Shown: positions 1-64,000, counted from the first letter of the stretch. The stretch: 64,000 nucleotides of DNA from Thiohalorhabdus sp. Cl-TMA (GCF_041821045.1 NZ_JBGUAW010000006.1:213821-277820), one strand, 5' to 3'. Made by a program: numbers and translations. Notes: generated by a model not told the origin, from the letters alone.

Positions 1-114
1 GAAGCGCTCTTCCTCGCCTTCCACCCGGAAGTACATCTGCTGGGTGCGGCCGGTGAGCTGCTCGTCATGCAGCCCCATCTCCTGGGACTTGTGCTGATCC
101 TCTACGCGTGCCAT
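1..114 (-). CDS. mgsB: N-methylglutamate synthase subunit B (GltB domain-3-like), N-terminal part only
   Basis: Only the first 38 codons are in the window; the gene runs off the left edge. It starts at an ATG at 114 that overlaps the last codons of the upstream amidotransferase gene by 13 bases, the usual sign of translational coupling. The visible peptide begins MARVEDQHKS and ends in an EGEEERF stretch, with no recognisable domain yet. The assignment rests on order: in N-methylglutamate synthase (GlxBCD/MgsABC) operons the class II amidotransferase is followed by a protein resembling glutamate synthase domain 3, then by the FMN/Fe-S synthase subunit. Function is therefore inferred from context alone. 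Confidence 0.5.
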   Translation of the reverse strand, partial: MARVEDQHKSQEMGLHDEQLTGRTQQMYFRVEGEEERF

Positions 115-1034
115 ACCCGGACCTCCTCTTCATACGGGTCAATCGTATCGATCTCGTGGGGGAAGACGCTCCGGATGGCAACCTCTTCGGAGGCCATGGC
201 AACGAACTGATCGTCTTCGTAGAGGACCAGGGGCTTGGCGGCCATGGTGTCCTTGGCCATGCCGAGGCTGTCCGAGGTGGCCACGATGTAGGTGAACACG
301 CCATCCAGCTCATAGATGGAACGGTTCATGGCCTCCTCGAGCTCGTCGCCCTTCTCCATCCGGTCGGCGACGAAAACGGCGATCAGCTCGGAGTCGCAGT
401 TGGAGTGGAAGCGGTGGCCGCGATGCTCCAGGTAGCGGCGGAACTTCCAATAGTTGGTCAGCTGGCCGTTGTGCACCACGGAGACGTCGTTGTACGGGAA
501 CGCCCAGTAGGGGTGGGCCGAGGCGATGTCCACGTCCGATTCGGTGGCCATGCGGGTGTGCCCGATCCCGTGGGTTCCGGTGAAGCTGTTCAGGTTGTAC
601 TTCTCGGAAACGTCGGTGGCGGAGCCCAGGTCCTTGATGAGCTCAAGGGAATGACCGATGGAGAGGATCTCCACGTGATCATCTTGGACCCATTCGGCGA
701 ACTTGTTCATGTCGCCGTTGTAGTCGATGACATAGCGATGGGCGTAGACGGTCGGGCTGTCTTCCTCGATGATCTTGGCGCCCAGCTCGCTGAGCCGCTC
801 CCGAACCTGCTCGGCCCGCCGCTCGATCTCCCGCTCAACGCCGTAGCCGCGGGTCAGCTCCTCGGTCTCGGCGAGCTTCAGCCGCATGACCAAGTGGTTG
901 GCCTGCGCCGTGCCGTACAGCCCGAACCCGGAGGAATCGGGGCCCCTGTGCCAGAGCGACTGCAGCATGGAGGTCATTTCCTGACCCACATTGCCGCTCT
1001 TTCCCCTATGAATGAGTCCAGCAATGCCGCACAT
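102..1034 (-). CDS. mgsA: N-methylglutamate synthase subunit A, class II glutamine amidotransferase
   Basis: 310 aa. The protein begins MCGIAGL, placing the N-terminal nucleophile Cys2 of Ntn-type class II glutamine amidotransferases directly after the start Met, and carries the RGPDSSG and GHTRMAT motifs of GltB/PurF-type glutaminase domains. It consists of this domain alone. In methylotrophs such stand-alone proteins (GlxB/MgsA) work with MgsB and MgsC to make N-methylglutamate from methylamine-derived glutamyl compounds and 2-oxoglutarate. Here it lies 112 bases after a GmaS-type synthetase and overlaps the next gene, on the same strand as the mgd genes. The class is certain; the N-methylglutamate role is inferred from neighbours, and a glutamate-synthase-like role is the alternative. 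Confidence 0.8.
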   Translation of the reverse strand: MCGIAGLIHRGKSGNVGQEMTSMLQSLWHRGPDSSGFGLYGTAQANHLVMRLKLAETEELTRGYGVEREIERRAEQVRERLSELGAKIIEEDSPTVYAHRYVIDYNGDMNKFAEWVQDDHVEILSIGHSLELIKDLGSATDVSEKYNLNSFTGTHGIGHTRMATESDVDIASAHPYWAFPYNDVSVVHNGQLTNYWKFRRYLEHRGHRFHSNCDSELIAVFVADRMEKGDELEEAMNRSIYELDGVFTYIVATSDSLGMAKDTMAAKPLVLYEDDQFVAMASEEVAIRSVFPHEIDTIDPYEEEVRVWHA

Positions 1035-1146
1035 TCTTAGGCTCCTTGTCTATGCATTTAGTTTTCCGGCCCTCGTTACAGTCGCGGAAGGCCCTAAAGG
1101 CCGGTCCCGGCGACGGCCATGCCGGGCCGGGGCCGGCTAGTAATAC

Positions 1147-2622
1147 CTACGGAAGGATGTCCAAGTACTCGTTCACGTCCCAGTCACTCACTTCGGAGAG
1201 GAATCGCATCCACTCGTCGTACTTGTAGTGCTGGAAGACCTTGTACATATCGCCCGGCAGGGCCGATTTGACCACTTCGTCGGCGTTGAAGGCCTCCAGC
1301 GCCTCGCCGAGGGAGAACGGCAGCTTCTCGTAGCGCCCTTCCACGTCGTCCATGTGGTCGTAGATGTTGCGCTGCTCGGGCTCGCCGGCATCGATGTCGT
1401 TCTTGATGCCGTCGTCCATGGCCTTTAGAAGGCCGGCGGACAGCAGGTACGGGTTGTGGGAGGAATCCACCACCTTGTACTCGAACCGGCCGGGGGCGGA
1501 GTTCCGGATGGAGGTGGTCCGGTTCTGGTAGCCCCAGCTGGCATAGACGGGCGCCCAGAAGCCGGTGTCCAGCAGCCGCCGGTAGGAGTTCACGGTGGGG
1601 CAGCCGAGGATGGTGAGGCCCCGGATGTGCTTGATCATGCCGCCCATGGCCTGCAGGCCCACCTTGCCGGGCATGCGGGGGTTGTCCCCCTCGGGCATGA
1701 ACAGGTTCTCGCCGCCCTTGGTGTACTGGAAGTTCTCCGCCATGCCCGGGAAATCGCCGGTGTGGCCGAGGGACTTGGTCTCGGTCTCGCCGCCCTTCCA
1801 CAGAGAAATGTTGGTGTGGCAGGCGGAGGCCGAGAGGTTCATGAAGGGCTTGGACATGAAGCAGGCGATTAGGCCGTGCTCCCGGGCCACCTGGGCGCAG
1901 ATCTGCCGGTAGGTGGTCAGCCGGTCGGCGTTCTTCATGACATCGTCGAAGGTGAAGTTGAGCTCGAGCTGGCCGGGGGCGTCCTCATGGTCGCCCTGGA
2001 TCATGTCCAGGCCCATCTTCCGCCCGTACTCGATGCACTTCATGTACACGGGGCGCAGGGACTCGAACTGGTCGATGTGGTAGCAGAAGGGGTTGCTGTA
2101 CCCACCGGCCGGCTTGCCGTTCTCGTCCTTCTTCAGCCACATCATCTCCGGCTCGGTGCCGGCGCGCAGCTGCATGCCGTGTTCCTTCTGGAACTGCTCG
2201 TGGATGCGCCGCAGGTTGCCCCGGCAGTCGGAGGTCAGATAGGCCCCCGGATTCTCGGGCTCCTCCCGGCCCCGGAACAGCGTGCAGAAGACGCGGGCCA
2301 CGCGGGTATCCCAGGGAAGCTGAACGAAGGTCTCCGGCTCGGGCAGCCCAACCAGCTCCCAGGCACCGGCGTCGTAGCCGATATAGTCTTCATTCCGGTC
2401 GATAAACAGGTTGGCCGTGGAGCCGTAGACCAGCTGGAAGCCGCCCTGGCAGATCCGCTCCCAATGGTCGGCAGGGGCGCCCTTGCCCATGATCCGGCCG
2501 GTGACAGACACGAACTGGTAATAGATGTACTCGATGCCCAGCTCGTCGATCTTCTTCCGGACTTCCTTTGCCTTGTCATCCCGTCCTGGGGTATTCAGGA
2601 AGTTCTCAAGATCCGTCGCCAT
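1147..2622 (-). CDS. gmaS: glutamine synthetase family protein, probable gamma-glutamylmethylamide synthetase
   Basis: 491 aa, a full-length glutamine-synthetase fold protein. Visible family features are the AGTEPEMMW metal/glutamate-binding strand, QGDHEDAPGQLELNF, the NLSASACHTNISLW segment and NRTTSIRNSAPGRFEYK near the nucleotide site. It is not the classic GlnA type; the sequence looks like the GlnT/GmaS branch. GmaS ligates methylamine to glutamate using ATP to give gamma-glutamylmethylamide, the first step of the N-methylglutamate pathway. The position between the sarcosine-oxidase-like genes (174-base gap) and mgsA supports this. Alternatives are an ordinary type III glutamine synthetase or a glutamyl-polyamine ligase. 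At 491 aa it is somewhat longer than I expect for GmaS. Confidence 0.72.
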   Translation of the reverse strand: MATDLENFLNTPGRDDKAKEVRKKIDELGIEYIYYQFVSVTGRIMGKGAPADHWERICQGGFQLVYGSTANLFIDRNEDYIGYDAGAWELVGLPEPETFVQLPWDTRVARVFCTLFRGREEPENPGAYLTSDCRGNLRRIHEQFQKEHGMQLRAGTEPEMMWLKKDENGKPAGGYSNPFCYHIDQFESLRPVYMKCIEYGRKMGLDMIQGDHEDAPGQLELNFTFDDVMKNADRLTTYRQICAQVAREHGLIACFMSKPFMNLSASACHTNISLWKGGETETKSLGHTGDFPGMAENFQYTKGGENLFMPEGDNPRMPGKVGLQAMGGMIKHIRGLTILGCPTVNSYRRLLDTGFWAPVYASWGYQNRTTSIRNSAPGRFEYKVVDSSHNPYLLSAGLLKAMDDGIKNDIDAGEPEQRNIYDHMDDVEGRYEKLPFSLGEALEAFNADEVVKSALPGDMYKVFQHYKYDEWMRFLSEVSDWDVNEYLDILP

Positions 2623-2796
2623 TGCTCACCCTCCTGTGTGGGATTGCCCACGATTGTTCCGAAGCCGTTCTGCTCCGGGAAAAGGACTCTCGGTTGCCGG
2701 GCTATGCCGTGCCGTCACGGCGGACGCCCGGCCATCCAGCTGTCCGGGGGTGTGACGACCACATCCGACCGCCATCCACACCCCCCGCCCGCGTCA

Positions 2797-3474
2797 CTAT
2801 CCTTCCAGGACCCAGCCGGCGCCGACCGCTCCGCCGCCGAGCTCGTCGACCAGGCCGTACAGCGTGTCCCAGAGGTAGCCGCCCAGGCTGAAATCCACCC
2901 AGATGCGATAAACGGGGCTGCCGTTCTTCTCCTGCGGCAGAATCCCGCAGGAGACGCCGCCCGCCATCTGGGTGAATACAAAAGCGCCCGTATGGCCGCG
3001 GAAGTTGAAAGTGCACACCCGCTCCAGGACTTCCAGGGCCGCGCTGCCGGTAAGCGCCAGCTCCGCGTCCTGCTTTTCCAGGCGGTAGACGCCCGTCCGG
3101 CCGAAGCCCAGGTCGGCGTCCATCTGCGCCACCGGTCCGCCGGAGCCTCCATCCTCGACGATGAATTCCTTGCCGCCGGTACGGATCACCAGGCCACCCC
3201 CCTCCAGCTCCTGCCACTGGAAGACGGCCTCCGGGGGCGTTACACCGTGGGTGCGCAGGAATTCCTCCGCATCCGGCCCTTTCACCCCCATACGAGGCAG
3301 GGTGGAGAGGTCCGCCAGCGCCAGCCGGGCCGGATCGGTGGCCTCCACCCCGGCATCCACTACCCGCCAGACCAGCGGGTCCTCGGCCCCCCCGGGCCGC
3401 GGCCCGGACTGGACCACAGGGGTCTCGTGCACGGGGCTGCGGCGCTGAGGGGTCTGCTGCGTTTCAGAGCTCAT
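2797..3474 (-). CDS. mgdD: N-methylglutamate dehydrogenase / sarcosine oxidase-type gamma subunit
   Basis: 225 aa. Its start (ATG at 3474) overlaps the stop of the alpha-subunit gene in an ATGA arrangement, so the two are translationally coupled. The protein resembles SoxG, a small GcvT-like (folate-binding-fold) subunit of heterotetrameric sarcosine oxidases; the stretch DLSTLPRMGVKGPDAEEFL is typical of that fold. It is the fourth gene of a B-D-A-G series, the normal order of the four subunits. In N-methylglutamate dehydrogenase the homologous subunit is called MgdD. It has no catalytic motif of its own. The subunit identity is supported by order more than by motif. Confidence 0.78.
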   Translation of the reverse strand: MSSETQQTPQRRSPVHETPVVQSGPRPGGAEDPLVWRVVDAGVEATDPARLALADLSTLPRMGVKGPDAEEFLRTHGVTPPEAVFQWQELEGGGLVIRTGGKEFIVEDGGSGGPVAQMDADLGFGRTGVYRLEKQDAELALTGSAALEVLERVCTFNFRGHTGAFVFTQMAGGVSCGILPQEKNGSPVYRIWVDFSLGGYLWDTLYGLVDELGGGAVGAGWVLEG

Positions 3475-6425
3475 TGCGTGACCGCCTCCGTCGCTCCGCC
3501 GGAAAGCGGCTCGGGATCCACTTTCTGGCGGGTGTTTTTGGGGTCGTAGAAAGGAATCGACTCCACCGTGGCCGTGACCCGGGAGCCATCACCCAGCTTG
3601 ATGGGGATCTGCGTGCCCGGCTCCGCCTGATGCGGGGCCAGGTAGCACAACCCGATGGGCTTACCCAGGGTGGGGCTGTGGGCGATGCTGGTGACCCGGC
3701 CGGTGATCTCGTTGCCGTCGAGGACCAGGTTGCACTCCTTCGGCAGCGCTCCGCTGTAGCCTTCCGGCAGGGAGAATCCGGCCAGCTGCCGCTCCTTGGG
3801 CCGGTCCTGGAGCATCTGCAGGGAGCGCTGGCCGATGAAGAAGGGCTTTTCCATCTTCACCGCCCAGCTCATGCCGAGCATGAAGGGGTCCGTGAGCGGA
3901 TCGCTGTCCACCCCGACTATGTTGATGCCCTTCTCCAGGCGCAGAACCCGCTGGGCCTCCAGGCCGCAGGCCTGGATCCCGTACGGGGCGCCCGCTTCCA
4001 GCAGCCGGTCGAGAACATGCTGGGCCCACTGGCTGGGAACGTGGACCTCGTAGCTCAGCTCGCCGACGAAGCCGGACCGGAGAAGGCGTCCGCGCACCCC
4101 GGCGATGGTGCCCTCCCGGAAATGCGGGAAGGGGAACTGCTCCTCGTCGAGGTTTACGTCCGTCAGTCCCTCCAGGACCCGGCGGGCGTAGGGCCCGGCC
4201 AGATTCAGGCCGGCGAACTGCCCCGTAACGTTCACCATCCACAGGTCGGACATGCCCCATTCGATGGCGCATTGCTGCATTTCCTGGTACACCCCGGAGG
4301 AGTGCGTGGTGCCCACGGTCACGTAGAAGCGGTCCTCCGCCAGCCGACCCACCAGACCGTCGGCGGTGACCACCCCCGCCTCGTCGCACTGCAGGCACAG
4401 GGAGCTCCGTCCCACCTGGAGGCTGCTGTATTTGCCCGTGAAGAACCGGTCCAGGAACTCGGGAGCGTCGCTGCCGTTCACCTCGATCTTGCCCAGCGGG
4501 CTCACGTCGATGATGCCCACCGCATTGCGGATCTGGTTCACCTCGGCGGTGATGGCGCCATCCCGGCCGGCGCCGGAGCCCGCGTAGTAGGCCGGGCGCA
4601 GCCAGGCACCGGCGCGCAGGAACTCATCGGCCCGCATGGACTTGTGCTTGGAATGCAGGGCGCTGACGCGCACGGCGCGGAAGCGGCGGCCCGCCAGGTG
4701 CTTGAAGGGCACCGGATGGTAGTAGGGCCGAGCCGTGGTGGTGCCCACCTGATCGATGGGCTCGCCGCGGATCCGCGACAGGATGCGGACGGCATTCATG
4801 TTGGAATGCTTGCCCTGGCTCGGCCCCATGCCGTTGGTGGAATACCGCTTGAGGAGCTCGATGTTGTCGAAGCCCTCCTTGGCGGCATTGTGGTAATCCT
4901 TGAGGTGCAGATCCTCGTCCATGTCGACGAAGTTCTTGCCCTTGGGATGGGCCAGGATCGGATAGGGATGGCTCGGCGGCGGGCCCTGCGGCTCGAGCGC
5001 CTGGGGTACCTCTTCCACCGCCTTGCCCACCTGAGCGGCGGCCGCCAGCCCGGCCCGCTTGCCGTCCGTAAGCTTGTCGGAGAGGACGTACTGCCCGTTC
5101 ACCCGGCCGGCCCCGAACACCCCCTCGGGGACGCTGGCGGGCACGAACTGATGCACCCGGGGGTCGTACTGGACCGTGGCGCCGGCCTGGTAGAGCAGGT
5201 TCAGGGCCGGAGTCCAGCCGGTACTCATGAGAAGACCGTCGCACTCGATGCGCTCGCCGGCGCTCCAGTCATCCGGCCGCTCCGTCCGGAACCGGGCGAG
5301 AGTGACCGCGGAGAGGGTTCCGTCCGAACCGGCGTGGGCCTCTCCGACGGCATGGCCCTTGTAGATGGGGATCCGGGCCTTGGCGACCTGGTCCGCGAGG
5401 TCGGAGCCCTCCCCTTCCTCGCGGAGGTCGGCGATTCCCGCCACGTCCACCCCGGCCTCGGCCATGTCCAGCGCGGCCCGATAACCGTCCGCGTTCGCTG
5501 CAACCACCACCAGCCGCTTGCAAGGCTTTACGGAATAGAGCTGCACCAGCCGCTGCGCGGCGGAGGCCAGCATGACCCCGGGGAGGTCATTATTGCGGAA
5601 GACCGTTGGCTGCTCCCAGCTGCCGGTGGCGACCACCACCGAGCCTGCCCGCATCTTGGTCAGGAACTGGTCGTCCACCAGCGGGACCCAGTGATCGCTG
5701 TAATAGCCGGCGGCCATGGTTCCGGTGCGGATTTCCAGGCCCTCCGTCTGCTCGGCCTGCTCCAGCAGCTCGGCCCGGCGCTGCGCCACCACCGGATCGT
5801 TGGCGCCCTGAAAGTTGAGGGTCCCGCCGGCGTAGGGGTTCTCGTCCACCACCACCGTGCGGGCGCCCGTCTGCGCCGCAGCGATCCCGGCGGACAGGCC
5901 GCTGGGTCCGGCACCCACCACAAGCACGTCGCAGAAGTCGTAGCGCTTGTCGGCCCAGGTGCGAGTACCCGCGGTGTTGAGGGTGCCGAGGCCGGCCATC
6001 TCGCGGATCCGACGCTCCCACATGGGGAACAGTCGCTTGGGCGTATGGAAGGCCTTGTAGTAGAAGCCCACCGGCATGAGCTTGGAGAAGTTGTTCACCC
6101 ACCGGTTGCGGTCCTTGGCCACGCCGCCGCTGGTGTTCACCGCGGTGAGGTTCTGGCCCTCCCGGATGGGCGTGACGTCGCCGCGGATGTTGAGGGTCTC
6201 CCCGTCATCCACCATCACGTTCACGTCATGGTTGGCCAGACTGAGGATTCCGCGCGGCCTGTGGTATTTGAAGCTTCGACCCAGGATCCGTACCCCGTTC
6301 GCCCACAGGGCGGTGGTAATGGTGTCCCCGGCGTAACCGGTGTAGCTTTTTCCTTCGAAGTGGAAGGTCACCGGACGGCTGCGGTCGATGCGCTCGTTCG
6401 GGTTCGAAGACAGGCGTTCGGCCAT
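3471..6425 (-). CDS. mgdC: N-methylglutamate dehydrogenase / sarcosine oxidase-type alpha subunit
   Basis: 984 aa, the expected size for SoxA-type subunits. Domains in order: an N-terminal Fer2_4-like ferredoxin fold (about 15-110, with RPRGILSLANHDVNV), a pyridine-nucleotide/FAD Rossmann region starting [12 protein letters not shown] near 170, a middle domain, and a C-terminal GcvT-like folate domain from about 600 (GIIDVSPLGKIEVNG, then LSYEVHVPS). In sarcosine oxidase this domain passes the methyl carbon to tetrahydrofolate as methylene-THF; N-methylglutamate dehydrogenase uses the same architecture to release glutamate. With gmaS and mgsA downstream on the same strand, N-methylglutamate is the likelier substrate. 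Sarcosine oxidation in glycine betaine breakdown remains the main alternative. Confidence 0.85.
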   Translation of the reverse strand: MAERLSSNPNERIDRSRPVTFHFEGKSYTGYAGDTITTALWANGVRILGRSFKYHRPRGILSLANHDVNVMVDDGETLNIRGDVTPIREGQNLTAVNTSGGVAKDRNRWVNNFSKLMPVGFYYKAFHTPKRLFPMWERRIREMAGLGTLNTAGTRTWADKRYDFCDVLVVGAGPSGLSAGIAAAQTGARTVVVDENPYAGGTLNFQGANDPVVAQRRAELLEQAEQTEGLEIRTGTMAAGYYSDHWVPLVDDQFLTKMRAGSVVVATGSWEQPTVFRNNDLPGVMLASAAQRLVQLYSVKPCKRLVVVAANADGYRAALDMAEAGVDVAGIADLREEGEGSDLADQVAKARIPIYKGHAVGEAHAGSDGTLSAVTLARFRTERPDDWSAGERIECDGLLMSTGWTPALNLLYQAGATVQYDPRVHQFVPASVPEGVFGAGRVNGQYVLSDKLTDGKRAGLAAAAQVGKAVEEVPQALEPQGPPPSHPYPILAHPKGKNFVDMDEDLHLKDYHNAAKEGFDNIELLKRYSTNGMGPSQGKHSNMNAVRILSRIRGEPIDQVGTTTARPYYHPVPFKHLAGRRFRAVRVSALHSKHKSMRADEFLRAGAWLRPAYYAGSGAGRDGAITAEVNQIRNAVGIIDVSPLGKIEVNGSDAPEFLDRFFTGKYSSLQVGRSSLCLQCDEAGVVTADGLVGRLAEDRFYVTVGTTHSSGVYQEMQQCAIEWGMSDLWMVNVTGQFAGLNLAGPYARRVLEGLTDVNLDEEQFPFPHFREGTIAGVRGRLLRSGFVGELSYEVHVPSQWAQHVLDRLLEAGAPYGIQACGLEAQRVLRLEKGINIVGVDSDPLTDPFMLGMSWAVKMEKPFFIGQRSLQMLQDRPKERQLAGFSLPEGYSGALPKECNLVLDGNEITGRVTSIAHSPTLGKPIGLCYLAPHQAEPGTQIPIKLGDGSRVTATVESIPFYDPKNTRQKVDPEPLSGGATEAVTQ

Positions 6426-6451
6426 GCCAAATGCTCCCTGGACGGATTGCT

Positions 6452-6697
6452 CTAGGGGAGATAGCTCCGGATGAATTTGTCCGCCGCGGTATCCCGTTCA
6501 GCCACGAACCAGGTGCCGCTGGCGTTGTGGTACCACCACTCCTTCTGCACGCCCGGTGCGCCGTCGTGCCCGTAGACGTAGTGCATCCACTCCTCATCGG
6601 TGCACTGCTGCGGGTCGGGCATTTCTTCCACCGGGCCGCCGTAGGCGAACTCCGAAGCGGGCCGCCAGCCGTTCAACGGACAAGGAACCAGTTTCAT
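6452..6697 (-). CDS. mgdB: N-methylglutamate dehydrogenase / sarcosine oxidase-type delta subunit
   Basis: 81 aa, starting MKLVPCPLNG. SoxD proteins are small zinc-binding subunits; the Corynebacterium type has a CPxCG start, whereas here the second cysteine is an asparagine (CPLNG). The rest, ending EWWYHNASGTWFVAERDT, matches the proteobacterial delta subunits. I recall the CP[IL]NG form as common in the non-Corynebacterium branch that includes N-methylglutamate dehydrogenases, but I cannot verify this here. The gene lies between the beta gene (2-base gap) and the alpha gene (26-base gap), the standard order, so it is surely part of the same complex. Confidence 0.85.
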   Translation of the reverse strand: MKLVPCPLNGWRPASEFAYGGPVEEMPDPQQCTDEEWMHYVYGHDGAPGVQKEWWYHNASGTWFVAERDTAADKFIRSYLP

Positions 6698-6699
6698 GA

Positions 6700-7941
6700 T
6701 CAGTGCCCCACAGATGCTGCGGCCCGTTCTCCCATCAGCCGGTTCTCGGTGAACCGGGACAGGCGGAAGGGCTCGATGAGCTCGGGTACGCGGTCGGTGG
6801 CTACCAGCTCGGACATGGTCTTGCCGCTCACCGGTGTCGCCTTGAAGCCCCAGGTGCCCCAGCCGGAATCCAGGTAGAACCCTTCGACCGGGGTCTTACC
6901 CATGATGGGCGCGAAATCCGGCGTGATATCGGCCATGCCCGCCCACTGGCGGACCACCTTCAGCTCGGAGGTGAAGGGGAACAGGTCCAGGGCGTTGTCG
7001 ATGAGGCCTTCGGTGAAATCCAGGCTGGACCGTGTGGAGTGCAGCTCGTAGGGATCCAGGGAGGAGCCCATCACCAGCTCCCCGCGGGAGGACTGGTTGA
7101 TGTAGGTATGCAGGGTTCCGGACACGATGATGGTATCCAGCCACGGCTTGTGCGGCTCGGACACCGCGGCCTGCAGGGGCCGGATCTGGATGGGCGTGGA
7201 GAACCCGGCCATCTCCGTGAGGCGGGGCGTGAAGCCGGCCACCGCGCACAGCACCTTTTTCGTGTTGATCGTCCCGCGGTTGGTCTCCACCCCGGTCACC
7301 CGGCCGGATTCGATGTTGATCCCGGTGACCTCGGTCTTCTGGTGGATCTCCGCGCCGCGCAGCGAGGCGCCCTTGCCGTAGCCCCAGGCCACCGCGTCGT
7401 GGCGGGCGATGGCTCCGGGGGCGTGGTAGAGGGCGCCCATCACCGGCATCTCCCCGCCGCATTCCAGATTCATCTCGGGGACATCCCGGCGGATCTCGTT
7501 GGGGTAGACCACCTCGCTATCCACGTCGAAATGCTTGTTCACCTCGGCGCGCCACCGCATGGTGTTCAGCGACCCTTCCGTATGGGCCAGGGTGTAGTGC
7601 CCGCGGGTGGAGTAGAAGATGTTGAGGTCGAAATCCTGGGAAAGGTCCTGGAAAAGGCGCACACTTTTATCGTAGAATTGCACCCCTTCAGGCGTCAGGT
7701 AATTGGAGCGGACGATCGTGGTATTCCGCCCGGTGTTGCCGCCGCCGATATACCCCTTTTCCAGGACCGCCACGTTGGTGATGCCGTGATCCTTGGCGAG
7801 ATAGTAGGCGGCGGCCAGACCGTGCCCCCCGCCTCCGATGATCACCACGTCGTAGCTGTCCTGTAGCTCATCCGGAGTGTTGAACATCCGCGGTTCGGGA
7901 TGATCCTTGTACATCGCGAACCGTAATAGTTGATGTGCCAT
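6700..7941 (-). CDS. mgdA: N-methylglutamate dehydrogenase / sarcosine oxidase-type beta subunit
   Basis: 413 aa FAD-dependent DAO-family subunit. The dinucleotide motif VVIIGGGGHGLAAAYYL is near residue 32, followed by the NTGRNTTIVRSNYLTPEG segment characteristic of SoxB, and a C-terminal GWGTWGFKATPVSGK flavin-contact region. This subunit oxidises the N-methyl group and hands electrons onward within the heterotetramer. It is the first gene of mgdABCD-gmaS-mgsAB, so the operon promoter should lie in the gene-free stretch upstream of 7941. The start ATG at 7941 gives the N-terminal extension (MAHQLLRFAM) usual for SoxB. Substrate assignment is from context. Confidence 0.85.
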   Translation of the reverse strand: MAHQLLRFAMYKDHPEPRMFNTPDELQDSYDVVIIGGGGHGLAAAYYLAKDHGITNVAVLEKGYIGGGNTGRNTTIVRSNYLTPEGVQFYDKSVRLFQDLSQDFDLNIFYSTRGHYTLAHTEGSLNTMRWRAEVNKHFDVDSEVVYPNEIRRDVPEMNLECGGEMPVMGALYHAPGAIARHDAVAWGYGKGASLRGAEIHQKTEVTGINIESGRVTGVETNRGTINTKKVLCAVAGFTPRLTEMAGFSTPIQIRPLQAAVSEPHKPWLDTIIVSGTLHTYINQSSRGELVMGSSLDPYELHSTRSSLDFTEGLIDNALDLFPFTSELKVVRQWAGMADITPDFAPIMGKTPVEGFYLDSGWGTWGFKATPVSGKTMSELVATDRVPELIEPFRLSRFTENRLMGERAAASVGH

Positions 7942-8321
7942 AGTGGCTTCCTAGTCCGGAATTGACCCAAAGGTTCGAATTCGTTTTCGGGCTCAGCCCT
8001 TGGCTTTTCGCCCTCGCCGCACTGTTCAACTTTTCATATTTGGTTTTAAAAAAAATCTAACTTTGGGCGTAGGCCGGTTATACCTTTGAGGGTATATCCC
8101 GCACTGCCGGGGAATTCGGGGCTTCAGGCAAGGTTGGAAAAGCGGGAAGCAGGGGCGCCGGGAGAGGAAGGAAAACGGATACGCCGGCCTGCGGAGCCGA
8201 GGACCGGCCGGTGCTTCGATGCCGCACGGAAGGCGCGGGGCACAGCGGCGGAAGGCGGGCCCCGCAGTCCGCGGAAGGCGGATCTACAGTCGGGTGAGCA
8301 AACCTGGAGAAATGGCGGGCT
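7942..8321. promoter_or_regulatory. gene-free leader of the mgd operon with an AT-rich tract and a TATACC palindrome
   Basis: No convincing gene is visible here. Nearest to mgdA is an AT-rich stretch (about 8025-8060, including eight consecutive A) unlike the surrounding GC-rich DNA, a plausible promoter or activator region for the minus-strand operon. At 8079-8096 is an inverted repeat with perfect 6-base arms (TATACC / GGTATA, 6-base spacer). It recalls the TAC...GTA palindromes seen elsewhere in the window but its arms are two bases closer, so the same regulator cannot be assumed. From 8100 to 8321 I see nothing beyond low-quality open frames. Confidence 0.45.
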
Positions 8322-8552
8322 CTATTCCGCTGGGCGCCTCCGCCGCAGTGACATCAAAGCGAAGTAGGACATACCCACGCCTGATCCCACCAGGGCCCCG
8401 CCGACCCCATAGAGCCAGGGGGCCGCGCCTCCCGACCCGAAGAAGACCACCAGGGCGATGGTCATTCCCGTATAGCTCAGCAGGTTTCCGACCACGATTC
8501 TGCGCTTCAGCATCCTCTCGCCTTGCTCCCCTTCGGGGATGGTGCGTGCCAT
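8322..8552 (-). CDS. small predicted inner-membrane protein
   Basis: 76 aa. Basic N-terminus (ERMLKRRIVVGN), two hydrophobic stretches (about 25-40 and 45-65) and a basic tail (SLRRRRPAE) suggest a two-helix membrane protein with both ends in the cytoplasm. The start ATG immediately follows the stop of the gene upstream, so the two are probably translated together. I do not recognise the family. It lies in a small group with the SMR transporter gene and the following small membrane ORF. No function is proposed. Confidence 0.5.
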   Translation of the reverse strand: MARTIPEGEQGERMLKRRIVVGNLLSYTGMTIALVVFFGSGGAAPWLYGVGGALVGSGVGMSYFALMSLRRRRPAE

Positions 8553-8801
8553 TCACGCCTCCTCGTTGCTCACCACACTCGGGGGCACTGAGGCGATCTT
8601 CGCCTCGGCGGGGCCGGCCTTCACCGCGCGGATGGCCTCCATGACCCCGCTGCACTCCGTGGACATTATGGCCGCTCCCGTAACGGAAAGTGCAAGCCCC
8701 AGCAGGAAATTCCACAACAGCCATATCATGGGCCACCAGCTGAGGCCAGCCTTCAGGTGTGCCCAGACCGGATACTCCATGAACCGAATCAGGCCCGGCA
8801 C
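8553..8801 (-). CDS. small predicted membrane protein, possibly frameshifted at its 5' end
   Basis: The open frame begins at a GTG (8801) with no clear ribosome binding site and encodes 82 aa with a strong hydrophobic run (WWPMIWLLWNFLLGLALSVTG) and a soluble tail. The same frame continues upstream as protein-like sequence (REPAYWLLPIVPG) until a run of seven G (minus strand, 8832-8838). Removing one G joins it to an open frame starting at ATG 8925, giving about 122 aa that begins soon after the SMR gene. So the annotated ORF may be the 3' part of a longer gene broken by a homopolymer change, real or a sequencing error. Family not recognised. Confidence 0.4.
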   Translation of the reverse strand: MPGLIRFMEYPVWAHLKAGLSWWPMIWLLWNFLLGLALSVTGAAIMSTECSGVMEAIRAVKAGPAEAKIASVPPSVVSNEEA

Positions 8802-8950
8802 GATCGGTAACAGCCAGTAGGCCGGCTCCCGCCCCCCCGCCGTGCAGGGTCACCAGGATTCCCAGCCCGGCCCGCGGGCTGATCTTGTCGGTGCACCGCG
8901 CCCGGGCCGGGAGGGCGGTGAACATGGGCCCGCTATAGCCAATTGGATTA

Positions 8951-9280
8951 TTACTGTTCAGCCGCCCCGGAGAAGAGGTTTAGGACGCCGATTCCGCTAA
9001 TAATGAGGAATATGCCCAAGAGGGCTGGTCCATCCAACCGCTCCTCGTAGAGGACGACACCGACCAGGGCCACCAGGATAATGCCCATGCCACACCAGAT
9101 TGCATAAGAAAAACCAAGGGCCAAATACTTCAGGGCCAGGGAGAGGAAAAAGAAGGAAAAAGCGTAGCCCAGCACCACGATTACGGAAGGTAGTACCTGG
9201 GTAAATCCTTGCGAGGCCTTTAGGGCCGAAGTGCCCGTAACTTCACCTATGATTGCCAAAGCCAAATAGAGGTATGGCAC
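8951..9280 (-). CDS. small multidrug resistance (SMR/EmrE-type) transporter
   Basis: With a GTG start at 9280 the product is 109 aa, the normal SMR length; CAGGA lies 10 bases upstream. Four hydrophobic helices are visible, with the conserved helix-1 glutamate in LALAIIGEVTGTSALKAS (around residue 13) that binds the cation and the proton. EmrE-type proteins export quaternary or aromatic cations by proton antiport across the inner membrane. An ATG further upstream (9334) would add 18 residues with no SMR counterpart and was not used. In an amine-degrading locus a role in moving quaternary amines is possible but not shown. Confidence 0.85.
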   Translation of the reverse strand: MPYLYLALAIIGEVTGTSALKASQGFTQVLPSVIVVLGYAFSFFFLSLALKYLALGFSYAIWCGMGIILVALVGVVLYEERLDGPALLGIFLIISGIGVLNLFSGAAEQ

Positions 9281-9424
9281 CGGGGCTATCTCCTGTATAC
9301 GCCGCGTTGGAGCCGAAATGGGCCATGAGGCCACCCGGGAGCCCGGCGGGCAAGTACCATTTGGAGATACCCCGCACGCGTATCCGCGATAGAGGTCATA
9401 TCCCGCCTTTCCATTAGCCGATAC

Positions 9425-9448
9425 AAAAAAGGGGGCCGTACGGCCCCC
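9425..9448 (-). terminator. intrinsic terminator after etfA
   Basis: A perfect GGGGGCCGTACGGCCCCC stem (9431-9448) is followed, on the minus strand, by six T. It lies 46 bases past the etfA stop and separates the dehydrogenase/ETF operon from the SMR transporter gene. Confidence 0.85.
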
Positions 9449-9493
9449 TGAGCATGCCCTTCGCGCAAAGCGAAAGGATCTTCCGGCATCTCA

Positions 9494-10456
9494 CTACTCG
9501 AAATGCGGCCGGAGCTCCTCGGCGATATCGAAGATATCGGCGACCACCCCGTACTTGGCCACGCTGAAGATGGGCGCCTCGGGGTCCGTATTGACGGCCA
9601 CGATGCTGTCCACATGCTTCATGCCGGCCTGGTGCTGCACGGAGCCGGAGATGCCCAGCGCCAGGTAGAACTTGCAGTTGCTGGCGGTGGTTCCGGACTG
9701 CCCCACCTGGTGGGCCTTCGGCAGCCAGCCGTTGTCGGCGATGGGACGGGAGCAGCCGAGGGCCGCGCCGATCTCCTCCGCCAGCTCGGAGAACTGCTCC
9801 ACGTTCTCCTCGTCGGAGATGCCCCGGCCGATGGACATGATGAATTCTTCCTGGCTCAGGTCCACGCCGCCGCCGGACTCCGGCTCGATGAAGCGCTTGT
9901 GCTCGGAGCGCGGCGTCACGTCGGGGGCCTCCGCCGTGGTCACCTCGGCGCTACCGGATTCCTCCACCACCGGATGCTCACCGGAGCGGACGGTCAGGAC
10001 CACCGCGTCCTTGCCGGGGAAGCCCACTTCCATGTGCACCTTCTCGCCGTAGCCCGGGCGCACGGCGACCACTTCACCGCCGTCCACCTTGGTCTCTAGC
10101 ACGTCGCTGGCGAAGCCGTAGCCATTAGCGGCCGCCAGGGTGGGCGCGTAGCCCCAGCCGTCCACGGAATGGGGCGTCATCACCACGGAAGCGCCCTTTT
10201 CCGCCACCAGCTTCTGGAGGGCGGCCTCCCAGACATCCGGCTGGAATTCGGCAACGGAAACCGGGACCTGGACGATCTCGTCCACGCCGGCCAGATTGAC
10301 CTGGTCCGAAAAGGCGCTCGGGTCCTGGGCGATCACCGCCACCATCAGGGGGCCACCCAGCCCCTCCTTGAGCCCGTTCGCCAATCCCACGAGCTCCGGC
10401 ACGGAATCGCTCAGCTCTCCTTGCCGGTGCTCGGCAACCACGAGAATCCCACTCAC
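9494..10456 (-). CDS. etfA: electron transfer flavoprotein alpha subunit
   Basis: 320 aa. The C-terminal FAD-binding domain is clear: SIGRGISDEENVEQF, GWLPKAHQVGQSGTTAS, ALGISGSVQHQAGM and NTDPEAPIFSVAKYGVVAD follow the EtfA pattern. The ETF dimer carries single electrons from flavin dehydrogenases to a membrane quinone reductase. It is the last gene of the operon, overlaps etfB by an ATGA junction and ends before a strong terminator. Because trimethylamine dehydrogenase and a membrane Fe-S protein are in the same operon, this ETF is very probably dedicated to TMADH rather than to fatty-acid oxidation. Confidence 0.95.
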   Translation of the reverse strand: MSGILVVAEHRQGELSDSVPELVGLANGLKEGLGGPLMVAVIAQDPSAFSDQVNLAGVDEIVQVPVSVAEFQPDVWEAALQKLVAEKGASVVMTPHSVDGWGYAPTLAAANGYGFASDVLETKVDGGEVVAVRPGYGEKVHMEVGFPGKDAVVLTVRSGEHPVVEESGSAEVTTAEAPDVTPRSEHKRFIEPESGGGVDLSQEEFIMSIGRGISDEENVEQFSELAEEIGAALGCSRPIADNGWLPKAHQVGQSGTTASNCKFYLALGISGSVQHQAGMKHVDSIVAVNTDPEAPIFSVAKYGVVADIFDIAEELRPHFE

Positions 10457-11256
10457 GATGCGGCTCCTTTGAATTCCTTGATAATTTCGGCCAACCGGGC
10501 GGCCTGCTCGGCCGGGGTTCCTTCGATCATCTCGGCCTGACCCTTCTCCGGCACGTAGACCTTCCGGACTTGGGAAAGGGACCCGCTGGCGCCCATTTCA
10601 TCCTCGGAAAGGCCCAGATCCGCAGGGGAGTATTCATCGATAGGCCGGCTCTTCGCCTGTTTGATCCCCTTCAGGGAGGCGTACCGAGGATCGTTGATAC
10701 CCAGCTGAATGGTCATGACGGCGGGCACCTGGACCTCCACCTCTTCCTCCAGGCCGCCTTCCAGCTCGCGGCGCACCGTTGCGGTGCCGGCGCCCGGGGT
10801 GTAGTCCAGGTTGTTCACCACCGCCGCGTGCGGCCAGCCGAGCAGCGCCGCCACCTGCATGCCGGTCTGGGCGAAGGCCTGGTCCGAGGACTGCACGCCG
10901 GCGAATACCAGATCGGGCTTTTCCTGCTCCACGAACTTGGCGATGGCCCGGGCGATGGCCATGGGGTCGGCACCTTCCATGGCGTCGTCCCAGATCCGCA
11001 CGGCGCGGTCAGCGCCCTTGGCCATGCAGGTGCGGAGGGCGTCTTCGGCGTCATCGTCTCCCACGGTCAGGGCGATGACCTCCACTTCCTGCCCCTCGTT
11101 GGCCTCCTTGATCTGGAGGGCCTCCTCGAGGGAATAATCGTCCCACTCGTTTATGTCGTACTCACAGAAATCGTGGTCGACATCCAGCTCGTCCTCCTGC
11201 AGCTCGAATTCCTCGTCGAGCGTTGCCACCTGCTTCACAGGGACAAGAATCTTCAT
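10453..11256 (-). CDS. etfB: electron transfer flavoprotein beta subunit
   Basis: 267 aa, beginning MKILVPVKQVATLDEEFEL, typical of EtfB. AMP-site segments include the LTVGDDDAEDALRTCMAKGADRAVRI region and PAVMTIQLGINDPRYASLKGIKQA, the recognition-loop area that docks to partner dehydrogenases. It precedes etfA with a 4-base overlap. The protein is rich in Asp/Glu in its first 40 residues (for example ELQEDELDVDHDFCEYD), in keeping with a salt-adapted proteome. It follows the LRV-repeat gene after a 64-base gap. Confidence 0.95.
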   Translation of the reverse strand: MKILVPVKQVATLDEEFELQEDELDVDHDFCEYDINEWDDYSLEEALQIKEANEGQEVEVIALTVGDDDAEDALRTCMAKGADRAVRIWDDAMEGADPMAIARAIAKFVEQEKPDLVFAGVQSSDQAFAQTGMQVAALLGWPHAAVVNNLDYTPGAGTATVRRELEGGLEEEVEVQVPAVMTIQLGINDPRYASLKGIKQAKSRPIDEYSPADLGLSEDEMGASGSLSQVRKVYVPEKGQAEMIEGTPAEQAARLAEIIKEFKGAAS

Positions 11257-11320
11257 GACTTAAGTCCTCATTGGTCGTATTTCTCAATCCAAATAAACGC
11301 CATTCACTCTGCGGGACCGT

Positions 11321-12685
11321 TCAGGAGGCCTGGACCTCCCTGGCCAGGCGGTTGGCCGCAATGAACCGGACCTGGGGCTCCGGATCCTCCAGGAGCTCGA
11401 GCAGATCCGCCCGTTCCAGGGCGGGGTGCTGCACGAGGGTGGCCCGGTTGATGGGATAGGGATCCTCCTTGAGCAGCCCGAGGATCCGCGGCGGCGCTCC
11501 CTTGTTCAGGATCACGGCCCGGCGGACATCGCTGTCGGCATGCCGGGCGATTCGCTCCAGCAGCGCTTCCGGGGTATGGGGGTTGCGCCCCACCCCGGAG
11601 ATCACGTCGATGTCCGAGTCCTGGCCCAGTGCCTCCACCAGCTCCTCCGGGAGGTCCGTGCGGAAGGCCACTCCGGCGCGCACCCAGGATTCCGGATCCC
11701 GGGCCAGCTCCGCGAGCAGATCGCCCGGGCATGCGCTGTTGCGCGTGACGGCCCGCCGAACCTCCAGCTCCGAATCCCGGGCGAGGCGCTCCAGGATTTC
11801 CCGGGCGGCCTCCGGATTCCGGGCGATCCACCTGCGCACCCAAGAATCCTCATCCCGCGAGAAGCGTTCCATGATCTGGGGATCCAGGCCCTTGCGCTGG
11901 GCCTCGGCCCGACGCACGGAGCGCGACGGATCCTCGGCGAGCTGCCGGTGCTCCTCGTCCGTCAGCGTGGATCCCTTGGCGGCGGCCGCCCGGACCCCGG
12001 GGTCGGGGTCCAGGAGCAGCCGAACCACCTCGTCCTGGGTCAGCGCGGGGTTTTCGGCCAGTTTGCGCCGGATCACCGCCTCGGGGTGATGCAACGCCTG
12101 ATGCCGGAGGTGCTCCGGACAGCGGGGATGGGCGGCCACCTCCGCCTGCACGTACAAGTCCTGCAGCCGCCAGAGCCGGATCAGCAGGTCCACGTCGCAG
12201 TTGGGATTGGAGGCGACGGCCTTGCACTCCAGTGGCGCCCCGGCAGCGAACACGTACTTCAGGATGCTCCGGGGAAGGCTCGGATTCCCGCATACCGCCT
12301 TGCGGACCTCCGGATCGGAGCGGAACGGCAGCTCCTCGATCAGCTCCGGCGTGGCGTTGCCGTGTGCCGCCAAAGCCACCGCGAGCCCCTCCCCGTCCGC
12401 CTCATGGAAAAGGTATTCCAGGGCCTCCGGGGGCGTCCTGGGATTCCGGGCGAGCCGTGCCCGGATCTTCGGCTCGTCGAGCCGGGCCAGGGCCCCGAGG
12501 ACCGAAGGCGGCGTGTACGGCGCCCCGGCGAACTGGATGCGCTGCCGCCGGCTGGCGAACAGCACCTTTTCCAGCTCCTCCCGCGTGGAGCCCTCCGCGT
12601 ACGGGTGGAAAGCGAGGGCCAGATAAGGGTCCCCGCTTTCCGCTCCCCGGCGGATCAGGTCCGCTAGCGTCGGCGCTTCAGGCAT
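11321..12685 (-). CDS. LRV (leucine-rich-repeat-variant)/HEAT-like repeat protein
   Basis: 454 aa built almost wholly of about 13-14 helical repeats of about 23-35 residues, each with a core like VRRxVARNPxTPxxLLExLA (for example EVRKAVCGNPSLP, VIRRKLAENPALT, DVISGVGRNPHTP). This is the pattern of the Azotobacter LRV protein family. The family's N-terminal Fe-S domain is not evident: the few cysteines are scattered. The gene lies between the membrane Fe-S oxidoreductase (15-base gap) and etfB, so it is co-expressed with the TMADH electron chain. A scaffold or maturation factor for one of those flavin or Fe-S proteins is my inference; nothing in the sequence shows catalysis. A GTG at 12694 is an alternative start. 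Confidence 0.7.
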   Translation of the reverse strand: MPEAPTLADLIRRGAESGDPYLALAFHPYAEGSTREELEKVLFASRRQRIQFAGAPYTPPSVLGALARLDEPKIRARLARNPRTPPEALEYLFHEADGEGLAVALAAHGNATPELIEELPFRSDPEVRKAVCGNPSLPRSILKYVFAAGAPLECKAVASNPNCDVDLLIRLWRLQDLYVQAEVAAHPRCPEHLRHQALHHPEAVIRRKLAENPALTQDEVVRLLLDPDPGVRAAAAKGSTLTDEEHRQLAEDPSRSVRRAEAQRKGLDPQIMERFSRDEDSWVRRWIARNPEAAREILERLARDSELEVRRAVTRNSACPGDLLAELARDPESWVRAGVAFRTDLPEELVEALGQDSDIDVISGVGRNPHTPEALLERIARHADSDVRRAVILNKGAPPRILGLLKEDPYPINRATLVQHPALERADLLELLEDPEPQVRFIAANRLAREVQAS

Positions 12686-12700
12686 GGAGATCACCTGCCC

Positions 12701-14899
12701 TCAAGGCGCCGGGGATTCCTTGGTCGCCTCGGGGCTCTCGCCCGAGCCGGAATCCGAGCCCTGATCGGCATCTTCCTCGTCCACCCCGAGATCCATGCTC
12801 TCTTCCACCAGCTCGATAAGCTCTTTCACCTCGAACTGGTCCTCGAAGCCCGCGGTCTTGCGGCCGTCCTCGAGCATGTTCATGCACTTGGGGCAGCTCA
12901 CCATCAGCACGTCGAGACCTTCGATGCCGCCGGCTTCCCGCACCCGGTTCTCGTTGATCTTGGGCTGATCCGGCGGATCGGGGATCCAGATCCGGCCTCC
13001 CCCGGCCCCGCAGCAGAAGGAGTTGTCCCGGGAGCGCTCCATTTCCACCAGCTCCGCGCCGAGGGACTGAACGGCCTCCCGCGGGGGATCGAAGCCCTTG
13101 TTGAAGCGGCCCAGGTGGCAGGGATCGTGGAAGGTCACGCGATAATCCAGGCGCTTCTTCAGCGGAATATCGCCGTTGCTCAGCATCCGGTTGATCATGG
13201 CGCTGGCGTGCTCGATCTCGTAATTCCCGCCGAACTCCGGGTACTCGTTCCGGATGGTGTTGTAGGAGTGGGGATCGGTGGTGACGATCCGCTTGAAATC
13301 GCACTCCTCGAGGGTCTCGATGTTGGTCTCCGCCAGGTGCTGGTAGAGGCCTTCCTCGCCCACGCGCCGGATATCGTTGCCGGCCGTCATCTCCTTCTCG
13401 TAGAGGATGCCGAAATCCACCCCGCACTCGTGGAGGATCCGGGCGAAGGACTGCGAGACCTGCTGGTAGCGGGGATCGAAGGAGGCGAAATCGCCCACGA
13501 ACCAGAGCACGTCCACCGGTTCCTTGCTGGCGTCCTTGATCTTGAAGTCCAGCTTCTTGGTCCAGGCGGGGCGCTTGCGCTTGGTCTCGCCCAGGGAGTT
13601 GCCCCGCTTCTGCACGTTCTGGAGGGTGGTCTGGATCATGGAATCCATCTCCCCCTCCTCCACCAGGGCACGGCGCATCTGCATGATCATGGGCACGTGC
13701 TCGATGGAGACCGGGCAGATCTCGGTGCAGGCGCCGCAGGCGCGGCAGGACCACAGGGTCTCGGGGCGCACCTGGTTCTCGCCCTCGCCGATGATGGCGA
13801 GCTGCTCCTCGTCCTCGGGGACCGTCCAGCCCTCCAGGCTGTTGTGGCTGTGCTCCCGAAGGGTGAGCACCACGTCACGCGGCGACAGCGGATAGCCGGT
13901 GGCACGCGCCGGGCAGGCCTCGTGGCACTTGCCGCACTTGGTGCAGGCGTCCACGTTCAGCAGGTCCTTCCAGGAGAGGTCCGTGATCTTGGAGTAGCCG
14001 AGCTTCTCCGCTTCCATGTCCCCCATGGGCAGCCGCTGCACGGGCTTGGGGTCGCGCATGGTCATGGACCCGAGCACGGTGAAGATGTGCTTGGCCTTGG
14101 TGTAGGGAATCAGGCCGATAAAGGCCAGAGCCATGAGTCCGTGGATCCACCAGCTGTTCATCCGCATGGCGCCGCCGACTTCCGGGGACATGCCGACGCC
14201 CTGCATCACGTGGGCGACAACTGCTCCCACCGGGGACCACCAGCGGTAATCCCAGACCATCGGGTCGTTGCTGAGCCAGACCAGACGCGCGCCTTCCAGC
14301 ACGAACCCGGTGATGCCGATCAGGATCAGCAGCCAAAGGAACGCCCAGTCCTCCCAGCGGTAGTAGCTCCGGTCGTAGTCCGAGTCTTCCGGAGAACGGT
14401 CCGGACGGGTGTAATCCAGCCGGGGCTTGGGGGCGATGATCTTGCGCCGATACATCATGTAGATCAGCCCGGCGATGAGCGCTACGCCGGCCACGTCCAT
14501 CACCAGAGAAAACCAGAGATAGAAATCCCCTTGCCAGAAATTGATCCCGAAAAGGGGCCTGGTAATGTCGTAGTTCAAAGTAATGGTAGAAGTGCCGATG
14601 AACAGCAGCAGGAAGCCGTAGAAAATCGAGGCGTGAGACCGCCCCGTTTTCTCGGCCCGGCGCTTTACCGGCCTATGGGTGGCCACATCCTTGACCATGG
14701 CCCACAGACGCGCGCCGACCCCGGTGGCCTCCAGCGGAGCGCCCCGCCGGTACTTCCGGATCAAGAGAAAACAGCCAAAGAAAAAGACGGCTATCGCGGC
14801 AATGGCGACGATGTAGAACGTGATCGTCTGCCATGGGGCGAAATCGCGAAACAGAATGCGGGTGATCGCTTCCGTATCGGAATTCGTCGTCGAAGTCAT
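12701..14899 (-). CDS. membrane-bound Fe-S oxidoreductase (DgcB/ETF:quinone oxidoreductase-like)
   Basis: 732 aa. The first 280 residues hold several hydrophobic helices in a NarI-like cytochrome-b arrangement. Two 4Fe-4S motifs follow: CTKCGKCHEACP near 316 and CRACGACTEICP near 383. The C-terminal half has two CCG-type domains as in heterodisulfide reductase HdrD (CHLGRF near 593, CCGAGGG near 626, CPKC near 670). Proteins of this build (DgcB, or the EMO type) take electrons from ETF-linked demethylases and reduce membrane quinone. Here it lies directly downstream of the TMADH gene and upstream of etfBA, completing the chain. A TTG at 14926 would add nine residues. Confidence 0.85.
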   Translation of the reverse strand: MTSTTNSDTEAITRILFRDFAPWQTITFYIVAIAAIAVFFFGCFLLIRKYRRGAPLEATGVGARLWAMVKDVATHRPVKRRAEKTGRSHASIFYGFLLLFIGTSTITLNYDITRPLFGINFWQGDFYLWFSLVMDVAGVALIAGLIYMMYRRKIIAPKPRLDYTRPDRSPEDSDYDRSYYRWEDWAFLWLLILIGITGFVLEGARLVWLSNDPMVWDYRWWSPVGAVVAHVMQGVGMSPEVGGAMRMNSWWIHGLMALAFIGLIPYTKAKHIFTVLGSMTMRDPKPVQRLPMGDMEAEKLGYSKITDLSWKDLLNVDACTKCGKCHEACPARATGYPLSPRDVVLTLREHSHNSLEGWTVPEDEEQLAIIGEGENQVRPETLWSCRACGACTEICPVSIEHVPMIMQMRRALVEEGEMDSMIQTTLQNVQKRGNSLGETKRKRPAWTKKLDFKIKDASKEPVDVLWFVGDFASFDPRYQQVSQSFARILHECGVDFGILYEKEMTAGNDIRRVGEEGLYQHLAETNIETLEECDFKRIVTTDPHSYNTIRNEYPEFGGNYEIEHASAMINRMLSNGDIPLKKRLDYRVTFHDPCHLGRFNKGFDPPREAVQSLGAELVEMERSRDNSFCCGAGGGRIWIPDPPDQPKINENRVREAGGIEGLDVLMVSCPKCMNMLEDGRKTAGFEDQFEVKELIELVEESMDLGVDEEDADQGSDSGSGESPEATKESPAP

Positions 14900-14964
14900 G
14901 GGTAGAACCCCATTAATGAGAATCAATGCCTTGCGGCAGTACTCCCGCTTGGCCGGAAAAGAAG

Positions 14965-14992
14965 GGGCGCCCGCCCCTGGGGACGGGCGCCC
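14965..14992 (-). terminator. GC-rich hairpin between tmd and the Fe-S oxidoreductase gene
   Basis: Nine-base arms GGGCGCCCG/CGGGCGCCC are followed on the minus strand by TTCTTTTCC. It sits 12 bases after the tmd stop, so it may terminate part of the transcripts or protect the tmd message, making the dehydrogenase more abundant than the downstream electron carriers. Confidence 0.6.
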
Positions 14993-15003
14993 ACACTGAG
15001 TAC

Positions 15004-17214
<2,211 letters not shown>

Positions 17215-17287
17215 TTACTCTCCTTGGTGTAACAATCCCTTGTAGAGAGGTGGGCCTGCACCCACCCACCAGGATCTGGAGGGGGCC

Positions 17288-18001
17288 TCAGGCCTCCACG
17301 GGCCGGGCCCATCCCTCCGCAAGGCCGGACCTTGGTTCCTCCGGCTGCCAACCGAACCGATCCCAATGGACCGACTCGGAAGGCCAACCGACTTCGAATG
17401 CAGCATCGACAACTTCTTGCGTCAGGCGGGGCGGGCCACAGACGTAGAAATGGCTCCCCGCCGGAGCCCGGCGGACCCGCTCGGCTACCCGCAGCCGGAA
17501 GCCCTCGTCGGCCGGATAGCACTGCACCCGACCGGGATGGGCCGACTGGAGCTCGCGCAGACGGATGGCTTCGCTCCGGCTGCGCACGGCGTAATGCAGC
17601 TCGTAGGAAGCGCCCGCCGTGCGGAAAGCCGCCATGTGGGCCAGGAACGCGGTAACTCCCATGCCGCCGGCCACCAGCACGTGGTGGTCGGCCTCCTGGG
17701 CCCGCGGCAGTCCGCACCGCGGCCGGGTGATCTCCACGGCCTTTCCGGGGCCCGCTTCCTCGAGCAGCCAGCGGGATACGGCGCCCGCTCCGGCTCCCTG
17801 CGTCACCACCACCTCGTAACCGGGCTCGCCGGCGGGTGGACTGGTGAGCGAGAAGGGCGACCCCTTCTCCTCCGCCGACAGGGCCACCTTGATGTGGCTG
17901 CCGGGAGGGGCCGGCGAGAAGACCCCGCCGCTTGGCTCGATGAAGCGAATCGCCTTCGCGTTCGAGGAAACCCACTCCGTTTCAGAAATCACGGCCTGCA
18001 T
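17288..18001 (-). CDS. FAD/NAD(P) ferredoxin-reductase-type oxidoreductase without an iron-sulfur domain
   Basis: 237 aa from the ATG at 18001, which has CAGGAG upstream. The FAD half has SPFSLTSPPAG in place of the usual RxYSL, and the nucleotide half has LVAGGMGVTAFLAHM and HFYVCGPPRLTQEVVDAAFEVGWP, typical of VanB/phthalate dioxygenase reductase proteins. Those enzymes end in a 2Fe-2S ferredoxin domain; this one stops before it (ending WARPVEA) and has no CxxxxCxxC. It lies between the GcvT-like gene and tmd. It recalls the reductase part of dimethylamine monooxygenase systems, but no oxygenase subunit is present nearby. Electron partner unknown. Confidence 0.75.
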   Translation of the reverse strand: MQAVISETEWVSSNAKAIRFIEPSGGVFSPAPPGSHIKVALSAEEKGSPFSLTSPPAGEPGYEVVVTQGAGAGAVSRWLLEEAGPGKAVEITRPRCGLPRAQEADHHVLVAGGMGVTAFLAHMAAFRTAGASYELHYAVRSRSEAIRLRELQSAHPGRVQCYPADEGFRLRVAERVRRAPAGSHFYVCGPPRLTQEVVDAAFEVGWPSESVHWDRFGWQPEEPRSGLAEGWARPVEA

Positions 18002-18044
18002 TGGGCGTCTCCTGGTCGGGAGCCGAACCCGATCCCGCCGGGAT

Positions 18045-19175
18045 CTACTTGAATTGCTCGGGAACCGAGCGCATCCGCATCGGGTCATAGAACGGCGTCT
18101 GCATCACATGGGCCTTGTAGGTGCCCTTGCCGTCCTTCACCTCCAGCTGCGTGCCAATGGCGGTGTGCTCCGGTTTCACGTGAGCCAGGGCAATGTTGCG
18201 CATCAGATAACGGCTGAAGCCGGGCATGGTGACCACGCCGGTTTCCTGGCCGTCTTTCAGCACCTTGGCCTCTTCCTCGACATCCTCGGGATGGTCGATG
18301 CTGAGGCCGACGATCTTGGACCGCTCCTTGCCTTTGGACGCCAGGCAGGCTTCCTTGCCGAGCCAGTCCTCTTCCTTGTCCTCGTCCACGGCCCAATCCC
18401 AGTCGATCTCCCACGGGGTGGTGTTCTCCCAGGGCATATCGAAGGGATAGAACAGCAGGGCGCCCTCGACCCGCATGAGGTCGATGGTGGTCCAGGAGCA
18501 GGGAAGGATTCCGTGGGCCTTGCCCTTGTCGAGCAGGGTGTCCCAGAGGTTCACGGCGTTCTGCGAGGAGACGTGCACCTCGAAGCCGTACTCCCCGGAG
18601 TACCCGCACCGGGCGATGGTTACGTCCATGCCGAACAGCTTGGTGAAGGTATGCTCGAAGTACTTGAGGCGGGCCAGGTCGTCGTCGCAGTTGGGGTTCA
18701 GGAAGGGAAGCGCGTTCGGTCCCTGAACCGACAGGATGTGAACGTCGGTGTCCTTCCAGGTCTTGACGTTCTTGCCTTGAACGGCCTGCTCCAGAACCTT
18801 GGGCGTATCGCCGCCGCCGTGGGAGATACGGAACTTCTCGGGGCCATCACGCAGGATCATGATGTCGTCGCGGATGCCACCCTGCTCGGTAAGCTCCATG
18901 CCGAGGCGGGCCCGGTTCTCCTTGAGCTCCGGCACCTTGATGCTGACCATCCAGTTCAGGGCTTCGGCGGCATCCGGCCCTTCCACATGGATTATGTTCA
19001 GTGCGGAGATGTCGAACAGGCCCACGGCGGTACGGACCGCGACCACCTCGTCGTGCGGATCCTGATCCCCGTAGACGGCCGGGATCTGCATATTCCAGAT
19101 CACGTCCTCCAGATCCGCCCCTAATTGCCGATGGCGGTCGAACAGGACGTCATCCCGTAGACCTTCTTCCGCCAT
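18045..19175 (-). CDS. GcvT-like aminomethyltransferase family protein (folate-binding)
   Basis: 376 aa from the ATG at 19175, preceded by a perfect AGGAGG. GcvT-family features: an RTAVGLFDISALNIIHVEG N-terminal segment, GGIRDDIMILRDG holding the conserved aspartate that contacts tetrahydrofolate, RCGYSGEYGFEVHV (usually GYTGEDGYE) and a C-terminal barrel ending HVMQTPFYDPMRMR. It is not the glycine-cleavage T protein by context: no gcvH or gcvP is near. As first gene of the TMADH operon it could trap formaldehyde or a methylene-iminium intermediate as methylene-tetrahydrofolate, like the GcvT domains of dimethylglycine/sarcosine dehydrogenases or the protein reported with dimethylamine monooxygenase. 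That role is inference. Confidence 0.8.
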   Translation of the reverse strand: MAEEGLRDDVLFDRHRQLGADLEDVIWNMQIPAVYGDQDPHDEVVAVRTAVGLFDISALNIIHVEGPDAAEALNWMVSIKVPELKENRARLGMELTEQGGIRDDIMILRDGPEKFRISHGGGDTPKVLEQAVQGKNVKTWKDTDVHILSVQGPNALPFLNPNCDDDLARLKYFEHTFTKLFGMDVTIARCGYSGEYGFEVHVSSQNAVNLWDTLLDKGKAHGILPCSWTTIDLMRVEGALLFYPFDMPWENTTPWEIDWDWAVDEDKEEDWLGKEACLASKGKERSKIVGLSIDHPEDVEEEAKVLKDGQETGVVTMPGFSRYLMRNIALAHVKPEHTAIGTQLEVKDGKGTYKAHVMQTPFYDPMRMRSVPEQFK

Positions 19176-19198
19176 ATTTCGTCCTCCTTTTGGTGGGG

Positions 19199-19232
19199 AA
19201 AAACACCCGGTCCCCCCCCATGGGGGAACCGG
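19199..19232 (-). terminator. intrinsic terminator after the torF-like gene
   Basis: On the minus strand the hairpin CCGGTTCCCCC...GGGGGGGACCGG is followed by GTGTTTTT. It lies 28 bases past the porin stop and just upstream of the GcvT-like gene, so that operon must start from a promoter very close to, or overlapping, this hairpin. Confidence 0.75.
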
Positions 19233-19259
19233 ATTGTCGTCTGCTGGGATACCCAACTT

Positions 19260-20009
19260 TTAGAAGGGCACATCCCAGTTACTGCTGCGGGTCACGCTAA
19301 ACACGAACCGGCCATCGGCGTTCTTTTCCTGATAAGCGGGCGCGGCATCGTCATCGCTGATGTCGGTGTCGTGGTACCGCACGTCCCAGGTCAGGCCGAT
19401 GAAGTCCTTGGAAACGCCGACGTCGTAATAGTTATAGTCCTCAACGGAGCCGTCGAACTCCTGTACGCCGTAGGTCGCCGAGGCGGAGAAGCCGGCGCCA
19501 AGGTCCCCGGAGAGGATTCCTTCATAGGCCGTGGCTTCGCCGTACGATGGGAACCCGAAGAAATCATTGGTGCTCTGGCGCACCGCGGCCTTGGCGTTCA
19601 CGGGACCGAAGGTGTAGTTGACGTTGCCCCACACCTCATCGAAGCCTAGGTCCTCCCAGCCCGGATAGTTGAAGGAGTAGTACATGATGTTGAAACCGAG
19701 GCCCTCATAGCTATTGGCATAGCCCACGTACCAATCGGCCTCGGTGGAGGTTTCCTCCCGCATCCGGAAACCGTCGCCGCCGGAAGCTACTCTGTCGAAG
19801 TTCACGCTGGAGGCCCAGATTCCGACGTAAGCACCGCTGGCATGGGAATAGGTCAGCCCGCCCTGGAGCGCCGGCTTGTTGCCGGTCTGCGAGCCGCCGC
19901 GGAACATGTAGTCCGTGGCGAAGGTCACCGTGGAGCTCATTCCAGCGGTGGCCGCTCCGCTCATGGCCAGCAGGCCGGTGCATACGGAAGCAGTAACGAT
20001 CTTCTTCAT
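19260..20009 (-). CDS. TorF-family putative outer-membrane porin
   Basis: 249 aa starting MKKIVTASVCTG, with a cleavable Sec signal (cleavage probably after ATA near 23). The mature part alternates polar and apolar residues as in amphipathic beta strands and contains the FATDYMFRGGSQTGNKPALQGGLTYSHASG block of the TorF (TIGR02001) family, ending in an aromatic Phe as outer-membrane barrels do (NWDVPF). The mature protein is strongly acidic. The position directly upstream of the TMADH operon suggests amine or amine-oxide passage through the outer membrane, but the family's substrates are not established. Start supported by AAAGGGGA. Confidence 0.85.
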   Translation of the reverse strand: MKKIVTASVCTGLLAMSGAATAGMSSTVTFATDYMFRGGSQTGNKPALQGGLTYSHASGAYVGIWASSVNFDRVASGGDGFRMREETSTEADWYVGYANSYEGLGFNIMYYSFNYPGWEDLGFDEVWGNVNYTFGPVNAKAAVRQSTNDFFGFPSYGEATAYEGILSGDLGAGFSASATYGVQEFDGSVEDYNYYDVGVSKDFIGLTWDVRYHDTDISDDDAAPAYQEKNADGRFVFSVTRSSNWDVPF

Positions 20010-20277
20010 GGTCAGTCCCCTTTCGGGAGATAGAGCTTCCCCGGGCAAGCGCCGCGGGCCTGTTTCCGGGGCCCCACCTCCCTTTTTCTTGAAACCCCGC
20101 CCGGTATCAGCCTTTTACAGGCGACGTACGAAAGTCCGGGCTTGGTTGAGAGCAAAAAGGCTCACAGCCGGAGTCAGCAAAACCGCCAGGATGTGAGCCC
20201 CCGAAAACCCCAGAAAGAAGTCACGTGGTCGAACCCCTCCTGTTACTACCTGCGTTGAATTTGAAGGCGAAGCCCGG

Positions 20278-20568
20278 TTAAGCGATCAGGGCCTCACTCA
20301 ACCGTTCCCGACCAAAATCCGAGAGGGCATAGCAGATAAGGATCTTGTCTTTGCCGAAATACGTACCGTCGTCCAGCTTTTCCTCGACCACCTCGATCAG
20401 GCCGCTGGCGTACAGGTCCGTCAGGGTCAGGCGCACCGTCCCGTGCCAGTACAAGCCACTCACCCCGTATTCCTTCATGACCCGCTCGGCGATCTGGTGG
20501 TCCCACAGCCCGGAGGCCTGGGTGCTGAGCAGGTAAAGGATGTAGCCCTTCAAATGCAGTTTCGCCAT
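20278..20568 (-). CDS. small winged-helix (PadR-like) DNA-binding protein
   Basis: 96 aa from ATG 20568, with GGAG 11 bases upstream. The predicted order helix-helix-strand (HLKGYILYLLSTQ, LWDHQIAERVMKEYG, HGTVRLTLTDLYASGLIEVVEEK, then a hairpin ending ICYALSDFGRERLSEAL) is that of PadR-type winged helices lacking the dimerising C-terminal coiled coil. No ligand domain is present. It lies 268 bases upstream of the porin gene on the same strand, and could regulate the porin/TMADH genes or its own promoter region to the right. Open frame continues upstream of the ATG but without conserved features. Confidence 0.65.
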   Translation of the reverse strand: MAKLHLKGYILYLLSTQASGLWDHQIAERVMKEYGVSGLYWHGTVRLTLTDLYASGLIEVVEEKLDDGTYFGKDKILICYALSDFGRERLSEALIA

Positions 20569-20900
20569 TTTCCGGACTCTCCTTACTTCGAAGCCTCGGT
20601 TTCGGGCCCTTGCCCTCGTCCTTATTCCAGGGAGCGCACCACTTCCACGGCGCCAGGCCGGCGAGCATGGCGGAGCCACCGGCAAGCAGCATCCAAAAGA
20701 GCGCCCGGCCGTTCTTCCGCCCTTCCAAGAGCCCGCATCCACCCCCTCTGAGATTTCGTCGATGTTCATGAGGAAACGGGCAGCTTCCAACGCCTTCCCG
20801 GGTCCGGGGCTTGAATGTAGAGATCTTCAAGGGACCGAATCCCCAGCCGGTTGCGGTAGTCTCTGCGGCGAGGAATGAACCGGCAATTGATCTCCCTTAG

Positions 20901-20916
20901 TACCCTCATGGGGGTA
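20901..20916. promoter_or_regulatory. candidate NarL-type 7-2-7 site
   Basis: TACCCTCATGGGGGTA: two inverted heptamers with a 2-base spacer. Against the E. coli NarL heptamer TACYYMT the left arm matches 5/7 and the right arm 6/7. It lies in the AT-rich regulatory region upstream of the winged-helix gene. Confidence 0.45.
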
Positions 20917-21010
20917 ATCGCAGACTCGGCAAGATCGGGGGTGGGTGGAGACTTACCTACTAAGAATTTATAATTAATCCGAAAAAAACGTGAAAAGCGT
21001 AAAAAAGAGG

Positions 21011-21026
21011 TACCCATATGGGGATA
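21011..21026. promoter_or_regulatory. candidate NarL-type site with one perfect heptamer
   Basis: TACCCATATGGGGATA: the left heptamer TACCCAT is a perfect TACYYMT match, while the right arm ends ATA instead of GTA. The site is embedded in a larger imperfect palindrome, GAGGTACCC...GGATACCTC. Confidence 0.45.
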
Positions 21027-21172
21027 CCTCTGGATTCTTAACGGTTTACACTTCTAGTCCGCGCATGGGTTTTAGGCGTGAAAGGACTGAAAATAAAGAG
21101 GAAAAATTGACATTTTGGAAGGAGGTAGCGGGCAGGAGGGACCAGCCAGAATTCAGGGCTTTCCCTTAGGAG

Positions 21173-21188
21173 TACTCCCTAACTAGTA
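21173..21188. promoter_or_regulatory. candidate NarL-type site upstream of the narX/narL-like genes
   Basis: TACTCCCTAACTAGTA with 7-2-7 spacing. It overlaps AGGAGTA (21169-21175), whose complement TACTCCT is a perfect NarL heptamer. It precedes an AT-rich stretch that could be the kinase-regulator promoter, so autoregulation is possible. Confidence 0.45.
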
Positions 21189-21539
21189 CTACCAAAACAG
21201 GGCTAGGATACTCTTTTTAGTTATATTTTAATCCTTTCGCACGAAGGGGTTGGCCGCTTCCCCGCTCCTAGGGGTTATCCATTAAGAGGCAGACCCGCCA
21301 TGCCGAAACGAACCGGGCACGGATCTTATCCTCGCGTCGCGGGTCCATACGGACGACACCCGGGCCTTCCCCGGAGCGAAAGGCCCGGATGGTGCACCTA
21401 ACGGCCCATCCGGTTGACTGGATTCGCTCCTGAGCGTATAGAGTAAACCCAACCGCAATCCCGGACCCCTTGCATGCCAAGCGATCACCATCGCAGCCCC
21501 CTCTACCCAAGGAATGGGAACGGGAAAGGACGCTTCCAA

Positions 21540-22823
21540 ATGGCCTTCCTCGGCGGACTCGGATGGATCAAGGAAAGATTCTGGCGGGGGATCTTTCACA
21601 GCTCCAAGGCATCGGCTCCTTTAATACAGCCCCTCTCCACCCACCAGACATCCGCCTATGCGCAATGTCAGAGCACCCTCGACAATGCGCTCTTCCAGCT
21701 ACTCGAAGAGCCGGACGCCAAGGAGCCTTTCCTCCTGATCCTTAATCAGATCGAGGAATGCACGGGGGCCGAGGCCAGTATCCTGCTCCTGGAGGGGAAC
21801 GAAACGGACGGCCACCCGGAGATCCTGGCCGCCACCGAGCCGCAGGAGCGCTGGCAGAATCTCGCCTCGCAGGGGAGCCTGCCCCTACTCGGCCCGGAGC
21901 CCTATCCCGGGATCATCCGGGTAACCTATCCCGGCGAGGTTGAGCACAACCTGCTCCAGGTCCAGATCTCGGACCCCTCGCAGAACCACGGCTACCTCAT
22001 CCTCCGGACCCCCACTCCCAAGCCCTTCTCGCCCCAGGAATACCAATTCCTGAAGACCCTCGCGGGACGGCTCGGCCCGGTGATGATCAGTACCCGGCGT
22101 GCCAAGCTCAAGCGCCGGCTCGCCCTCTACGAGGAGCGGGCGGCCATCGCCCGGGAGCTCCACGACTCCCTGGCGCAATCGCTGTCCTATCTGATGATCC
22201 AGACGAGCCGGCTGCAGGCCAAGCTGGAGGATACGAACTGCGACATATCCGAGGAGAATGACCGGTCCAAGCTGGAAAGCGTGCTGCAGGATCTCCGGAC
22301 CAACCTCAACGTCTCCTACCGGCAGCTTCGCGAAATCATCAACACCTTCCGGCTGACCCTTGAAGCGCCCAACCTCGAGCAGGAAATCAGCAACACCATC
22401 GAGGAGTACGAAAAGCTGAGCGGCATCGCCTTCAGCTTGGATTACCGGATCCCCGGGGACCAGCTCACGGCCAACGAGGAGGTGCAGGCTTTCCTGATCG
22501 TCCGGGAAGCGCTCTCCAACCTCGTTCGACACTCCCATGCGCGGCAGGGCTGGATCTCCGTTTTTCAAGGGGAAGAGCAGAAGATCCACGTGACCGTGGA
22601 GGATGATGGCGTCGGACTGTCGGACAGCTCGTCCTGGGACGGGAGCCACGGCTTAAACAATATGCAAGAGCGTGCCAAGGCCCTGGAGGGAGGTCTCACC
22701 GTCGAGCCCCGCTCGGAGGGCGGAACGCAGGTCCGCCTCTCCTTCCTGCCGGCCCGGCTCTCCCACCACGCCCCCTCCCAGGAGTCTCCTCACACGCATC
22801 CGGAGAAAGAGAAACAGGCATGA
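21540..22823 (+). CDS. soluble NarX-like sensor histidine kinase (GAF-HisKA_3-HATPase)
   Basis: 427 aa from ATG 21540 (AAAGGA upstream; an ATG at 21474 would add 22 residues). No transmembrane helix or periplasmic loop is visible, unlike E. coli NarX. A GAF-like domain (about 55-190) is followed by a HisKA_3 box, AIARELHDSLAQSLSYL, with the phospho-accepting His208, and a HATPase_c domain with VREALSNLVRHSHA (N box) and VEDDGVGL near 355. The tail, rich in Pro and His, is probably disordered. Its last codon overlaps the start of the narL-like gene (ATGA), so the pair is co-translated. The signal sensed cannot be told from the sequence; redox or a nitrate-linked cytoplasmic cue is a guess. Confidence 0.88.
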   Translation: MAFLGGLGWIKERFWRGIFHSSKASAPLIQPLSTHQTSAYAQCQSTLDNALFQLLEEPDAKEPFLLILNQIEECTGAEASILLLEGNETDGHPEILAATEPQERWQNLASQGSLPLLGPEPYPGIIRVTYPGEVEHNLLQVQISDPSQNHGYLILRTPTPKPFSPQEYQFLKTLAGRLGPVMISTRRAKLKRRLALYEERAAIARELHDSLAQSLSYLMIQTSRLQAKLEDTNCDISEENDRSKLESVLQDLRTNLNVSYRQLREIINTFRLTLEAPNLEQEISNTIEEYEKLSGIAFSLDYRIPGDQLTANEEVQAFLIVREALSNLVRHSHARQGWISVFQGEEQKIHVTVEDDGVGLSDSSSWDGSHGLNNMQERAKALEGGLTVEPRSEGGTQVRLSFLPARLSHHAPSQESPHTHPEKEKQA

Positions 22824-23476
22824 CGGAAGATACCCATCGCATACTGCTCATCGACGACCACCCCCTGTTCCTCAGCGGCCTGTCCCAGCTGATCGACGGC
22901 GAGCCCGGATTCTCCGTGGTGGGTGAAGCCAGCTCCGGCCGCGAGGGAATGGACAAGGTGGAGGAGATTCAGCCCGACCTGGTCCTCTTGGACCTGAATA
23001 TGAAGGAGATCACCGGCCTGGAAGTCCTCAAGAGCCTCAAACAGAAGCATCCGGACATCCTCGTGGTGATGCTCACGGTTTCCGATTCCGAGGATGATCT
23101 GGTAACCGCCATTCGGTGGGGTGCCGACGGCTATCTCCTCAAGGATATGGAGCCGGAGGATCTGGTGGGCAAGCTCCACAACGTGTCCTCCGGCCAGGTG
23201 ATTCTCACGGACCACCTAACCGAGCTGCTGACCTGCTCCCTGCGCAATGACCGGGAAAAGGACCGGGCGGTCCCCGACGACTCCACCCTCACCGAACGGG
23301 AAAGGCAGATCCTCGCCCTCATTGCCGAAGGCCTCAGCAACAAGCTGATCGCCCGCGAGCTTGAAATCAGCGACGGCACCGTCAAGGTCCATGTGCGCCA
23401 TCTGCTTAGCAAGCTCAACCTGCGCTCCCGCCTGGAGGCGGCCGTCTGGTTCCTGGAACAGAAAGCGCAAACCTAG
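22820..23476 (+). CDS. narL: NarL-family response regulator
   Basis: 218 aa. The receiver domain has the acidic pair Asp12/Asp13, phosphorylation site Asp58 (LVLLDLNMKE) and the KD pair in YLLKDMEPED. The C-terminal LuxR/GerE helix-turn-helix (about 152-207) reads LTERERQILALIAEGLSNKLIARELEIS, then GTVKVHVRHLLSKLNLRSRLEAAVW, matching E. coli NarL almost position by position, including the TVKVHV DNA-contact helix. It should therefore recognise TACYYMT-type heptamers, several of which lie in intergenic regions of this window. It is paired with the upstream soluble kinase. In an amine-oxidising organism it could link amine oxidation to nitrate availability. Confidence 0.9.
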   Translation: MTEDTHRILLIDDHPLFLSGLSQLIDGEPGFSVVGEASSGREGMDKVEEIQPDLVLLDLNMKEITGLEVLKSLKQKHPDILVVMLTVSDSEDDLVTAIRWGADGYLLKDMEPEDLVGKLHNVSSGQVILTDHLTELLTCSLRNDREKDRAVPDDSTLTERERQILALIAEGLSNKLIARELEISDGTVKVHVRHLLSKLNLRSRLEAAVWFLEQKAQT

Positions 23477-23641
23477 GTTTTCTAAGAAGTAAACTACACC
23501 TTAACGGGTACTCCGGCAGGGGAGTCCTCAACGCGTGCATCCTTACCTAAAGTAAAGGTAGGATCATGGGGCCCTTCGCGATACCTGAAGGCAGGGGGCC
23601 ATGCGGCACGAACAGCCTTCCCCACAAGCCGGGCAAAGAGT

Positions 23642-25750
23642 TTGTCTATTCCAGCACGTCTTGCAGGACCGATAAGGAGCCTCCTGGGCACCCGGCGGGA
23701 AGGCACCGCCGAAGGGCCCGCGGGCCGGAAAAGTAAGCGGAGGAACTGGCTCGACCAGCTCCCCTTCGTGATTTTCCAGCTCGACGGCCAGAACCGCTGG
23801 ACCTTCCTGAGCGGGGAATGGAAGGAGGTCACGGGCTGGCTCCCCTCCCACAGCGTGGGCACCCCGGTTGCTCAATTCATACACCCCCAGGATCGCTCGC
23901 ACTGGGACGAGCACGTCAAGCATGCCGGCCACGAGGCCCATGCCCCCAGTTCCGTGCGCCTGCGGCTGCTCACCCAGGAAGGCAAATACCGCTGGGTGGA
24001 GGTGCGGGCTCGGCTCCACGAGCAGGGTGGCCAGGAGCATATCCTCGGCAGCCTCACCGACGTTACCGACGAGGTTCAGGCGGACGATCTCCGCGAAGCG
24101 GAATACCAGAACCTGGTGGGGCTGGTGCACCGGCTCCCCGCCATGCTCTACCGCGGCCGAAACAACCGCGACTGGACCATGTACTTCGTCAGCGAGGGGG
24201 CCTACAAGCTCACCGGCTTCTCGCCCCAGGAGCTCGTCAACAACCGGGCCATCACCTACGGCTCGCTGATCCATCCCGAGGACCAGGACAAAGTCTGGAA
24301 CGAAGTGCAGGCCGCCCTTCGCGAGCGCCGCAGCTTCGAGATCCTCTACCGCATCGTGACCGCCCAGGGGCATGAGAAGCTGGTCTGGGAGCGGGGCCAG
24401 GGGGTTTTCTCCACGGGAGAGGACCTGCTCGGCATCGAGGGGTTCATCACGGAGGCCCCGCAGCGGCTCAAGCGCTTCACGGACCGGGCGGAGCAGGCGC
24501 GCCTCTACGACGATTTCCATGGCCAGCCCACCCAGAGTTTGCTCCTCGACCGGCTGGACTTCATCATCCGCACCGCCGATTGGGACGGCCACTCCGGGTT
24601 CGTCTTCCTGCTTCTCGGCATGGCCAACGGCGACGACCTCCTCGCCCATATGGGCAACGCCCGACTCAAGGAGCTCCGCCACCAGTTCCTGCAGCGTCTC
24701 CGGGATAACCTGGGGGAGACCGCCTCCCTGGCCGTTCTCAACCACCTCCGCATCGGAGTCCTGCTCCCCGAGCGCCATGCCCCGTGGGAGGTGGGCGCCC
24801 TCGTGGACCGGATCCGCCTGCGCTGCCAGAACACCTATCTGGTGGGCGGCAAGCGCATCGACCTGGATCTCAATATCGGCATCGCCATGAGCCAGTCCGG
24901 ATGGCGAAGCAGCGAAGAGGTGCTGGAGAACGCCGATCAGGCCATGGTTCAGGCCGGCGCCATCGGCGGTACGCGCGAAATGGTCACCGACCAGGGGCTC
25001 CGCGGGGAGATGATCGGCTTCAACCGTATGGCCCAGGCCTTCCAGGAGGCCCTGCAGAAGCGGGAGATCGTGCTGGATTTCCAGCCCATCTTTCCGCAGC
25101 CCGACGGCAGTCCCACCGCCTGGTATGGCCGCCTGGTTTGGCCGCAAAAGCGCAAGGCCGCCATCCCTCTCGCGGAATTCCTGCCGGCCGCGGTCAACCG
25201 CGGCCTGGTTCCGGAGCTCAAGGACCACCTCTGCGAGGAGCTGGCCTACCATCTGGACGAATGGGCCGGCGCCTTCCTTCGGGAGTCCACACACCGGCTC
25301 CTGCTGCGTTTGGACGCGCCCGAGCTTCTGGACCCGGACCTCCTGGACCGCATTCAGACCCTTACCCGGGAGCTCGCCGGGGCCGACAACCCGGTGCTTC
25401 CCGCCGTACCGGCCGCATTCTTCCAGGAAGGGAGACAGGCCGAGGGAGCCGACGCCTTCCGCGAGCACCTGCACCAGCGGAACCTGCGGATGGTTCTGGA
25501 CGAGTTCACGGGGGACTTCGGGCACCTGGCCCATCTGGAGGCCGTGGAAATGGTGCGTCTGGCCCCCCACTGGGTTCACGCGAACAAGGACCGGGAAACG
25601 GTGGTGCAGGGCATCTGCAAGGGTGCCGAGGCCTTCGGGCTGCAGATCATCGCCCCCGAGATCACCGACCCCAAGGAAGCGCAGCGCCTGAAATCGCTCT
25701 CCTGCGATTTCCATGAGGGCACCCTCTGCGACAGCGCGGCCGAGGCCTGA
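23642..25750 (+). CDS. PAS-PAS protein with degenerate GGDEF and EAL domains
   Basis: 702 aa from a TTG start (start uncertain). Two PAS domains (about 38-145, beginning LPFVIFQLDGQ, and 150-275, with RLPAMLYRGRNNRDWTMYFVSEG) precede a GGDEF-like fold (about 295-440) and an EAL-like fold (455-700). The diguanylate cyclase signature is gone: where GG(D/E)EF is expected the sequence reads HLRIGVLLPE. The phosphodiesterase side is also degenerate: AWYGRLVW replaces ExLxRW, and the later NDFG/DDFG-type metal motif reads LDEFTGDFG. So it should bind rather than make or cleave cyclic-di-GMP, if it binds it at all. It may act as an effector or scaffold next to the narX/narL-like pair. Confidence 0.82.
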   Translation: MSIPARLAGPIRSLLGTRREGTAEGPAGRKSKRRNWLDQLPFVIFQLDGQNRWTFLSGEWKEVTGWLPSHSVGTPVAQFIHPQDRSHWDEHVKHAGHEAHAPSSVRLRLLTQEGKYRWVEVRARLHEQGGQEHILGSLTDVTDEVQADDLREAEYQNLVGLVHRLPAMLYRGRNNRDWTMYFVSEGAYKLTGFSPQELVNNRAITYGSLIHPEDQDKVWNEVQAALRERRSFEILYRIVTAQGHEKLVWERGQGVFSTGEDLLGIEGFITEAPQRLKRFTDRAEQARLYDDFHGQPTQSLLLDRLDFIIRTADWDGHSGFVFLLLGMANGDDLLAHMGNARLKELRHQFLQRLRDNLGETASLAVLNHLRIGVLLPERHAPWEVGALVDRIRLRCQNTYLVGGKRIDLDLNIGIAMSQSGWRSSEEVLENADQAMVQAGAIGGTREMVTDQGLRGEMIGFNRMAQAFQEALQKREIVLDFQPIFPQPDGSPTAWYGRLVWPQKRKAAIPLAEFLPAAVNRGLVPELKDHLCEELAYHLDEWAGAFLRESTHRLLLRLDAPELLDPDLLDRIQTLTRELAGADNPVLPAVPAAFFQEGRQAEGADAFREHLHQRNLRMVLDEFTGDFGHLAHLEAVEMVRLAPHWVHANKDRETVVQGICKGAEAFGLQIIAPEITDPKEAQRLKSLSCDFHEGTLCDSAAEA

Positions 25751-26004
25751 AGGCCGCCACCCGGGTCCTACCCCTCCCCCCGCCTTACTCCCCGGGCATG
25801 GGCCCGATAGCTGGACAGCGCCCGCCTTCCCGAACCGTGCCGCCCACCCGGAAGCGCGAGGCAAAATCACTCGACACGGGGGGACATGCCGGGCATCTTA
25901 GGGCGTAAGCCCGGGTAGGCTCCGTGCGGGGAGCGGCCCTGCCCGTTCGCGAAGCCGGAGCCGCGGGACGACAACGGATTTCAACAGGAAGGATGTACCC
26001 GGGA

Positions 26005-26412
26005 ATGGGAAGAAGCTACGAGGTGGAGGTGCTCTGCACCCCCCAGGGAGAGATCACCTGTTCCAGGCCCTCCGGGATCGGACCGTCCATACGGACCGGA
26101 CCGAAAACCGACTCCGAGGACGGCACGCCCATGGACCACCTGGCGGTGGGCCTGGGCTCGTGCCTCCTGCATTTCGCCCAGAATTTCCTGGAGCGGCGAC
26201 AGCGGTCGGCCAGTACGCGCATCGTCGTAACCTGCGCCGTGGACCAGAAGCGCTGCGAGATCGAGCAGATCCAGGCGGACCTCACCATGGACATTCCGCT
26301 GTCCGAGGAGGACCGCAACCTCCTGATCCGCTTTCTGAAGCAGTGCCCCATCCACAAGGCGCTGGACGTCTGGACGCCGGTGGAGCTTCACATCGCCAGC
26401 GAGGCGGACTGA
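26005..26412 (+). CDS. OsmC-family protein
   Basis: 135 aa from ATG 26005; ATG 25993 lies right behind AGGAAGG and is an equally possible start. The two conserved cysteines of the OsmC/Ohr fold are present: Cys53 in GLGSCLLHFAQNFL and Cys114 in LKQCPIHKALD. Most OsmC proteins reduce organic or lipid hydroperoxides with this pair; the YhfA-like subgroup, to which the spacing is closest, has no settled function. It stands alone, convergent with the TPR gene. The 250 bases upstream (25751-26004) contain no other gene. Confidence 0.8.
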   Translation: MGRSYEVEVLCTPQGEITCSRPSGIGPSIRTGPKTDSEDGTPMDHLAVGLGSCLLHFAQNFLERRQRSASTRIVVTCAVDQKRCEIEQIQADLTMDIPLSEEDRNLLIRFLKQCPIHKALDVWTPVELHIASEAD

Positions 26413-26460
26413 CCCGGTCCGGGCCGGGTCCCGCCGCCTGCAGCCGTTCGGCGCCGTTCC

Positions 26461-27276
26461 CTATCCGCTTTCCCGCCCGCCCAGGGCTTGCGCACCGGCA
26501 AGCACCGTCAGCCGCAGGGCGGCCCGGAGCACCTCCTCATCGTTGAATGCCCGCATCCGGACAAGATCCCAGGGATACCATTGGTCCGGTACGGGCTCGT
26601 TGCTCCGTCCCGTGTGGTGGCCCCGGGGCGTCTCCGGGCTACCGCCCTCCAGATAGATCCGATTCGCCTTGAGCAGCTCCAGGCCCCGATCCCGGGGACC
26701 GGCTCCCCGCTCCCTGAGATCCACGGCCTGCCCGAATAGCCGCCGGGCCTTTTCCGCATCTCCCCGGTGGAAGACCGTTTCCGCCAGATTGCCGAGCGTA
26801 AAGGACCGGGCGGCCGCGAGATCCCGCTGCGCCTCCTGCCGGGCCACCGGCTCGTACTGGTCCCGGCCGTGCTTGATCTCCAGCTTGATATGGAACACCG
26901 AGCTCGCCGCCCGGGGCGGGTGCTCCATGTCCGCCACCCAGCCCTCAGCCTCCTGCCAGGCCGCTTGCGCCTTGCGGAACAGCGATTCGGCCTCCGGCAG
27001 ACGCCCCGCCAGACGCTGTCCCACGCCGCGGTTATTGAGCGCGGCGGCACGCCTGGGATCGCCCTGGGCGAACCCCTCCACCGGATCACTGGCCCGGCTC
27101 CAGAGCTGGCGCGCCGTTTCCTCCAGCCCCTGGTGGAGGGCCAGGGCGCCCTGCTCCGCGAGAAACGCCCATAGCAGATCGGCGAGGGCCGTTTCCTGCT
27201 CTTCCTCCTCCAGGACCGGCTCCCCGGAGTAGTCCACCGTCGGTTTTTCGTTCTCCAACTCGCGGCCTCCGTCCAT
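26461..27276 (-). CDS. TPR-like repeat protein downstream of an ABC transporter
   Basis: 271 aa from ATG 27276 (TTG 27294 is an alternative). Helix-turn-helix repeats of the tetratricopeptide kind are visible: AAALNNRGVGQRLAGRLPEAESLFRKA near 75-100 and LGNLAETVFHRGDAEKARRLFGQAVDL near 165-190. There is no signal peptide or membrane helix. It starts 35 bases after livF and should be on the same transcript, so it may couple uptake to metabolism through a protein contact, but no function is recognised. Confidence 0.6.
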   Translation of the reverse strand: MDGGRELENEKPTVDYSGEPVLEEEEQETALADLLWAFLAEQGALALHQGLEETARQLWSRASDPVEGFAQGDPRRAAALNNRGVGQRLAGRLPEAESLFRKAQAAWQEAEGWVADMEHPPRAASSVFHIKLEIKHGRDQYEPVARQEAQRDLAAARSFTLGNLAETVFHRGDAEKARRLFGQAVDLRERGAGPRDRGLELLKANRIYLEGGSPETPRGHHTGRSNEPVPDQWYPWDLVRMRAFNDEEVLRAALRLTVLAGAQALGGRESG

Positions 27277-27311
27277 AGGCGTGGCCCACCGCAACGCCCG
27301 GGAGTTACGGT

Positions 27312-28019
27312 TCAGACGCCGAGATAGGCCTCGCGGACCGTTTCGTTGTCGCGGAGCTCGGAAGTGGGGCCCTCCAGAGAGATCTGCCCCGTTTCGAGCA
27401 CGTATCCGTACTGCGCCAGCTCCAGCGCCAGCTCGGCGTTCTGCTCCACCAGGATCACGGATACGCCCTGCCGCTGGATCTCCTGCAGCGTATGGGCGAT
27501 CTCCTGGACGATCTTGGGCGCCAGCCCCAGGGAAGGCTCGTCCAGAAGCAGGAGGTGGGGACGGGCCATGAGCGCCCGGCCGATGGCGAGCATCTGCTGT
27601 TCACCGCCGCTCAGCGTGCGCGCCGCCTGGGTGTGCCGCTCCCGCAGGCGGGGAAAGATCTCGTAGATCCATTCCAGGTCGCGCTGCACCTCCGCCTTGT
27701 CCTTCCGGGTGTAGGCCCCGGTATGCAGGTTCTCGGCCACCGACAGGCCGGGGAACACCCGGCGTCCCTCGGGCACCTGGCTGATGCCCAGGGGCAGGAT
27801 CTTCTCCGCCGGCATGCCGTCGATGCGATGGCCGTCGTACCAGATCTCTCCCCCCGCCGGCTTCTCCAGACCCGAAATGGTCCGCAGGGTGGTGCTCTTG
27901 CCCGCCCCATTGGCCCCCACGAGGGTGATCATGTCCTTCTCCTCCACCTGGAAGGAGGCCTCGCGCAGGGCGACCACCGGTCCGTACTTCACGGTCAGGT
28001 TCTTGATTTCCAGGAGCAT
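27312..28019 (-). CDS. livF: branched-chain amino acid-type ABC transporter ATP-binding protein LivF
   Basis: 235 aa. Walker A GANGAGKST, signature LSGGEQQMLAIGRALMARP and Walker B LLLLDEPSLGLAPKI are all intact. Length and the LAPKIVQEI context are typical of LivF. Start ATG ([13 protein letters not shown]) overlaps the livG stop (ATGA). Fifth gene of a livK-H-M-G-F operon. Confidence 0.9.
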   Translation of the reverse strand: MLLEIKNLTVKYGPVVALREASFQVEEKDMITLVGANGAGKSTTLRTISGLEKPAGGEIWYDGHRIDGMPAEKILPLGISQVPEGRRVFPGLSVAENLHTGAYTRKDKAEVQRDLEWIYEIFPRLRERHTQAARTLSGGEQQMLAIGRALMARPHLLLLDEPSLGLAPKIVQEIAHTLQEIQRQGVSVILVEQNAELALELAQYGYVLETGQISLEGPTSELRDNETVREAYLGV

Positions 28020-28771
28020 CAGGCGGCCCCCAAGTAGGCTTCGATGACGTCCTTGTTGTTGCGGATCTCCTCCGGGGCCCCTTCCGCCAGGAGCTGCCCG
28101 AAGTTCAGGACGCTGATCCGGTCGCACAGGCCCATGATGGCTTTCATGTCGTGCTCCACGAGGATCACGGTAATTCCAGAATCCCGGACCTTCCGGACCA
28201 GATCCATCATGGTGTTGGTCTCCTCGGGGTTCATTCCCGCGAAGGGCTCATCCAGCAGGAGGACCCTGGGTCCGGAGGCCAGGGCGATGGCCATGCCGAG
28301 GGCGCGCTGGAACCCCAGCGGCAGGTCGGAGGCCATCTCGTCCTTGCGGTCGGCCACGCCCATGAACTCCATGACCTCCTGCACCTTCCGCTCGGCCTCG
28401 CGCTCGCGGGCCTTGTCCCGGCCGAAGATGGCTCGGAACAGGCCGGTATGGGCCTGCATATGGCAACCCACCAGGACGTTCTCCCAGGCGGTGAACTCCT
28501 CGAACAGGGTGGTTTCCTGGAAAGTGCGGATAATCCCTTCCTCCGCCCGCTTGTGCCAGGGCTGTCGCGTCACGTCCTCGCCCTGGAAAAGGATGGAGCC
28601 GGCGCTCGGGAAATAGGCGCCGCTGATCACCTTGAACATGGTGGACTTACCGGCCCCGTTGGGCCCGATCAGCCCGCGGATCTCGCCCTCCTCCACGTCC
28701 AGGCTCACCTGGTCCAGGGCGGTCAGACCTCCGAATCGCTTGCTGATGTTCTTCGCCGTCAGAAAAGACAT
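28019..28771 (-). CDS. livG: branched-chain amino acid-type ABC transporter ATP-binding protein LivG
   Basis: 250 aa. Walker [10 protein letters not shown], the [15 protein letters not shown] signature variant (LivG proteins often have LPYGxQR-like instead of LSGGQ) and Walker [17 protein letters not shown] are present. It pairs with LivF to energise the transporter. The solute taken up is not revealed by the ATPases. Confidence 0.9.
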
Positions 28772-28810
28772 GTCTTGCTCCTCGCGGCTCCAGAGGACGT
28801 AAGAGGCCCT

Positions 28811-29854
28811 TCAGGTGGAAGACGTGGTGGTCGTGGTTTCGGAACGGGGGGCGTCCCGCTGGTCCCGCACGGGCTGGCCGCCTCCGGAGGTGCCTTTTCG
28901 TCCCTGCCACCAGCCGCGGATCTTGCCCGGAATGCTCTCCAGACCGTCCGGGAGGAACAGCGTGGCCAGGATCAGCATCACGCCGTAAAAGGCCGGCCGC
29001 ACCTCCTCCGCGAAGCGGAAGAACTCGTTGAACATGGTCAGGGCGATCACGCCGACGATGGGACCGGCAAAGGTGCGACTGCCCCCGACGATCAGCCAGA
29101 CCAGGATCAGCACCATGAGATGCAGACCGAAGATGGGCGGCGTCACCGTGCCGATGTAGTGCGCGTGCAGGGAACCGGCCACGCCGGCGAAAAAGGCCGA
29201 GGTGACGAAGGCCAGCATCCGGTAGTACCACGCGTGGACGCCCACCGATTCGGCAAGCTCGTCCCGCCAGTGCAGGGCGTGCAGGGTGAGGCCGATGCGG
29301 GAGCGCTCCAGCCGGTGGAGGATCCACAGGCACAGGGTCACGATCGCCAGGGCCAGGAAGTAATAGCGGATGGGGTACAGCAGGCCGATGTCGATCACGC
29401 CCATCGTCGGCACCCACAGCTGCGGCGTGGGGATCATGGTCAGCCCCCCCGGCCCGCCGAAGGGGTTGTCGAAATAGTTCCATGAGAGCCGGATGGCCTC
29501 GCCCGCGGCGAAGGAGCCGATCAGGAAATAGAACAGCTTCATCCGGAACAGCGGGAAGCTCAGCAGGAAGGCCACGAAGGCGGTGATCAGACCCGCCGCC
29601 GGCAGGCTGAACCAGAAGGGCCATCCCAGATCCTTGGCCAGCAGGCCACTTCCATAGGCCCCCACGCCCATAAGCACCGCGTGGGCCAGGGAGAACTCCC
29701 CGGTCAGGGTCAGCCACCGGTAGCTGGACACCAGGAGCACATTCACCACCAGGGCGATGGCGATGTCCATCTGGGAATAGCTGAGGAAGAAGGGCACCAC
29801 CACCGCGACCGCCAGCAGCAGCCCCCAGCCGATACGAGAACTGTATTCCGCCAT
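28811..29854 (-). CDS. livM: branched-chain amino acid-type ABC transporter permease LivM
   Basis: 347 aa with about eight to nine hydrophobic helices and the LivM motif GEFSLAHAVLMGVGAYGSGLLA near 55-75 plus the cytoplasmic coupling segment LTLHALHWRDELAESVGVHAWYYRMLAF. The C-terminus carries an extra Ser/Thr-rich tail (SETTTTTSST). Its start overlaps the livH stop by one base. Confidence 0.9.
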   Translation of the reverse strand: MAEYSSRIGWGLLLAVAVVVPFFLSYSQMDIAIALVVNVLLVSSYRWLTLTGEFSLAHAVLMGVGAYGSGLLAKDLGWPFWFSLPAAGLITAFVAFLLSFPLFRMKLFYFLIGSFAAGEAIRLSWNYFDNPFGGPGGLTMIPTPQLWVPTMGVIDIGLLYPIRYYFLALAIVTLCLWILHRLERSRIGLTLHALHWRDELAESVGVHAWYYRMLAFVTSAFFAGVAGSLHAHYIGTVTPPIFGLHLMVLILVWLIVGGSRTFAGPIVGVIALTMFNEFFRFAEEVRPAFYGVMLILATLFLPDGLESIPGKIRGWWQGRKGTSGGGQPVRDQRDAPRSETTTTTSST

Positions 29855-30717
29855 TATGCGCTCCGCCCCATGATTCCCGTGGGTTTAATGACCAGCACCA
29901 CGAGCATCAGTGCCAGGCCGGCGATCTGCGCGATGGTGCCCCCGACGTAGGTGGTCATGAAGGTGCTGAAGAAAGCGTACAGCACGGCGGCAATGACGGC
30001 CCCCGAAAGGCTTCCCATGCCGCCCACGATGGTGACGATAAGGGCGGTGATGATTACCTCGTGGCCCATGTACGGATGGACCCGGACGATGGGCGCCATC
30101 ATGGCGCCGGCCAATCCGGCCGCCGCCGAGCCCAGTCCCATGGCCATCATGGAGGTCTTATTGATGCTGATCCCCTGCAGGGCAGCGGCCTCCCGGTCCT
30201 CGGCCACGGCCCGCAGGGCCCAGCCGTACTTGGTCCGCATCAACAGGAACCAGATCAAGCCCAGCATCAGGACCGTCACCACGATCACGGCGGCCCGCTG
30301 GGCGGAAATGCTGGCCCCACCGAAGAGGCTCACGTTGCCGGAAACGGAAATGGGCACGTACTTCATGGAGCCCAGTCCACCGAACTTCACCGCCAGGACC
30401 TGGAGGATGAACAGCACCCCGATGGAGTTGATGAGCCCGCCCAGGGGATTGTCCAGCATGGGTCGGAACAGGGCGCGCTCCATGAGCAGGCCCAGGGCGG
30501 CCACCAGAAAGACCGCTGCGAGCACGGCCCAGAGGAAGCCCCACCCCTGGACGGTGTAGGTGTACCAAACGGTATAGGCCCCCACCATGTACAGCTCGCC
30601 GTGGGCGAGGTTGATGATGCCCATCACACCGAATATGAGGACCAGCCCGACGGCCATCAGCGCGTAGGAGCCGCTGGCCATCAGGGAGTTGGCGATTGTC
30701 TGTAGGAAGGTTTCCAC
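29854..30717 (-). CDS. livH: branched-chain amino acid-type ABC transporter permease LivH
   Basis: 287 aa from a GTG at 30717 (VETFLQTIANSLMASGSYALMAVGLVLIFGVMGIINLAHGELYM), which has AGAGGTGGAG upstream and gives the normal LivH N-terminus; a GTG at 30729 would add four residues. INLAHGELYMVGAY is the LivH signature. It lies 150 bases after livK. Transporters of this group also carry urea, short amides and other small polar solutes, so an amine-derived substrate is possible. Confidence 0.9.
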   Translation of the reverse strand: METFLQTIANSLMASGSYALMAVGLVLIFGVMGIINLAHGELYMVGAYTVWYTYTVQGWGFLWAVLAAVFLVAALGLLMERALFRPMLDNPLGGLINSIGVLFILQVLAVKFGGLGSMKYVPISVSGNVSLFGGASISAQRAAVIVVTVLMLGLIWFLLMRTKYGWALRAVAEDREAAALQGISINKTSMMAMGLGSAAAGLAGAMMAPIVRVHPYMGHEVIITALIVTIVGGMGSLSGAVIAAVLYAFFSTFMTTYVGGTIAQIAGLALMLVVLVIKPTGIMGRSA

Positions 30718-30867
30718 GGCGCTCTCCACCTCTTCTCGCTGGGTGGTCTGCGTGGGTTTTCCAGAGCGGCTGGCTCCGGGTCCCGGGAAGGGACGGACGC
30801 CAGCCGCGCCCGCCCGGTCCCACGGGGACCGCCCGGCAGGGAGCGGTCCCGACCCGGAAAACCTCCG

Positions 30868-32148
30868 CTAGGACTGGTAGTACATGAGGTTCTGCTTCTC
30901 CATCTCCTTGATCAGCAGGTCCAGATTGTCTCCCTGGTTCATCCAGTCGCGGATGTCGTAGAAGCCCTGAATCTGCGCCTTGCCGTCGTTGATGGTAACC
31001 ACGGGCCAGTTGCCCACCAGGGCGTTCGGCTGCCCCCAGAGCTCCTTGCCCCACCAGGTGGACTCCCCGAACACGTGGGGCGCCTTGTTGCCCTTCTTGA
31101 GCTGCTCGAACACCGCCGTGGGCTCGGTGCTGCCGCCCTTTTCCACGGCCTGTTTCCACAGCTGCCCGATGGCCGCGTACTCCCAGGACACCGCGGTCCA
31201 CTCGCCGGGATGCCGCTCGGTGTACTTGCGGTAGAACTCGGCTGGATCGGTGAAGTTGATGAAGTCCTGCTTCAAAGCGGGGTCATCGAAGTCCGGGAAC
31301 TGGAAGACCGTGCCCTCCATGAACTCCTTGCTCGTCTTCTCGACGATCTGCTCGTAGTTATCGAGCGTGCAGGAGATGATCTTCCCGTCGTAGCCCTGGG
31401 AGTAAGCCTGCTGGGTCAGCAGCTTGACGAAGTCCGGATAGGCCGTATCCCAGCACAGGATGTCGGGGTTCTTGTCCATCATGGACGTCACGATGGGCGC
31501 GAAGTCCGTGGTGCCCATATCGAAGAAGTTGACGTCCTTGACCTCGATCCCGGCCGCCTTGAACGCCGCCAGATAGGTGGCCACGGACGGCTTGCCCAGG
31601 GAGTCGTTCTGGGCGCAGATGGCCACGCTCTTGGCGTTGGGATGGTTATCCTTCAGCCACTGAACGCCGGTCACGTTGTAGATGGGATGGGTTTCGCTGG
31701 GAGCGACCAGGTAGGGAGCTTCAGGGTTGAGATCGCTGGGGAGCAGCGTGGAGGCCAGCATTTTGGCCTGGTTCGCGAAGCGCTGAACGCCGGGCCAAGT
31801 ATCGCCGCCCAGCATCATGATCATCTTGACGTCCTGCTCCAGAACCTGTCGGCGCCAGCCCTGTAGCGCCTTGCTCGGGGAGTATTCGTTGTCGAACGCA
31901 ACGAATTCAACGTTGTAGCTCTGACCCCCGACCTGAATGCCGCCGTTGTCGTTGATCTGCTCCGCCCAGATCTTGCAGCCGTGAAGCCCCGGCAATCCCC
32001 AGCCGGCCACTGGTCCGGTTAGCGGGGCGTTGAAGCCGATTCGAACCGTTTTGTCCTGCGCCCGTACCGGATTCACCGGAAGCCCTACACCGGTGAGTAC
32101 CGCCCCGGCTGCAGTGGCTTTCAATACGTCTCTGCGGGAAATGCTCAT
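30868..32148 (-). CDS. livK: ABC transporter periplasmic substrate-binding protein (LivK-type, Tat signal)
   Basis: 426 aa from ATG 32148 with a perfect AGGAGG. The signal peptide has a twin-arginine motif, SISRRDVLKATAAG, cleaved probably after VRAQ. The mature part is a type I periplasmic-binding fold (VRIGFNAPLTGPVAGWGLPGLHGCKIWAEQIND; NDKNPDILCWDT region). Tat export of a binding protein suggests folding before export and is common in salt-adapted organisms. The ligand is not determinable; in this methylamine context an amine, amide or betaine-like compound is plausible. A candidate NarL-type palindrome lies about 335 bases upstream of the start. Confidence 0.88.
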   Translation of the reverse strand: MSISRRDVLKATAAGAVLTGVGLPVNPVRAQDKTVRIGFNAPLTGPVAGWGLPGLHGCKIWAEQINDNGGIQVGGQSYNVEFVAFDNEYSPSKALQGWRRQVLEQDVKMIMMLGGDTWPGVQRFANQAKMLASTLLPSDLNPEAPYLVAPSETHPIYNVTGVQWLKDNHPNAKSVAICAQNDSLGKPSVATYLAAFKAAGIEVKDVNFFDMGTTDFAPIVTSMMDKNPDILCWDTAYPDFVKLLTQQAYSQGYDGKIISCTLDNYEQIVEKTSKEFMEGTVFQFPDFDDPALKQDFINFTDPAEFYRKYTERHPGEWTAVSWEYAAIGQLWKQAVEKGGSTEPTAVFEQLKKGNKAPHVFGESTWWGKELWGQPNALVGNWPVVTINDGKAQIQGFYDIRDWMNQGDNLDLLIKEMEKQNLMYYQS

Positions 32149-32774
32149 AAGCCGCCTCCTTTTGGGCGTACGGCGTTGGTGGTGCCGGAGACTCCCCGCG
32201 GGAAGAAATGCAGCCCCCGAAAAGTGGGTCCTCCTTGGCTGAAGACCGGTCTTGGTCCTCGGCCTCCCGTCGGCAAGAGGTACGCCCTCGGGCGAATTGC
32301 AATTCGGGGACGGAAACCTTTCGGTCTCTTCCCTCGAAGCGGGCACCCCTAGAATTTTCACGCCTGTCCAAAGCAGTTATGGGGGACAGCGTTCCTCCGG
32401 GAATCAGGAGCTACCCAAACGGGCAACCCTTTTTCGGTATGAGATACGCAAAAGTTCCTTGTCTGCAAACATCTTTTAGACGTACTCCCATGAGCGTACC
32501 CAGATAATCGGAAAACCGGGCACCAAAACAAAACATCAGGAATGAGCCGATACGAATCGGAGAAATAGAGCGACAGGAAAGCGGTCCGGCGGGGTTACAC
32601 TAGTGCAGCCGCGGCGCAAAACGGAGGTGAAACAGTAGAGGAAGGCGCTTTTAAATGAAACAAACTATGTTCGACCGCTCTACATAAGTGCAGAGCGGCT
32701 TTCGGGGATAGCCAAGCGGAATAGGCCGGGCGCGGGGAAGCCGCGAGCTGTACCGCCCGCCCAGCGGCGCGGCG
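32149..32774. promoter_or_regulatory. 626-base gene-free region between livK and the universal stress protein gene
   Basis: No firm gene. It contains the livK promoter area, a candidate NarL-type site (32483-32498, listed separately) and, on the plus strand, a tiny ORF MKQTMFDRST (32655-32687) with GAGGAAGG upstream that ends inside a hairpin CCGCTCT/AGAGCGG (32675-32698). This could be a leader peptide or part of a small RNA, but no plus-strand gene follows for a kilobase, so it is only noted. Confidence 0.35.
32483..32498. promoter_or_regulatory. candidate NarL-type 7-2-7 site upstream of the liv operon
   Basis: TACTCCCATGAGCGTA has TAC...GTA ends with 7-2-7 spacing; the left heptamer matches TACYYMT at 6/7 and the right at only 4/7. 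A single strong half-site is therefore the most that can be claimed. Confidence 0.35.
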
Positions 32775-33176
32775 TCAGGTGGTCGGGCCGCAGACCATCA
32801 CGGGTATATCCGACCGATGAACCACCTCGTGGGCCACGCTCCCGAACAGCATTTCATCCAGTTGGTTGCGCTTGCGTCCACTCATGCAGATCAGGTTCAC
32901 CTCCTGGCTCCGACAGGCGTCGAGAACGGCGGTGGCCGGGTCCCCGCTGGCTTCCTGAAGGTCGTAGGCGATTCCGGCCTTCTTGAGGGCATCCATCACC
33001 GTATGCACGGAAGCCACCTGGGCGACGGACGCCCCCTCGGGATTGTCCCCGAAAACGTGGAAGAGAATGGCCTGCACCTCTTTCTGGCCATCCGGAAGAT
33101 CGATGATGGCTTGGGCCTGCGCGGAAGCGCGGCCCTTATCGTGGTCGATGGGGACCAGGACCTTGTACATTCCCAC
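32775..33176 (-). CDS. universal stress protein (UspA family)
   Basis: 133 aa. N-terminal YKVLVPIDHDKG and C-terminal MSGRKRNQLDEMLFGSVAHEVVHRSDIPVMVCG follow the Usp fold; the ATP-binding G-2x-G-9x-G(S/T) motif is altered (GRKRNQLDEMLFGSVA), so nucleotide binding is uncertain. Single-domain cytoplasmic stress protein on its own transcript. Upstream (plus coordinates 33232-33245) a TATAAC-type element on the minus strand could be its promoter. Confidence 0.85.
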   Translation of the reverse strand: MGMYKVLVPIDHDKGRASAQAQAIIDLPDGQKEVQAILFHVFGDNPEGASVAQVASVHTVMDALKKAGIAYDLQEASGDPATAVLDACRSQEVNLICMSGRKRNQLDEMLFGSVAHEVVHRSDIPVMVCGPTT

Positions 33177-33711
33177 CCTCCGTACTTGGGGCCAACGGCG
33201 GATTGGCTGGAATCCGGATATTTTCCTATTGAAAAGGAGTTATACTCCGGCGTCTTGCCCCTGAAGGAATACCTCGTTGCTGTTAGAGGCCGGATTACCC
33301 GCCATTACCGTACCTCGCACCGAAACCGTTTTCCGGCGCGGCGCGGCTGTCCGGGAAATATCCGGCGCCGCACCAATGGGGCGTTCCCCGGTCCAAGGAA
33401 AGGAAGAACGGGAGCGGTACCCATGGGCAAGCATCCGCATTCCCACGGCGATCCGCGACAAGTACAATTGCAGACCGCGCGTTTATCCAGTGCCCGCCCG
33501 GGCTCCGGCCCGGGCGGGCACTCGCAGGTTTCCGGCCTTTCGTAAATGGAATGATCGGGACGGGCTCAGGAATGGGGCCCCATCCCATTGACGGACAGCC
33601 GCCGGACAATGGCCGGCGAACCGCGCCCGGCCGGGCTGGCCGGTTGGACGCTTCTCCAGATGGTAGGAAGCGCCAACGTTATTTTCCGCGCACTCCTGTA
33701 CAGGTACATAA
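33177..33711. other. gene-free region with a perfect long hairpin, upstream of mobA
   Basis: No convincing gene. It holds the usp promoter area and a perfect hairpin (33490-33521, listed separately) without a T run on either side. Plus-strand TTATACTCCGGCG at about 33238-33250 resembles TTATACTCCGCCG near 53675, suggesting a shared -10 region and discriminator. Confidence 0.4.
33490..33521. repeat. perfect 14-bp inverted repeat
   Basis: GTGCCCGCCCGGGC and its exact complement around a 4-base loop. There is no T tract on either strand, so it is not a standard terminator; it may be a transcript-end hairpin or a protein site. Confidence 0.7.
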
Positions 33712-34341
33712 ATGGCAGCCAATCCCCAGCAGATCACCGGTGTAATCCTCGCCGGCGGACGCGCCAAGCGCATGGGCGGAGCGGACAAGGGCCTCCTGGA
33801 GATGGCCGGGCGACCCGCCCTGGAGTACGCTATTGAGCGCCTCCAGCCGCAGGTGGATCGCCTGGTGATCAACGCCAACCGCAACCGGGGCACCTACGCC
33901 GCCTACGGCTTCCCGGTGGTCCCCGATGAGATGGCCGATTATCCAGGACCTCTTGCCGGAATGGCCGCCGCCCTCCGCGCGGCGGAAACCGAGTACATCC
34001 TGACCGTCCCCTGCGACTGTCCCTGGCTGCCGCTGGACCTGGCCACCCGCCTCCAGCTCGCCCGCCGGAACCTCAACAGCGAGCTGGCCACGGTGGAGAC
34101 GGGCGAGGGGCTCCAGCCGGTGTTCGCCCTGCTGCACCGGAGCCTCCTGGACAGTCTGCTGACTTACCTGCAAGGGGGAGGCCGCAAGATCGACCGGTGG
34201 TTCGCCCGCCACCTCACGGCCCTGGCGGACTTCTCCGACTGCCCGGAAGCCTTTACCAATATCAATACCCCGGAGCAGCGGGCCACCGCAGAGTCGGAGC
34301 TGCCCGCCCCCCCGGAAGAAGCGCGGTCCACCCGCCGCTAG
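33712..34341 (+). CDS. mobA: molybdenum cofactor guanylyltransferase MobA
   Basis: 209 aa. The nucleotidyltransferase motif VILAGGRAKRMGGADKGLLEMAG (about 11-33), the PGPLAGMAAALRAA segment and VPCDCPWLP at about 99-107 are the MobA hallmarks. MobA links GMP to molybdopterin to give the bis-MGD cofactor of formate dehydrogenases, nitrate reductases and DMSO/TMAO reductases. First gene of a plus-strand run with two moeA genes, fdhD and folE2, so bis-MGD for a formate dehydrogenase is the likely purpose. Confidence 0.93.
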   Translation: MAANPQQITGVILAGGRAKRMGGADKGLLEMAGRPALEYAIERLQPQVDRLVINANRNRGTYAAYGFPVVPDEMADYPGPLAGMAAALRAAETEYILTVPCDCPWLPLDLATRLQLARRNLNSELATVETGEGLQPVFALLHRSLLDSLLTYLQGGGRKIDRWFARHLTALADFSDCPEAFTNINTPEQRATAESELPAPPEEARSTRR

Positions 34342-34362
34342 GCGCGAAGGAGGGTCCGACAC

Positions 34363-35619
34363 TTGCCCCAAGGTCGAAGCACCCAACCGGACGTGCGCAT
34401 GCGCGGGTTCAGCCACCGCGCCCCGGTTGAAACCGTCTGGCAATGGCTGGAAGAGACGGCGCGTCCGCTTCCCGGAGAGACCCTCCATCCCCGGGAGGCC
34501 CACCGGCGCATCCTCGCCGAGGAAGTGACGGCCCCTGAATCGGTTCCGCCCTTCCCGCGCTCCGCCATGGATGGTTACGCCCTGCGCGGCAGCGAGACGG
34601 TGGGGGCCGGGGCCTACAATCCGCTTTCCTTCCGGCTGGTCGGCCAATCCATGCCCGGAGCGGCCCACGACCAGCCGCTGCCGCCGGGGGCCGCCGTGCG
34701 CATCATGACCGGCGCCCCCGTTCCCGAGGGGGCCGACGCCGTCCTGCCCGCGGAATACGCCCAGGAGGTGGGCGAACGGGTGGAGGTCACCAACGCCATT
34801 CCACCCTGGAAGCACGTGGGCCAGATCGGCGAGGACATCCAGGAGGGCGAGGTCCTGCTGCGACCGGGACGCAAGCTCCGGCCCCAGGACCTCGGGCTCC
34901 TGGCCTCGGTGGGACGCACCAGCGTTACGGTGGTGGCACGGCCACGGGTGCGGATCCTGGTGACCGGCAACGAGCTTGTCCCCTCGGACCAGCCCCGCGG
35001 CAACGCCCAGATCTACGACGCCAATACGGACATGCTCGCCGCCCTCGTGGAACGCGACGGCGGCACCGTCGAAGGCACCTACCGGGTGGGCGACGATGCG
35101 GACGTGATCACCGAGCATTTCACCGAGGGCTCCCCGGACGTGCTGATCGTCACCGGAGGATCGAGCGTCGGCGCCGAGGATCATGCGCCCCGCGTGCTTT
35201 CGGAAGCCGGGGAGCTGGCTTTCCACGGCGTGGCCATGCGCCCCTCGGCGCCCACCGGGATGGGACGACTGGGCGCGGATACTTTGGCCTTCCTGCTGCC
35301 GGGCAATCCGGTTTCCTGCCTCGCCGGCTACGACTTCTTCGCCGGGCGGGCCGTCCGGCGCCTGGGAGGCCGCCCCAGCCACTGGCCGCACCCCACCGTG
35401 TCGGCGACCCTGGCCCGAAAGATCAGCTCCGAGATCGGCCGCATGGACTACTGCCGGGTGGCCCTCGGCGACGAGGGCGTGGAGCCCCTCGCCCTCAGCG
35501 GGGCCTCCATCCTTTCTTCCACCACCCGCGCCGACGGCTTCGTGATCATCCCCGCGGACAGCGAGGGCTACGCGCCGGGAACGGCGGTTACCGTGCACCT
35601 GTACGAGCCCGGGGACTAG
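34363..35619 (+). CDS. moeA: molybdopterin molybdenumtransferase MoeA
   Basis: 418 aa from a TTG start chosen because AAGGAGGG lies eight bases upstream; an ATG 36 bases later is the alternative. MoeA motifs: PPFPRSAMDGYALRG near 64, GAAVRIMTGAPVPEGADAVLPAE near 107, VTGNELVPSDQPRGNAQIYDAN near 204, VTGGSSVGAEDHAPRVL near 263 and LLPGNPVSCLAGYDFF near 317. It inserts molybdate (or tungstate) into adenylylated molybdopterin. A second, longer moeA follows after 12 bases, so the operon carries two insertases, perhaps one for Mo and one for W. Confidence 0.92.
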   Translation: MPQGRSTQPDVRMRGFSHRAPVETVWQWLEETARPLPGETLHPREAHRRILAEEVTAPESVPPFPRSAMDGYALRGSETVGAGAYNPLSFRLVGQSMPGAAHDQPLPPGAAVRIMTGAPVPEGADAVLPAEYAQEVGERVEVTNAIPPWKHVGQIGEDIQEGEVLLRPGRKLRPQDLGLLASVGRTSVTVVARPRVRILVTGNELVPSDQPRGNAQIYDANTDMLAALVERDGGTVEGTYRVGDDADVITEHFTEGSPDVLIVTGGSSVGAEDHAPRVLSEAGELAFHGVAMRPSAPTGMGRLGADTLAFLLPGNPVSCLAGYDFFAGRAVRRLGGRPSHWPHPTVSATLARKISSEIGRMDYCRVALGDEGVEPLALSGASILSSTTRADGFVIIPADSEGYAPGTAVTVHLYEPGD

Positions 35620-35631
35620 GATAGGCGCGCC

Positions 35632-37587
35632 ATGACAAACTCCTCTTCTTCGCCGAATCAGCGCGGCACCAGCCAGGGCCAGTTCCTGGAGGTCATGGAC
35701 CGGAACGAGGCCGAGGCCCGCTTCCTCGCCCACCTCCAGCCGGAGCCCCTGGGCATCGAGACCCTGCCCCTCGCCGAGGCCCTGGAGCGCGTCCTCGCCG
35801 AGCCGGTGGCCGCCGAGCTCGATGTGCCGGGCTTCGACCGCGCCAACGTGGACGGCTTCGCAGTCCGCGCCGACGACACCTTCGGCGCCATGGAGGAGAG
35901 CTCCGTCCAGCTTCGGCTCAATGCCGAGACCCTGGAGCCGGGCATGGTTCCCGAGGTGGCCGTCACGCCCGGCACCGCGACCCCGGTGGCCACCGGCGCG
36001 ATCCTGCCCCGCGGCGCCGACGCGGTGGTGCTGGTGGAGCGCACCGAGCTCCTCCCCGGCGGGGAAGGCACCCTGGAGGTCCGCACCTCCGTGGCTCCGG
36101 GCCAGAACGTCGCCTTCGCCGGCACCGATATCGGCCTCGGCGAGACCGTGCTGCGCCGCGGCCAGCTCCTCACTTCCCGGGAGATCGGCGTGCTGGGCGC
36201 GCTCGGCCGGGCGGAGGTCACCGTCTACCGCCGCCCGAGGGTGGCCGTCCTCTCCACGGGCAACGAGGTGGTGCCCCAGGGGGAGCCCCTCCCCCTGGGG
36301 TCGGTCTACGACGCCAACGGCGCCCTGCTGACGGCCGCAGTCCAGGAGCTCGGCGGCGAGCCGACCTTCATGGGCGTGATCCCCGACGACGAGGAAGCCC
36401 TGGCCGAGGCGCTGAGCAAGGCCCTGGAATACGACGTGGTGGTGCTCTCCGGAGGCACCTCCAAGGGGGCCGGCGACCTCTCGTACCGGGTCGCCGAGCG
36501 CCTGGACCCGCCCGGGATCATCGCCCACGGGGTGGCCCTCAAGCCCGGCAAGCCCATCTGTCTGGCCGCCAGCGGCCCAAAACCGGTGGTGGTGCTCCCG
36601 GGATTCCCCACCTCCGCCATCTTCACCTTCCACGAGTTCCTGGCCCCGGTGATCCGCTCCTACGCGGGCCGCGGGCCGCAGGAGCGGGACACGGTCACTG
36701 CCCGGCTGCCGCTGCGGGTGAACTCCGAGCGGGGCCGTCAGGAATACCTGCTGGTCAGTCTGGTCCAAGGAACGGAGGTGCTCAGCGCCTACCCCATGGG
36801 CAAGGGCTCGGGCTCGGTCACGGCCTTCACCTACGCCGACGGGTTCATCGCCATCCCCCGCCACACCGAGCTGCTGGATGCGGGGACGGAGGTGATCGTC
36901 CAGCTCATGGGCGAGCAGCTGGCACCGGCCGACCTGGTGGCCATCGGCAGCCACTGCGTGGGCCTCGATGTCCTGCTCGGCGAGCTACAGGGCCGCGGGA
37001 TCAGCACCAAGGCCCTGCACGTGGGCAGCATGGGCGGCCTGGCCGCCGCCCGGCGCGGCGAGTGCGACATTGCCGGCGTGCACCTGCTGGACCCGGAATC
37101 CGGCACCTACAACCGCCCGTTCCTCGACGAGGACCTGGAGCTGGTGCCGGGCTACCGCCGCATGCAGGGGATCGTGTTCCGCGCCGGGGATCGGCGGTTC
37201 ACGGGAAAGGACGCCGAACAGGCCGTTGCCGACGTGGCCGAGGATCCGGAATGCGCCATGGTCAACCGCAATCCCGGCAGCGGCACCCGCATCCTCACCG
37301 ACCGGCTGCTCGCCGGCCGGGAGCCCGCGGGCTACGGCGTGCAGACCAAGTCGCACAACGCCGTGGCGGCGGCGGTGGCGCAGGGGCGGGCCGATTGGGG
37401 CGTGGCCATCGAGACGGTGGCCACCGACTACGGGCTCGGCTTCCTGCCCATGCAGGAGGAGCATTACGACTTCGTGGTGCCGCGCACCCGGCTGGACCGG
37501 GAGCCGGTACGTCAGTTCCGGGCGCTGCTTGACGAGCCGGAGATCCGCGAGCGGCTCCAGGCCCTCGGCTTTCGGCCCCGGGAATAA
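35632..37587 (+). CDS. MoeA fused to a C-terminal PBP-like oxyanion-sensing domain
   Basis: 651 aa. The first 405 residues are a complete MoeA (DVPGFDRANVDGFAV, ATPVATGAILPRGADAVV, LSTGNEVVPQGEPLPLGSVYDANG, LSGGTSKGAGDLSYRV, VLPGFPTSAIFTFHEF). From about 425 a periplasmic-binding-protein-like domain follows (VAIGSHCVGLDVLLGEL, GVHLLDPESG, NRNPGSGTRILTDRLL, SHNAVAAAVAQGRADWGVAIE). It has no signal peptide, so this domain works in the cytoplasm, probably by binding molybdate or tungstate. The same domain is attached to the ModE-like regulator at 47039-48124. Fusions of this kind are known; how the sensor affects metal insertion is not. Confidence 0.9.
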   Translation: MTNSSSSPNQRGTSQGQFLEVMDRNEAEARFLAHLQPEPLGIETLPLAEALERVLAEPVAAELDVPGFDRANVDGFAVRADDTFGAMEESSVQLRLNAETLEPGMVPEVAVTPGTATPVATGAILPRGADAVVLVERTELLPGGEGTLEVRTSVAPGQNVAFAGTDIGLGETVLRRGQLLTSREIGVLGALGRAEVTVYRRPRVAVLSTGNEVVPQGEPLPLGSVYDANGALLTAAVQELGGEPTFMGVIPDDEEALAEALSKALEYDVVVLSGGTSKGAGDLSYRVAERLDPPGIIAHGVALKPGKPICLAASGPKPVVVLPGFPTSAIFTFHEFLAPVIRSYAGRGPQERDTVTARLPLRVNSERGRQEYLLVSLVQGTEVLSAYPMGKGSGSVTAFTYADGFIAIPRHTELLDAGTEVIVQLMGEQLAPADLVAIGSHCVGLDVLLGELQGRGISTKALHVGSMGGLAAARRGECDIAGVHLLDPESGTYNRPFLDEDLELVPGYRRMQGIVFRAGDRRFTGKDAEQAVADVAEDPECAMVNRNPGSGTRILTDRLLAGREPAGYGVQTKSHNAVAAAVAQGRADWGVAIETVATDYGLGFLPMQEEHYDFVVPRTRLDREPVRQFRALLDEPEIRERLQALGFRPRE

Positions 37588-37654
37588 TCCGCGCCGGGGC
37601 GCGTTCCCGACCGAAGGGCGCGCCCCGCGCCGCGCATAGAGACAGGAGCGTGTC

Positions 37655-38560
37655 ATGCAATCCCCACCCCGATCGCAGGAGCGTTACCGGCCCAGGCTGA
37701 CCCAGGCCGGACTGGACCCTTGCCGGCGGGTGGAGGCCGTGGACGAGCACGGCAAGGTCCAGGAGCGGGAGATCGCCGGCGAGCGCCCCCTGACCCTGTA
37801 CCTGGACAAGCGGGAGATCGTCACCCTCATGACCCTCGGCAGCCATCCCGAGCTGCTGGTGCTCGGCTACCTGCGCAACCAGGGCATCCTCTCGGACCCC
37901 GAGGAGGTGGCCGAGGTCCAGGTGGACTGGGAGACGGAATCGGCGGTGGTGGTGACCCGCGCGGGCGTTTCGGAGCTCGACGAGAAGCTCGGCACCCGCA
38001 CCGTGACCACGGGCTGCGGCCAGGGAACGGTCTTCGGCAAGCTCATGGACCATCTGGAGCGCTCCGCCCTGAAGGAGCCCGTGGAGGTTCGGCAGTCGGA
38101 GATCTATGGCACCCTGGACGCCATCAACCAGTACAACGAGGTGTACCGGAGGGCGGGGGCCGTGCACGGCTGCGCCCTCTGCCGAGACCAGGACATCGAG
38201 ATGTTCGTCGAGGATGTGGGCCGGCACAACGCGGTGGACGCCATCGCCGGCCACATGTGGCTCGAAGGCATGCCGGGCCGCAGCAGGATCTTCTACACCA
38301 CCGGTCGCCTAACCTCGGAAATGGTCATGAAGGTGGCGCAGATGGGCATTCCCACCCTCCTTTCCCGCTCCGGGATCACGGAAATGGGGCTCGATCTGGG
38401 CCGACGTCTGGGCATCACCCTGATCGCCCGGGCCAAGGGTACCCGGTTCCAGGTCTATAATGGGGCCGACCAGGTCGTCTTCGACGACGAGCCCACCCCC
38501 TACCCGAAGCACGACCGCGGGGATAAGGCCCGGGCGGATTCGGCCTCGCAGGAGGGATAG
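37655..38560 (+). CDS. fdhD: formate dehydrogenase accessory sulfurtransferase FdhD
   Basis: 301 aa, start supported by AGGAG. Cys121 in TTGCGQGT falls at the position of the persulfide-carrying cysteine of E. coli FdhD; the second cysteine of the E. coli CxxC loop is absent. VEDVGRHNAVDAIAG and FYTTGRLTSEMVMKVAQMG are highly conserved family segments. FdhD moves sulfur from IscS to the Mo/W atom of bis-MGD in formate dehydrogenase, so its presence implies a formate dehydrogenase outside this window. The C-terminus has an added charged tail. Confidence 0.95.
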   Translation: MQSPPRSQERYRPRLTQAGLDPCRRVEAVDEHGKVQEREIAGERPLTLYLDKREIVTLMTLGSHPELLVLGYLRNQGILSDPEEVAEVQVDWETESAVVVTRAGVSELDEKLGTRTVTTGCGQGTVFGKLMDHLERSALKEPVEVRQSEIYGTLDAINQYNEVYRRAGAVHGCALCRDQDIEMFVEDVGRHNAVDAIAGHMWLEGMPGRSRIFYTTGRLTSEMVMKVAQMGIPTLLSRSGITEMGLDLGRRLGITLIARAKGTRFQVYNGADQVVFDDEPTPYPKHDRGDKARADSASQEG

Positions 38561-38623
38561 CGGGTGGCGGCCTGCAAACTGGCAAGGCGGGCTTTGCCTG
38601 GCTTCCGACAATAGGATCGACTC

Positions 38624-39493
38624 ATGGCAATCAAGAACCACGATACGCAGTCGGAGACCCCCCTCTCCTACGGGGAGGACCTGCCCGACTGCGCCAGCGA
38701 GATTCCGGATACCCAGGGCCTGCCGGATAAGCGGCGGATCGCCATCGACAAGGTGGGCATCAAGGACATCCAGCATCCGGTGCGGGTCATGGACCGCAGC
38801 CAGGGCGAGCAGCACACCATCGCCCGATTCAACGCCTTCGTCGGGCTCCCCCACCACTTCAAGGGGACCCACATGTCGCGGTTCGTGGAGATCCTCAATC
38901 AGCACGAGCGGGAGATCTCGGTGCTGTCCTTCCGGAACATCCTCGAGGAGATGCGCGACCGCCTGGAGGCCGAGGAAGCGCACCTGGAGATGACCTTTCC
39001 CCTGTTCGTCATGAAATCGGCGCCGGCCACCGGCGTGCAGAGCCTGATGGACTACGAGGTCACCTTCCACGGCAACCTGAGCAGCGACGACTACGGCATC
39101 ATCATCGAGGTGAACGTTCCCGTCACCAGCCTTTGCCCCTGCTCCAAGTCCATCTCCCGGTACGGCGCCCACAACCAGCGCTCCAACGTGAACCTGAAGG
39201 TGCGCGCCGAGGATTTCGTCTGGGTGGAGGATCTGGTGGAGCTGGTGGAGTCGGAGGCCTCCTGCGACCTCTACGGCGTGCTCAAGCGGCCCGACGAGAA
39301 ATACGTCACCGAGCGTGCCTACGACAATCCCAAGTTCGTGGAGGACATGGTCCGGGACATCGCCCGTCGGCTGGAGGACGACGGCCGGATCCTCTGGTAT
39401 TCCGTGGGTGCGGAGAACTTCGAGTCCATCCACAACCACTCGGCCTACGCCTGGATCGAGCGGGACAAGGCGGAGCCCCTGCCCGAGACCTGA
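38624..39493 (+). CDS. folE2: GTP cyclohydrolase I type IB (FolE2)
   Basis: 289 aa. Family motifs: [18 protein letters not shown] near 38, [20 protein letters not shown] near 70, [24 protein letters not shown] near 158-182 with the active-site cysteines, and [13 protein letters not shown] near 235. FolE2 makes dihydroneopterin triphosphate for tetrahydrofolate and does not depend strictly on zinc, unlike FolE. Following fdhD on the same strand, it fits a strategy of supplying extra folate for the C1 flux from methylamines. No folE is in the window to compare. Confidence 0.93.
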
Positions 39494-39630
39494 TCAGTCA
39501 AGGCCGGGGCCGGCTCTATCGGGCCGTTACGGAAACGCCCTCCGGCCGCGCCAATCGGGCTCCCTCCCGAGCACCAGTCCGGCGGGACCGCGCCCGCCGG
39601 GCACCTCCCGGTCCGCCGCGGCACCGGGAC

Positions 39631-40389
39631 CTAGCGGGTAACCACTGCCCGCAGCGGTTCGGCGCTCCGCATCCGGCCCAGAACCACCCGGGGAACGAAG
39701 GGGTAGCGATCCAGAACCGCCCGCGCCGCGGTGCGGGCCGCCTCCTCCAGGTCCGCGTCGTCCACCATGTTGATCAAGGGCACCACCGTCAGATCCTCCC
39801 GGTTCTCCCGGCAGGCCATATAGGGCCCGAGCAGCCCGGCGAGCTGCTCGGGCCGCAAGGTCTCTCCCGCCGCCATTCCCAGAAGCTCAGCGCAGCGCTC
39901 GGGGCGGTGGGCGATCCGATCGTCCAGCGGCCGACCGAATCCGCGGGCCGAGACGATGGGCACCAGGGTAGTTGTGCCCGACGGCAGCACCGGCTCTCCC
40001 GGGCGCGGGCACTTGACCCAGCGCATCCGGGCCCCGTCGGCCTTGACGAAGGTGGCATCGAAGCCCCCCTCCCCGTGTAGACGGCGGACCAATTCCGGCG
40101 GGGTCCCGTCCAGCCGCCCGGGCTGCTCCGGCGGCAGGGCGTAGGCCACACGCTGGCTGTTTCCCGCGGCCCGGGGCACGCCGACCGCCAGATCCGCCAC
40201 TTCGCCGATCACCCGTTCCGCCTCGAAATCCGCTGGGAATTCCGTTATCCGAACCGTGGTTGTAACTCCCACCCTCCCGGGGTGCAGATCAGCCAGACGG
40301 TAGATCGTCGTCTTCTTGCCGCCCGCGCCCACGAAGGCCACTATGCCGGAACGGGCGCCCAGCAGGTCCAGGATATTCTGACGCTCCAT
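39631..40389 (-). CDS. yqeC: YqeC-like putative selenium/molybdenum hydroxylase accessory protein
   Basis: 252 aa. The nucleotide-binding start FVGAGGKKTTIYRLA (a Walker-A-like GAGGKKT) and FVKADGARMRWVKCPRPGEPVLP are diagnostic for the YqeC/TIGR03172 family, found near selenium-dependent molybdenum hydroxylase genes. The biochemical role is not established. It is convergent with folE2, inside the Mo/W cofactor area. No selD, selA or hydroxylase gene is visible here, so a link to selenium in this organism remains open. Confidence 0.8.
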   Translation of the reverse strand: MERQNILDLLGARSGIVAFVGAGGKKTTIYRLADLHPGRVGVTTTVRITEFPADFEAERVIGEVADLAVGVPRAAGNSQRVAYALPPEQPGRLDGTPPELVRRLHGEGGFDATFVKADGARMRWVKCPRPGEPVLPSGTTTLVPIVSARGFGRPLDDRIAHRPERCAELLGMAAGETLRPEQLAGLLGPYMACRENREDLTVVPLINMVDDADLEEAARTAARAVLDRYPFVPRVVLGRMRSAEPLRAVVTR

Positions 40390-40567
40390 GACTGCGCTGC
40401 TCCTTTCAACGGCCGGCTGGGCCGTTCCCGGTCGGGTCGCGCAAGACCCTGCCGGAATGGCGTACCCCTTCTTTCATGTTCCCCACCCCGCCGCCCCTCC
40501 TTCAACATGAGAACGTTGCGCCCGGAGGGCCAATCGCCAAGTCATCCACGCCCAGTAGGAGACACCC

Positions 40568-41023
40568 ATGGTAACCGAGGTGCAAGGGGAAGGTTCGTCC
40601 GGCCCGGAACGGGCCCGGGGCGGCTGCCTGTGCGGGGCCGTGCGCTTTCGGGTGATGGGACCGATAAGGGACCCGGTGGCCTGCCACTGCGGCCAGTGCC
40701 GCCGGCAGACGGGGCACTACGCGGCCAACACGGCCACGCATCGCTCCAATCTCCGCATGGATCGGGAGGAAGGACTGCGCTGGTATGAATCCTCCCCGGG
40801 CATACGCCGGGGATTCTGTGGCCAGTGCGGCTCCACGCTGTTCTGGGACAACCAGGAGCGCCCCTATATGGGCATCGCCGCGGGCAGCCTGGACGCGCCC
40901 ACCGGCCTGCGGCTGGCCGCGCACATCTTCACCGCGGATGCCGGGGACTACTACGAGCTGAGCGACGATCTCCACAAGGATGCGGGGCGGGACCACGGCG
41001 TACCGCCACCCCCTGAGGAGTAG
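40568..41023 (+). CDS. GFA (glutathione-dependent formaldehyde-activating)-family zinc protein
   Basis: 151 aa. The zinc ligands of the GFA/CENP-V fold are present: CLCGAV near 20-25, CHCGQCRRQTG near 39-49 and CGQCGSTLFW near 84-93. Gfa in Paracoccus was proposed to speed S-hydroxymethylglutathione formation; most family members have no proven function. In a formaldehyde-producing organism a role in formaldehyde handling is attractive, but the sequence is no closer to Gfa itself than to the general family. Single gene. Confidence 0.82.
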   Translation: MVTEVQGEGSSGPERARGGCLCGAVRFRVMGPIRDPVACHCGQCRRQTGHYAANTATHRSNLRMDREEGLRWYESSPGIRRGFCGQCGSTLFWDNQERPYMGIAAGSLDAPTGLRLAAHIFTADAGDYYELSDDLHKDAGRDHGVPPPPEE

Positions 41024-41059
41024 CCCAACGTCCTACTCCCCATGGCCCGTTTCCCGGAT

Positions 41060-41093
41060 AAAAAAAGGGCCCGGACGGAATCCGTCCGGGCCC
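41060..41093 (-). terminator. intrinsic terminator after the FAD oxidoreductase gene
   Basis: A perfect 12-bp stem GGGCCCGGACGG/CCGTCCGGGCCC with a 3-base loop, followed by seven T on the minus strand, 36 bases after the stop at 41129. Confidence 0.9.
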
Positions 41094-41128
41094 CAAGCGC
41101 AAGGCATTGCCCATACCTTGACTTCGAC

Positions 41129-42478
41129 TCAGCTCCAGGGGAACGGGCTATGGGAAGTGGGATGCAGCTCGCCCTTCTCATAGCGGTCGAACCGGAACGG
41201 CTTCAGCAGCTCGCTCTCCTGTCCGCAGATCTCCTGGGCCACTAGGGCGCCAACGCCGATCATCTTGTAGCCGTGGTTGGCATCGGCGATGAAGTAGCAG
41301 TTGTCCCGGAAGGTATCGAACACCGGGAAGCTGTCCGGGGTGAAGGCGCCGAGCCCGCCGGAGGGCTCCCGCTTGTACTGCTTGTGGCACCCCTCGAAAC
41401 GCTTGTGGCAATGGGCCAGCGCGGAGGTCCACATGTCCACGAAGGCGTCCGTCACCACGTATTCCTTGGATTCGGTTCCGTAGGGATCGACTTTCACCTG
41501 ATCGTAGGGCTTCTCCACCTTGTACGGCGAGGTGCCGCCCTGGATGCCGCCGAAGCCGAAGTCGGGCTTGTAGTAGATGCCCCACATTTCGCCGTCTTCG
41601 TTGATCAGGCCGCCGTCCATGTCGGAATACAGCGGGGCATCGGTATCCACGTGGAGCACGGGCGGGAAGTTGCCGTCATTGGTCTTGAAGGCGTCGGGGT
41701 CCATGGCCACCGTGCCTTCCTGGAGGCAGAAGTAGGTCCACATGGGCACGTTGTTGTGCACCGTGCCGTCGAGCTGCTTGAGGGTAATCTGGGTGGGCAG
41801 CTCCAGCATGTCCCAGAAGTGGGGCGCCCAGGGACCACCGCCGACCACCACGTAGTCGCAGCCGATAGTGCCCTTGTCGGTCTCCACCGCCTCCACCGAG
41901 GAGCCGCTGGCGTCCAGCTTCAGATCGGTGACCTTGACCCCGGAGTGGATGGTCACGCCCTCGGCCTCGGCCTTCTTGGCCAGTCCGTACATGCTCTTGG
42001 TGTTGTTGGCGTAGCCGCCGCGCTTCTCGTGCAGCACGGAGGTGATGCCCTGGGCCTGCCAGTCATCGAAGTAGGACTTCATGTAGTCGTTGGCGTCCTT
42101 GGCCCCTTCGATGAACTCGGACTCGTAGCCGATCTCTTTCTGCTGCTCGTAAATGGTGCCGACGTCTTCCCGCATCACTTCCGAGCTGATCTGCATGTAG
42201 CCCACGGGATGGTAGCTGAAGGCCTCCGGGTCGCTATCCCAGACGTCCACGCTGTGCGCCATGAGCTTGCGCATGGCGGGCTGGAAATAGTTGTTCCGGA
42301 TCACCCCGCAAGCAATGCCGGAGGCCCCGGAGGCGATGCCGCTCTTGTCCAGGATGGCGATATCGCTGCCATCGCCCTTGCCCCGGGCCTTGAGCTCCTT
42401 GGCCAGATTCCAGGCCGTGCTCAGGCCGTGGATACCGGCCCCGATAATGACGTACTTGCAATGCGTGGGAAGCGCCAT
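41129..42478 (-). CDS. FAD-dependent amine oxidoreductase (DAO/sarcosine oxidase beta-like)
   Basis: 449 aa. N-terminal dinucleotide motif YVIIGAGIHGLSTAWNLA; GIASGASGIACGVIRNNYFQPAMRKLM parallels the SoxB segment around RSNY; VVVGGGPWAPHFW closes the FAD domain, and DANHGYKMIGVGALVAQEI near the C-terminus contacts the flavin. It is not part of a heterotetramer: no delta, alpha or gamma subunit is adjacent. The protein is acidic. It lies 150 bases from a divergent MocR regulator, which probably controls it. Likely substrates are a secondary or primary amine, an N-methyl amino acid or a gamma-glutamyl amine; which one cannot be told. Confidence 0.82.
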   Translation of the reverse strand: MALPTHCKYVIIGAGIHGLSTAWNLAKELKARGKGDGSDIAILDKSGIASGASGIACGVIRNNYFQPAMRKLMAHSVDVWDSDPEAFSYHPVGYMQISSEVMREDVGTIYEQQKEIGYESEFIEGAKDANDYMKSYFDDWQAQGITSVLHEKRGGYANNTKSMYGLAKKAEAEGVTIHSGVKVTDLKLDASGSSVEAVETDKGTIGCDYVVVGGGPWAPHFWDMLELPTQITLKQLDGTVHNNVPMWTYFCLQEGTVAMDPDAFKTNDGNFPPVLHVDTDAPLYSDMDGGLINEDGEMWGIYYKPDFGFGGIQGGTSPYKVEKPYDQVKVDPYGTESKEYVVTDAFVDMWTSALAHCHKRFEGCHKQYKREPSGGLGAFTPDSFPVFDTFRDNCYFIADANHGYKMIGVGALVAQEICGQESELLKPFRFDRYEKGELHPTSHSPFPWS

Positions 42479-42628
42479 GGTTGTCTCCTCAAGGGAAATC
42501 TATGAATGCGGGACCAACGTACTCCCTAACATTAATGGAACCTAGCGGCAGAACAACAAGAAGTTTATGGTTACAGCTACAAAGACTGTAGCCACTGTGC
42601 CCATAATAGAGTAAGGGTTCTGTACCCC

Positions 42629-44053
42629 ATGCCCCAGAAAGAGACACGCTATCAGCAGGTTGCCCTGGAGCTGGGCCACCAGATCGAGCAGGGGGTCTAC
42701 CAGCCCGGCGAGAAGCTCCCGGGGGTGCGGCGGCTGGCCCGGCAGTTCGGCGTGAGCGTGAACACCACCCTGCACGCCCTGGAGCAGCTGGAGGGGGAAG
42801 GCCGGCTGACGGCGCGGCCGCGGGCCGGCTTCTACGTGAAGGCCGCCACCACGCCGATCCGGGAGCCCCGCTCCACCGAAACGCAGGGCCACCCCCAGGC
42901 GGTGACCGGCCAGGAGCTGGTACTGCGGCTGGCCTGGGCCGCCAGCCGGCCGGGCATCGCCCAGCTCGGAACGGCCGTCCCCCACCCCAGCTTCCTGCCC
43001 GTGGAGGCCATCGAGCAGGCCCACGGCGCGGCCCGCCGCCGCGGCGGCGCGGGTCTTCAGACCTACGAGTTCCCGCCCGGCCACTTCGAGCTCCGCCGCC
43101 ATATCGCCCGCCGCATGATGGATGCCGGCTGTCCCGTGGATCCCGACGAGGTGGTGATCACCAGCGGCTGCCAGGAGGCCATCATGCTGGCCCTGGACGC
43201 GGTGACCGAGCCCGGGGACATCGTGGCCATCGAATCCCCGGCCTTCTACGGGCTCCTGCAGGGGATCGAGGCCCAGGGCCTCCAGGCCCTGGAGATACCG
43301 GGGGACCCGGAAACGGGGATCAGCCTGGAAGCGCTGCAGCTCGCCGTGGAGCAATGGCCCATCAAGGCGGTAGCCGCCGTGACCAACTTCAGCAATCCGC
43401 TGGGAGGCACCATTCCCGCGGACCGCAAGAAAAGGCTGGTCCGGCTCCTGGCGGAGCGCGGCGCGGTGCTGATCGAGGACGATATCTACGGGGAGCTGGG
43501 CTACGAGGGGGAGCGGCCTACCGCAGCCAAGGCCTACGACGAGCAGGGCAGCGTCATCTACTGCTCATCCTTCTCCAAGACCGTCGCGCCCGGGCTGCGG
43601 ATCGGCTGGGCCGTGCCGGGCCGGAACCTGGACCTGCTCAATTTCGGGAAGTTCGCCACCAACCAGGCGGCGCCCTCCTATCCCCAACGGGCCCTGGCGC
43701 ACTTCCTGGCCGAAGGCCAGCTGGAGCGCTACCTGCGCGGCATCCGGGGGCGCTATCAGACCCACGTGGCCCGGGCCATCGAGGCCATACGCCGCCGCTT
43801 CCCCGCCGAGGTCCGGGTCAGCCAGCCCCGGGGCGGCTTCGTCATCTGGGTGGAGCTTCCCGAGGACGTGGACGCCCTGCAGCTCCATGAAACGGCCCTG
43901 GGGCAGGGGGTGAGCATCGCCCCGGGACCGATCTTCTCGCCCTCCCAGAAATTCCGGAACTGCCTGCGGCTCAACTGTGCCCAACCGTGGGAGGACATCC
44001 TGGAGCCCGCCCTGGAGCGCATCGGCGCCTTGCTGCGGTCCGGTGCTTCCTGA
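42629..44053 (+). CDS. MocR/GabR-type transcriptional regulator (GntR domain + aminotransferase domain)
   Basis: 474 aa. N-terminal winged helix of the GntR family (VALELGHQIEQGVYQPGEKLPGVRRLARQFGVSVNTTLHALEQLEGEGRL, about 11-60), a linker, then a fold-type I aminotransferase domain with the PLP lysine in YCSSFSKTVAPGLRIGW and the NPLGGTIP and EDDIYGELGYEGERP segments. Such regulators sense an amine or amino acid through PLP and control a neighbouring gene. The divergent FAD oxidoreductase is the obvious target. The 150-base gap holds GTACTCCCTAAC at 42519-42530, identical over 12 bases to part of the 21173 NarL-type site. Confidence 0.9.
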   Translation: MPQKETRYQQVALELGHQIEQGVYQPGEKLPGVRRLARQFGVSVNTTLHALEQLEGEGRLTARPRAGFYVKAATTPIREPRSTETQGHPQAVTGQELVLRLAWAASRPGIAQLGTAVPHPSFLPVEAIEQAHGAARRRGGAGLQTYEFPPGHFELRRHIARRMMDAGCPVDPDEVVITSGCQEAIMLALDAVTEPGDIVAIESPAFYGLLQGIEAQGLQALEIPGDPETGISLEALQLAVEQWPIKAVAAVTNFSNPLGGTIPADRKKRLVRLLAERGAVLIEDDIYGELGYEGERPTAAKAYDEQGSVIYCSSFSKTVAPGLRIGWAVPGRNLDLLNFGKFATNQAAPSYPQRALAHFLAEGQLERYLRGIRGRYQTHVARAIEAIRRRFPAEVRVSQPRGGFVIWVELPEDVDALQLHETALGQGVSIAPGPIFSPSQKFRNCLRLNCAQPWEDILEPALERIGALLRSGAS

Positions 44054-44055
44054 GC

Positions 44056-44091
44056 CGGCTGTCCCCGGGCGGCGAAGCCCGGGGACAGCCG
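44056..44091. repeat. perfect 15-bp hairpin between convergent genes
   Basis: CGGCTGTCCCCGGGC, a 6-base loop and its exact complement. It lies between the ends of the MocR gene and the amidotransferase gene and probably acts as a bidirectional transcript end, although neither side has a T run. Confidence 0.75.
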
Positions 44092-44100
44092 CCAACCGGG

Positions 44101-44820
44101 CTACGTGCGGGCCCGCTCCCGCACCGGACCCAGCCAACGTCGATACAGGGGGTCGGTTACCGCCGCTTGCATGGCTTCCACCTTGGCCTCGCGATCCTCC
44201 AGGACCGATTCTGGGCTGTGCACGGTTTCCGAGATGGGATCCATATCGTAGCCGTAGATGGAAACCCAGCGCTCCAGAAGCTCGGGGGTCACCTCCACAT
44301 GGGCCACGGTGGCGGCCAGGTTGCCCCGGACATAGGCCTGGTGGGGACAGAAGCTGGAGGAATACAGCGGCGTGGCCCCTTCGGGCAGCTCGAAGGCATC
44401 GTGGTGCCAGGCCAGCACCCGGAATTCCCGGGGGGCGTCGCCCAGCCACGCATCCACCTCCGGATCCCCGTTCCGGACCACGTGATGCCAGCCGATCTCC
44501 TTGGCCGACATGGGGGCCACCTTGGCGCCCAGCGCCTTGGCGCAGAGCTGCGACCCGAAGCAATGGCCGAGCACGGGCAGGTCCCGCTCCACGGCCCGTT
44601 GAATCAGCGCCACCTCGTCGTCGATCCAGGAATAGCCGTCATTGACGCTCATGGTCCCGCCCATGAAGGTCAGCCCGGCATAGGCCTCCGGGTCCTCGGG
44701 GACCCGGTCGCCCTGATCTATGGCGCACAGCTCATAGGGCAGCCCCTCTGCTTCCAGGGTCTCGGCCAGGTGCCCGGATTCGATCCAATCCTCGTGACGA
44801 ACAATCAGGACCGGTTTCAT
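44101..44820 (-). CDS. class I glutamine amidotransferase (GuaA-N/PuuD-like)
   Basis: 239 aa from ATG 44820, preceded by GGAGGAG. The nucleophile elbow PVLGHCFGSQLCAKALG (Cys near 93) and the His in VLAWHHDAFELP with a later Glu give the class I triad. GTMSVNDG and HVEVTPELL are common in the stand-alone GMP-synthase-amidotransferase-like family. It could hydrolyse a gamma-glutamyl amide such as gamma-glutamyl-methylamide or -putrescine products, which would fit the amine oxidoreductase nearby, but free-standing members have varied or unknown substrates. Confidence 0.82.
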   Translation of the reverse strand: MKPVLIVRHEDWIESGHLAETLEAEGLPYELCAIDQGDRVPEDPEAYAGLTFMGGTMSVNDGYSWIDDEVALIQRAVERDLPVLGHCFGSQLCAKALGAKVAPMSAKEIGWHHVVRNGDPEVDAWLGDAPREFRVLAWHHDAFELPEGATPLYSSSFCPHQAYVRGNLAATVAHVEVTPELLERWVSIYGYDMDPISETVHSPESVLEDREAKVEAMQAAVTDPLYRRWLGPVRERART

Positions 44821-45106
44821 TTTCCGCTCCTCCATTCGGTGATCCAGTTCCGGGCAAGATAAGGGGCTTCGCCCAGAGTGGTAAGGTCCAGGAACCGATC
44901 AATGAAGGGGCACAGCTTCGCAATTATGCGGCGGTGTACCCCAACTATTGGCGTAATCTGTACCCATTAGTCCATGCCCCGGCCGTGCCTGCTATGCTGC
45001 CGCATAAGCCGAATTGGGCATGTACTCCGGGGTATGGCGAGGCATCGGGACCAGGGCGTACACCCCGGAACGAGGAGATCCGCCACCGCAGGAAGAGGAC
45101 CGCACC

Positions 45107-46075
45107 TTGAGACCGGAGCCCCGGCCCTATTTGGCCGCCGCCACCGCCACCGCGTCGGCCCTGATGTTCGCGCTCACCGGGGCCACGGTAAAGGCGGTCT
45201 CCGGGCACCTGCCCTACCTGGAAATGGTGTTCTTCCGCAGCGCCCTGGGCCTGGTTTTCCTGCTCCCCTGGCTGCTCCACCGGGGCCTGGGCAGCCTGCG
45301 TACCCGGCGCCCGGGTCTCCATCTGGTCCGGGGCGTCGCCGGGCTCGGCACCATCTTCGGGTTCTTCTACGCCCTCTCCAACCTGGAGCTTGCCACGGCG
45401 GTCCTGTTCAACAATACCGCCCCCCTGTTCATCCCCCTGTTCGCCGTGCTGCTGCTGGGCGAGCGCTCGCCGGCCAGCGTCTGGATCGCCATCCCCGTGG
45501 GCTTCGTGGGCGTGGCCCTGATCCTGAAACCGGGCATGGCACCGCTGAACCCCGCCGCCTTCGCCGGTATCGGCGGGGCCGTGCTGGCGGCGGCCTCCTA
45601 CGTGGTGGTGCGTCGCCTGCGGGAGACGGAGCCTACCTCCCGCGTGGTGTTCTACTTTGCCGCCATCGCCACCCTGCTGTCCGCCCTGCCCTTGCCCTGG
45701 GTATGGGAGACGCCGGAGCCCCGGCTGTGGCTCCTGCTGGTGGCCATGGGGGCCGCGGCCACCGGAGGACAGCTCTTCCTGACCCAGGCTTACGCCCTGG
45801 CCCCCGCCGCCCGGGTCGGCCCTTTCACCTACCTGGTGGTGGTCTTCTCGGCGGGCCTCGGCTGGGTGCTCTGGGGCGAATGGCTGGACCCCCTGTCGCT
45901 GGTGGGGGCGGTCCTCATCTGCGGGGCCGGCATCCTGGCCATCCAGGGCCGGGAGAGCGGCGGCAAGGAGCGCCTGGAATCAGGGGACGGGGATGCGGCG
46001 TTGGCGAGGTCCGAGCCCCGGGGGGATCGGACCGGGCCACCGTCCAGACGTTTCAGCAAGGGCGGGCGGGGATAG
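45107..46075 (+). CDS. EamA/DMT-superfamily transporter
   Basis: 322 aa from a TTG at 45107 with AGGAAGAGG upstream; an ATG at 45014 would add 31 unlikely residues. Ten hydrophobic helices in two EamA halves are visible, with motifs such as ATVKAVSGHLPYLEMVFFRSALG, NTAPLFIPLFAVLLLGER and, in the second half, FTYLVVVFSAGLGWVLWGEW. Family members export or exchange small metabolites across the inner membrane. It ends in a basic tail (RSEPRGDRTGPPSRRFSKGGRG). Substrate not inferable. Confidence 0.85.
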   Translation: MRPEPRPYLAAATATASALMFALTGATVKAVSGHLPYLEMVFFRSALGLVFLLPWLLHRGLGSLRTRRPGLHLVRGVAGLGTIFGFFYALSNLELATAVLFNNTAPLFIPLFAVLLLGERSPASVWIAIPVGFVGVALILKPGMAPLNPAAFAGIGGAVLAAASYVVVRRLRETEPTSRVVFYFAAIATLLSALPLPWVWETPEPRLWLLLVAMGAAATGGQLFLTQAYALAPAARVGPFTYLVVVFSAGLGWVLWGEWLDPLSLVGAVLICGAGILAIQGRESGGKERLESGDGDAALARSEPRGDRTGPPSRRFSKGGRG

Positions 46076-46095
46076 CCTGCTCCCCCCTCCTGCGG

Positions 46096-46554
46096 TCAGA
46101 GCTCCTCGCCGGCGAATCGGGAGCGGGCCACCGCATCGGCGAAGTCGGCCAGCGGGAAGAGCATGGCCGTGGTGTCCACGGGATGCCAGGCGGCCACGTC
46201 GATGAGGGCTTCCCCGATGGTCACGTCCCAGTACTCCTCGCCGTAGCGGAGCCACCGGTCCAGGGCGCCGTCCTGGTAGAAGACGGTGAGCTGGAGTGCC
46301 AGATAGCGGGTCATGAAGTGGTCGAAGTCATCCTGGTTCTCGAATTCCTGGCGGATCAGCCGTTCCGCCTTCTCGTCCCCCTTCAGGTCCTGGCCGAACT
46401 GCCACGGCATGCCCGGCGAGGAGGCGAGGTTGCCCTCCTCCCGCTCACCGAGCGACTGGATGGTTTTCTCCCGGATCCGGGAATAGCTGTCCACATAGGC
46501 GCGGAACTCCGCATAGGAGAACTCCCGGGGGGCCTCCCCGAAGGTTGGATCCAT
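46096..46554 (-). CDS. conserved-looking hypothetical protein
   Basis: 152 aa, not recognised. Acidic, soluble, mainly helical by composition, rich in aromatic residues (FSYAEFRAYVDSYSRIREKTIQSLG at the N-terminus; DDFDHFMTRYLALQLTVFYQDG in the middle). No signal peptide, membrane helix or cofactor motif. Convergent with the transporter gene and divergent from sugE. Codon use looks like that of its neighbours, so it is probably a real gene. Confidence 0.6.
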   Translation of the reverse strand: MDPTFGEAPREFSYAEFRAYVDSYSRIREKTIQSLGEREEGNLASSPGMPWQFGQDLKGDEKAERLIRQEFENQDDFDHFMTRYLALQLTVFYQDGALDRWLRYGEEYWDVTIGEALIDVAAWHPVDTTAMLFPLADFADAVARSRFAGEEL

Positions 46555-46713
46555 GATTACCGTCCTTTCCGGTGAACGCCTGGATGGCCTGCGGTACCGG
46601 CCCCATTATTTCCCGGCCACCCCCTCGAAGGAATAACCCTCTCGGCGGATTTTCAGCCCCCGCTTTTTGGGTAGGCTGGGACCCCCGTTATTCCCAAGGA
46701 AGGGCACCGACCC

Positions 46714-47034
46714 ATGGCGTGGTGGACGCTTTTCATTGCCGGCCTGTTCGAGGTTGCCTGGGCCATCGGCCTGAAATACACGGACGGATTCACGCGCCTG
46801 GTGCCCAGCGTGGCGACGCTGGCGGCCATGGTGGTGAGCGTGCTGCTGCTGGGGATGGCCGTGAAGAACCTGCCGGTGGGAACGGCCTATGCCGTGTGGA
46901 CGGGGATCGGGGCGGCCGGCACCGTCGCCTTGGGAATCGTGCTGTTCAACGAGCCCTCCGACCTGCCCAGAATCCTGTGCATCATGGCCATCATCACGGG
47001 AATCATCGGACTCAAGGTGGTCAGCCCCGACTGA
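46714..47034 (+). CDS. sugE: SMR-family guanidinium exporter (SugE/Gdx-type)
   Basis: 106 aa with four helices. The helix-1 glutamate lies in [22 protein letters not shown], the exact arrangement of SugE/Gdx proteins, which export guanidinium ions by proton antiport; the [17 protein letters not shown] block is also typical. Start has AAGGAAGG upstream. I looked for a guanidine riboswitch in the short leader (46620-46713) and saw none I could support. It is a different SMR branch from the EmrE-like gene at 8951-9280. Confidence 0.88.
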
Positions 47035-47038
47035 GAAT

Positions 47039-48124
47039 CTACACCCCTTCCTTGGCGAACAGGACATCCGGGCTGAGGATCTCCCCGGCTCCGGCACCGT
47101 CGTAGCCGCTCAGGGGATGAAGCAGGTCCTGGAAGTCGTCCCCGCGCAGGACCGATAGCAGCTCGGAGAAGCGCTGCTGATCGAGGGCCCGGGCCCCCAC
47201 AACCAGGTAGTAGACCTCCCGGTAGAGGGGAACGAAGTCCAGCTCCAGCATCCGGGCGGCGGCCTCTTCCCCCAGCCCCACGTCGGCCATGCCCCCCGCC
47301 ACGGCCGCGGCCACCGCCAAGTGGGTGTATTCCTCGGCGTGATAGCCGGTGATCTGCTCGCTGTCCAGCCCCACGCGCTCGAGCATCTGGTCCAGGGCCA
47401 GGCGGGTTCCCGAGCCCGGCTGCCGATTGACGAAGCGCGCCCCTTTCCCGGCGATGTCGACCACATCCTGCAGCCCCAGGGGATTGCCGGGCGGCACGAT
47501 GAGCCCCTGGCTGCGCATAACGAAGTGGATCAGGCGCTGGCTGCGCGAATCCAGCCAAGGACGATAGATCTCCCCGATGGGCGCCCCGAGCGGCCCCTCG
47601 GGCAGGTGGATGCCGCCCAGCTCGCAGTCGCCGCGGGCCAGCGACATGAGGCTCTGCAGGCTGCCGGCGAAGCGGACCTCCAGGGTGGTCCCCGATCGCG
47701 TGTGCAGGTAGTCGATGAGCTTGTTCAGGGCCAGATCGTGGCTGGCCACCATGGACAGGGAGGCCTTGCCGCCCAGCAGCAGGGCCTGCAGCTCCTGGCC
47801 GATCTCGCTGGAGGCGCGCTGCAGGTGCGGCTCGAGGAGGGCGTTCACCCGGATCTGCAGATCCACCAGCCGTTCACCCAGGGACGTCAGCCTGGTCCCG
47901 CGCCCCCGCTCCTTCTGCACGAGCGGCGCCCCCAGCTCCTCCTCCCAGGTCTGGATACGCTGCCAGGCCTGCCGATAGGGAATTCCCACCTGCGCGGCGG
48001 CGGCGGTGAGCTTGCCCTCGCCGCGGATAGCTTCCAGCAGGGGGAAGAGATCGCGATCCATCCGTTTGGAGGCGTCCTCCCCCGACATCCAGGCGATTTC
48101 CAGAGACGGTTTGGCCGTTTTCAT
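47039..48124 (-). CDS. ModE-type regulator with a PBP-like metal-oxyanion sensing domain
   Basis: 361 aa from ATG 48124. N-terminal ModE/LysR-like winged helix (DRDLFPLLEAIRGEGKLTAAAAQVGIPYRQAWQRIQTWEEELGAPLV, with TRLTSLGERLVDL). The C-terminal domain replaces the usual molbindin folds by a PBP-like domain (MVASHDLALNKLIDYL, GGIHLPEGPLG, NRQPGSGTRLALDQML, YTHLAVAAAVAGGMADVGLG), the same type as in the MoeA fusion at 35632-37587. It is divergent from tupBCA and should repress or activate that operon according to tungstate or molybdate. An inverted repeat at 48240-48263 is the probable operator. Confidence 0.88.
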   Translation of the reverse strand: MKTAKPSLEIAWMSGEDASKRMDRDLFPLLEAIRGEGKLTAAAAQVGIPYRQAWQRIQTWEEELGAPLVQKERGRGTRLTSLGERLVDLQIRVNALLEPHLQRASSEIGQELQALLLGGKASLSMVASHDLALNKLIDYLHTRSGTTLEVRFAGSLQSLMSLARGDCELGGIHLPEGPLGAPIGEIYRPWLDSRSQRLIHFVMRSQGLIVPPGNPLGLQDVVDIAGKGARFVNRQPGSGTRLALDQMLERVGLDSEQITGYHAEEYTHLAVAAAVAGGMADVGLGEEAAARMLELDFVPLYREVYYLVVGARALDQQRFSELLSVLRGDDFQDLLHPLSGYDGAGAGEILSPDVLFAKEGV

Positions 48125-48239
48125 ATGTGCTCGGGTACCGATTCCTTGGCGGACAGACACAGTGACCGGGTCGGTTTTCCTTTGAAATGAAGCCGGGTTA
48201 TGGAAAAATTTCCAGGCTCGGTCCGGCTTCCCGGACCCA

Positions 48240-48263
48240 AAATATGCATTTAAAAACATATTT
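48240..48263. promoter_or_regulatory. inverted repeat in the tup/ModE-like divergent promoter
   Basis: AAATATG-N10-CATATTT, perfect 7-base arms in an AT-rich patch between the regulator start (48124) and tupB (48323). ModE-family operators are AT-rich palindromes of similar build, so this is the candidate operator for the adjacent regulator. Confidence 0.55.
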
Positions 48264-48322
48264 CCGTTCGGGGCAAGGGCTTCAGGACCCCGGAACGGAT
48301 TTAATCGGATTGTTCAACCGTC

Positions 48323-49027
48323 ATGGACAACTTCGCCGCTGCCTTCGCCGCCGCCCTGCGGCTCCTGCTCGACCTGGATCCGGAGCTGCTGGAGATCGTG
48401 GCACTGTCCCTGCGGGTCAGCCTGGCCGCGGTGGCTGTCGCCGCCCTGATCGGGCTGCCCCTCGGCGCCCTGATCGGGGTCCTGCGGTTTCCGGGAAGGC
48501 AGGCGGTGATCGTCCTGCTCAACGCGCTCATGGGCCTGCCGCCCGTGGTCGCCGGCCTGGGCATCTACCTGCTCCTGTCGCGGGCCGGCCCCCTGGGCGA
48601 GCTGGGTCTGCTGTTCACCCCCACCGCCATGATCATCGCCCAGGCGGTGCTGGTAACGCCCATCATAGCCGCCCTTACCCGGCAGACCGTGGAGGACCTT
48701 CACCAGGAGTACAAGGAGCAGATGCGCTCACTGGGCCTGCGCGCGGACCAGATGGTGCGGACCCTGCTCTGGGACGGCCGCTACAGCCTGATGACGGCCC
48801 TGCTGGCCGGCTTCGGGCGGGCCATCGCCGAGGTGGGCGCGGTCATCATCGTCGGCGGCAACATCAACCACGTTACGCGCGTCATGACCACCACCATCGC
48901 CCTGGAGACCTCCAAGGGAAACCTGGAGCTGGCCCTGGGCCTCGGCATCATCCTCGTCACCCTGGCGGTCCTGGTGAACGCCAGCGTCCTCTCCCTGCGG
49001 GGCGCGGCAGCGCGGGCCAACTGGTAG
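48323..49027 (+). CDS. tupB: tungstate ABC transporter permease TupB
   Basis: 234 aa with about five to six helices. The cytoplasmic EAA-type loop LHQEYKEQMRSLGLRADQMVRTLLWDGRYSLMTALLAGFGRAIAEVGAVIIVGGNI is characteristic of TupB/ModB-like permeases. First gene of tupBCA, separated from tupC by 13 bases. Permease sequence alone does not separate tungstate from molybdate; the binding protein decides. Confidence 0.88.
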   Translation: MDNFAAAFAAALRLLLDLDPELLEIVALSLRVSLAAVAVAALIGLPLGALIGVLRFPGRQAVIVLLNALMGLPPVVAGLGIYLLLSRAGPLGELGLLFTPTAMIIAQAVLVTPIIAALTRQTVEDLHQEYKEQMRSLGLRADQMVRTLLWDGRYSLMTALLAGFGRAIAEVGAVIIVGGNINHVTRVMTTTIALETSKGNLELALGLGIILVTLAVLVNASVLSLRGAAARANW

Positions 49028-49040
49028 AAAAGGCAGCGGC

Positions 49041-49799
49041 ATGAACGTAATCCCCTTTCCCGGCCAGAGCCCCGCGGGCCCATCCACCATCCTTCCCCTG
49101 CAGGTCCGGGAGCTGTGCTTCCAGGTCGGAGGCACGCTGCTGCTCGATCACCTGAACCTCGAGCTGCGGCACGGCCCCCGGACCCTGCTCATCGGGCCCA
49201 ACGGCTCCGGGAAGAGCCTGACCCTGCGGCTGCTCCACGGCCTGATTCGGCCCTCTTCCGGGACCATCCGCTGGGACGGCCTGCCTCCCGACCGGCACCT
49301 GCGCACCCGGCAGGCCATGGTCTTCCAGCGGCCCGTGCTACTGCGCCGCACGGTCCGGGCCAACATCGACTACGTGCTGCGGATTCACGGCATGGGCCGC
49401 GCCCAACGGCGCGAGCGGATCGACGAAGTGCTGGCGCAGGCCGGCCTGGAAGCGCTCGGCAATCGCTCCGCCCGGGTGCTGTCCGGCGGCGAGCAGCAGC
49501 GCCTCGCCATCGCCCGCGCCTGGGCGCTGCGCCCGGAGGTGCTGTTCCTCGACGAGCCCACCTCGAATCTGGACCCCGGGGCGGCCCTGGCGGTGGAAGG
49601 CATGATCGACACCATCCACCAGCGCGGCACCAAGATCCTCATGACCACCCACGACATGGGGCAGGCCCGCCGCCTTGGCGACGAGATCCTGTTCCTCCAT
49701 CGGGGACGCCTGCTGGACCAGGCCGACGCCGATACCTTCTTCGGCGCACCGGAAAGTCAGGAAGCCCGGGCCTTCCTCCAGGGAGGCCTGGTAGTTTGA
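49041..49799 (+). CDS. tupC: tungstate ABC transporter ATP-binding protein TupC
   Basis: 252 aa. Walker A GPNGSGKSLT, Q-loop MVFQRPVLLRRTVRANIDY, signature LSGGEQQRLAIARAWALRP and Walker B VLFLDEPTSNLDP are intact. Energises uptake through TupB. Followed by tupA after 26 bases. Confidence 0.9.
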   Translation: MNVIPFPGQSPAGPSTILPLQVRELCFQVGGTLLLDHLNLELRHGPRTLLIGPNGSGKSLTLRLLHGLIRPSSGTIRWDGLPPDRHLRTRQAMVFQRPVLLRRTVRANIDYVLRIHGMGRAQRRERIDEVLAQAGLEALGNRSARVLSGGEQQRLAIARAWALRPEVLFLDEPTSNLDPGAALAVEGMIDTIHQRGTKILMTTHDMGQARRLGDEILFLHRGRLLDQADADTFFGAPESQEARAFLQGGLVV

Positions 49800-49825
49800 G
49801 CGCACCAACAGAAGGACCGCAATCT

Positions 49826-50671
49826 ATGACGTCAATGCGTTTTCTGGCCGGCAAGGCCTCGGCTTTCCTGCTGGCGACGCTGCTGCTGGGCATGGCCGGT
49901 ATTTCCTCGGCCCCGGCGGAGGAAGATCCCTATATCGTAGTTCAGTCCACCACCTCCACCGAGGCCTCCGGGCTCTTCGAGTACCTGCTGCCCAAATTCG
50001 AGAAGATGACCGGCATCGACGTGCGGGTGGTGGCCGTGGGCACCGGACAGGCCATCCGCAACGCCAAGAACGGCGACGGCGACGTGCTGTTCGTCCACCA
50101 CACCCCCTCCGAATTCAAGTTCATCGCCCAGGGGTACGGCGTTCGCCGCTTCGACGTCATGTATAACGACTTCATCCTCGTGGGCCCGAAGGACGATCCG
50201 GCCGGAGTCGCCGGCATGGAAGACGTGACCAAGGCCATGCGCAAGATCGCCGAGGCCGAGGCCCCCTTCGCCTCCCGCGGCGACGACAGCGGCACCAACA
50301 AGAAAGAGCTGGGGCTGTGGGCACAGACGCCGGCGAAGCCCAAGCAGGCCAGCGGGACCTGGTACCGGGAGACCGGCTCCGGCATGGGCGCCACGCTCAA
50401 TACCGCCGTCTCCATGGGCGCCTACACCCTGAGCGACCGCGCCACCTGGCTGAACTTCAAGAACAAGGGCAGCTTCGAGATCCTGGTGGAGGGGGATCCC
50501 CGGCTCTACAACCAGTACGGCGTGATGCTCATCAGCCCCGAGAAATATCCCCACGTGAAGGACCAGATGGGGCAGGCCTTCATCGACTGGCTGGTTTCCG
50601 CCGAAGGGCAGCAGGCCATCGCCGAGTATCGCCTCAAGGGCGAGCAGGCCTTCTTCCCCAACGCGCGCTGA
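49826..50671 (+). CDS. tupA: tungstate-binding periplasmic protein TupA
   Basis: 281 aa from ATG 49826. A Sec signal (KASAFLLATLLLGMAGISSAPA) is cleaved near residue 30. The mature protein starts with the TupA signature VVQSTTSTEASGLFEYLLP, the TTTS-like loop that grips the oxyanion, and has FVHHTPSEFKFIAQGYGVRRFDVMYNDFILVGP and SRGDDSGTNKKELGLW typical of TupA rather than ModA. TupA proteins prefer tungstate strongly over molybdate, so the organism probably makes a tungsten enzyme, a formate dehydrogenase being the best guess. Confidence 0.9.
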   Translation: MTSMRFLAGKASAFLLATLLLGMAGISSAPAEEDPYIVVQSTTSTEASGLFEYLLPKFEKMTGIDVRVVAVGTGQAIRNAKNGDGDVLFVHHTPSEFKFIAQGYGVRRFDVMYNDFILVGPKDDPAGVAGMEDVTKAMRKIAEAEAPFASRGDDSGTNKKELGLWAQTPAKPKQASGTWYRETGSGMGATLNTAVSMGAYTLSDRATWLNFKNKGSFEILVEGDPRLYNQYGVMLISPEKYPHVKDQMGQAFIDWLVSAEGQQAIAEYRLKGEQAFFPNAR

Positions 50672-50698
50672 GCGATAGCCCGCACACGCCTCTCCCCA

Positions 50699-50723
50699 GG
50701 GCGGACTCCGGTCCGCCCTTTTT
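50699..50723 (+). terminator. intrinsic terminator after tupBCA
   Basis: GGGCGGAC/GTCCGCCC stem with a 4-base loop followed by TTTTT, 28 bases past the tupA stop. Confidence 0.9.
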
Positions 50724-50824
50724 CATACCCCCCCTTTGACCCATCATGGACTCGTGCTCGGTTCGCAGCCTCGGAAGCGGCACGACCGGCCCTGCTGAAC
50801 CGGATAACGTACCGGGAAGGCCCC

Positions 50825-52258
50825 ATGGGTGAGAAGGTTCACGGCAGCCATTACCGCCATTGCCATTTCAGCCGCTTCCAGCGCCATCTCCGCGAGGAGA
50901 CGGCGGCCCTGGCACGCCTCTTCGAAGAGGAAGGCTTCTCCCTCCGCCACGGCACCGCCGGGTTCGAGCTGGAGGCCTGGCTCGTGGACGCCGAGGGGAT
51001 CCCGGTGCCCGCCAACGAGGCCTTCCTGGCGGGGATGGAGGGCGCCCTGGTCTCCCCGGAGCTTTCCCGCTTCAATTTCGAGCTCAACACCATCCCGCAC
51101 CCCCTGGAAGCGGGCGCGCTGGAGCGCTTCGCCGAGGACCTGGCCGGGGGCTGGAACCGGAGCCGTGGGGTGGCCCGAACGCTCGGGCTCGATCCGGTAA
51201 TGATCGGCATCCTGCCCACGGTCACGGAGGACATGCTCGCTCCCGCCAACATGTCGCGCCAGGACCGGTTCCATGCGCTCAACGAACAGCTGATCCGGCT
51301 GCGCCGCGGCCGGCCCATCCAGCTGGACATCCGGGGCGCCGAGCGGCTTTGCACCAGCCACCTGGACGTCATGACGGAGGCGGCCACCACCTCCCTGCAG
51401 ATCCACCTCCAGCTGGACCCCAGACGGGCGGTGCGGTACTACAACGCCGCGCAGATCCTGGCCGCCCCTCTGGTGGCCGTCTCCGCCAACTCGCCGTTCC
51501 TCTTCGGGCACCGCCTGTGGCAGGAGACCCGGATCCCGCTGTACGAGCAGACGGTAGCCGGGGGGATCCTCGGGCCCCCGGAAGAACCGCGCCTGCAGCG
51601 CGTGACCTTCGGCGACGGCTACCTGCGCGGGAGCCTGATGGCGCTCTTCCGGGAGAACCTGGAGCGCTACCCCGTGCTGCTGCCGGTCACGGCGGAGTCC
51701 GAATCGGCCTCCTTTTTCCACCTCCGGCTCCACAACGGCACCATATGGCGCTGGAACCGCCCCCTGGTGGGCTTCGATCCGGACGGCACGCCCCACCTGC
51801 GCATCGAGCACCGCCCGGTCCCTGCCGGCCCCACCGTCCCGGACATGGTCGCCAACGCGGCCCTGTTCCAGGGGCTGATGCGCCAGCTGGCGGAGTCGGA
51901 GGAGCCCCCGGAGGCGCGCCTCCCCTTCGCAACCGCCCGGGACAACTTCTACGCGGCGGCACGCTCCGGACTGGAAGCCCGGGTCACCTGGCTCGACGGG
52001 CGGACCGGTCCCGCGCGCACGCTGCTTACCGAGACCCTCCTGCCCCAGGCCCGGCAGGGGTTGCGCGCCCTGGACTGCGGGCCCGGCGAGACTGATCGCT
52101 ACCTCGGGATCCTCCGCGACCGGGTCCGAACCGGACAGACGGGAGCGTTCTGGCAAGTGGCCCACGCGGAGGCCCATGGCCGGCATTTCGGCGACCTGGT
52201 CGCCGCCTACCGGGAGCGCCAGGAGTCCGGACGGCCGGTCCACGACTGGCCACCCTGA
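50825..52258 (+). CDS. glutamate-cysteine ligase family 2 (GCS2/carboxylate-amine ligase) protein
   Basis: 477 aa. The GCS2 fold is indicated by GFELEAWLVDAEG near 45 (acidic metal-binding strand), ELSRFNFELNTIPHPLE near 80, TSLQIHLQLDPRRAVRYYNAAQ near 190 and SANSPFLFGHRLWQETRIPLYEQ near 222. Such enzymes ligate an amine to the gamma- or alpha-carboxylate of glutamate with ATP; members include gamma-glutamylcysteine synthetases and YbdK. Glutathione supply for formaldehyde detoxification is one possibility, and ligation of another amine a second. It stands alone between the tup terminator and the convergent PLP gene. Confidence 0.78.
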   Translation: MGEKVHGSHYRHCHFSRFQRHLREETAALARLFEEEGFSLRHGTAGFELEAWLVDAEGIPVPANEAFLAGMEGALVSPELSRFNFELNTIPHPLEAGALERFAEDLAGGWNRSRGVARTLGLDPVMIGILPTVTEDMLAPANMSRQDRFHALNEQLIRLRRGRPIQLDIRGAERLCTSHLDVMTEAATTSLQIHLQLDPRRAVRYYNAAQILAAPLVAVSANSPFLFGHRLWQETRIPLYEQTVAGGILGPPEEPRLQRVTFGDGYLRGSLMALFRENLERYPVLLPVTAESESASFFHLRLHNGTIWRWNRPLVGFDPDGTPHLRIEHRPVPAGPTVPDMVANAALFQGLMRQLAESEEPPEARLPFATARDNFYAAARSGLEARVTWLDGRTGPARTLLTETLLPQARQGLRALDCGPGETDRYLGILRDRVRTGQTGAFWQVAHAEAHGRHFGDLVAAYRERQESGRPVHDWPP

Positions 52259-52273
52259 AGCCGTTCCCCGTGC

Positions 52274-53446
52274 CTATTCCAGGGCCTGCTCCAGATCCGC
52301 CAGCAGATCCTCCGGATCCTCCAGGCCCACCGAAAGCCGCACCATGGCGGGTGTTATGCCCAGGCGCCGCTGGGATTCCCCCGACAGCCCGTGGTGCGTG
52401 GTGGTAACCGGCTGGGTCGCCAGGCTTTCCACCCCGCCCAGGCTCGGCGCGATGGCGAACAGGCGCAGCCGGTCCACCACCGCCGCGGCGTCCGCATCCG
52501 CCACCTCGAAGGTGACCATGCCGCCAAAGCCGGTCATCTGCCGGGCCGCCAGGGAATGGCCGGGGAATTGCGCCAGCCCTGGATACAGGGCCCGCGCCAC
52601 GCGGGGGTGCTCCGCCAGGGAACGGGCCAGGACACCGGCCGTGGCGTTCTGCCGCTCCACCCGGAGCGGCAGGGTGGCAAGGCTGCGGGATAGGAGCGTC
52701 GCCGTCTCCGGGGCGGGGACCTGGCCGAGGCTCTTGCGCCAGGCGGCGACGGGCTCCAAAAGCGCCGCGGGGCCCATGACGGCGCCGGCGGTCAGGTCGC
52801 TGTGGCCACCCAGGTACTTGGTGGCGCTGTGCATGACGAGGTCGGCTCCCAGCCCCAGGGGATTCTGATTGACGGGGGTGGCGAAGGTATTGTCCACCGC
52901 CACCAGGGCCCCGTACGCATGGGCCACCTCGCTGATCTCGGCAATATCGTAGACTTCCAGAGAGGGATTGGTGGGGGTCTCCAGGAACACCAGACGCGCT
53001 CCAGCCGCCAGCCGTTCCTCCAGTTGCGCCCGCAGCGCAACGGGCTCCGTTTCCCAGAGTAGATGGGTGTCCATACCCAGCCGGGGGAGCTGGTCCGTAA
53101 GCAGCTCCAGGGTCCCGCCGTAAGCGTCGCCGATACAGACAATCCCCTCCCGGCCATGGGCGAAGAACAGGGACGACTCGGCGCCCATGCCGGCGGTGAA
53201 CGCCAGGGCGGCCTCCGCGTCCTCCAGGGCGGCCAGCTTGGCCTCCAGGCTGCGCACGCTGGGGTTGGCGCCGAAGCGGGTGTACAGGGCCCCCTCCGCG
53301 CGCCCCTCCACCACATCGAGCAGGGCATCCGTGGAAGGATAGCGGAAGGTGGTGGTGTTATAGACCGGCGTGTGCGGGCTTCCGAAGGCGTCGGACCGAT
53401 CCCCGGCGTGCACGCAGCGTGTGGCCAGCCCCTGGCGTTTGCCCAT
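52274..53446 (-). CDS. Cys/Met metabolism PLP-dependent enzyme (cystathionine gamma-synthase/lyase type)
   Basis: 390 aa from ATG 53446, whose upstream bases (GGAGCGGGAAGT) give an acceptable ribosome site. Family signatures: FRYPSTDALLDVVEGRAEGALYTRFGANPSVRSLEAKLAALE near 35-75, LETPTNPSLEVYDI near 155, VAVDNTFATPVNQNPLGLGADLVMHSATKYLGGHSD with the PLP lysine (about 210), and SLGGVESLATQPVTTTHHGLS. The exact reaction (cystathionine gamma-synthase, gamma-lyase, O-acetylhomoserine sulfhydrylase or methionine gamma-lyase) cannot be separated by eye. It is divergent from the TusA-like gene. Confidence 0.88.
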   Translation of the reverse strand: MGKRQGLATRCVHAGDRSDAFGSPHTPVYNTTTFRYPSTDALLDVVEGRAEGALYTRFGANPSVRSLEAKLAALEDAEAALAFTAGMGAESSLFFAHGREGIVCIGDAYGGTLELLTDQLPRLGMDTHLLWETEPVALRAQLEERLAAGARLVFLETPTNPSLEVYDIAEISEVAHAYGALVAVDNTFATPVNQNPLGLGADLVMHSATKYLGGHSDLTAGAVMGPAALLEPVAAWRKSLGQVPAPETATLLSRSLATLPLRVERQNATAGVLARSLAEHPRVARALYPGLAQFPGHSLAARQMTGFGGMVTFEVADADAAAVVDRLRLFAIAPSLGGVESLATQPVTTTHHGLSGESQRRLGITPAMVRLSVGLEDPEDLLADLEQALE

Positions 53447-53733
53447 ACTTCCCGCTCCTGGTCGGATCCGGTACCGGCCCGAGCTCGGCTCCGGATGGGT
53501 GGAATGCCGTCCGTCGCGGCCGACGGCCGATGACGGGCCCGGCCCATTATGCCCGTCGTCCGCCTCGTTATCAGCTTGTCGAAAACGGCCTACCGGACAA
53601 TGCGACGAAACCATTTCCCTTGACCGGGCTCAAAGGAGGTACGTCCCGTTCGCTAATAAACTTTCCGCCGTGCATGCCTTATACTCCGCCGCGCCCGATG
53701 GGACCGGTGGAGAACGCCCTCAAGGAGGATGGC

Positions 53734-53985
53734 TTGAATACCCATCTCGTGGATGTCCGGAATACCAGCTGCCCCACCCACATCAAGTTCCTGGTGGCCA
53801 AGCTCCGGGAATTGGCGCCCGGGGAGACCGTGGAGCTGCTTACCGGCGATCCGACGGTGCTGGACGACGTCCGGACCTGGCTGCAACGGACGGGACACGA
53901 ATTCCTCGGCAGCACCCGGGGGGAGGAAGGAATCCGGATCTTCGTGGCGAAAAAGCAGGACCCGCAGTCCCAGCCCGCGAGCTGA
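53734..53985 (+). CDS. TusA-family sulfur-carrier-like protein
   Basis: 83 aa from a TTG start placed five bases after AAGGAGG; this gives the normal TusA length, whereas in-frame ATGs upstream would give extensions with no family match. The fold is visible as LVDVRNTSCPTHIKFLVAKLRELAPGETVELLTGD. Cys13 is the sulfur-carrying position, but the usual CPxP continuation is CPTH. TusA proteins pass sulfur for tRNA thiolation, molybdenum cofactor maturation or sulfur oxidation. With several molybdenum and FdhD genes in the window a role in formate dehydrogenase sulfuration is attractive but unproven. Upstream TTATACT near 53675 may be its -10 element. Confidence 0.8.
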   Translation: MNTHLVDVRNTSCPTHIKFLVAKLRELAPGETVELLTGDPTVLDDVRTWLQRTGHEFLGSTRGEEGIRIFVAKKQDPQSQPAS

Positions 53986-54051
53986 CCCCGCCTCTTCCTA
54001 CCGAGCACTGAACCGCGGCAGCCGGGAGCGCCCCCCAGCGAAAGCCGAAGC

Positions 54052-54067
54052 TACCCCCAAAGGGGTA
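54052..54067. promoter_or_regulatory. candidate NarL-type 7-2-7 palindrome
   Basis: TACCCCCAAAGGGGTA is the best such site in the window: right heptamer 7/7 and left 6/7 against TACYYMT, with the correct 2-base spacing. Downstream lies an AT-rich stretch (TAATACATCAATATAGCTTAT) that could hold a -10 element about 40 bases from the site centre, a normal activator distance. Confidence 0.55.
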
Positions 54068-54099
54068 TTTTTCGGGCTAATACATCAATATAGCTTATC

Positions 54100-54240
54100 G
54101 CCTTAGAGGTTCCGTTAATGCTCAAGCGGGCATGCGGACTTTGGGTTGGTTTGCTCGTGCGCAAAGTGGCCATCCTCCGGCCCTTTTCCTGTACTCCCCT
54201 TGTACAGGCCAAGGCCGGCCCCTTGGGGCCGGCCTTTTCT
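54100..54240 (+). ncRNA. candidate small RNA ending at a strong terminator
   Basis: A palindromic regulator site (54052-54067), an AT-rich promoter-like stretch, then about 140 bases ending in a perfect terminator with no convincing gene between. A 54-codon ORF (MLKRACGLWVGLLVRK..., from 54118) exists but runs through the terminator and past it, so it is unlikely to be the product of this transcript. Interpretation as a regulated small RNA is inference; start and strand are not proven. Confidence 0.3.
54211..54239 (+). terminator. strong intrinsic terminator
   Basis: AAGGCCGGCCCC/GGGGCCGGCCTT, perfect 12-bp arms with a 2-base apex (so a slightly shorter stem with a 4-6 base loop forms), followed by TTTTC on the plus strand. 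It is 226 bases past the tusA-like stop and so more probably belongs to a transcript starting in between. Confidence 0.8.
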
Positions 54241-54278
54241 ATTCCGGACACCGCAACCGGTACGGCGTGGCACGAGCC

Positions 54279-54980
54279 TTAAAGCGCCGGCCCCCTTCCG
54301 GAGCGTCCCGGGCGCTGGGAACTGGACCCCGCACGAGCCGCGTCGCGCGCCTCCAGGCGGGCGGCGGCCCCTTCCAGCACCTCGATCACCCGGCCGCCGT
54401 TCTCGCCCTTGAGCCGCCGTCTCGCCCGCATGAGCGGGGTGGAGCCCAGGTGATCAGGGATCCGGGGATCCGCGCCATTCTCCAGCAGCACCGCGATGAC
54501 CGTTTCCGAGCCCATCAGGGCGTCGTGCAGAGGGGTCTGCCCGAGGATATTGCGGGTGTCGGGACGCGCGCCGCGCTCCAGAAGCACCCGGACGTATTGC
54601 AGGCCCCGCTCCCCCAGACGGGCGGCCCAGTGCAGCGGAGTCTCGCCGCGGAAGTTCTCGTAGTTGGGGTCCCCCTCGTCGGGCGGAAGCCCGCCCGGAC
54701 AATAGAAGAAATCGTCCCCCACCCAACGCCCGCCCAGACGCAGGACCTTCCTGCCCCGCGGCCGGCGGGCGAAATGATGGGCAACCACCTCGGCCCGGAG
54801 GCGGCTCAGCAGGGCATTGCGCTCCTGGTCCGCCGATCCCACGTTAAGGTTGGGCAATTCCTCGGGAATGCCCATCCAGCTCTCCCGGCCCTCGATCAGG
54901 GCCTGCTGGAAGGGATCGCGGGCAAGGGCCCAAGCCCGCCGGTGGGCGCGATCGTCCAGGATCTCCGTATGGCCGCTCAA
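54279..54980 (-). CDS. ankyrin-repeat protein of the VWA/AAA operon
   Basis: 233 aa. After an unassigned N-terminal half, three ankyrin repeats are clear (RGETPLHWAARLGERGLQYVRVLLERGARPD, LGQTPLHDALMGSETVIAVLLENGADPR, LGSTPLMRARRRLKG). No signal peptide. Its start overlaps the stop of the AAA ATPase gene (ATGA), so it is made together with that protein. The C-terminus is a Ser/Arg/Gly tail ending SGRGPAL, closely resembling the tail of the divergent ankyrin protein (58767-59690). Function unknown; binding a partner or delivering it to the AAA protein is inferred. Confidence 0.75.
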   Translation of the reverse strand: MSGHTEILDDRAHRRAWALARDPFQQALIEGRESWMGIPEELPNLNVGSADQERNALLSRLRAEVVAHHFARRPRGRKVLRLGGRWVGDDFFYCPGGLPPDEGDPNYENFRGETPLHWAARLGERGLQYVRVLLERGARPDTRNILGQTPLHDALMGSETVIAVLLENGADPRIPDHLGSTPLMRARRRLKGENGGRVIEVLEGAAARLEARDAARAGSSSQRPGRSGRGPAL

Positions 54981-56653
54981 GAACCTCCTCCCGTGGAATG
55001 CGCACCCCCGCCGGATCGGCCTCGGCCGTCCCCCGCGCCATGGCCCTGCCCGGTCGCCTCCGCTTCGGCCTCGAGCTCGTTCAGCACATCCTGAATTTGA
55101 TCGTGGTACCCCGCCCGGTAATCGGCGCAGGTGCTGATCACGTCAGCGAACTCGTCCTGATCGCCGCGGAAATAGGGCGCGAAGCCGTCGCGCATGGCCC
55201 GTGCCACCTCGGGAACGACGACCCGGGAGTCCAGATAGGGCGCGGGGAGCTGGTCGCTCAGGCGATCCACGAAATGACGGAGCGCCGCCCAGAGCTGCGT
55301 CCGGTGAATGGCCTGGGTGGCCTCGCCGATCCGGCCGGTATAGATGCGGATGGCCTCCACGACTTCCGGACTCCTTTCCCCGGCACCGTCGGACGGCAGG
55401 GTCCGTATGATGGCGGTGGCGGCCTGGTCGGCGGCGGCCAGGCAGAGCTGCAGGCCGAACTCGCTCTCCCGGGCCCCCGTTCCCGTGCCGTAGCGCTCCC
55501 GGATGCGGGCGTGGGTGGCTTCCACCTCCTCCGCGGACAGGGTGTCGTAGCTCCGAACCAGCTTGGTGGCCAGGGGCGCGGCGTGGGTGAGATACGCGTG
55601 GAGGTAGCTCGCCAGCTTGAAGCCGGCGTCGCTGCCGATCAGCCCGCTCGCCTTGGTCTGGAGCTGGACGAGGCTGAGCTCGCCCCCGTCCAGGGCGCCC
55701 TCCACCCGCCCGCCGGTGGCCCGGTAGACCAGGGACGGCAGACGCTTGGCGAGCTTCTCCAGGCTTCGGGGGGAGGGGAACGGACCGCCGTCCTTGGGCG
55801 GCATGGAGTAGAAGATGTCCTCGTGCTGGCGCAGGAAGCCCACGAAGCCCACGTCGCCGATGCGGCCCGCCGGGCTCCGGGCCAGCCAGCGCTGGTAACG
55901 CTGCACCCAGTGATCGAGGTTGTCCTCCACGTAGTAATGCTCCACCCGGTTGTCGAGCGCCGTCCCCATGCGGCTGATGGCCACGGCGCCGTCGGCGCGG
56001 CCCAGATTGGTGGTGATGCCGACCCAGGCGCGATCCCCGAGCTTGTTCTGGCCGTAGCGCCGATCGTTCACCACCCCGAGCACCGACGGGATCAGCCGCT
56101 GGTCCGCGTTTCCCAGATCCTCCAGCACCAGCACGCCCACCCCGGCATGGGGCATCAGTGCGAACACCCGCTCGGGCAGAGTCTCCATGTAGGAAACGGA
56201 GGACCCCGCTCCCTGGTTGCGCTCCGCCTTGGATGGGATGCCGGCGAAGGAGACCGCGGAGACCTGGCCGGCCATCTCCCGGATCGCGAAGAGGAAATCC
56301 TCCTTGGTGACCGCTTCGTGCACCTCCTCGTCCATGTCCTTGAAGTACATCCCCATGGCCTTGGCGGCCCGCCGGGCGGCCATCTTCATCACGGTGCTCT
56401 TGCCGTGGCCGGGCGGGCCGTGGAGGGTGACGCCCGGCATGGGATCGTCGTCGAGCTCCGGGCTGAAGGTGACGATGGCCGGATCGAAGGGGATTCCGAA
56501 CAGGTGCTCGTAGCCGCTCGCCACGCGGGCGTCGATGTCGGGCTCCCGGCCGTGGGTGTAGGCGCTGAGCAGCATGGACTCGCTCAGCTCGTCCAGGAGG
56601 TCGTCCGGATGGACGAAGGGATAGGGAACCTGATCCTTCAACTGCGTGGGCAT
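54977..56653 (-). CDS. AAA ATPase (MoxR-like) partner of the VWA protein
   Basis: 558 aa from ATG 56653 with AAGAGG upstream. Walker A LHGPPGHGKSTVMKMAARRAAKAMG near 83, Walker B VLVLEDLGNADQRLIPS near 170, and an ITTNLGRAD sensor-1-like segment near 205 show a AAA+ ATPase. The C-terminal 300 residues are helical and not recognised, ending in a Gly/Arg/Ser-rich tail (GQGHGAGDGRGRSGGG). MoxR-type ATPases act with VWA proteins to remodel or activate a client, often by metal insertion. Here the VWA gene is directly upstream (112-base gap) and an ankyrin gene directly downstream. The client is unknown. Confidence 0.78.
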   Translation of the reverse strand: MPTQLKDQVPYPFVHPDDLLDELSESMLLSAYTHGREPDIDARVASGYEHLFGIPFDPAIVTFSPELDDDPMPGVTLHGPPGHGKSTVMKMAARRAAKAMGMYFKDMDEEVHEAVTKEDFLFAIREMAGQVSAVSFAGIPSKAERNQGAGSSVSYMETLPERVFALMPHAGVGVLVLEDLGNADQRLIPSVLGVVNDRRYGQNKLGDRAWVGITTNLGRADGAVAISRMGTALDNRVEHYYVEDNLDHWVQRYQRWLARSPAGRIGDVGFVGFLRQHEDIFYSMPPKDGGPFPSPRSLEKLAKRLPSLVYRATGGRVEGALDGGELSLVQLQTKASGLIGSDAGFKLASYLHAYLTHAAPLATKLVRSYDTLSAEEVEATHARIRERYGTGTGARESEFGLQLCLAAADQAATAIIRTLPSDGAGERSPEVVEAIRIYTGRIGEATQAIHRTQLWAALRHFVDRLSDQLPAPYLDSRVVVPEVARAMRDGFAPYFRGDQDEFADVISTCADYRAGYHDQIQDVLNELEAEAEATGQGHGAGDGRGRSGGGAHSTGGGS

Positions 56654-56765
56654 TTCGTGCCTCTTGCGTTTGATCCGAGCCCCGCGTTGGTAGCCCGGAC
56701 TTTTCCATAGGCGGGACCCGGCGCCGGGTCCGCTCGTACGGGATCGTTTGGTATACGGCGATTCA

Positions 56766-58532
56766 TCAGGGCGCCGCGCCGGGCGGGCGCCCCCGGTCGC
56801 CCGTGGGCTGGTCGAAGTCCACCTCCACCCCGGGCCGGATCTCGCAGATCTCGGCATAGGGCCGGGCGGCCTTCATGCCCTGCTCGTGCTTGTGGCCCTC
56901 CGGGACGATGAAGGTGACCCGGGGCGGAAGCCGGGGATGGAGCCGCCCCAGCTCCGGCACCCGGTCGCACCAGTCCGTGAAATAGACCAGGCCGTCCACG
57001 GGCCAGCCCTCCTGCCGGGCCAGCTCCACCGCCATGTTCATGCAGTCCGCCAGGCTGGTTCCGCCCCGCCCATAGGCCTCCATGCCCTCCTCCAGCAGCG
57101 TTTCGAAATCCCCCGGCTGGATCCGCTGCGCTTCGCCCCGGATGACCGTATCGGCGGAGAGGACGATGATCTCCCGGTTCAGGCCGCCCTCGCCCATCTC
57201 GCGGCTCATGCCGGCCACCTCGCTGAAGAAATCGCGGAGCATGGCGGTGCCCACGGAACCGGAGGTATCCACAACCACCAGGCTGGCCCGGGCCGGCGAG
57301 TGAGAGACCACCGTGCCGTCGTATACGGGCTCGGCCATTCCCATATCCCCGGGCTCCACGTAATAGAGGTCCCCCGGGAGGTCGTCCGTGTAGTCCGTGC
57401 CCCCCTCTCCGCCGAGCACCGTTTCCTGAAGGCTGTCCCGCCAGCCGATCACGGGCTCGTGGAGCACATCCACCCGGGTGCCCAAATAATCGGAGATGTG
57501 GGCGCCGGCCATCTGGCCGCCCTGGCGTTCCGCCTCCTTGGCCAGATTCCGAGCCTTGGCCGCCTCCTGCGCCATCTTGGCGGCCAGCTCCTGGGCCTGC
57601 GCCTCCGCTTCCTGGGGATTCCGCGGCAGGCCCGCCTTGTCGGCCACGCCCTTCAGCCCGGCGTTTTCCAGGGTATGCCGCAGCTCCAGGGGATCGGTGA
57701 GGTCCCCGCCCTCGGAGCCGTCCGGGCCCACCCCGGGCTGCGGGGATTCAGGGTCCCCGCTTCCCGTGCCCTCGGCGGAGACCTCTTCGCCCGAGGACTC
57801 CGGGACCTCGCCCGCTCCGCCTTCCCCCGATTCGGCCTCTTCCCGCTCGCTATCCCCGGAGCCGCCACCCCCGGTGCCCTGTCCGCCGCCTCGGGGAGCG
57901 CGCCGGCCGGTTTGGCCGCCCTTTCCCGATGGCGGCTCCGGCATGTCCGCCAGTAGCGCCTTCAGGACCTGCAGCTCCGTCTTGCCGCGGTACTTGCTGC
58001 GCTCCTGGTCGGAAGTGCCCAGCCCGCCGGGGATGTCGTCGCCGTTGCCCAGGAAATAGGTGCCGAAGGTCATCCGGCGCTCGAAGGCGTCCAGGAGCAT
58101 GCCGTTGATCACCACGTCGTGGGCCATGTTCACGATGTGGGGCGAAGCCTGGCCGCCATGCCGGCCTTTCGTGTGGTTCAGCATCATGTGCATCATCTCG
58201 TGAAGCAGCACGGGGATGACGCTCTCCCCCCCGCCGGCGCGCTCGTCCGCGAGCATGCTCCGGAAGAAATCCACGTTGAAGAAGATGTACTGCCCGTCGG
58301 TGAAGGCCGTGGGGAAACGCGCCGTGATGTCGGGATGGTCGTACAGATAGACGGGCACCCGCTGGGCCATGAGGGAGAACTGGCCGAACCGGGGCAGGGT
58401 CATGCCCGATTTCGTGTCGCGGGTGCTGCCCATCACGAACTCCCGCACCCGGTGCATGGCCTCCTGGTAGGGGTGATTCTCGGCGGACAGCAGGCTCCGC
58501 TGCCCCATGCGCTGCGCGCTCATCTGGGTCAT
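56766..58532 (-). CDS. VWA-like protein with N-terminal putative metallopeptidase domain
   Basis: 588 aa. The N-terminal region holds a zincin motif, PVLLHEMMHMMLNHTKG near 107, as in DUF2201/PF13203 putative metallopeptidases. Residues about 210-290 form a long acidic Gly/Ser/Glu-rich, probably disordered linker. A Gln/Ala-rich helical part follows. The C-terminal VWA-like domain has a MIDAS DTSGSVGTAM near 419, TSLADCMNM and YFTDWCDRVP. Both a zinc site and a Mg/Mn site are thus predicted. First gene of VWA-AAA-ankyrin. Protease activity is not established for this family. Confidence 0.82.
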   Translation of the reverse strand: MTQMSAQRMGQRSLLSAENHPYQEAMHRVREFVMGSTRDTKSGMTLPRFGQFSLMAQRVPVYLYDHPDITARFPTAFTDGQYIFFNVDFFRSMLADERAGGGESVIPVLLHEMMHMMLNHTKGRHGGQASPHIVNMAHDVVINGMLLDAFERRMTFGTYFLGNGDDIPGGLGTSDQERSKYRGKTELQVLKALLADMPEPPSGKGGQTGRRAPRGGGQGTGGGGSGDSEREEAESGEGGAGEVPESSGEEVSAEGTGSGDPESPQPGVGPDGSEGGDLTDPLELRHTLENAGLKGVADKAGLPRNPQEAEAQAQELAAKMAQEAAKARNLAKEAERQGGQMAGAHISDYLGTRVDVLHEPVIGWRDSLQETVLGGEGGTDYTDDLPGDLYYVEPGDMGMAEPVYDGTVVSHSPARASLVVVDTSGSVGTAMLRDFFSEVAGMSREMGEGGLNREIIVLSADTVIRGEAQRIQPGDFETLLEEGMEAYGRGGTSLADCMNMAVELARQEGWPVDGLVYFTDWCDRVPELGRLHPRLPPRVTFIVPEGHKHEQGMKAARPYAEICEIRPGVEVDFDQPTGDRGRPPGAAP

Positions 58533-58766
58533 GGCTCGCTCCCGGGGAGGTGGACTTTACCGGTCGTCCTATCCCACTTTGATTTGCGATACGGCGGGGG
58601 ATTCACCCCCTCCTATCCCCGCCCGCCCGGGCCCCGGTCTTCCAGTGGGATCACCCCTGACAGGATGGGGGACTTTCCTGACGGGGAGCGATTCTTGCTT
58701 GCCGGACGGTGTCGAAGGACGTTAGCTGGTCGTTTGGCGGGGAGGCGGCAGCGACAGGAGGCTGGA

Positions 58767-59690
58767 ATGCTGGAAATGCGGGGCGCCAACCGGATTCTGG
58801 TGGCATCGGCAAACAACGCGGACCCGGACGGCGTGCGGCTGGCCTTCAAGGCTGGCGCCGATCCCCGTATCCTTCTGGTACCCGGGGAGGACGGCGTTAC
58901 CCCCATGCACCGGCTCATAACCATGGGGGCCAAGGACACCGCCGTTTCCGCCCTGGCGGAAGGCGGCGCGGATATGGATCTGGAGATCCGGGACCCCTGG
59001 GGGCGCACGCTGCTCCACCGCACCGCCATCCTGGGTCAGGCCCTGATCGCGGAGGCGCTTCTGGAGAAGGGGGCCGACCCGGATGCCGAGGACCCGGGCA
59101 CCGGGGGCACGGCCCTGCACCTGTGCGCCCTGAACCGCAGCTGGCAGGCGGGGATCGCCCTGGCCATGCACGACGCCGACCCCGGGATCAAGGACCGGGA
59201 AGGCTCCACCCCCCTGCACTGGATCGCGGTTCCCATGCACCGCAAGGCCGAACGGGGCCTGTACAACCCGGCGGGCCTGGTGGGGTGGCTGGAGGTGCTG
59301 CTGGAGCGGGGCGCGGATGTGGATATACCCGACGCGAACGGCCGCACCCCCCTGCAGGTGGCCGCCCGGAACGGCAACGAGCCGGTGGTGGAATCCCTGC
59401 TGTATCACGGGGCCGACGCGAACCGCACCGACGCAGAGGGGCGCACCGCCCTCCTGCAGGGGCTCCTGAACAACCATCCCCGGGTGACCGAGCTGCTGGT
59501 CCAGCACGGAGCGGACCCCGGCATTGCCGACCAACAGGGCACCACGGTCCTCGACCGCCTGAACTTCATCCAGGCGGCCTGGGGCGTGGACCTGGCGGAA
59601 CAGGTCCGCCGGGCGGCCGCCCGGGAAGCGGCCCGCTCCAGCTCCCGGGCGGGCACGTCCCGCTCCCCGGAGCGCGGCCCGTCCCTGTAG
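58767..59690 (+). CDS. ankyrin-repeat protein divergent from the VWA/AAA operon
   Basis: 307 aa from ATG 58767 with AGGAGG upstream. Nearly the whole protein is ankyrin repeats, about seven (for example WGRTLLHRTAILGQALIAEALLEKGADPD, EGSTPLHWIAVPMHRK, NGRTPLQVAARNGNEPVVESLLYHGADAN, EGRTALLQGLLNNHPRVTELLVQHGADPG). No signal peptide. The tail, Ala/Ser/Arg-rich and ending SPERGPSL, matches the end of the other ankyrin protein of this module. A region of about 230 bases shared with the VWA gene should contain both promoters. Confidence 0.82.
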   Translation: MLEMRGANRILVASANNADPDGVRLAFKAGADPRILLVPGEDGVTPMHRLITMGAKDTAVSALAEGGADMDLEIRDPWGRTLLHRTAILGQALIAEALLEKGADPDAEDPGTGGTALHLCALNRSWQAGIALAMHDADPGIKDREGSTPLHWIAVPMHRKAERGLYNPAGLVGWLEVLLERGADVDIPDANGRTPLQVAARNGNEPVVESLLYHGADANRTDAEGRTALLQGLLNNHPRVTELLVQHGADPGIADQQGTTVLDRLNFIQAAWGVDLAEQVRRAAAREAARSSSRAGTSRSPERGPSL

Positions 59691-59709
59691 GCGGCTGCCC
59701 AGCGGCGGG

Positions 59710-60252
59710 CTAGGTGGCGTCCGGCCGGGTATCCGTCGACCGCCCGAACAGCTCCTGCTCGAAGCCGAATTGCCGGAGGTCCCGGATCCGCAGAGGATAG
59801 AGGATGCCGTCAAGGTGGTCGCATTCGTGCTGGACCACCATGGCGTGGGTATGCTCGGCGGTGCGCTCGATGAGCTCGCCGGCGGGGGAATACCCCCAGT
59901 ACCGGATCCGCACGTAACGGGGGATCACGCCCCGGAGCCCCGGCACGCTCAGGCACCCGTCCCAGATCTCCTCGTACTCGTCGCCGATCACCTCGTATTC
60001 CGGATTGACCAGCACGGTACGCGGCACGGGCTCCGCCTCGGGATACCGGGCGCTTTTCTCCAGGCCGAACACGATCACCCGCTGCTCCACCCCGATCTGC
60101 GGTGCGGCGATGCCGATCCCCTGGTAGGCCTCCATGGTGTCCCAGAGGTCCTGCACCAGATCGTGAAGCGCCCGCGTATCCAGCTCCTCCACGGGCGCGG
60201 CCTTCCGGTTCAGGCGGGGGTCGCCCATCCGGATCACTTCGCGCACTGGCAT
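59710..60252 (-). CDS. def: peptide deformylase
   Basis: 180 aa from ATG 60252 (MPVREVIRMGDPRL). The three deformylase motifs are present: GIGIAAPQIG, WDGCLSVPG (usually EGCLS; an Asp replaces the Glu) and QHECDHLDG with the HExxH-like metal site. Removes the formyl group from new proteins. It is not next to fmt, so this is likely a second, accessory deformylase. The upstream in-frame extension to 60363 has no family match. Confidence 0.92.
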   Translation of the reverse strand: MPVREVIRMGDPRLNRKAAPVEELDTRALHDLVQDLWDTMEAYQGIGIAAPQIGVEQRVIVFGLEKSARYPEAEPVPRTVLVNPEYEVIGDEYEEIWDGCLSVPGLRGVIPRYVRIRYWGYSPAGELIERTAEHTHAMVVQHECDHLDGILYPLRIRDLRQFGFEQELFGRSTDTRPDAT

Positions 60253-60366
60253 GCCTATCCCTTCCTGGGTCTTTTCCGCCACCTTAGCCGCCCGGCGCAT
60301 CGCCGGGCACTCCTCCTTCGGGTGTAGTCCCGGCCAAGCAGCGGCCGAACCGCCCTGCGCCACCGG

Positions 60367-60771
60367 TCAAAGCCCGTAGTTCTCCAACAGGCGCAGCCAG
60401 TTCTCGCTCACCGTCGGGCAGGCGGGAACGGCGTGCCACAGCCGCCCCAAGGGCACCTCCCCGGCCACCGCGCCGAAGGGGTGCTCCACGGTGCGCCCGG
60501 TTCGTCCGCGCTTCCGGGCGGCCTCCTCGCTCAGCCCCACCACGGCCACCTGGGGATCCGTGAAGGTGACAAAGGGCACCGCGCTGTGGTCCGCCCAGGC
60601 GGAGATCTCCCGGAGGGCCTTGCTGGGCATACACGCCCAGTAGGTGCACTGCCCACCCATCAGCTCCTGCTCCACCAGGACCGCCGATAGCCCGTTGACC
60701 ACCGCCCGGGCGGCCGCGTTCTCACCCACCGCCCCACCGCCGATCACCACCACACGGAAACGCTCCGCCAT
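60367..60771 (-). pseudogene. collapsed pyridine-nucleotide disulfide oxidoreductase
   Basis: 134 aa, whereas the family has about 450-480. The first 52 residues are a normal N-terminus (VVVIGGGAVGENAAARA, then GGQCTYWACMPSKAL with the redox Cys pair). Sequence then jumps directly into the C-terminal dimerisation domain (FVTFTDPQVAVVGLSEEAARKRG, HAVPACPTVSENWLRLLENYGL). The middle of the FAD domain and the whole NAD domain are missing, an in-frame internal deletion of roughly 300 codons. The remnant cannot bind FAD or NAD properly, so a decayed gene is the best reading; a recycled small protein is less likely. Confidence 0.8.
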
Positions 60772-60993
60772 GGGAACGCCCCGTTAATGCCTGCTCTGGG
60801 AACAGCCTAAGGCCCCTTTCAGCGGGCGGGCATCCGGGGAAGCGGCACCGGCCGGCCGCCTGCGCGGGTTTCCTCGGGGAATTGAGGGCGTTGGATATTC
60901 CCTAATCGATTTTGGGGAAATCCCCTAGACGATAGGGGCAGCCCATGAGAGTATGCGCTCACTTTCAGGGAAACCCCCGATAAGAAGGTAGCA
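60772..60993 (+). promoter_or_regulatory. promoter block A of a duplicated cassette
   Basis: Holds two sequences also present upstream of the next lipoprotein gene: TTGGGGAAATCCCCTAGACG at 60912-60931 (an inverted repeat GGGGAAATCCCC) and a 27-base block starting CCCATGAGAGTAT at 60942-60968. The second block ends 25 bases before the leader ORF start. The complement of GAGAGTA is TACTCTC, close to the NarL-like half-sites elsewhere. No gene is seen in the block itself. Confidence 0.6.
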
Positions 60994-61212
60994 ATGGCCG
61001 ATCAACGGACCGCCGCGCAGGACTTCCCCAGCACCCCGAGCGCTTGGCGGCCCCCTTCGGGAATTCCCTGTACCCCCCATCACCCCGTCCCCCCGGATCC
61101 CGTGCAGCGTCCCGGCGCCGGAACAGCGCCCCCGAAACGTCGCCGGACGCCGCTCCCGTATTTCCAAGCCATTCGCACAAGCGGAATCGGCCTTTCAAGG
61201 ACAGGCAGCTGA
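60994..61212 (+). CDS. small leader ORF of cassette A
   Basis: 72 aa, beginning MADQRTAAQDFPST and containing GIPCTP. The equivalent ORF of the second cassette begins MTDNRTNSSDTP and contains GLPCTP, the spacing to the promoter block is the same, and each has a ribosome-site-like stretch before its ATG. The rest is Pro/Arg-rich with no known domain. Because the resemblance is limited, it may be a translated leader or a real small protein. It ends 105 bases before the lipoprotein gene. Confidence 0.4.
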   Translation: MADQRTAAQDFPSTPSAWRPPSGIPCTPHHPVPPDPVQRPGAGTAPPKRRRTPLPYFQAIRTSGIGLSRTGS

Positions 61213-61317
61213 CTACGGCACAGGGATTACCGGGCAAGCCGTCCCGTAAAGAAAAACGCTTTCGGATCCGGGAGGTCCGCTCCCGGGAAACTGTTATACA
61301 GCGAAGAAGGGAAGCAC

Positions 61318-62586
61318 ATGCTTAGGAAAAGTGGGGGGAAGCTCGGGGGCCAGATGGCAATGGTATTGGCCACCCTGTTGATCACGGCTTGCGGGGACAG
61401 CCCGAATGCGGCTTCCCAGGCGGCCTCCCTGGCGGAGCAGACCGGCTCCTCCGATGAAGCCCTCATCGGCGGCTGGAAGGCCGGCGAGTTCGATGTCAGC
61501 GGCTCGCCCGAGTGCCCCGGGGATACCTGCGCGGGCAGCAGCTTCCAGTACGACAGTATCCAGGAGGCCGTGGATAACGCCCCCGACGGTGGGGTGGTGG
61601 GTATACAGTCGGGCTCCTACAAGCAGTGCGTCGTCATCCGGGACCCCAAGAGCGTCACCATCAAGGCCCTGGACGGCCGCCCGCACCTGCACACCAAGCA
61701 GTGCGAGCAGAAGGCCAACGTGGTCAACTATTCCACCGGCAAGGTGGTGCTGGAAGGCCTGGAGGTCTCCGACGGCGGCACCGACAAGCTGGTCTGGCAC
61801 CACGATAAGGCCGGAGCCCTGATCCTGCGCGACATGAAGCTCCACGGCGCCGGCATGGGCATCCTCGCCTCCACGGAGTCGGAGCGCCTTGAGGTGATCG
61901 ACTCCGAGATCTGGGACATGGATGAGCCCACCCAGAACGGGCACCTCATCTACGCCGGGCAGGTCAAGGACCTGATAGTGCGGGGCTCCTACCTGCACGG
62001 CGCCCGCAATGGTCACCTGATCAAGGCGAAGTCGGTCAACGTGGTGATCGAGAACAACCATCTCCACGACGACAAGCGCACCACCGCCAATCTCATCAAC
62101 CTCTGGGGGTGCGGAAACAACCGGGTGGTCGGCAATGCCATCGTATCCGAGAACCAGAGCGGCGCGGTCCAGGCCATGGACGTGACGGCGCGCAAGCGCT
62201 ACGGCAACGTGCAGCCCTGCCCCGTGGACGAGGCCAAGCTGACCGTGGCCTACAACAGCTTCCTGAAGAAGGGCCAGACCCTGTACTCCTCCCTGCTGCT
62301 GGACGTCTACGACATGGACGAGATGGTCATCGAGAACAATCTGGTGACCAATGCCCGGCTCATGAAGGACGGGACCACCACCGGCGTCTACTGGTATCCG
62401 GGGGACTGGAACGGCAAAAACATGGCCCTGGAGGAGGAGGCCTACATCGACCGCTTCCTGCACGTGGACTCCGCGCCCTCCGCCGTTCCCTCCGAGAACG
62501 AGCCCGTCGGGCAGTACGCGCACCCGAGCTCCACGACGGTCCGGGAGGAAGCCTTCACCATGGGAGCCTACCCCATCTCCCAGTGA
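61318..62586 (+). CDS. right-handed beta-helix lipoprotein
   Basis: 422 aa. A lipoprotein signal with a lipobox (LLITACG, Cys about 25) predicts acylation and membrane anchoring. The mature protein contains parallel-beta-helix-type repeats (SIQEAVDNAPDGGVVGIQSGSY, then strands such as VVLEGLEVSDGG, LILRDMKLHGAG, LEVIDSEIWDM, LIVRGSYLHGARNGHL, VVIENNHLHDD, RVVGNAIVSENQSG). Folds like this often bind or cleave polysaccharides, but no catalytic site is recognisable. The first 12 residues (MLRKSGGKLGGQ) nearly repeat the start of the next lipoprotein. RBS GAAGGGAAG. Confidence 0.82.
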   Translation: MLRKSGGKLGGQMAMVLATLLITACGDSPNAASQAASLAEQTGSSDEALIGGWKAGEFDVSGSPECPGDTCAGSSFQYDSIQEAVDNAPDGGVVGIQSGSYKQCVVIRDPKSVTIKALDGRPHLHTKQCEQKANVVNYSTGKVVLEGLEVSDGGTDKLVWHHDKAGALILRDMKLHGAGMGILASTESERLEVIDSEIWDMDEPTQNGHLIYAGQVKDLIVRGSYLHGARNGHLIKAKSVNVVIENNHLHDDKRTTANLINLWGCGNNRVVGNAIVSENQSGAVQAMDVTARKRYGNVQPCPVDEAKLTVAYNSFLKKGQTLYSSLLLDVYDMDEMVIENNLVTNARLMKDGTTTGVYWYPGDWNGKNMALEEEAYIDRFLHVDSAPSAVPSENEPVGQYAHPSSTTVREEAFTMGAYPISQ

Positions 62587-62637
62587 GCCTTTCCGGGAAG
62601 CGACCCGGCCCATGCGCTGGCTCGTGAACCACTACTC

Positions 62638-62663
62638 AGCCCGGGTACCCGCCCGGGCTTTTT
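62638..62663 (+). terminator. intrinsic terminator after the beta-helix lipoprotein gene
   Basis: AGCCCGGG/CCCGGGCT arms with a 6-base loop and five T, 52 bases after the stop. Confidence 0.88.
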
Positions 62664-62803
62664 CATGTCTCAGCCCGGCCCCGCCTCTTATCCATGCGGC
62701 CGTTTCCATCGGCCCGATGTCCCCCTCGCTCCCTTCTCCAACTCGTTGCGACCCACTCAGTTTCCCAGAAATATCCGCTTGTTAGGGGAAATCCTAATAA
62801 GTA

Positions 62804-62860
62804 TTGGGGAAAACCCCTAGACGGCCCCAAAAACCCATGAGAGTATTTGCTCACTTTCAG
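62804..62860 (+). promoter_or_regulatory. promoter block B of the duplicated cassette
   Basis: TTGGGGAAAACCCCTAGACG (62804-62823) matches block A at 19 of 20 bases, and the 27-base block at 62834-62860 matches at 25 of 27. Spacing between the two differs by one base or less. Ends 25-26 bases before the small ORF. Confidence 0.65.
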
Positions 62861-62885
62861 TTGATTCCCCGGATTGCAAGGAATC

Positions 62886-63089
62886 ATGACCGACAACCGC
62901 ACCAACTCTTCGGACACACCCTGCCTGCCCGGCCACGCCCCGGGCTCGGTTCGCGGTCTCCCTTGCACCCCTTGCGCGGGAATCGGACGGAATCGCCTTC
63001 AAGAGCGCTTTTACGAGCTATTCGATTTCTCCATCAACGGCCAAAGAGGCGCGAGCGGGCATGCCGTCCCGGACAGACCAGAACCCTGA
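62886..63089 (+). CDS. small leader ORF of cassette B
   Basis: 67 aa (MTDNRTNSSDTP...GLPCTPCAG...), with AAGGAATC before the ATG. It shares the MxDxRT start and the PCTP motif with the ORF of cassette A. The later part (RLQERFYELFDFSINGQRG) looks more protein-like than its counterpart. Function not recognised. Confidence 0.42.
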   Translation: MTDNRTNSSDTPCLPGHAPGSVRGLPCTPCAGIGRNRLQERFYELFDFSINGQRGASGHAVPDRPEP

Positions 63090-63144
63090 ATGGCCATGCC
63101 CGAACGGGGCATGGGAAACGAAAGTGTACGAAGAAAGGATGCAC

Positions 63145-64000
63145 ATGCTTAGAAAAAGTGGGGGCAACCTGCGAGGCCCGGGGAGCGTGGCACTGGCCGC
63201 TCTGCTGGTCTCTTCATGCGGTTACGGACCTGATGAAACGGATACCTGGACGCAGGTCGGCGACGACACGCAGCAGACGGATTCCGGCTCCGGGGACCAG
63301 AACAACGATGGCTCCGGGAGTGGGGACCTGAACGACGGCGGTTCCGGCTCGGATTCCGGGAGCGGAGACCAGAACGACGGCGGTTCCGGCTCGGATTCCG
63401 GGAGCGGGGACCAGGACGACGGCGATTCCGGCTCGGACTCCGGGAGCGGGGACCAGGACAGCGGCGATTCCGGCTCGGATTCCGGGAGCGGGGACCAGGA
63501 CAGCGGCGATTCCGGCTCGGATTCCGGAAGCGCCGATTCCTCCTGGAGCCAGGAATCCGCCCAGACGGATCCCGATGAGCCCGACTACCGCCCCTACTCC
63601 GGGGTCACCGCCGGCAACGGCTTCGTCTACTACTGGGGCGGCGGCCACAAGACCCATCCCGGCAACGATGTGGACGCCTACGACATCGTCAACGACCGCT
63701 GGGTCCAGCTCACCGAGGAAGAGAACTGGGAGAACGTCTGGGAGTGGGACCACCTAACGGAGCAGGAAAAGCAGGAGATGGACGCCAGCCGGCGTGGCGG
63801 CTGGGAGGTGGATCTCCTCAGCCCTCGGGGCCGGCCCGTGACCAAGCATTCCTATGGCCAGATGGCTTGGTGGCCTGGCCATGGCTATTGCCTGCTCAAG
63901 CAACGCTTCTGGTGCTATGACCCGGAGATGGGGGACGCCGATGGTGCCTGGACGGATTTAGGTCAGCCTCCTTTCAACATAGCCGGGATCGCCCCCTGGA
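63145..64000 (+). CDS. lipoprotein with a Ser/Gly/Asp repeat linker and probable beta-propeller domain, 3' end outside window
   Basis: At least 285 codons, running off the right edge. A lipoprotein signal (LAALLVSSCG, Cys about 25) follows MLRKSGGNLRGP. Residues about 45-130 form an acidic linker of five 14-residue repeats. The domain then begins (YSGVTAGNGFVYYWGGGHKTHPGNDVDAYDIVNDRWVQLTEEENW), with the GNGFVYYWGGGH and VYDxxxxxW-like pattern of kelch/galactose-oxidase beta-propellers. Probably a surface protein with an extended stalk. Propeller assignment is tentative because the gene is incomplete. Confidence 0.75.
   Translation, partial: MLRKSGGNLRGPGSVALAALLVSSCGYGPDETDTWTQVGDDTQQTDSGSGDQNNDGSGSGDLNDGGSGSDSGSGDQNDGGSGSDSGSGDQDDGDSGSDSGSGDQDSGDSGSDSGSGDQDSGDSGSDSGSADSSWSQESAQTDPDEPDYRPYSGVTAGNGFVYYWGGGHKTHPGNDVDAYDIVNDRWVQLTEEENWENVWEWDHLTEQEKQEMDASRRGGWEVDLLSPRGRPVTKHSYGQMAWWPGHGYCLLKQRFWCYDPEMGDADGAWTDLGQPPFNIAGIAPW
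63316..63525 (+). repeat. five tandem 42-bp repeats inside the lipoprotein gene
   Basis: Units start at 63316, 63358, 63400, 63442 and 63484, each coding GSGDxxxGxSGSDS. Copies 4 and 5 are nearly identical, a sign of recent expansion, and a sixth partial unit follows. Copy number may vary among strains. Confidence 0.9.

Follow-up and report, generated by a model that had tools for sequence, protein, structure and literature searches.

Gene content of the cluster

Within a 64,000-nucleotide stretch of DNA from Thiohalorhabdus sp. Cl-TMA (GCF_041821045.1, NZ_JBGUAW010000006.1:213821-277820; hereafter the window), adjoining genes encode a protein that combines a zincin motif with a VWA domain, a MoxR-like AAA+ ATPase, and two ankyrin proteins, raising the question of what such a machine might act upon and whether the ankyrin proteins are part of it. 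An earlier reading of the window from the sequence alone (the sequence-only reading) had placed a four-gene cluster at 54279-59690, and all four genes were confirmed here with refined limits (Table 1). The ATPase start was assigned to the ATG at 56653, which is preceded by a Shine-Dalgarno-like AAGAGG and agrees with the homologues; the start at 56857 of a longer, mechanically called ORF overlaps the VWA gene, finds no support among homologues, and was rejected. The mechanical start at 58119 for ankyrin protein 2 was likewise discarded, as it belongs to an over-extended open frame that runs antisense to the VWA gene. The overlap previously claimed between the ATPase and ankyrin protein 1 genes was borne out, with the TTG start of the latter at 54980 lying inside a TTGA shared with the ATPase stop and a strong Shine-Dalgarno sequence, GGAGGAGG, ahead of it. 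Given this overlap and ribosome site, translation of ankyrin protein 1 is likely coupled to that of the ATPase.

The VWA gene and the gene for ankyrin protein 2 had been proposed to share a promoter. The region between them is indeed divergent and spans 234 bp, but no match to a sigma-70-type promoter was detected in it. The GC content of the four-gene module is not distinct from that of its immediate surroundings. As also stated earlier, no gene for a client enzyme lies alongside, and Pfam analysis indicated that the neighbours are of housekeeping type.

Table 1. Features of the cluster, with positions counted from the first letter of the window
Feature	Position	Strand	Length and evidence
Zincin/VWA protein (DUF2201_N + DUF2201)	56766..58532	-	588 aa; Pfam, invariant residues, tree clade
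AAA+ ATPase, MoxR-like (phrog_1297)	54977..56653	-	558 aa; PHROG match, motifs
Ankyrin protein 1	54279..54980	-	233 aa; Ank_2 58.5 bits; SD GGAGGAGG
Ankyrin protein 2	58767..59690	+	307 aa; Ank_2 105.9 bits; SD AGGAGG before ATG
Divergent intergenic region, VWA gene / ankyrin 2	58533..58766	.	234 bp; putative promoter region; from gene limits

The VWA protein and the ATPase form a pair of known architecture

The sequence-only reading had noted a zincin motif, a MIDAS, and an acidic linker in a single protein and regarded the combination as not explained. All three elements are present. Pfam searches identified DUF2201_N (PF13203, 34.4 bits, cut-off 23.2) followed toward the C-terminus by DUF2201 (PF09967, 40.3 bits, cut-off 26.4), so that the combination corresponds to an architecture with both domains in Pfam, and a pair of this kind has been published (PMC7824862). 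The HExxH motif occupies residues 111-115, and H111, E112, H115, D139, and N143 are invariant in an alignment of 8 homologues, as are the residues of the complete MIDAS (DxSxS, T, D; D422/S424/S426/T492/D520). D139 might, as a guess, supply the third zinc ligand. The linker is acidic and of low complexity, whereas in relatives it is Q-, N-, or G/S/E-rich and varies in length; as judged from these sequences, it is a variable low-complexity spacer. The protein is thus a member of the DUF2201_N/DUF2201 (VWA-like metallopeptidase) family with putative peptidase activity. A profile search of solved structures returned only weak Clp/Hsp100-type AAA and VWA matches.

The previously claimed pairing of a MoxR-type AAA protein with a VWA partner gained support from gene adjacency and from PHROG matches, with the ATPase matching phrog_1297 (E 1e-22), as did 9/9 subfamily members, and the VWA protein matching phrog_1314 (E 2e-32). 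The ATPase carries a Walker A motif (GPPGHGKS), a Walker B motif in which VLED stands in place of DE, a sensor-1 N, and a conserved R. Across nine subfamily ATPases, Walker A, the sensor-1 Asn, and the conserved Arg are kept, and Walker B reads DD (ED in Thiohalorhabdus) compared to DE in phage XaC1. Because Asp occupies the position of the catalytic Glu, ATP hydrolysis by this protein could be slow. The AAA Pfam models scored below their gathering cut-offs on the ATPase. AlphaFold models built from three-sequence alignments reached pLDDT values of only 40 and 47, unusable for folds or interfaces, and a fold search with the ATPase recovered only weak AAA+ (Clp-type) matches.

The published pair is a MoxR/metallopeptidase-vWA pair of jumbo phages (PMC7824862; PHROG 1297 and 1314), which shares the two-protein architecture and domain order with the Thiohalorhabdus pair; from this architecture, we infer that PHROG 1297/1314 are the families meant in that work. 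In Xanthomonas phage XaC1, the corresponding genes are adjacent (ORFs 287-288), as in Thiohalorhabdus. The XaC1 ATPase differs in being shorter and in keeping the DE Walker B, and the Thiohalorhabdus VWA protein falls outside the phage branch.

The pair belongs to a rare subfamily found mainly on large plasmids

Close relatives of the VWA protein are encoded on plasmids of Shewanella, Alteromonas, Aeromonas, Vibrio, Acidovorax, and Methylibium ranging from 170 to 600 kb, and most of the gammaproteobacterial plasmids bearing such a relative also carry the ATPase. The pair co-occurs on Alteromonas, Aeromonas, Shewanella, and Vibrio plasmids and in jumbo phage XaC1, usually with the two genes near each other. 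Both proteins of the Aeromonas pMAH4, Alteromonas MRG65-300, Shewanella FH-1, and Vibrio pairs belong to the same subfamily as those of Thiohalorhabdus, and their Walker B motif reads D-D. The plasmid genes are usually divergent (in Shewanella FH-1, about 54 kb separate them), and the Vibrio pairs sit next to an RctB-type initiator. Instead of ankyrin proteins, the slot just upstream of the plasmid VWA gene holds proteins of ~250-320 aa. These fall into several unrelated families, and the notion that they are divergent ankyrins was rejected, since an ankyrin profile gave no significant match to them.

Among sampled genomes, the subfamily is scarce. A profile search of 368 other genomes of the class found generic DUF2201 proteins in 96, the best scoring 79 bits compared to about 700 for the Thiohalorhabdus protein, and none was a close relative. 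Similarly, a sample of the phylum (n=398, E 1e-20) yielded none beyond the Thiohalorhabdus protein itself; the two samples partly overlap and together cover about 700 other Pseudomonadota genomes. Two further contigs emerged when about 85,000 species genomes were scanned, one from HGW-Gammaproteobacteria-1 (L046, 35% identity) and one from Alteromonas antoniana (L047), a yield that is a lower bound because the peptide patterns used were narrow. No relative was found in viral contigs by either single-protein or alignment scans.

When 41 VWA proteins were placed in a maximum-likelihood tree, those of Thiohalorhabdus and L046 formed a group (97/87) nested in a megaplasmid clade (100/100) that is separate from both the chromosomal DUF2201 proteins and phage XaC1, the phage branch being long. 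A sister relationship between Thiohalorhabdus and L046 is likely but not certain, given the length of the branches. The pair represents a distinct, rare subfamily residing mainly on 170-600 kb plasmids.

The ankyrin genes adjoin the pair in Thiohalorhabdus and L046 but not across the subfamily

An Ank_2 search of the 3.74 Mb Thiohalorhabdus genome detected ankyrin repeats only in the two flanking genes, and searches with the VWA protein and the ATPase showed each to be single copy. The chance that both sole ankyrin genes would flank the sole pair of the subfamily is about p = 2e-7, a post hoc value that supposes random placement among an assumed ~3,500 genes. From two sequenced congeners (99% and 82% complete), the ATPase, the VWA protein, and the ankyrins are all missing, so that in the three species of the genus the four genes are present or absent together. 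This pattern is weak on its own, because three species of one genus amount to a single event and because ankyrin genes are common in the class (37/56 genomes). The genes that flank the cluster lie apart in the congeners, which offer no clean empty site.

The closest VWA protein is that of L046, on the 243 kb contig PGZL01000001. There, the AAA and VWA genes are adjacent but divergent; the ATPase (4476-6065, minus strand; 32% identity to that of Thiohalorhabdus) is followed by an ankyrin ATG one base past its stop, much as in Thiohalorhabdus. In L046, however, both ankyrin frames follow the ATPase (from 4474 downwards, then 3782-2994), and they shift repeatedly in the assembly, which probably reflects two tandem ankyrin genes. 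Since about a dozen ankyrin ORFs occur on this contig, its support for a link between ATPase and ankyrin is moderate; by our own estimate, there is perhaps a 5-10% chance that the adjacency is accidental. The L046 pair also lies near 33 tRNA genes.

Elsewhere in the subfamily, ankyrins are scarce. Among the plasmid and phage records carrying it, 9 of 11 have no ankyrin gene, including that of XaC1, and the sole ankyrin gene of A. antoniana shares a 291 kb contig with the pair but lies tens of kb away from it. Given the nine records that lack them, ankyrins do not belong to the subfamily in general, and they appear instead to be an addition of the Thiohalorhabdus/L046 branch. The sequence-only reading had tied its proposal of a single module to conservation of the four genes together and to ankyrins that do not vary independently of the pair. 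The outcome is mixed. On the first point, the exact gene order was observed only here; on the second, ankyrins do vary independently at the level of the subfamily. Set against both, the sister lineage L046 couples its ankyrin ORFs to the ATPase, and the genes are jointly present or absent within the genus.

A candidate role in client remodelling, with ankyrin proteins as adaptors

The sequences themselves show which domains and conserved motifs the proteins contain, how the genes are coupled, to which subfamily the pair belongs, and how rare it is. To account for these features, we propose, with roughly even confidence, that the pair constitutes an ATP-dependent machine of mobile-element type for remodelling or processing clients, captured on the chromosome and employing the ankyrin proteins as adaptors. 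The AAA+ protein would assemble into a hexameric ring, on which its partner would dock by way of the VWA domain, as NorD does on NorQ. The MIDAS metal site would grip the client via an acidic residue, the VWA domain would transmit the ATP-driven motion of the ring to the client so held, and the N-terminal zincin domain would clip or hold what is presented. By analogy with NorQD, such docking and MIDAS-client coupling should apply here: in that system, the VWA domain has been modelled plugging the ring, and MIDAS mutants still bind the ATPase but lose client activation (PMC9976466). The two ankyrin proteins would choose what is delivered, with translation of ankyrin protein 1 keeping pace with that of the ATPase.

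Because ankyrins serve as scaffolds for protein binding, adaptor is the simplest role for them and client or inhibitor the main rival. That most subfamily members lack an ankyrin counts against the ankyrins being essential to the machine. The core pair would be a module of megaplasmid/jumbo-phage type that now resides on a chromosome-like contig, and because no client enzyme gene lies beside it, its original job was likely to mature some protein assembly belonging to the mobile element. For the jumbo-phage pair of the same architecture, a role in assembling virions, in which structural proteins are processed, has been proposed (PMC7824862).

The main rival holds that the ankyrins are dedicated clients or inhibitors, the machine binding or trimming a C-terminal tail that they share and the state of the ankyrins being the output. 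Ankyrin protein 1 consists of a unique N-terminal region of ~100 aa, 2-3 repeats, and a tail ending in GRSGRGPAL, and ankyrin protein 2 consists mostly of repeats with a tail ending in SRSPERGPSL. An RGP[A/S]L end is common to both, within a wider pattern, AR[DE]AAR...RGP[AS]L, and the alignment score of the tails (EARDAARAGSSSQRPGRSGRGPAL and AAREAARSSSRAGTSRSPERGPSL) was equalled in 1/20,000 shuffles. On the L046 contig, a P[AST]L end is present in 7/194 predicted proteins compared to 0.23 expected from the internal frequency, although this motif was picked after some of its carriers had been seen. Two of these proteins, from one family, flank the VWA gene on either side. Moreover, metallopeptidases of VMAP-linked peptide systems act on C-terminal motifs of their neighbours (PMC7159879). 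Against this, the similarity of the two tails may merely reflect paralogy, the P[AST]L proteins of L046 comprise only three unrelated families, the L046 ankyrins lack this end, and neighbours of the pair on other plasmids end in other letters. The shared tails are suggestive. We consider the ankyrins unlikely to be clients or inhibitors. It is very unlikely that, more broadly, P-[A/S/T]-L-COOH is a short tag, borne by the ankyrins and other partners, that the AAA/VWA-metallopeptidase reads to recruit or trim unrelated element proteins, as part of a tag-directed megaplasmid assembly or processing system captured on the chromosome. An end in RP, shared by the Aeromonas ATPase, VWA protein, and next gene, was also considered and rejected, as it did not recur widely over the 100 kb of plasmid checked.

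Alternatively, the pair might be a relic of a mobile element that has no present function with the ankyrins and adjoins them by an accident of the same transfer. The location of its nearest relatives on megaplasmids, its absence from the congeners, and its rarity in the phylum are consistent with such an origin, but none of the four reading frames is broken, the ribosome sites are good, and the residues of the active sites are preserved. We regard a relic as quite unlikely. An integrated L046-like plasmid was also rejected, since matches between the Thiohalorhabdus region and L046 are limited to the module genes (the ATPase match was masked by an antisense ORF in this comparison and seen upon comparing the ATPases directly). 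That no other gene resembling the L046 element was found in the surrounding 126 kb indicates that the module has been kept as a compact unit, which also argues against a relic.

The sequence-only reading had left a defence role open, but a defence or biological-conflict system built on a MoxR-vWA threshold switch is highly improbable: predicted conflict systems do have a MoxR-vWA core (PMC7159879), and ankyrins occur in some defence proteins (with weak PADLOC ankyrin-repeat matches here), but PADLOC gave no credible match for the ATPase or the VWA protein, Pfam and PADLOC detected neither an effector, nuclease, STAND, or VMAP-like gene among the neighbours nor the VMAP/iSTAND/FtsH third component of VMAP-type systems, and the plasmid pairs sit among replication, partition, and secretion genes. 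Equally improbable is a chaperone that inserts a cofactor into, or helps to assemble, a host enzyme; NorQ/NorD, RavA/ViaA, and CoxD/CoxE share the logic of an AAA ring with a VWA/MIDAS co-chaperone (PMC9976466), but they have dedicated host enzyme clients and no zincin domain or ankyrin partners, and the relatives of the present pair travel on plasmids.

The combination of zincin domain and MIDAS was thus already known; what is unusual about the present cluster is that ankyrin partners have been added to the core pair. In the literature searched, which left out much subscription literature, we found no description of the megaplasmid subfamily or of its ankyrin-coupled branch, and no report of a client for the jumbo-phage or megaplasmid pairs. 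With its conserved motifs and dedicated ankyrin partners, a compact copy on a chromosome would offer a tractable system for determining what the clients of such machines are and whether they are truly cleaved. The comparison also defines a rare subfamily, marked by the Walker B change in all aligned members and absent from the other Pseudomonadota genomes sampled.

C-terminal motifs and the tRNA array on the HGW-Gammaproteobacteria-1 contig

On the 243 kb contig that carries the nearest relative of the window VWA protein, 7 of 194 predicted proteins terminate in P[AST]L-COOH, compared to 0.23 expected, and these proteins fall into three families. The same contig has 33 tRNA genes arranged as an array at a distance of 2-7 kb from its VWA gene, as well as about a dozen ankyrin genes. 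Both window ankyrin proteins end in RGP[A/S]L, and their C-terminal tails are alike and rich in Arg and Ser.

Coordinates of the features discussed
Feature	Locus	Position	Strand
P[AST]L-ending proteins	L046, PGZL01000001.1 (G369:C42)	e.g., 157652, 159426, 165455, 170003, 199827, 202397	
tRNA array	L046	11725-16667	
Ankyrin protein 1	window	54279-54980	-
Ankyrin protein 2	window	58767-59690	+
XaC1 ORF 288, PHROG 1314	L007	4209-5588	
134-aa ORF, partial Pyr_redox_2 and Pyr_redox dimerisation domain	window	60367-60771	-
Repetitive ORF	window	63214-63753	-
Vibrio plasmid AAA/VWA pair and RctB-type initiator	L043	5857-10811	
	L045	4857-9741	
	L008	9698-11656	
Aeromonas pMAH4 region	L089	4379-14808	

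Annotation of the phage family and of other window ORFs

Both PHROGs and the record of Xanthomonas phage XaC1 name the metallopeptidase-VWA family 'HNH endonuclease', a label that looks wrong for PHROG 1314 and ORF 288 because the sequence contains HExxH and a VWA domain. In the 134-aa window ORF, the first ~52 positions of Pyr_redox_2 are followed directly by the start of the dimerisation domain; this ORF is an internally deleted remnant of a flavin disulphide reductase. In the repetitive ORF, a unit resembling APGIRAG(I/T)AVVLVPAPG recurs many times; this ORF is possibly no more than a repeat of the opposite strand read in antisense.

Plasmid surroundings of the AAA/VWA pair

On Vibrio plasmids, an RctB-type replication initiator lies near the AAA/VWA pair, and related plasmids carry Dot/Icm-type secretion genes. 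On Aeromonas pMAH4, the ATPase, the VWA protein and the product of the gene after it all end in -RP; these three genes are followed by four encoding proteins of 338-377 aa, two of which have LRHEA-type tails.
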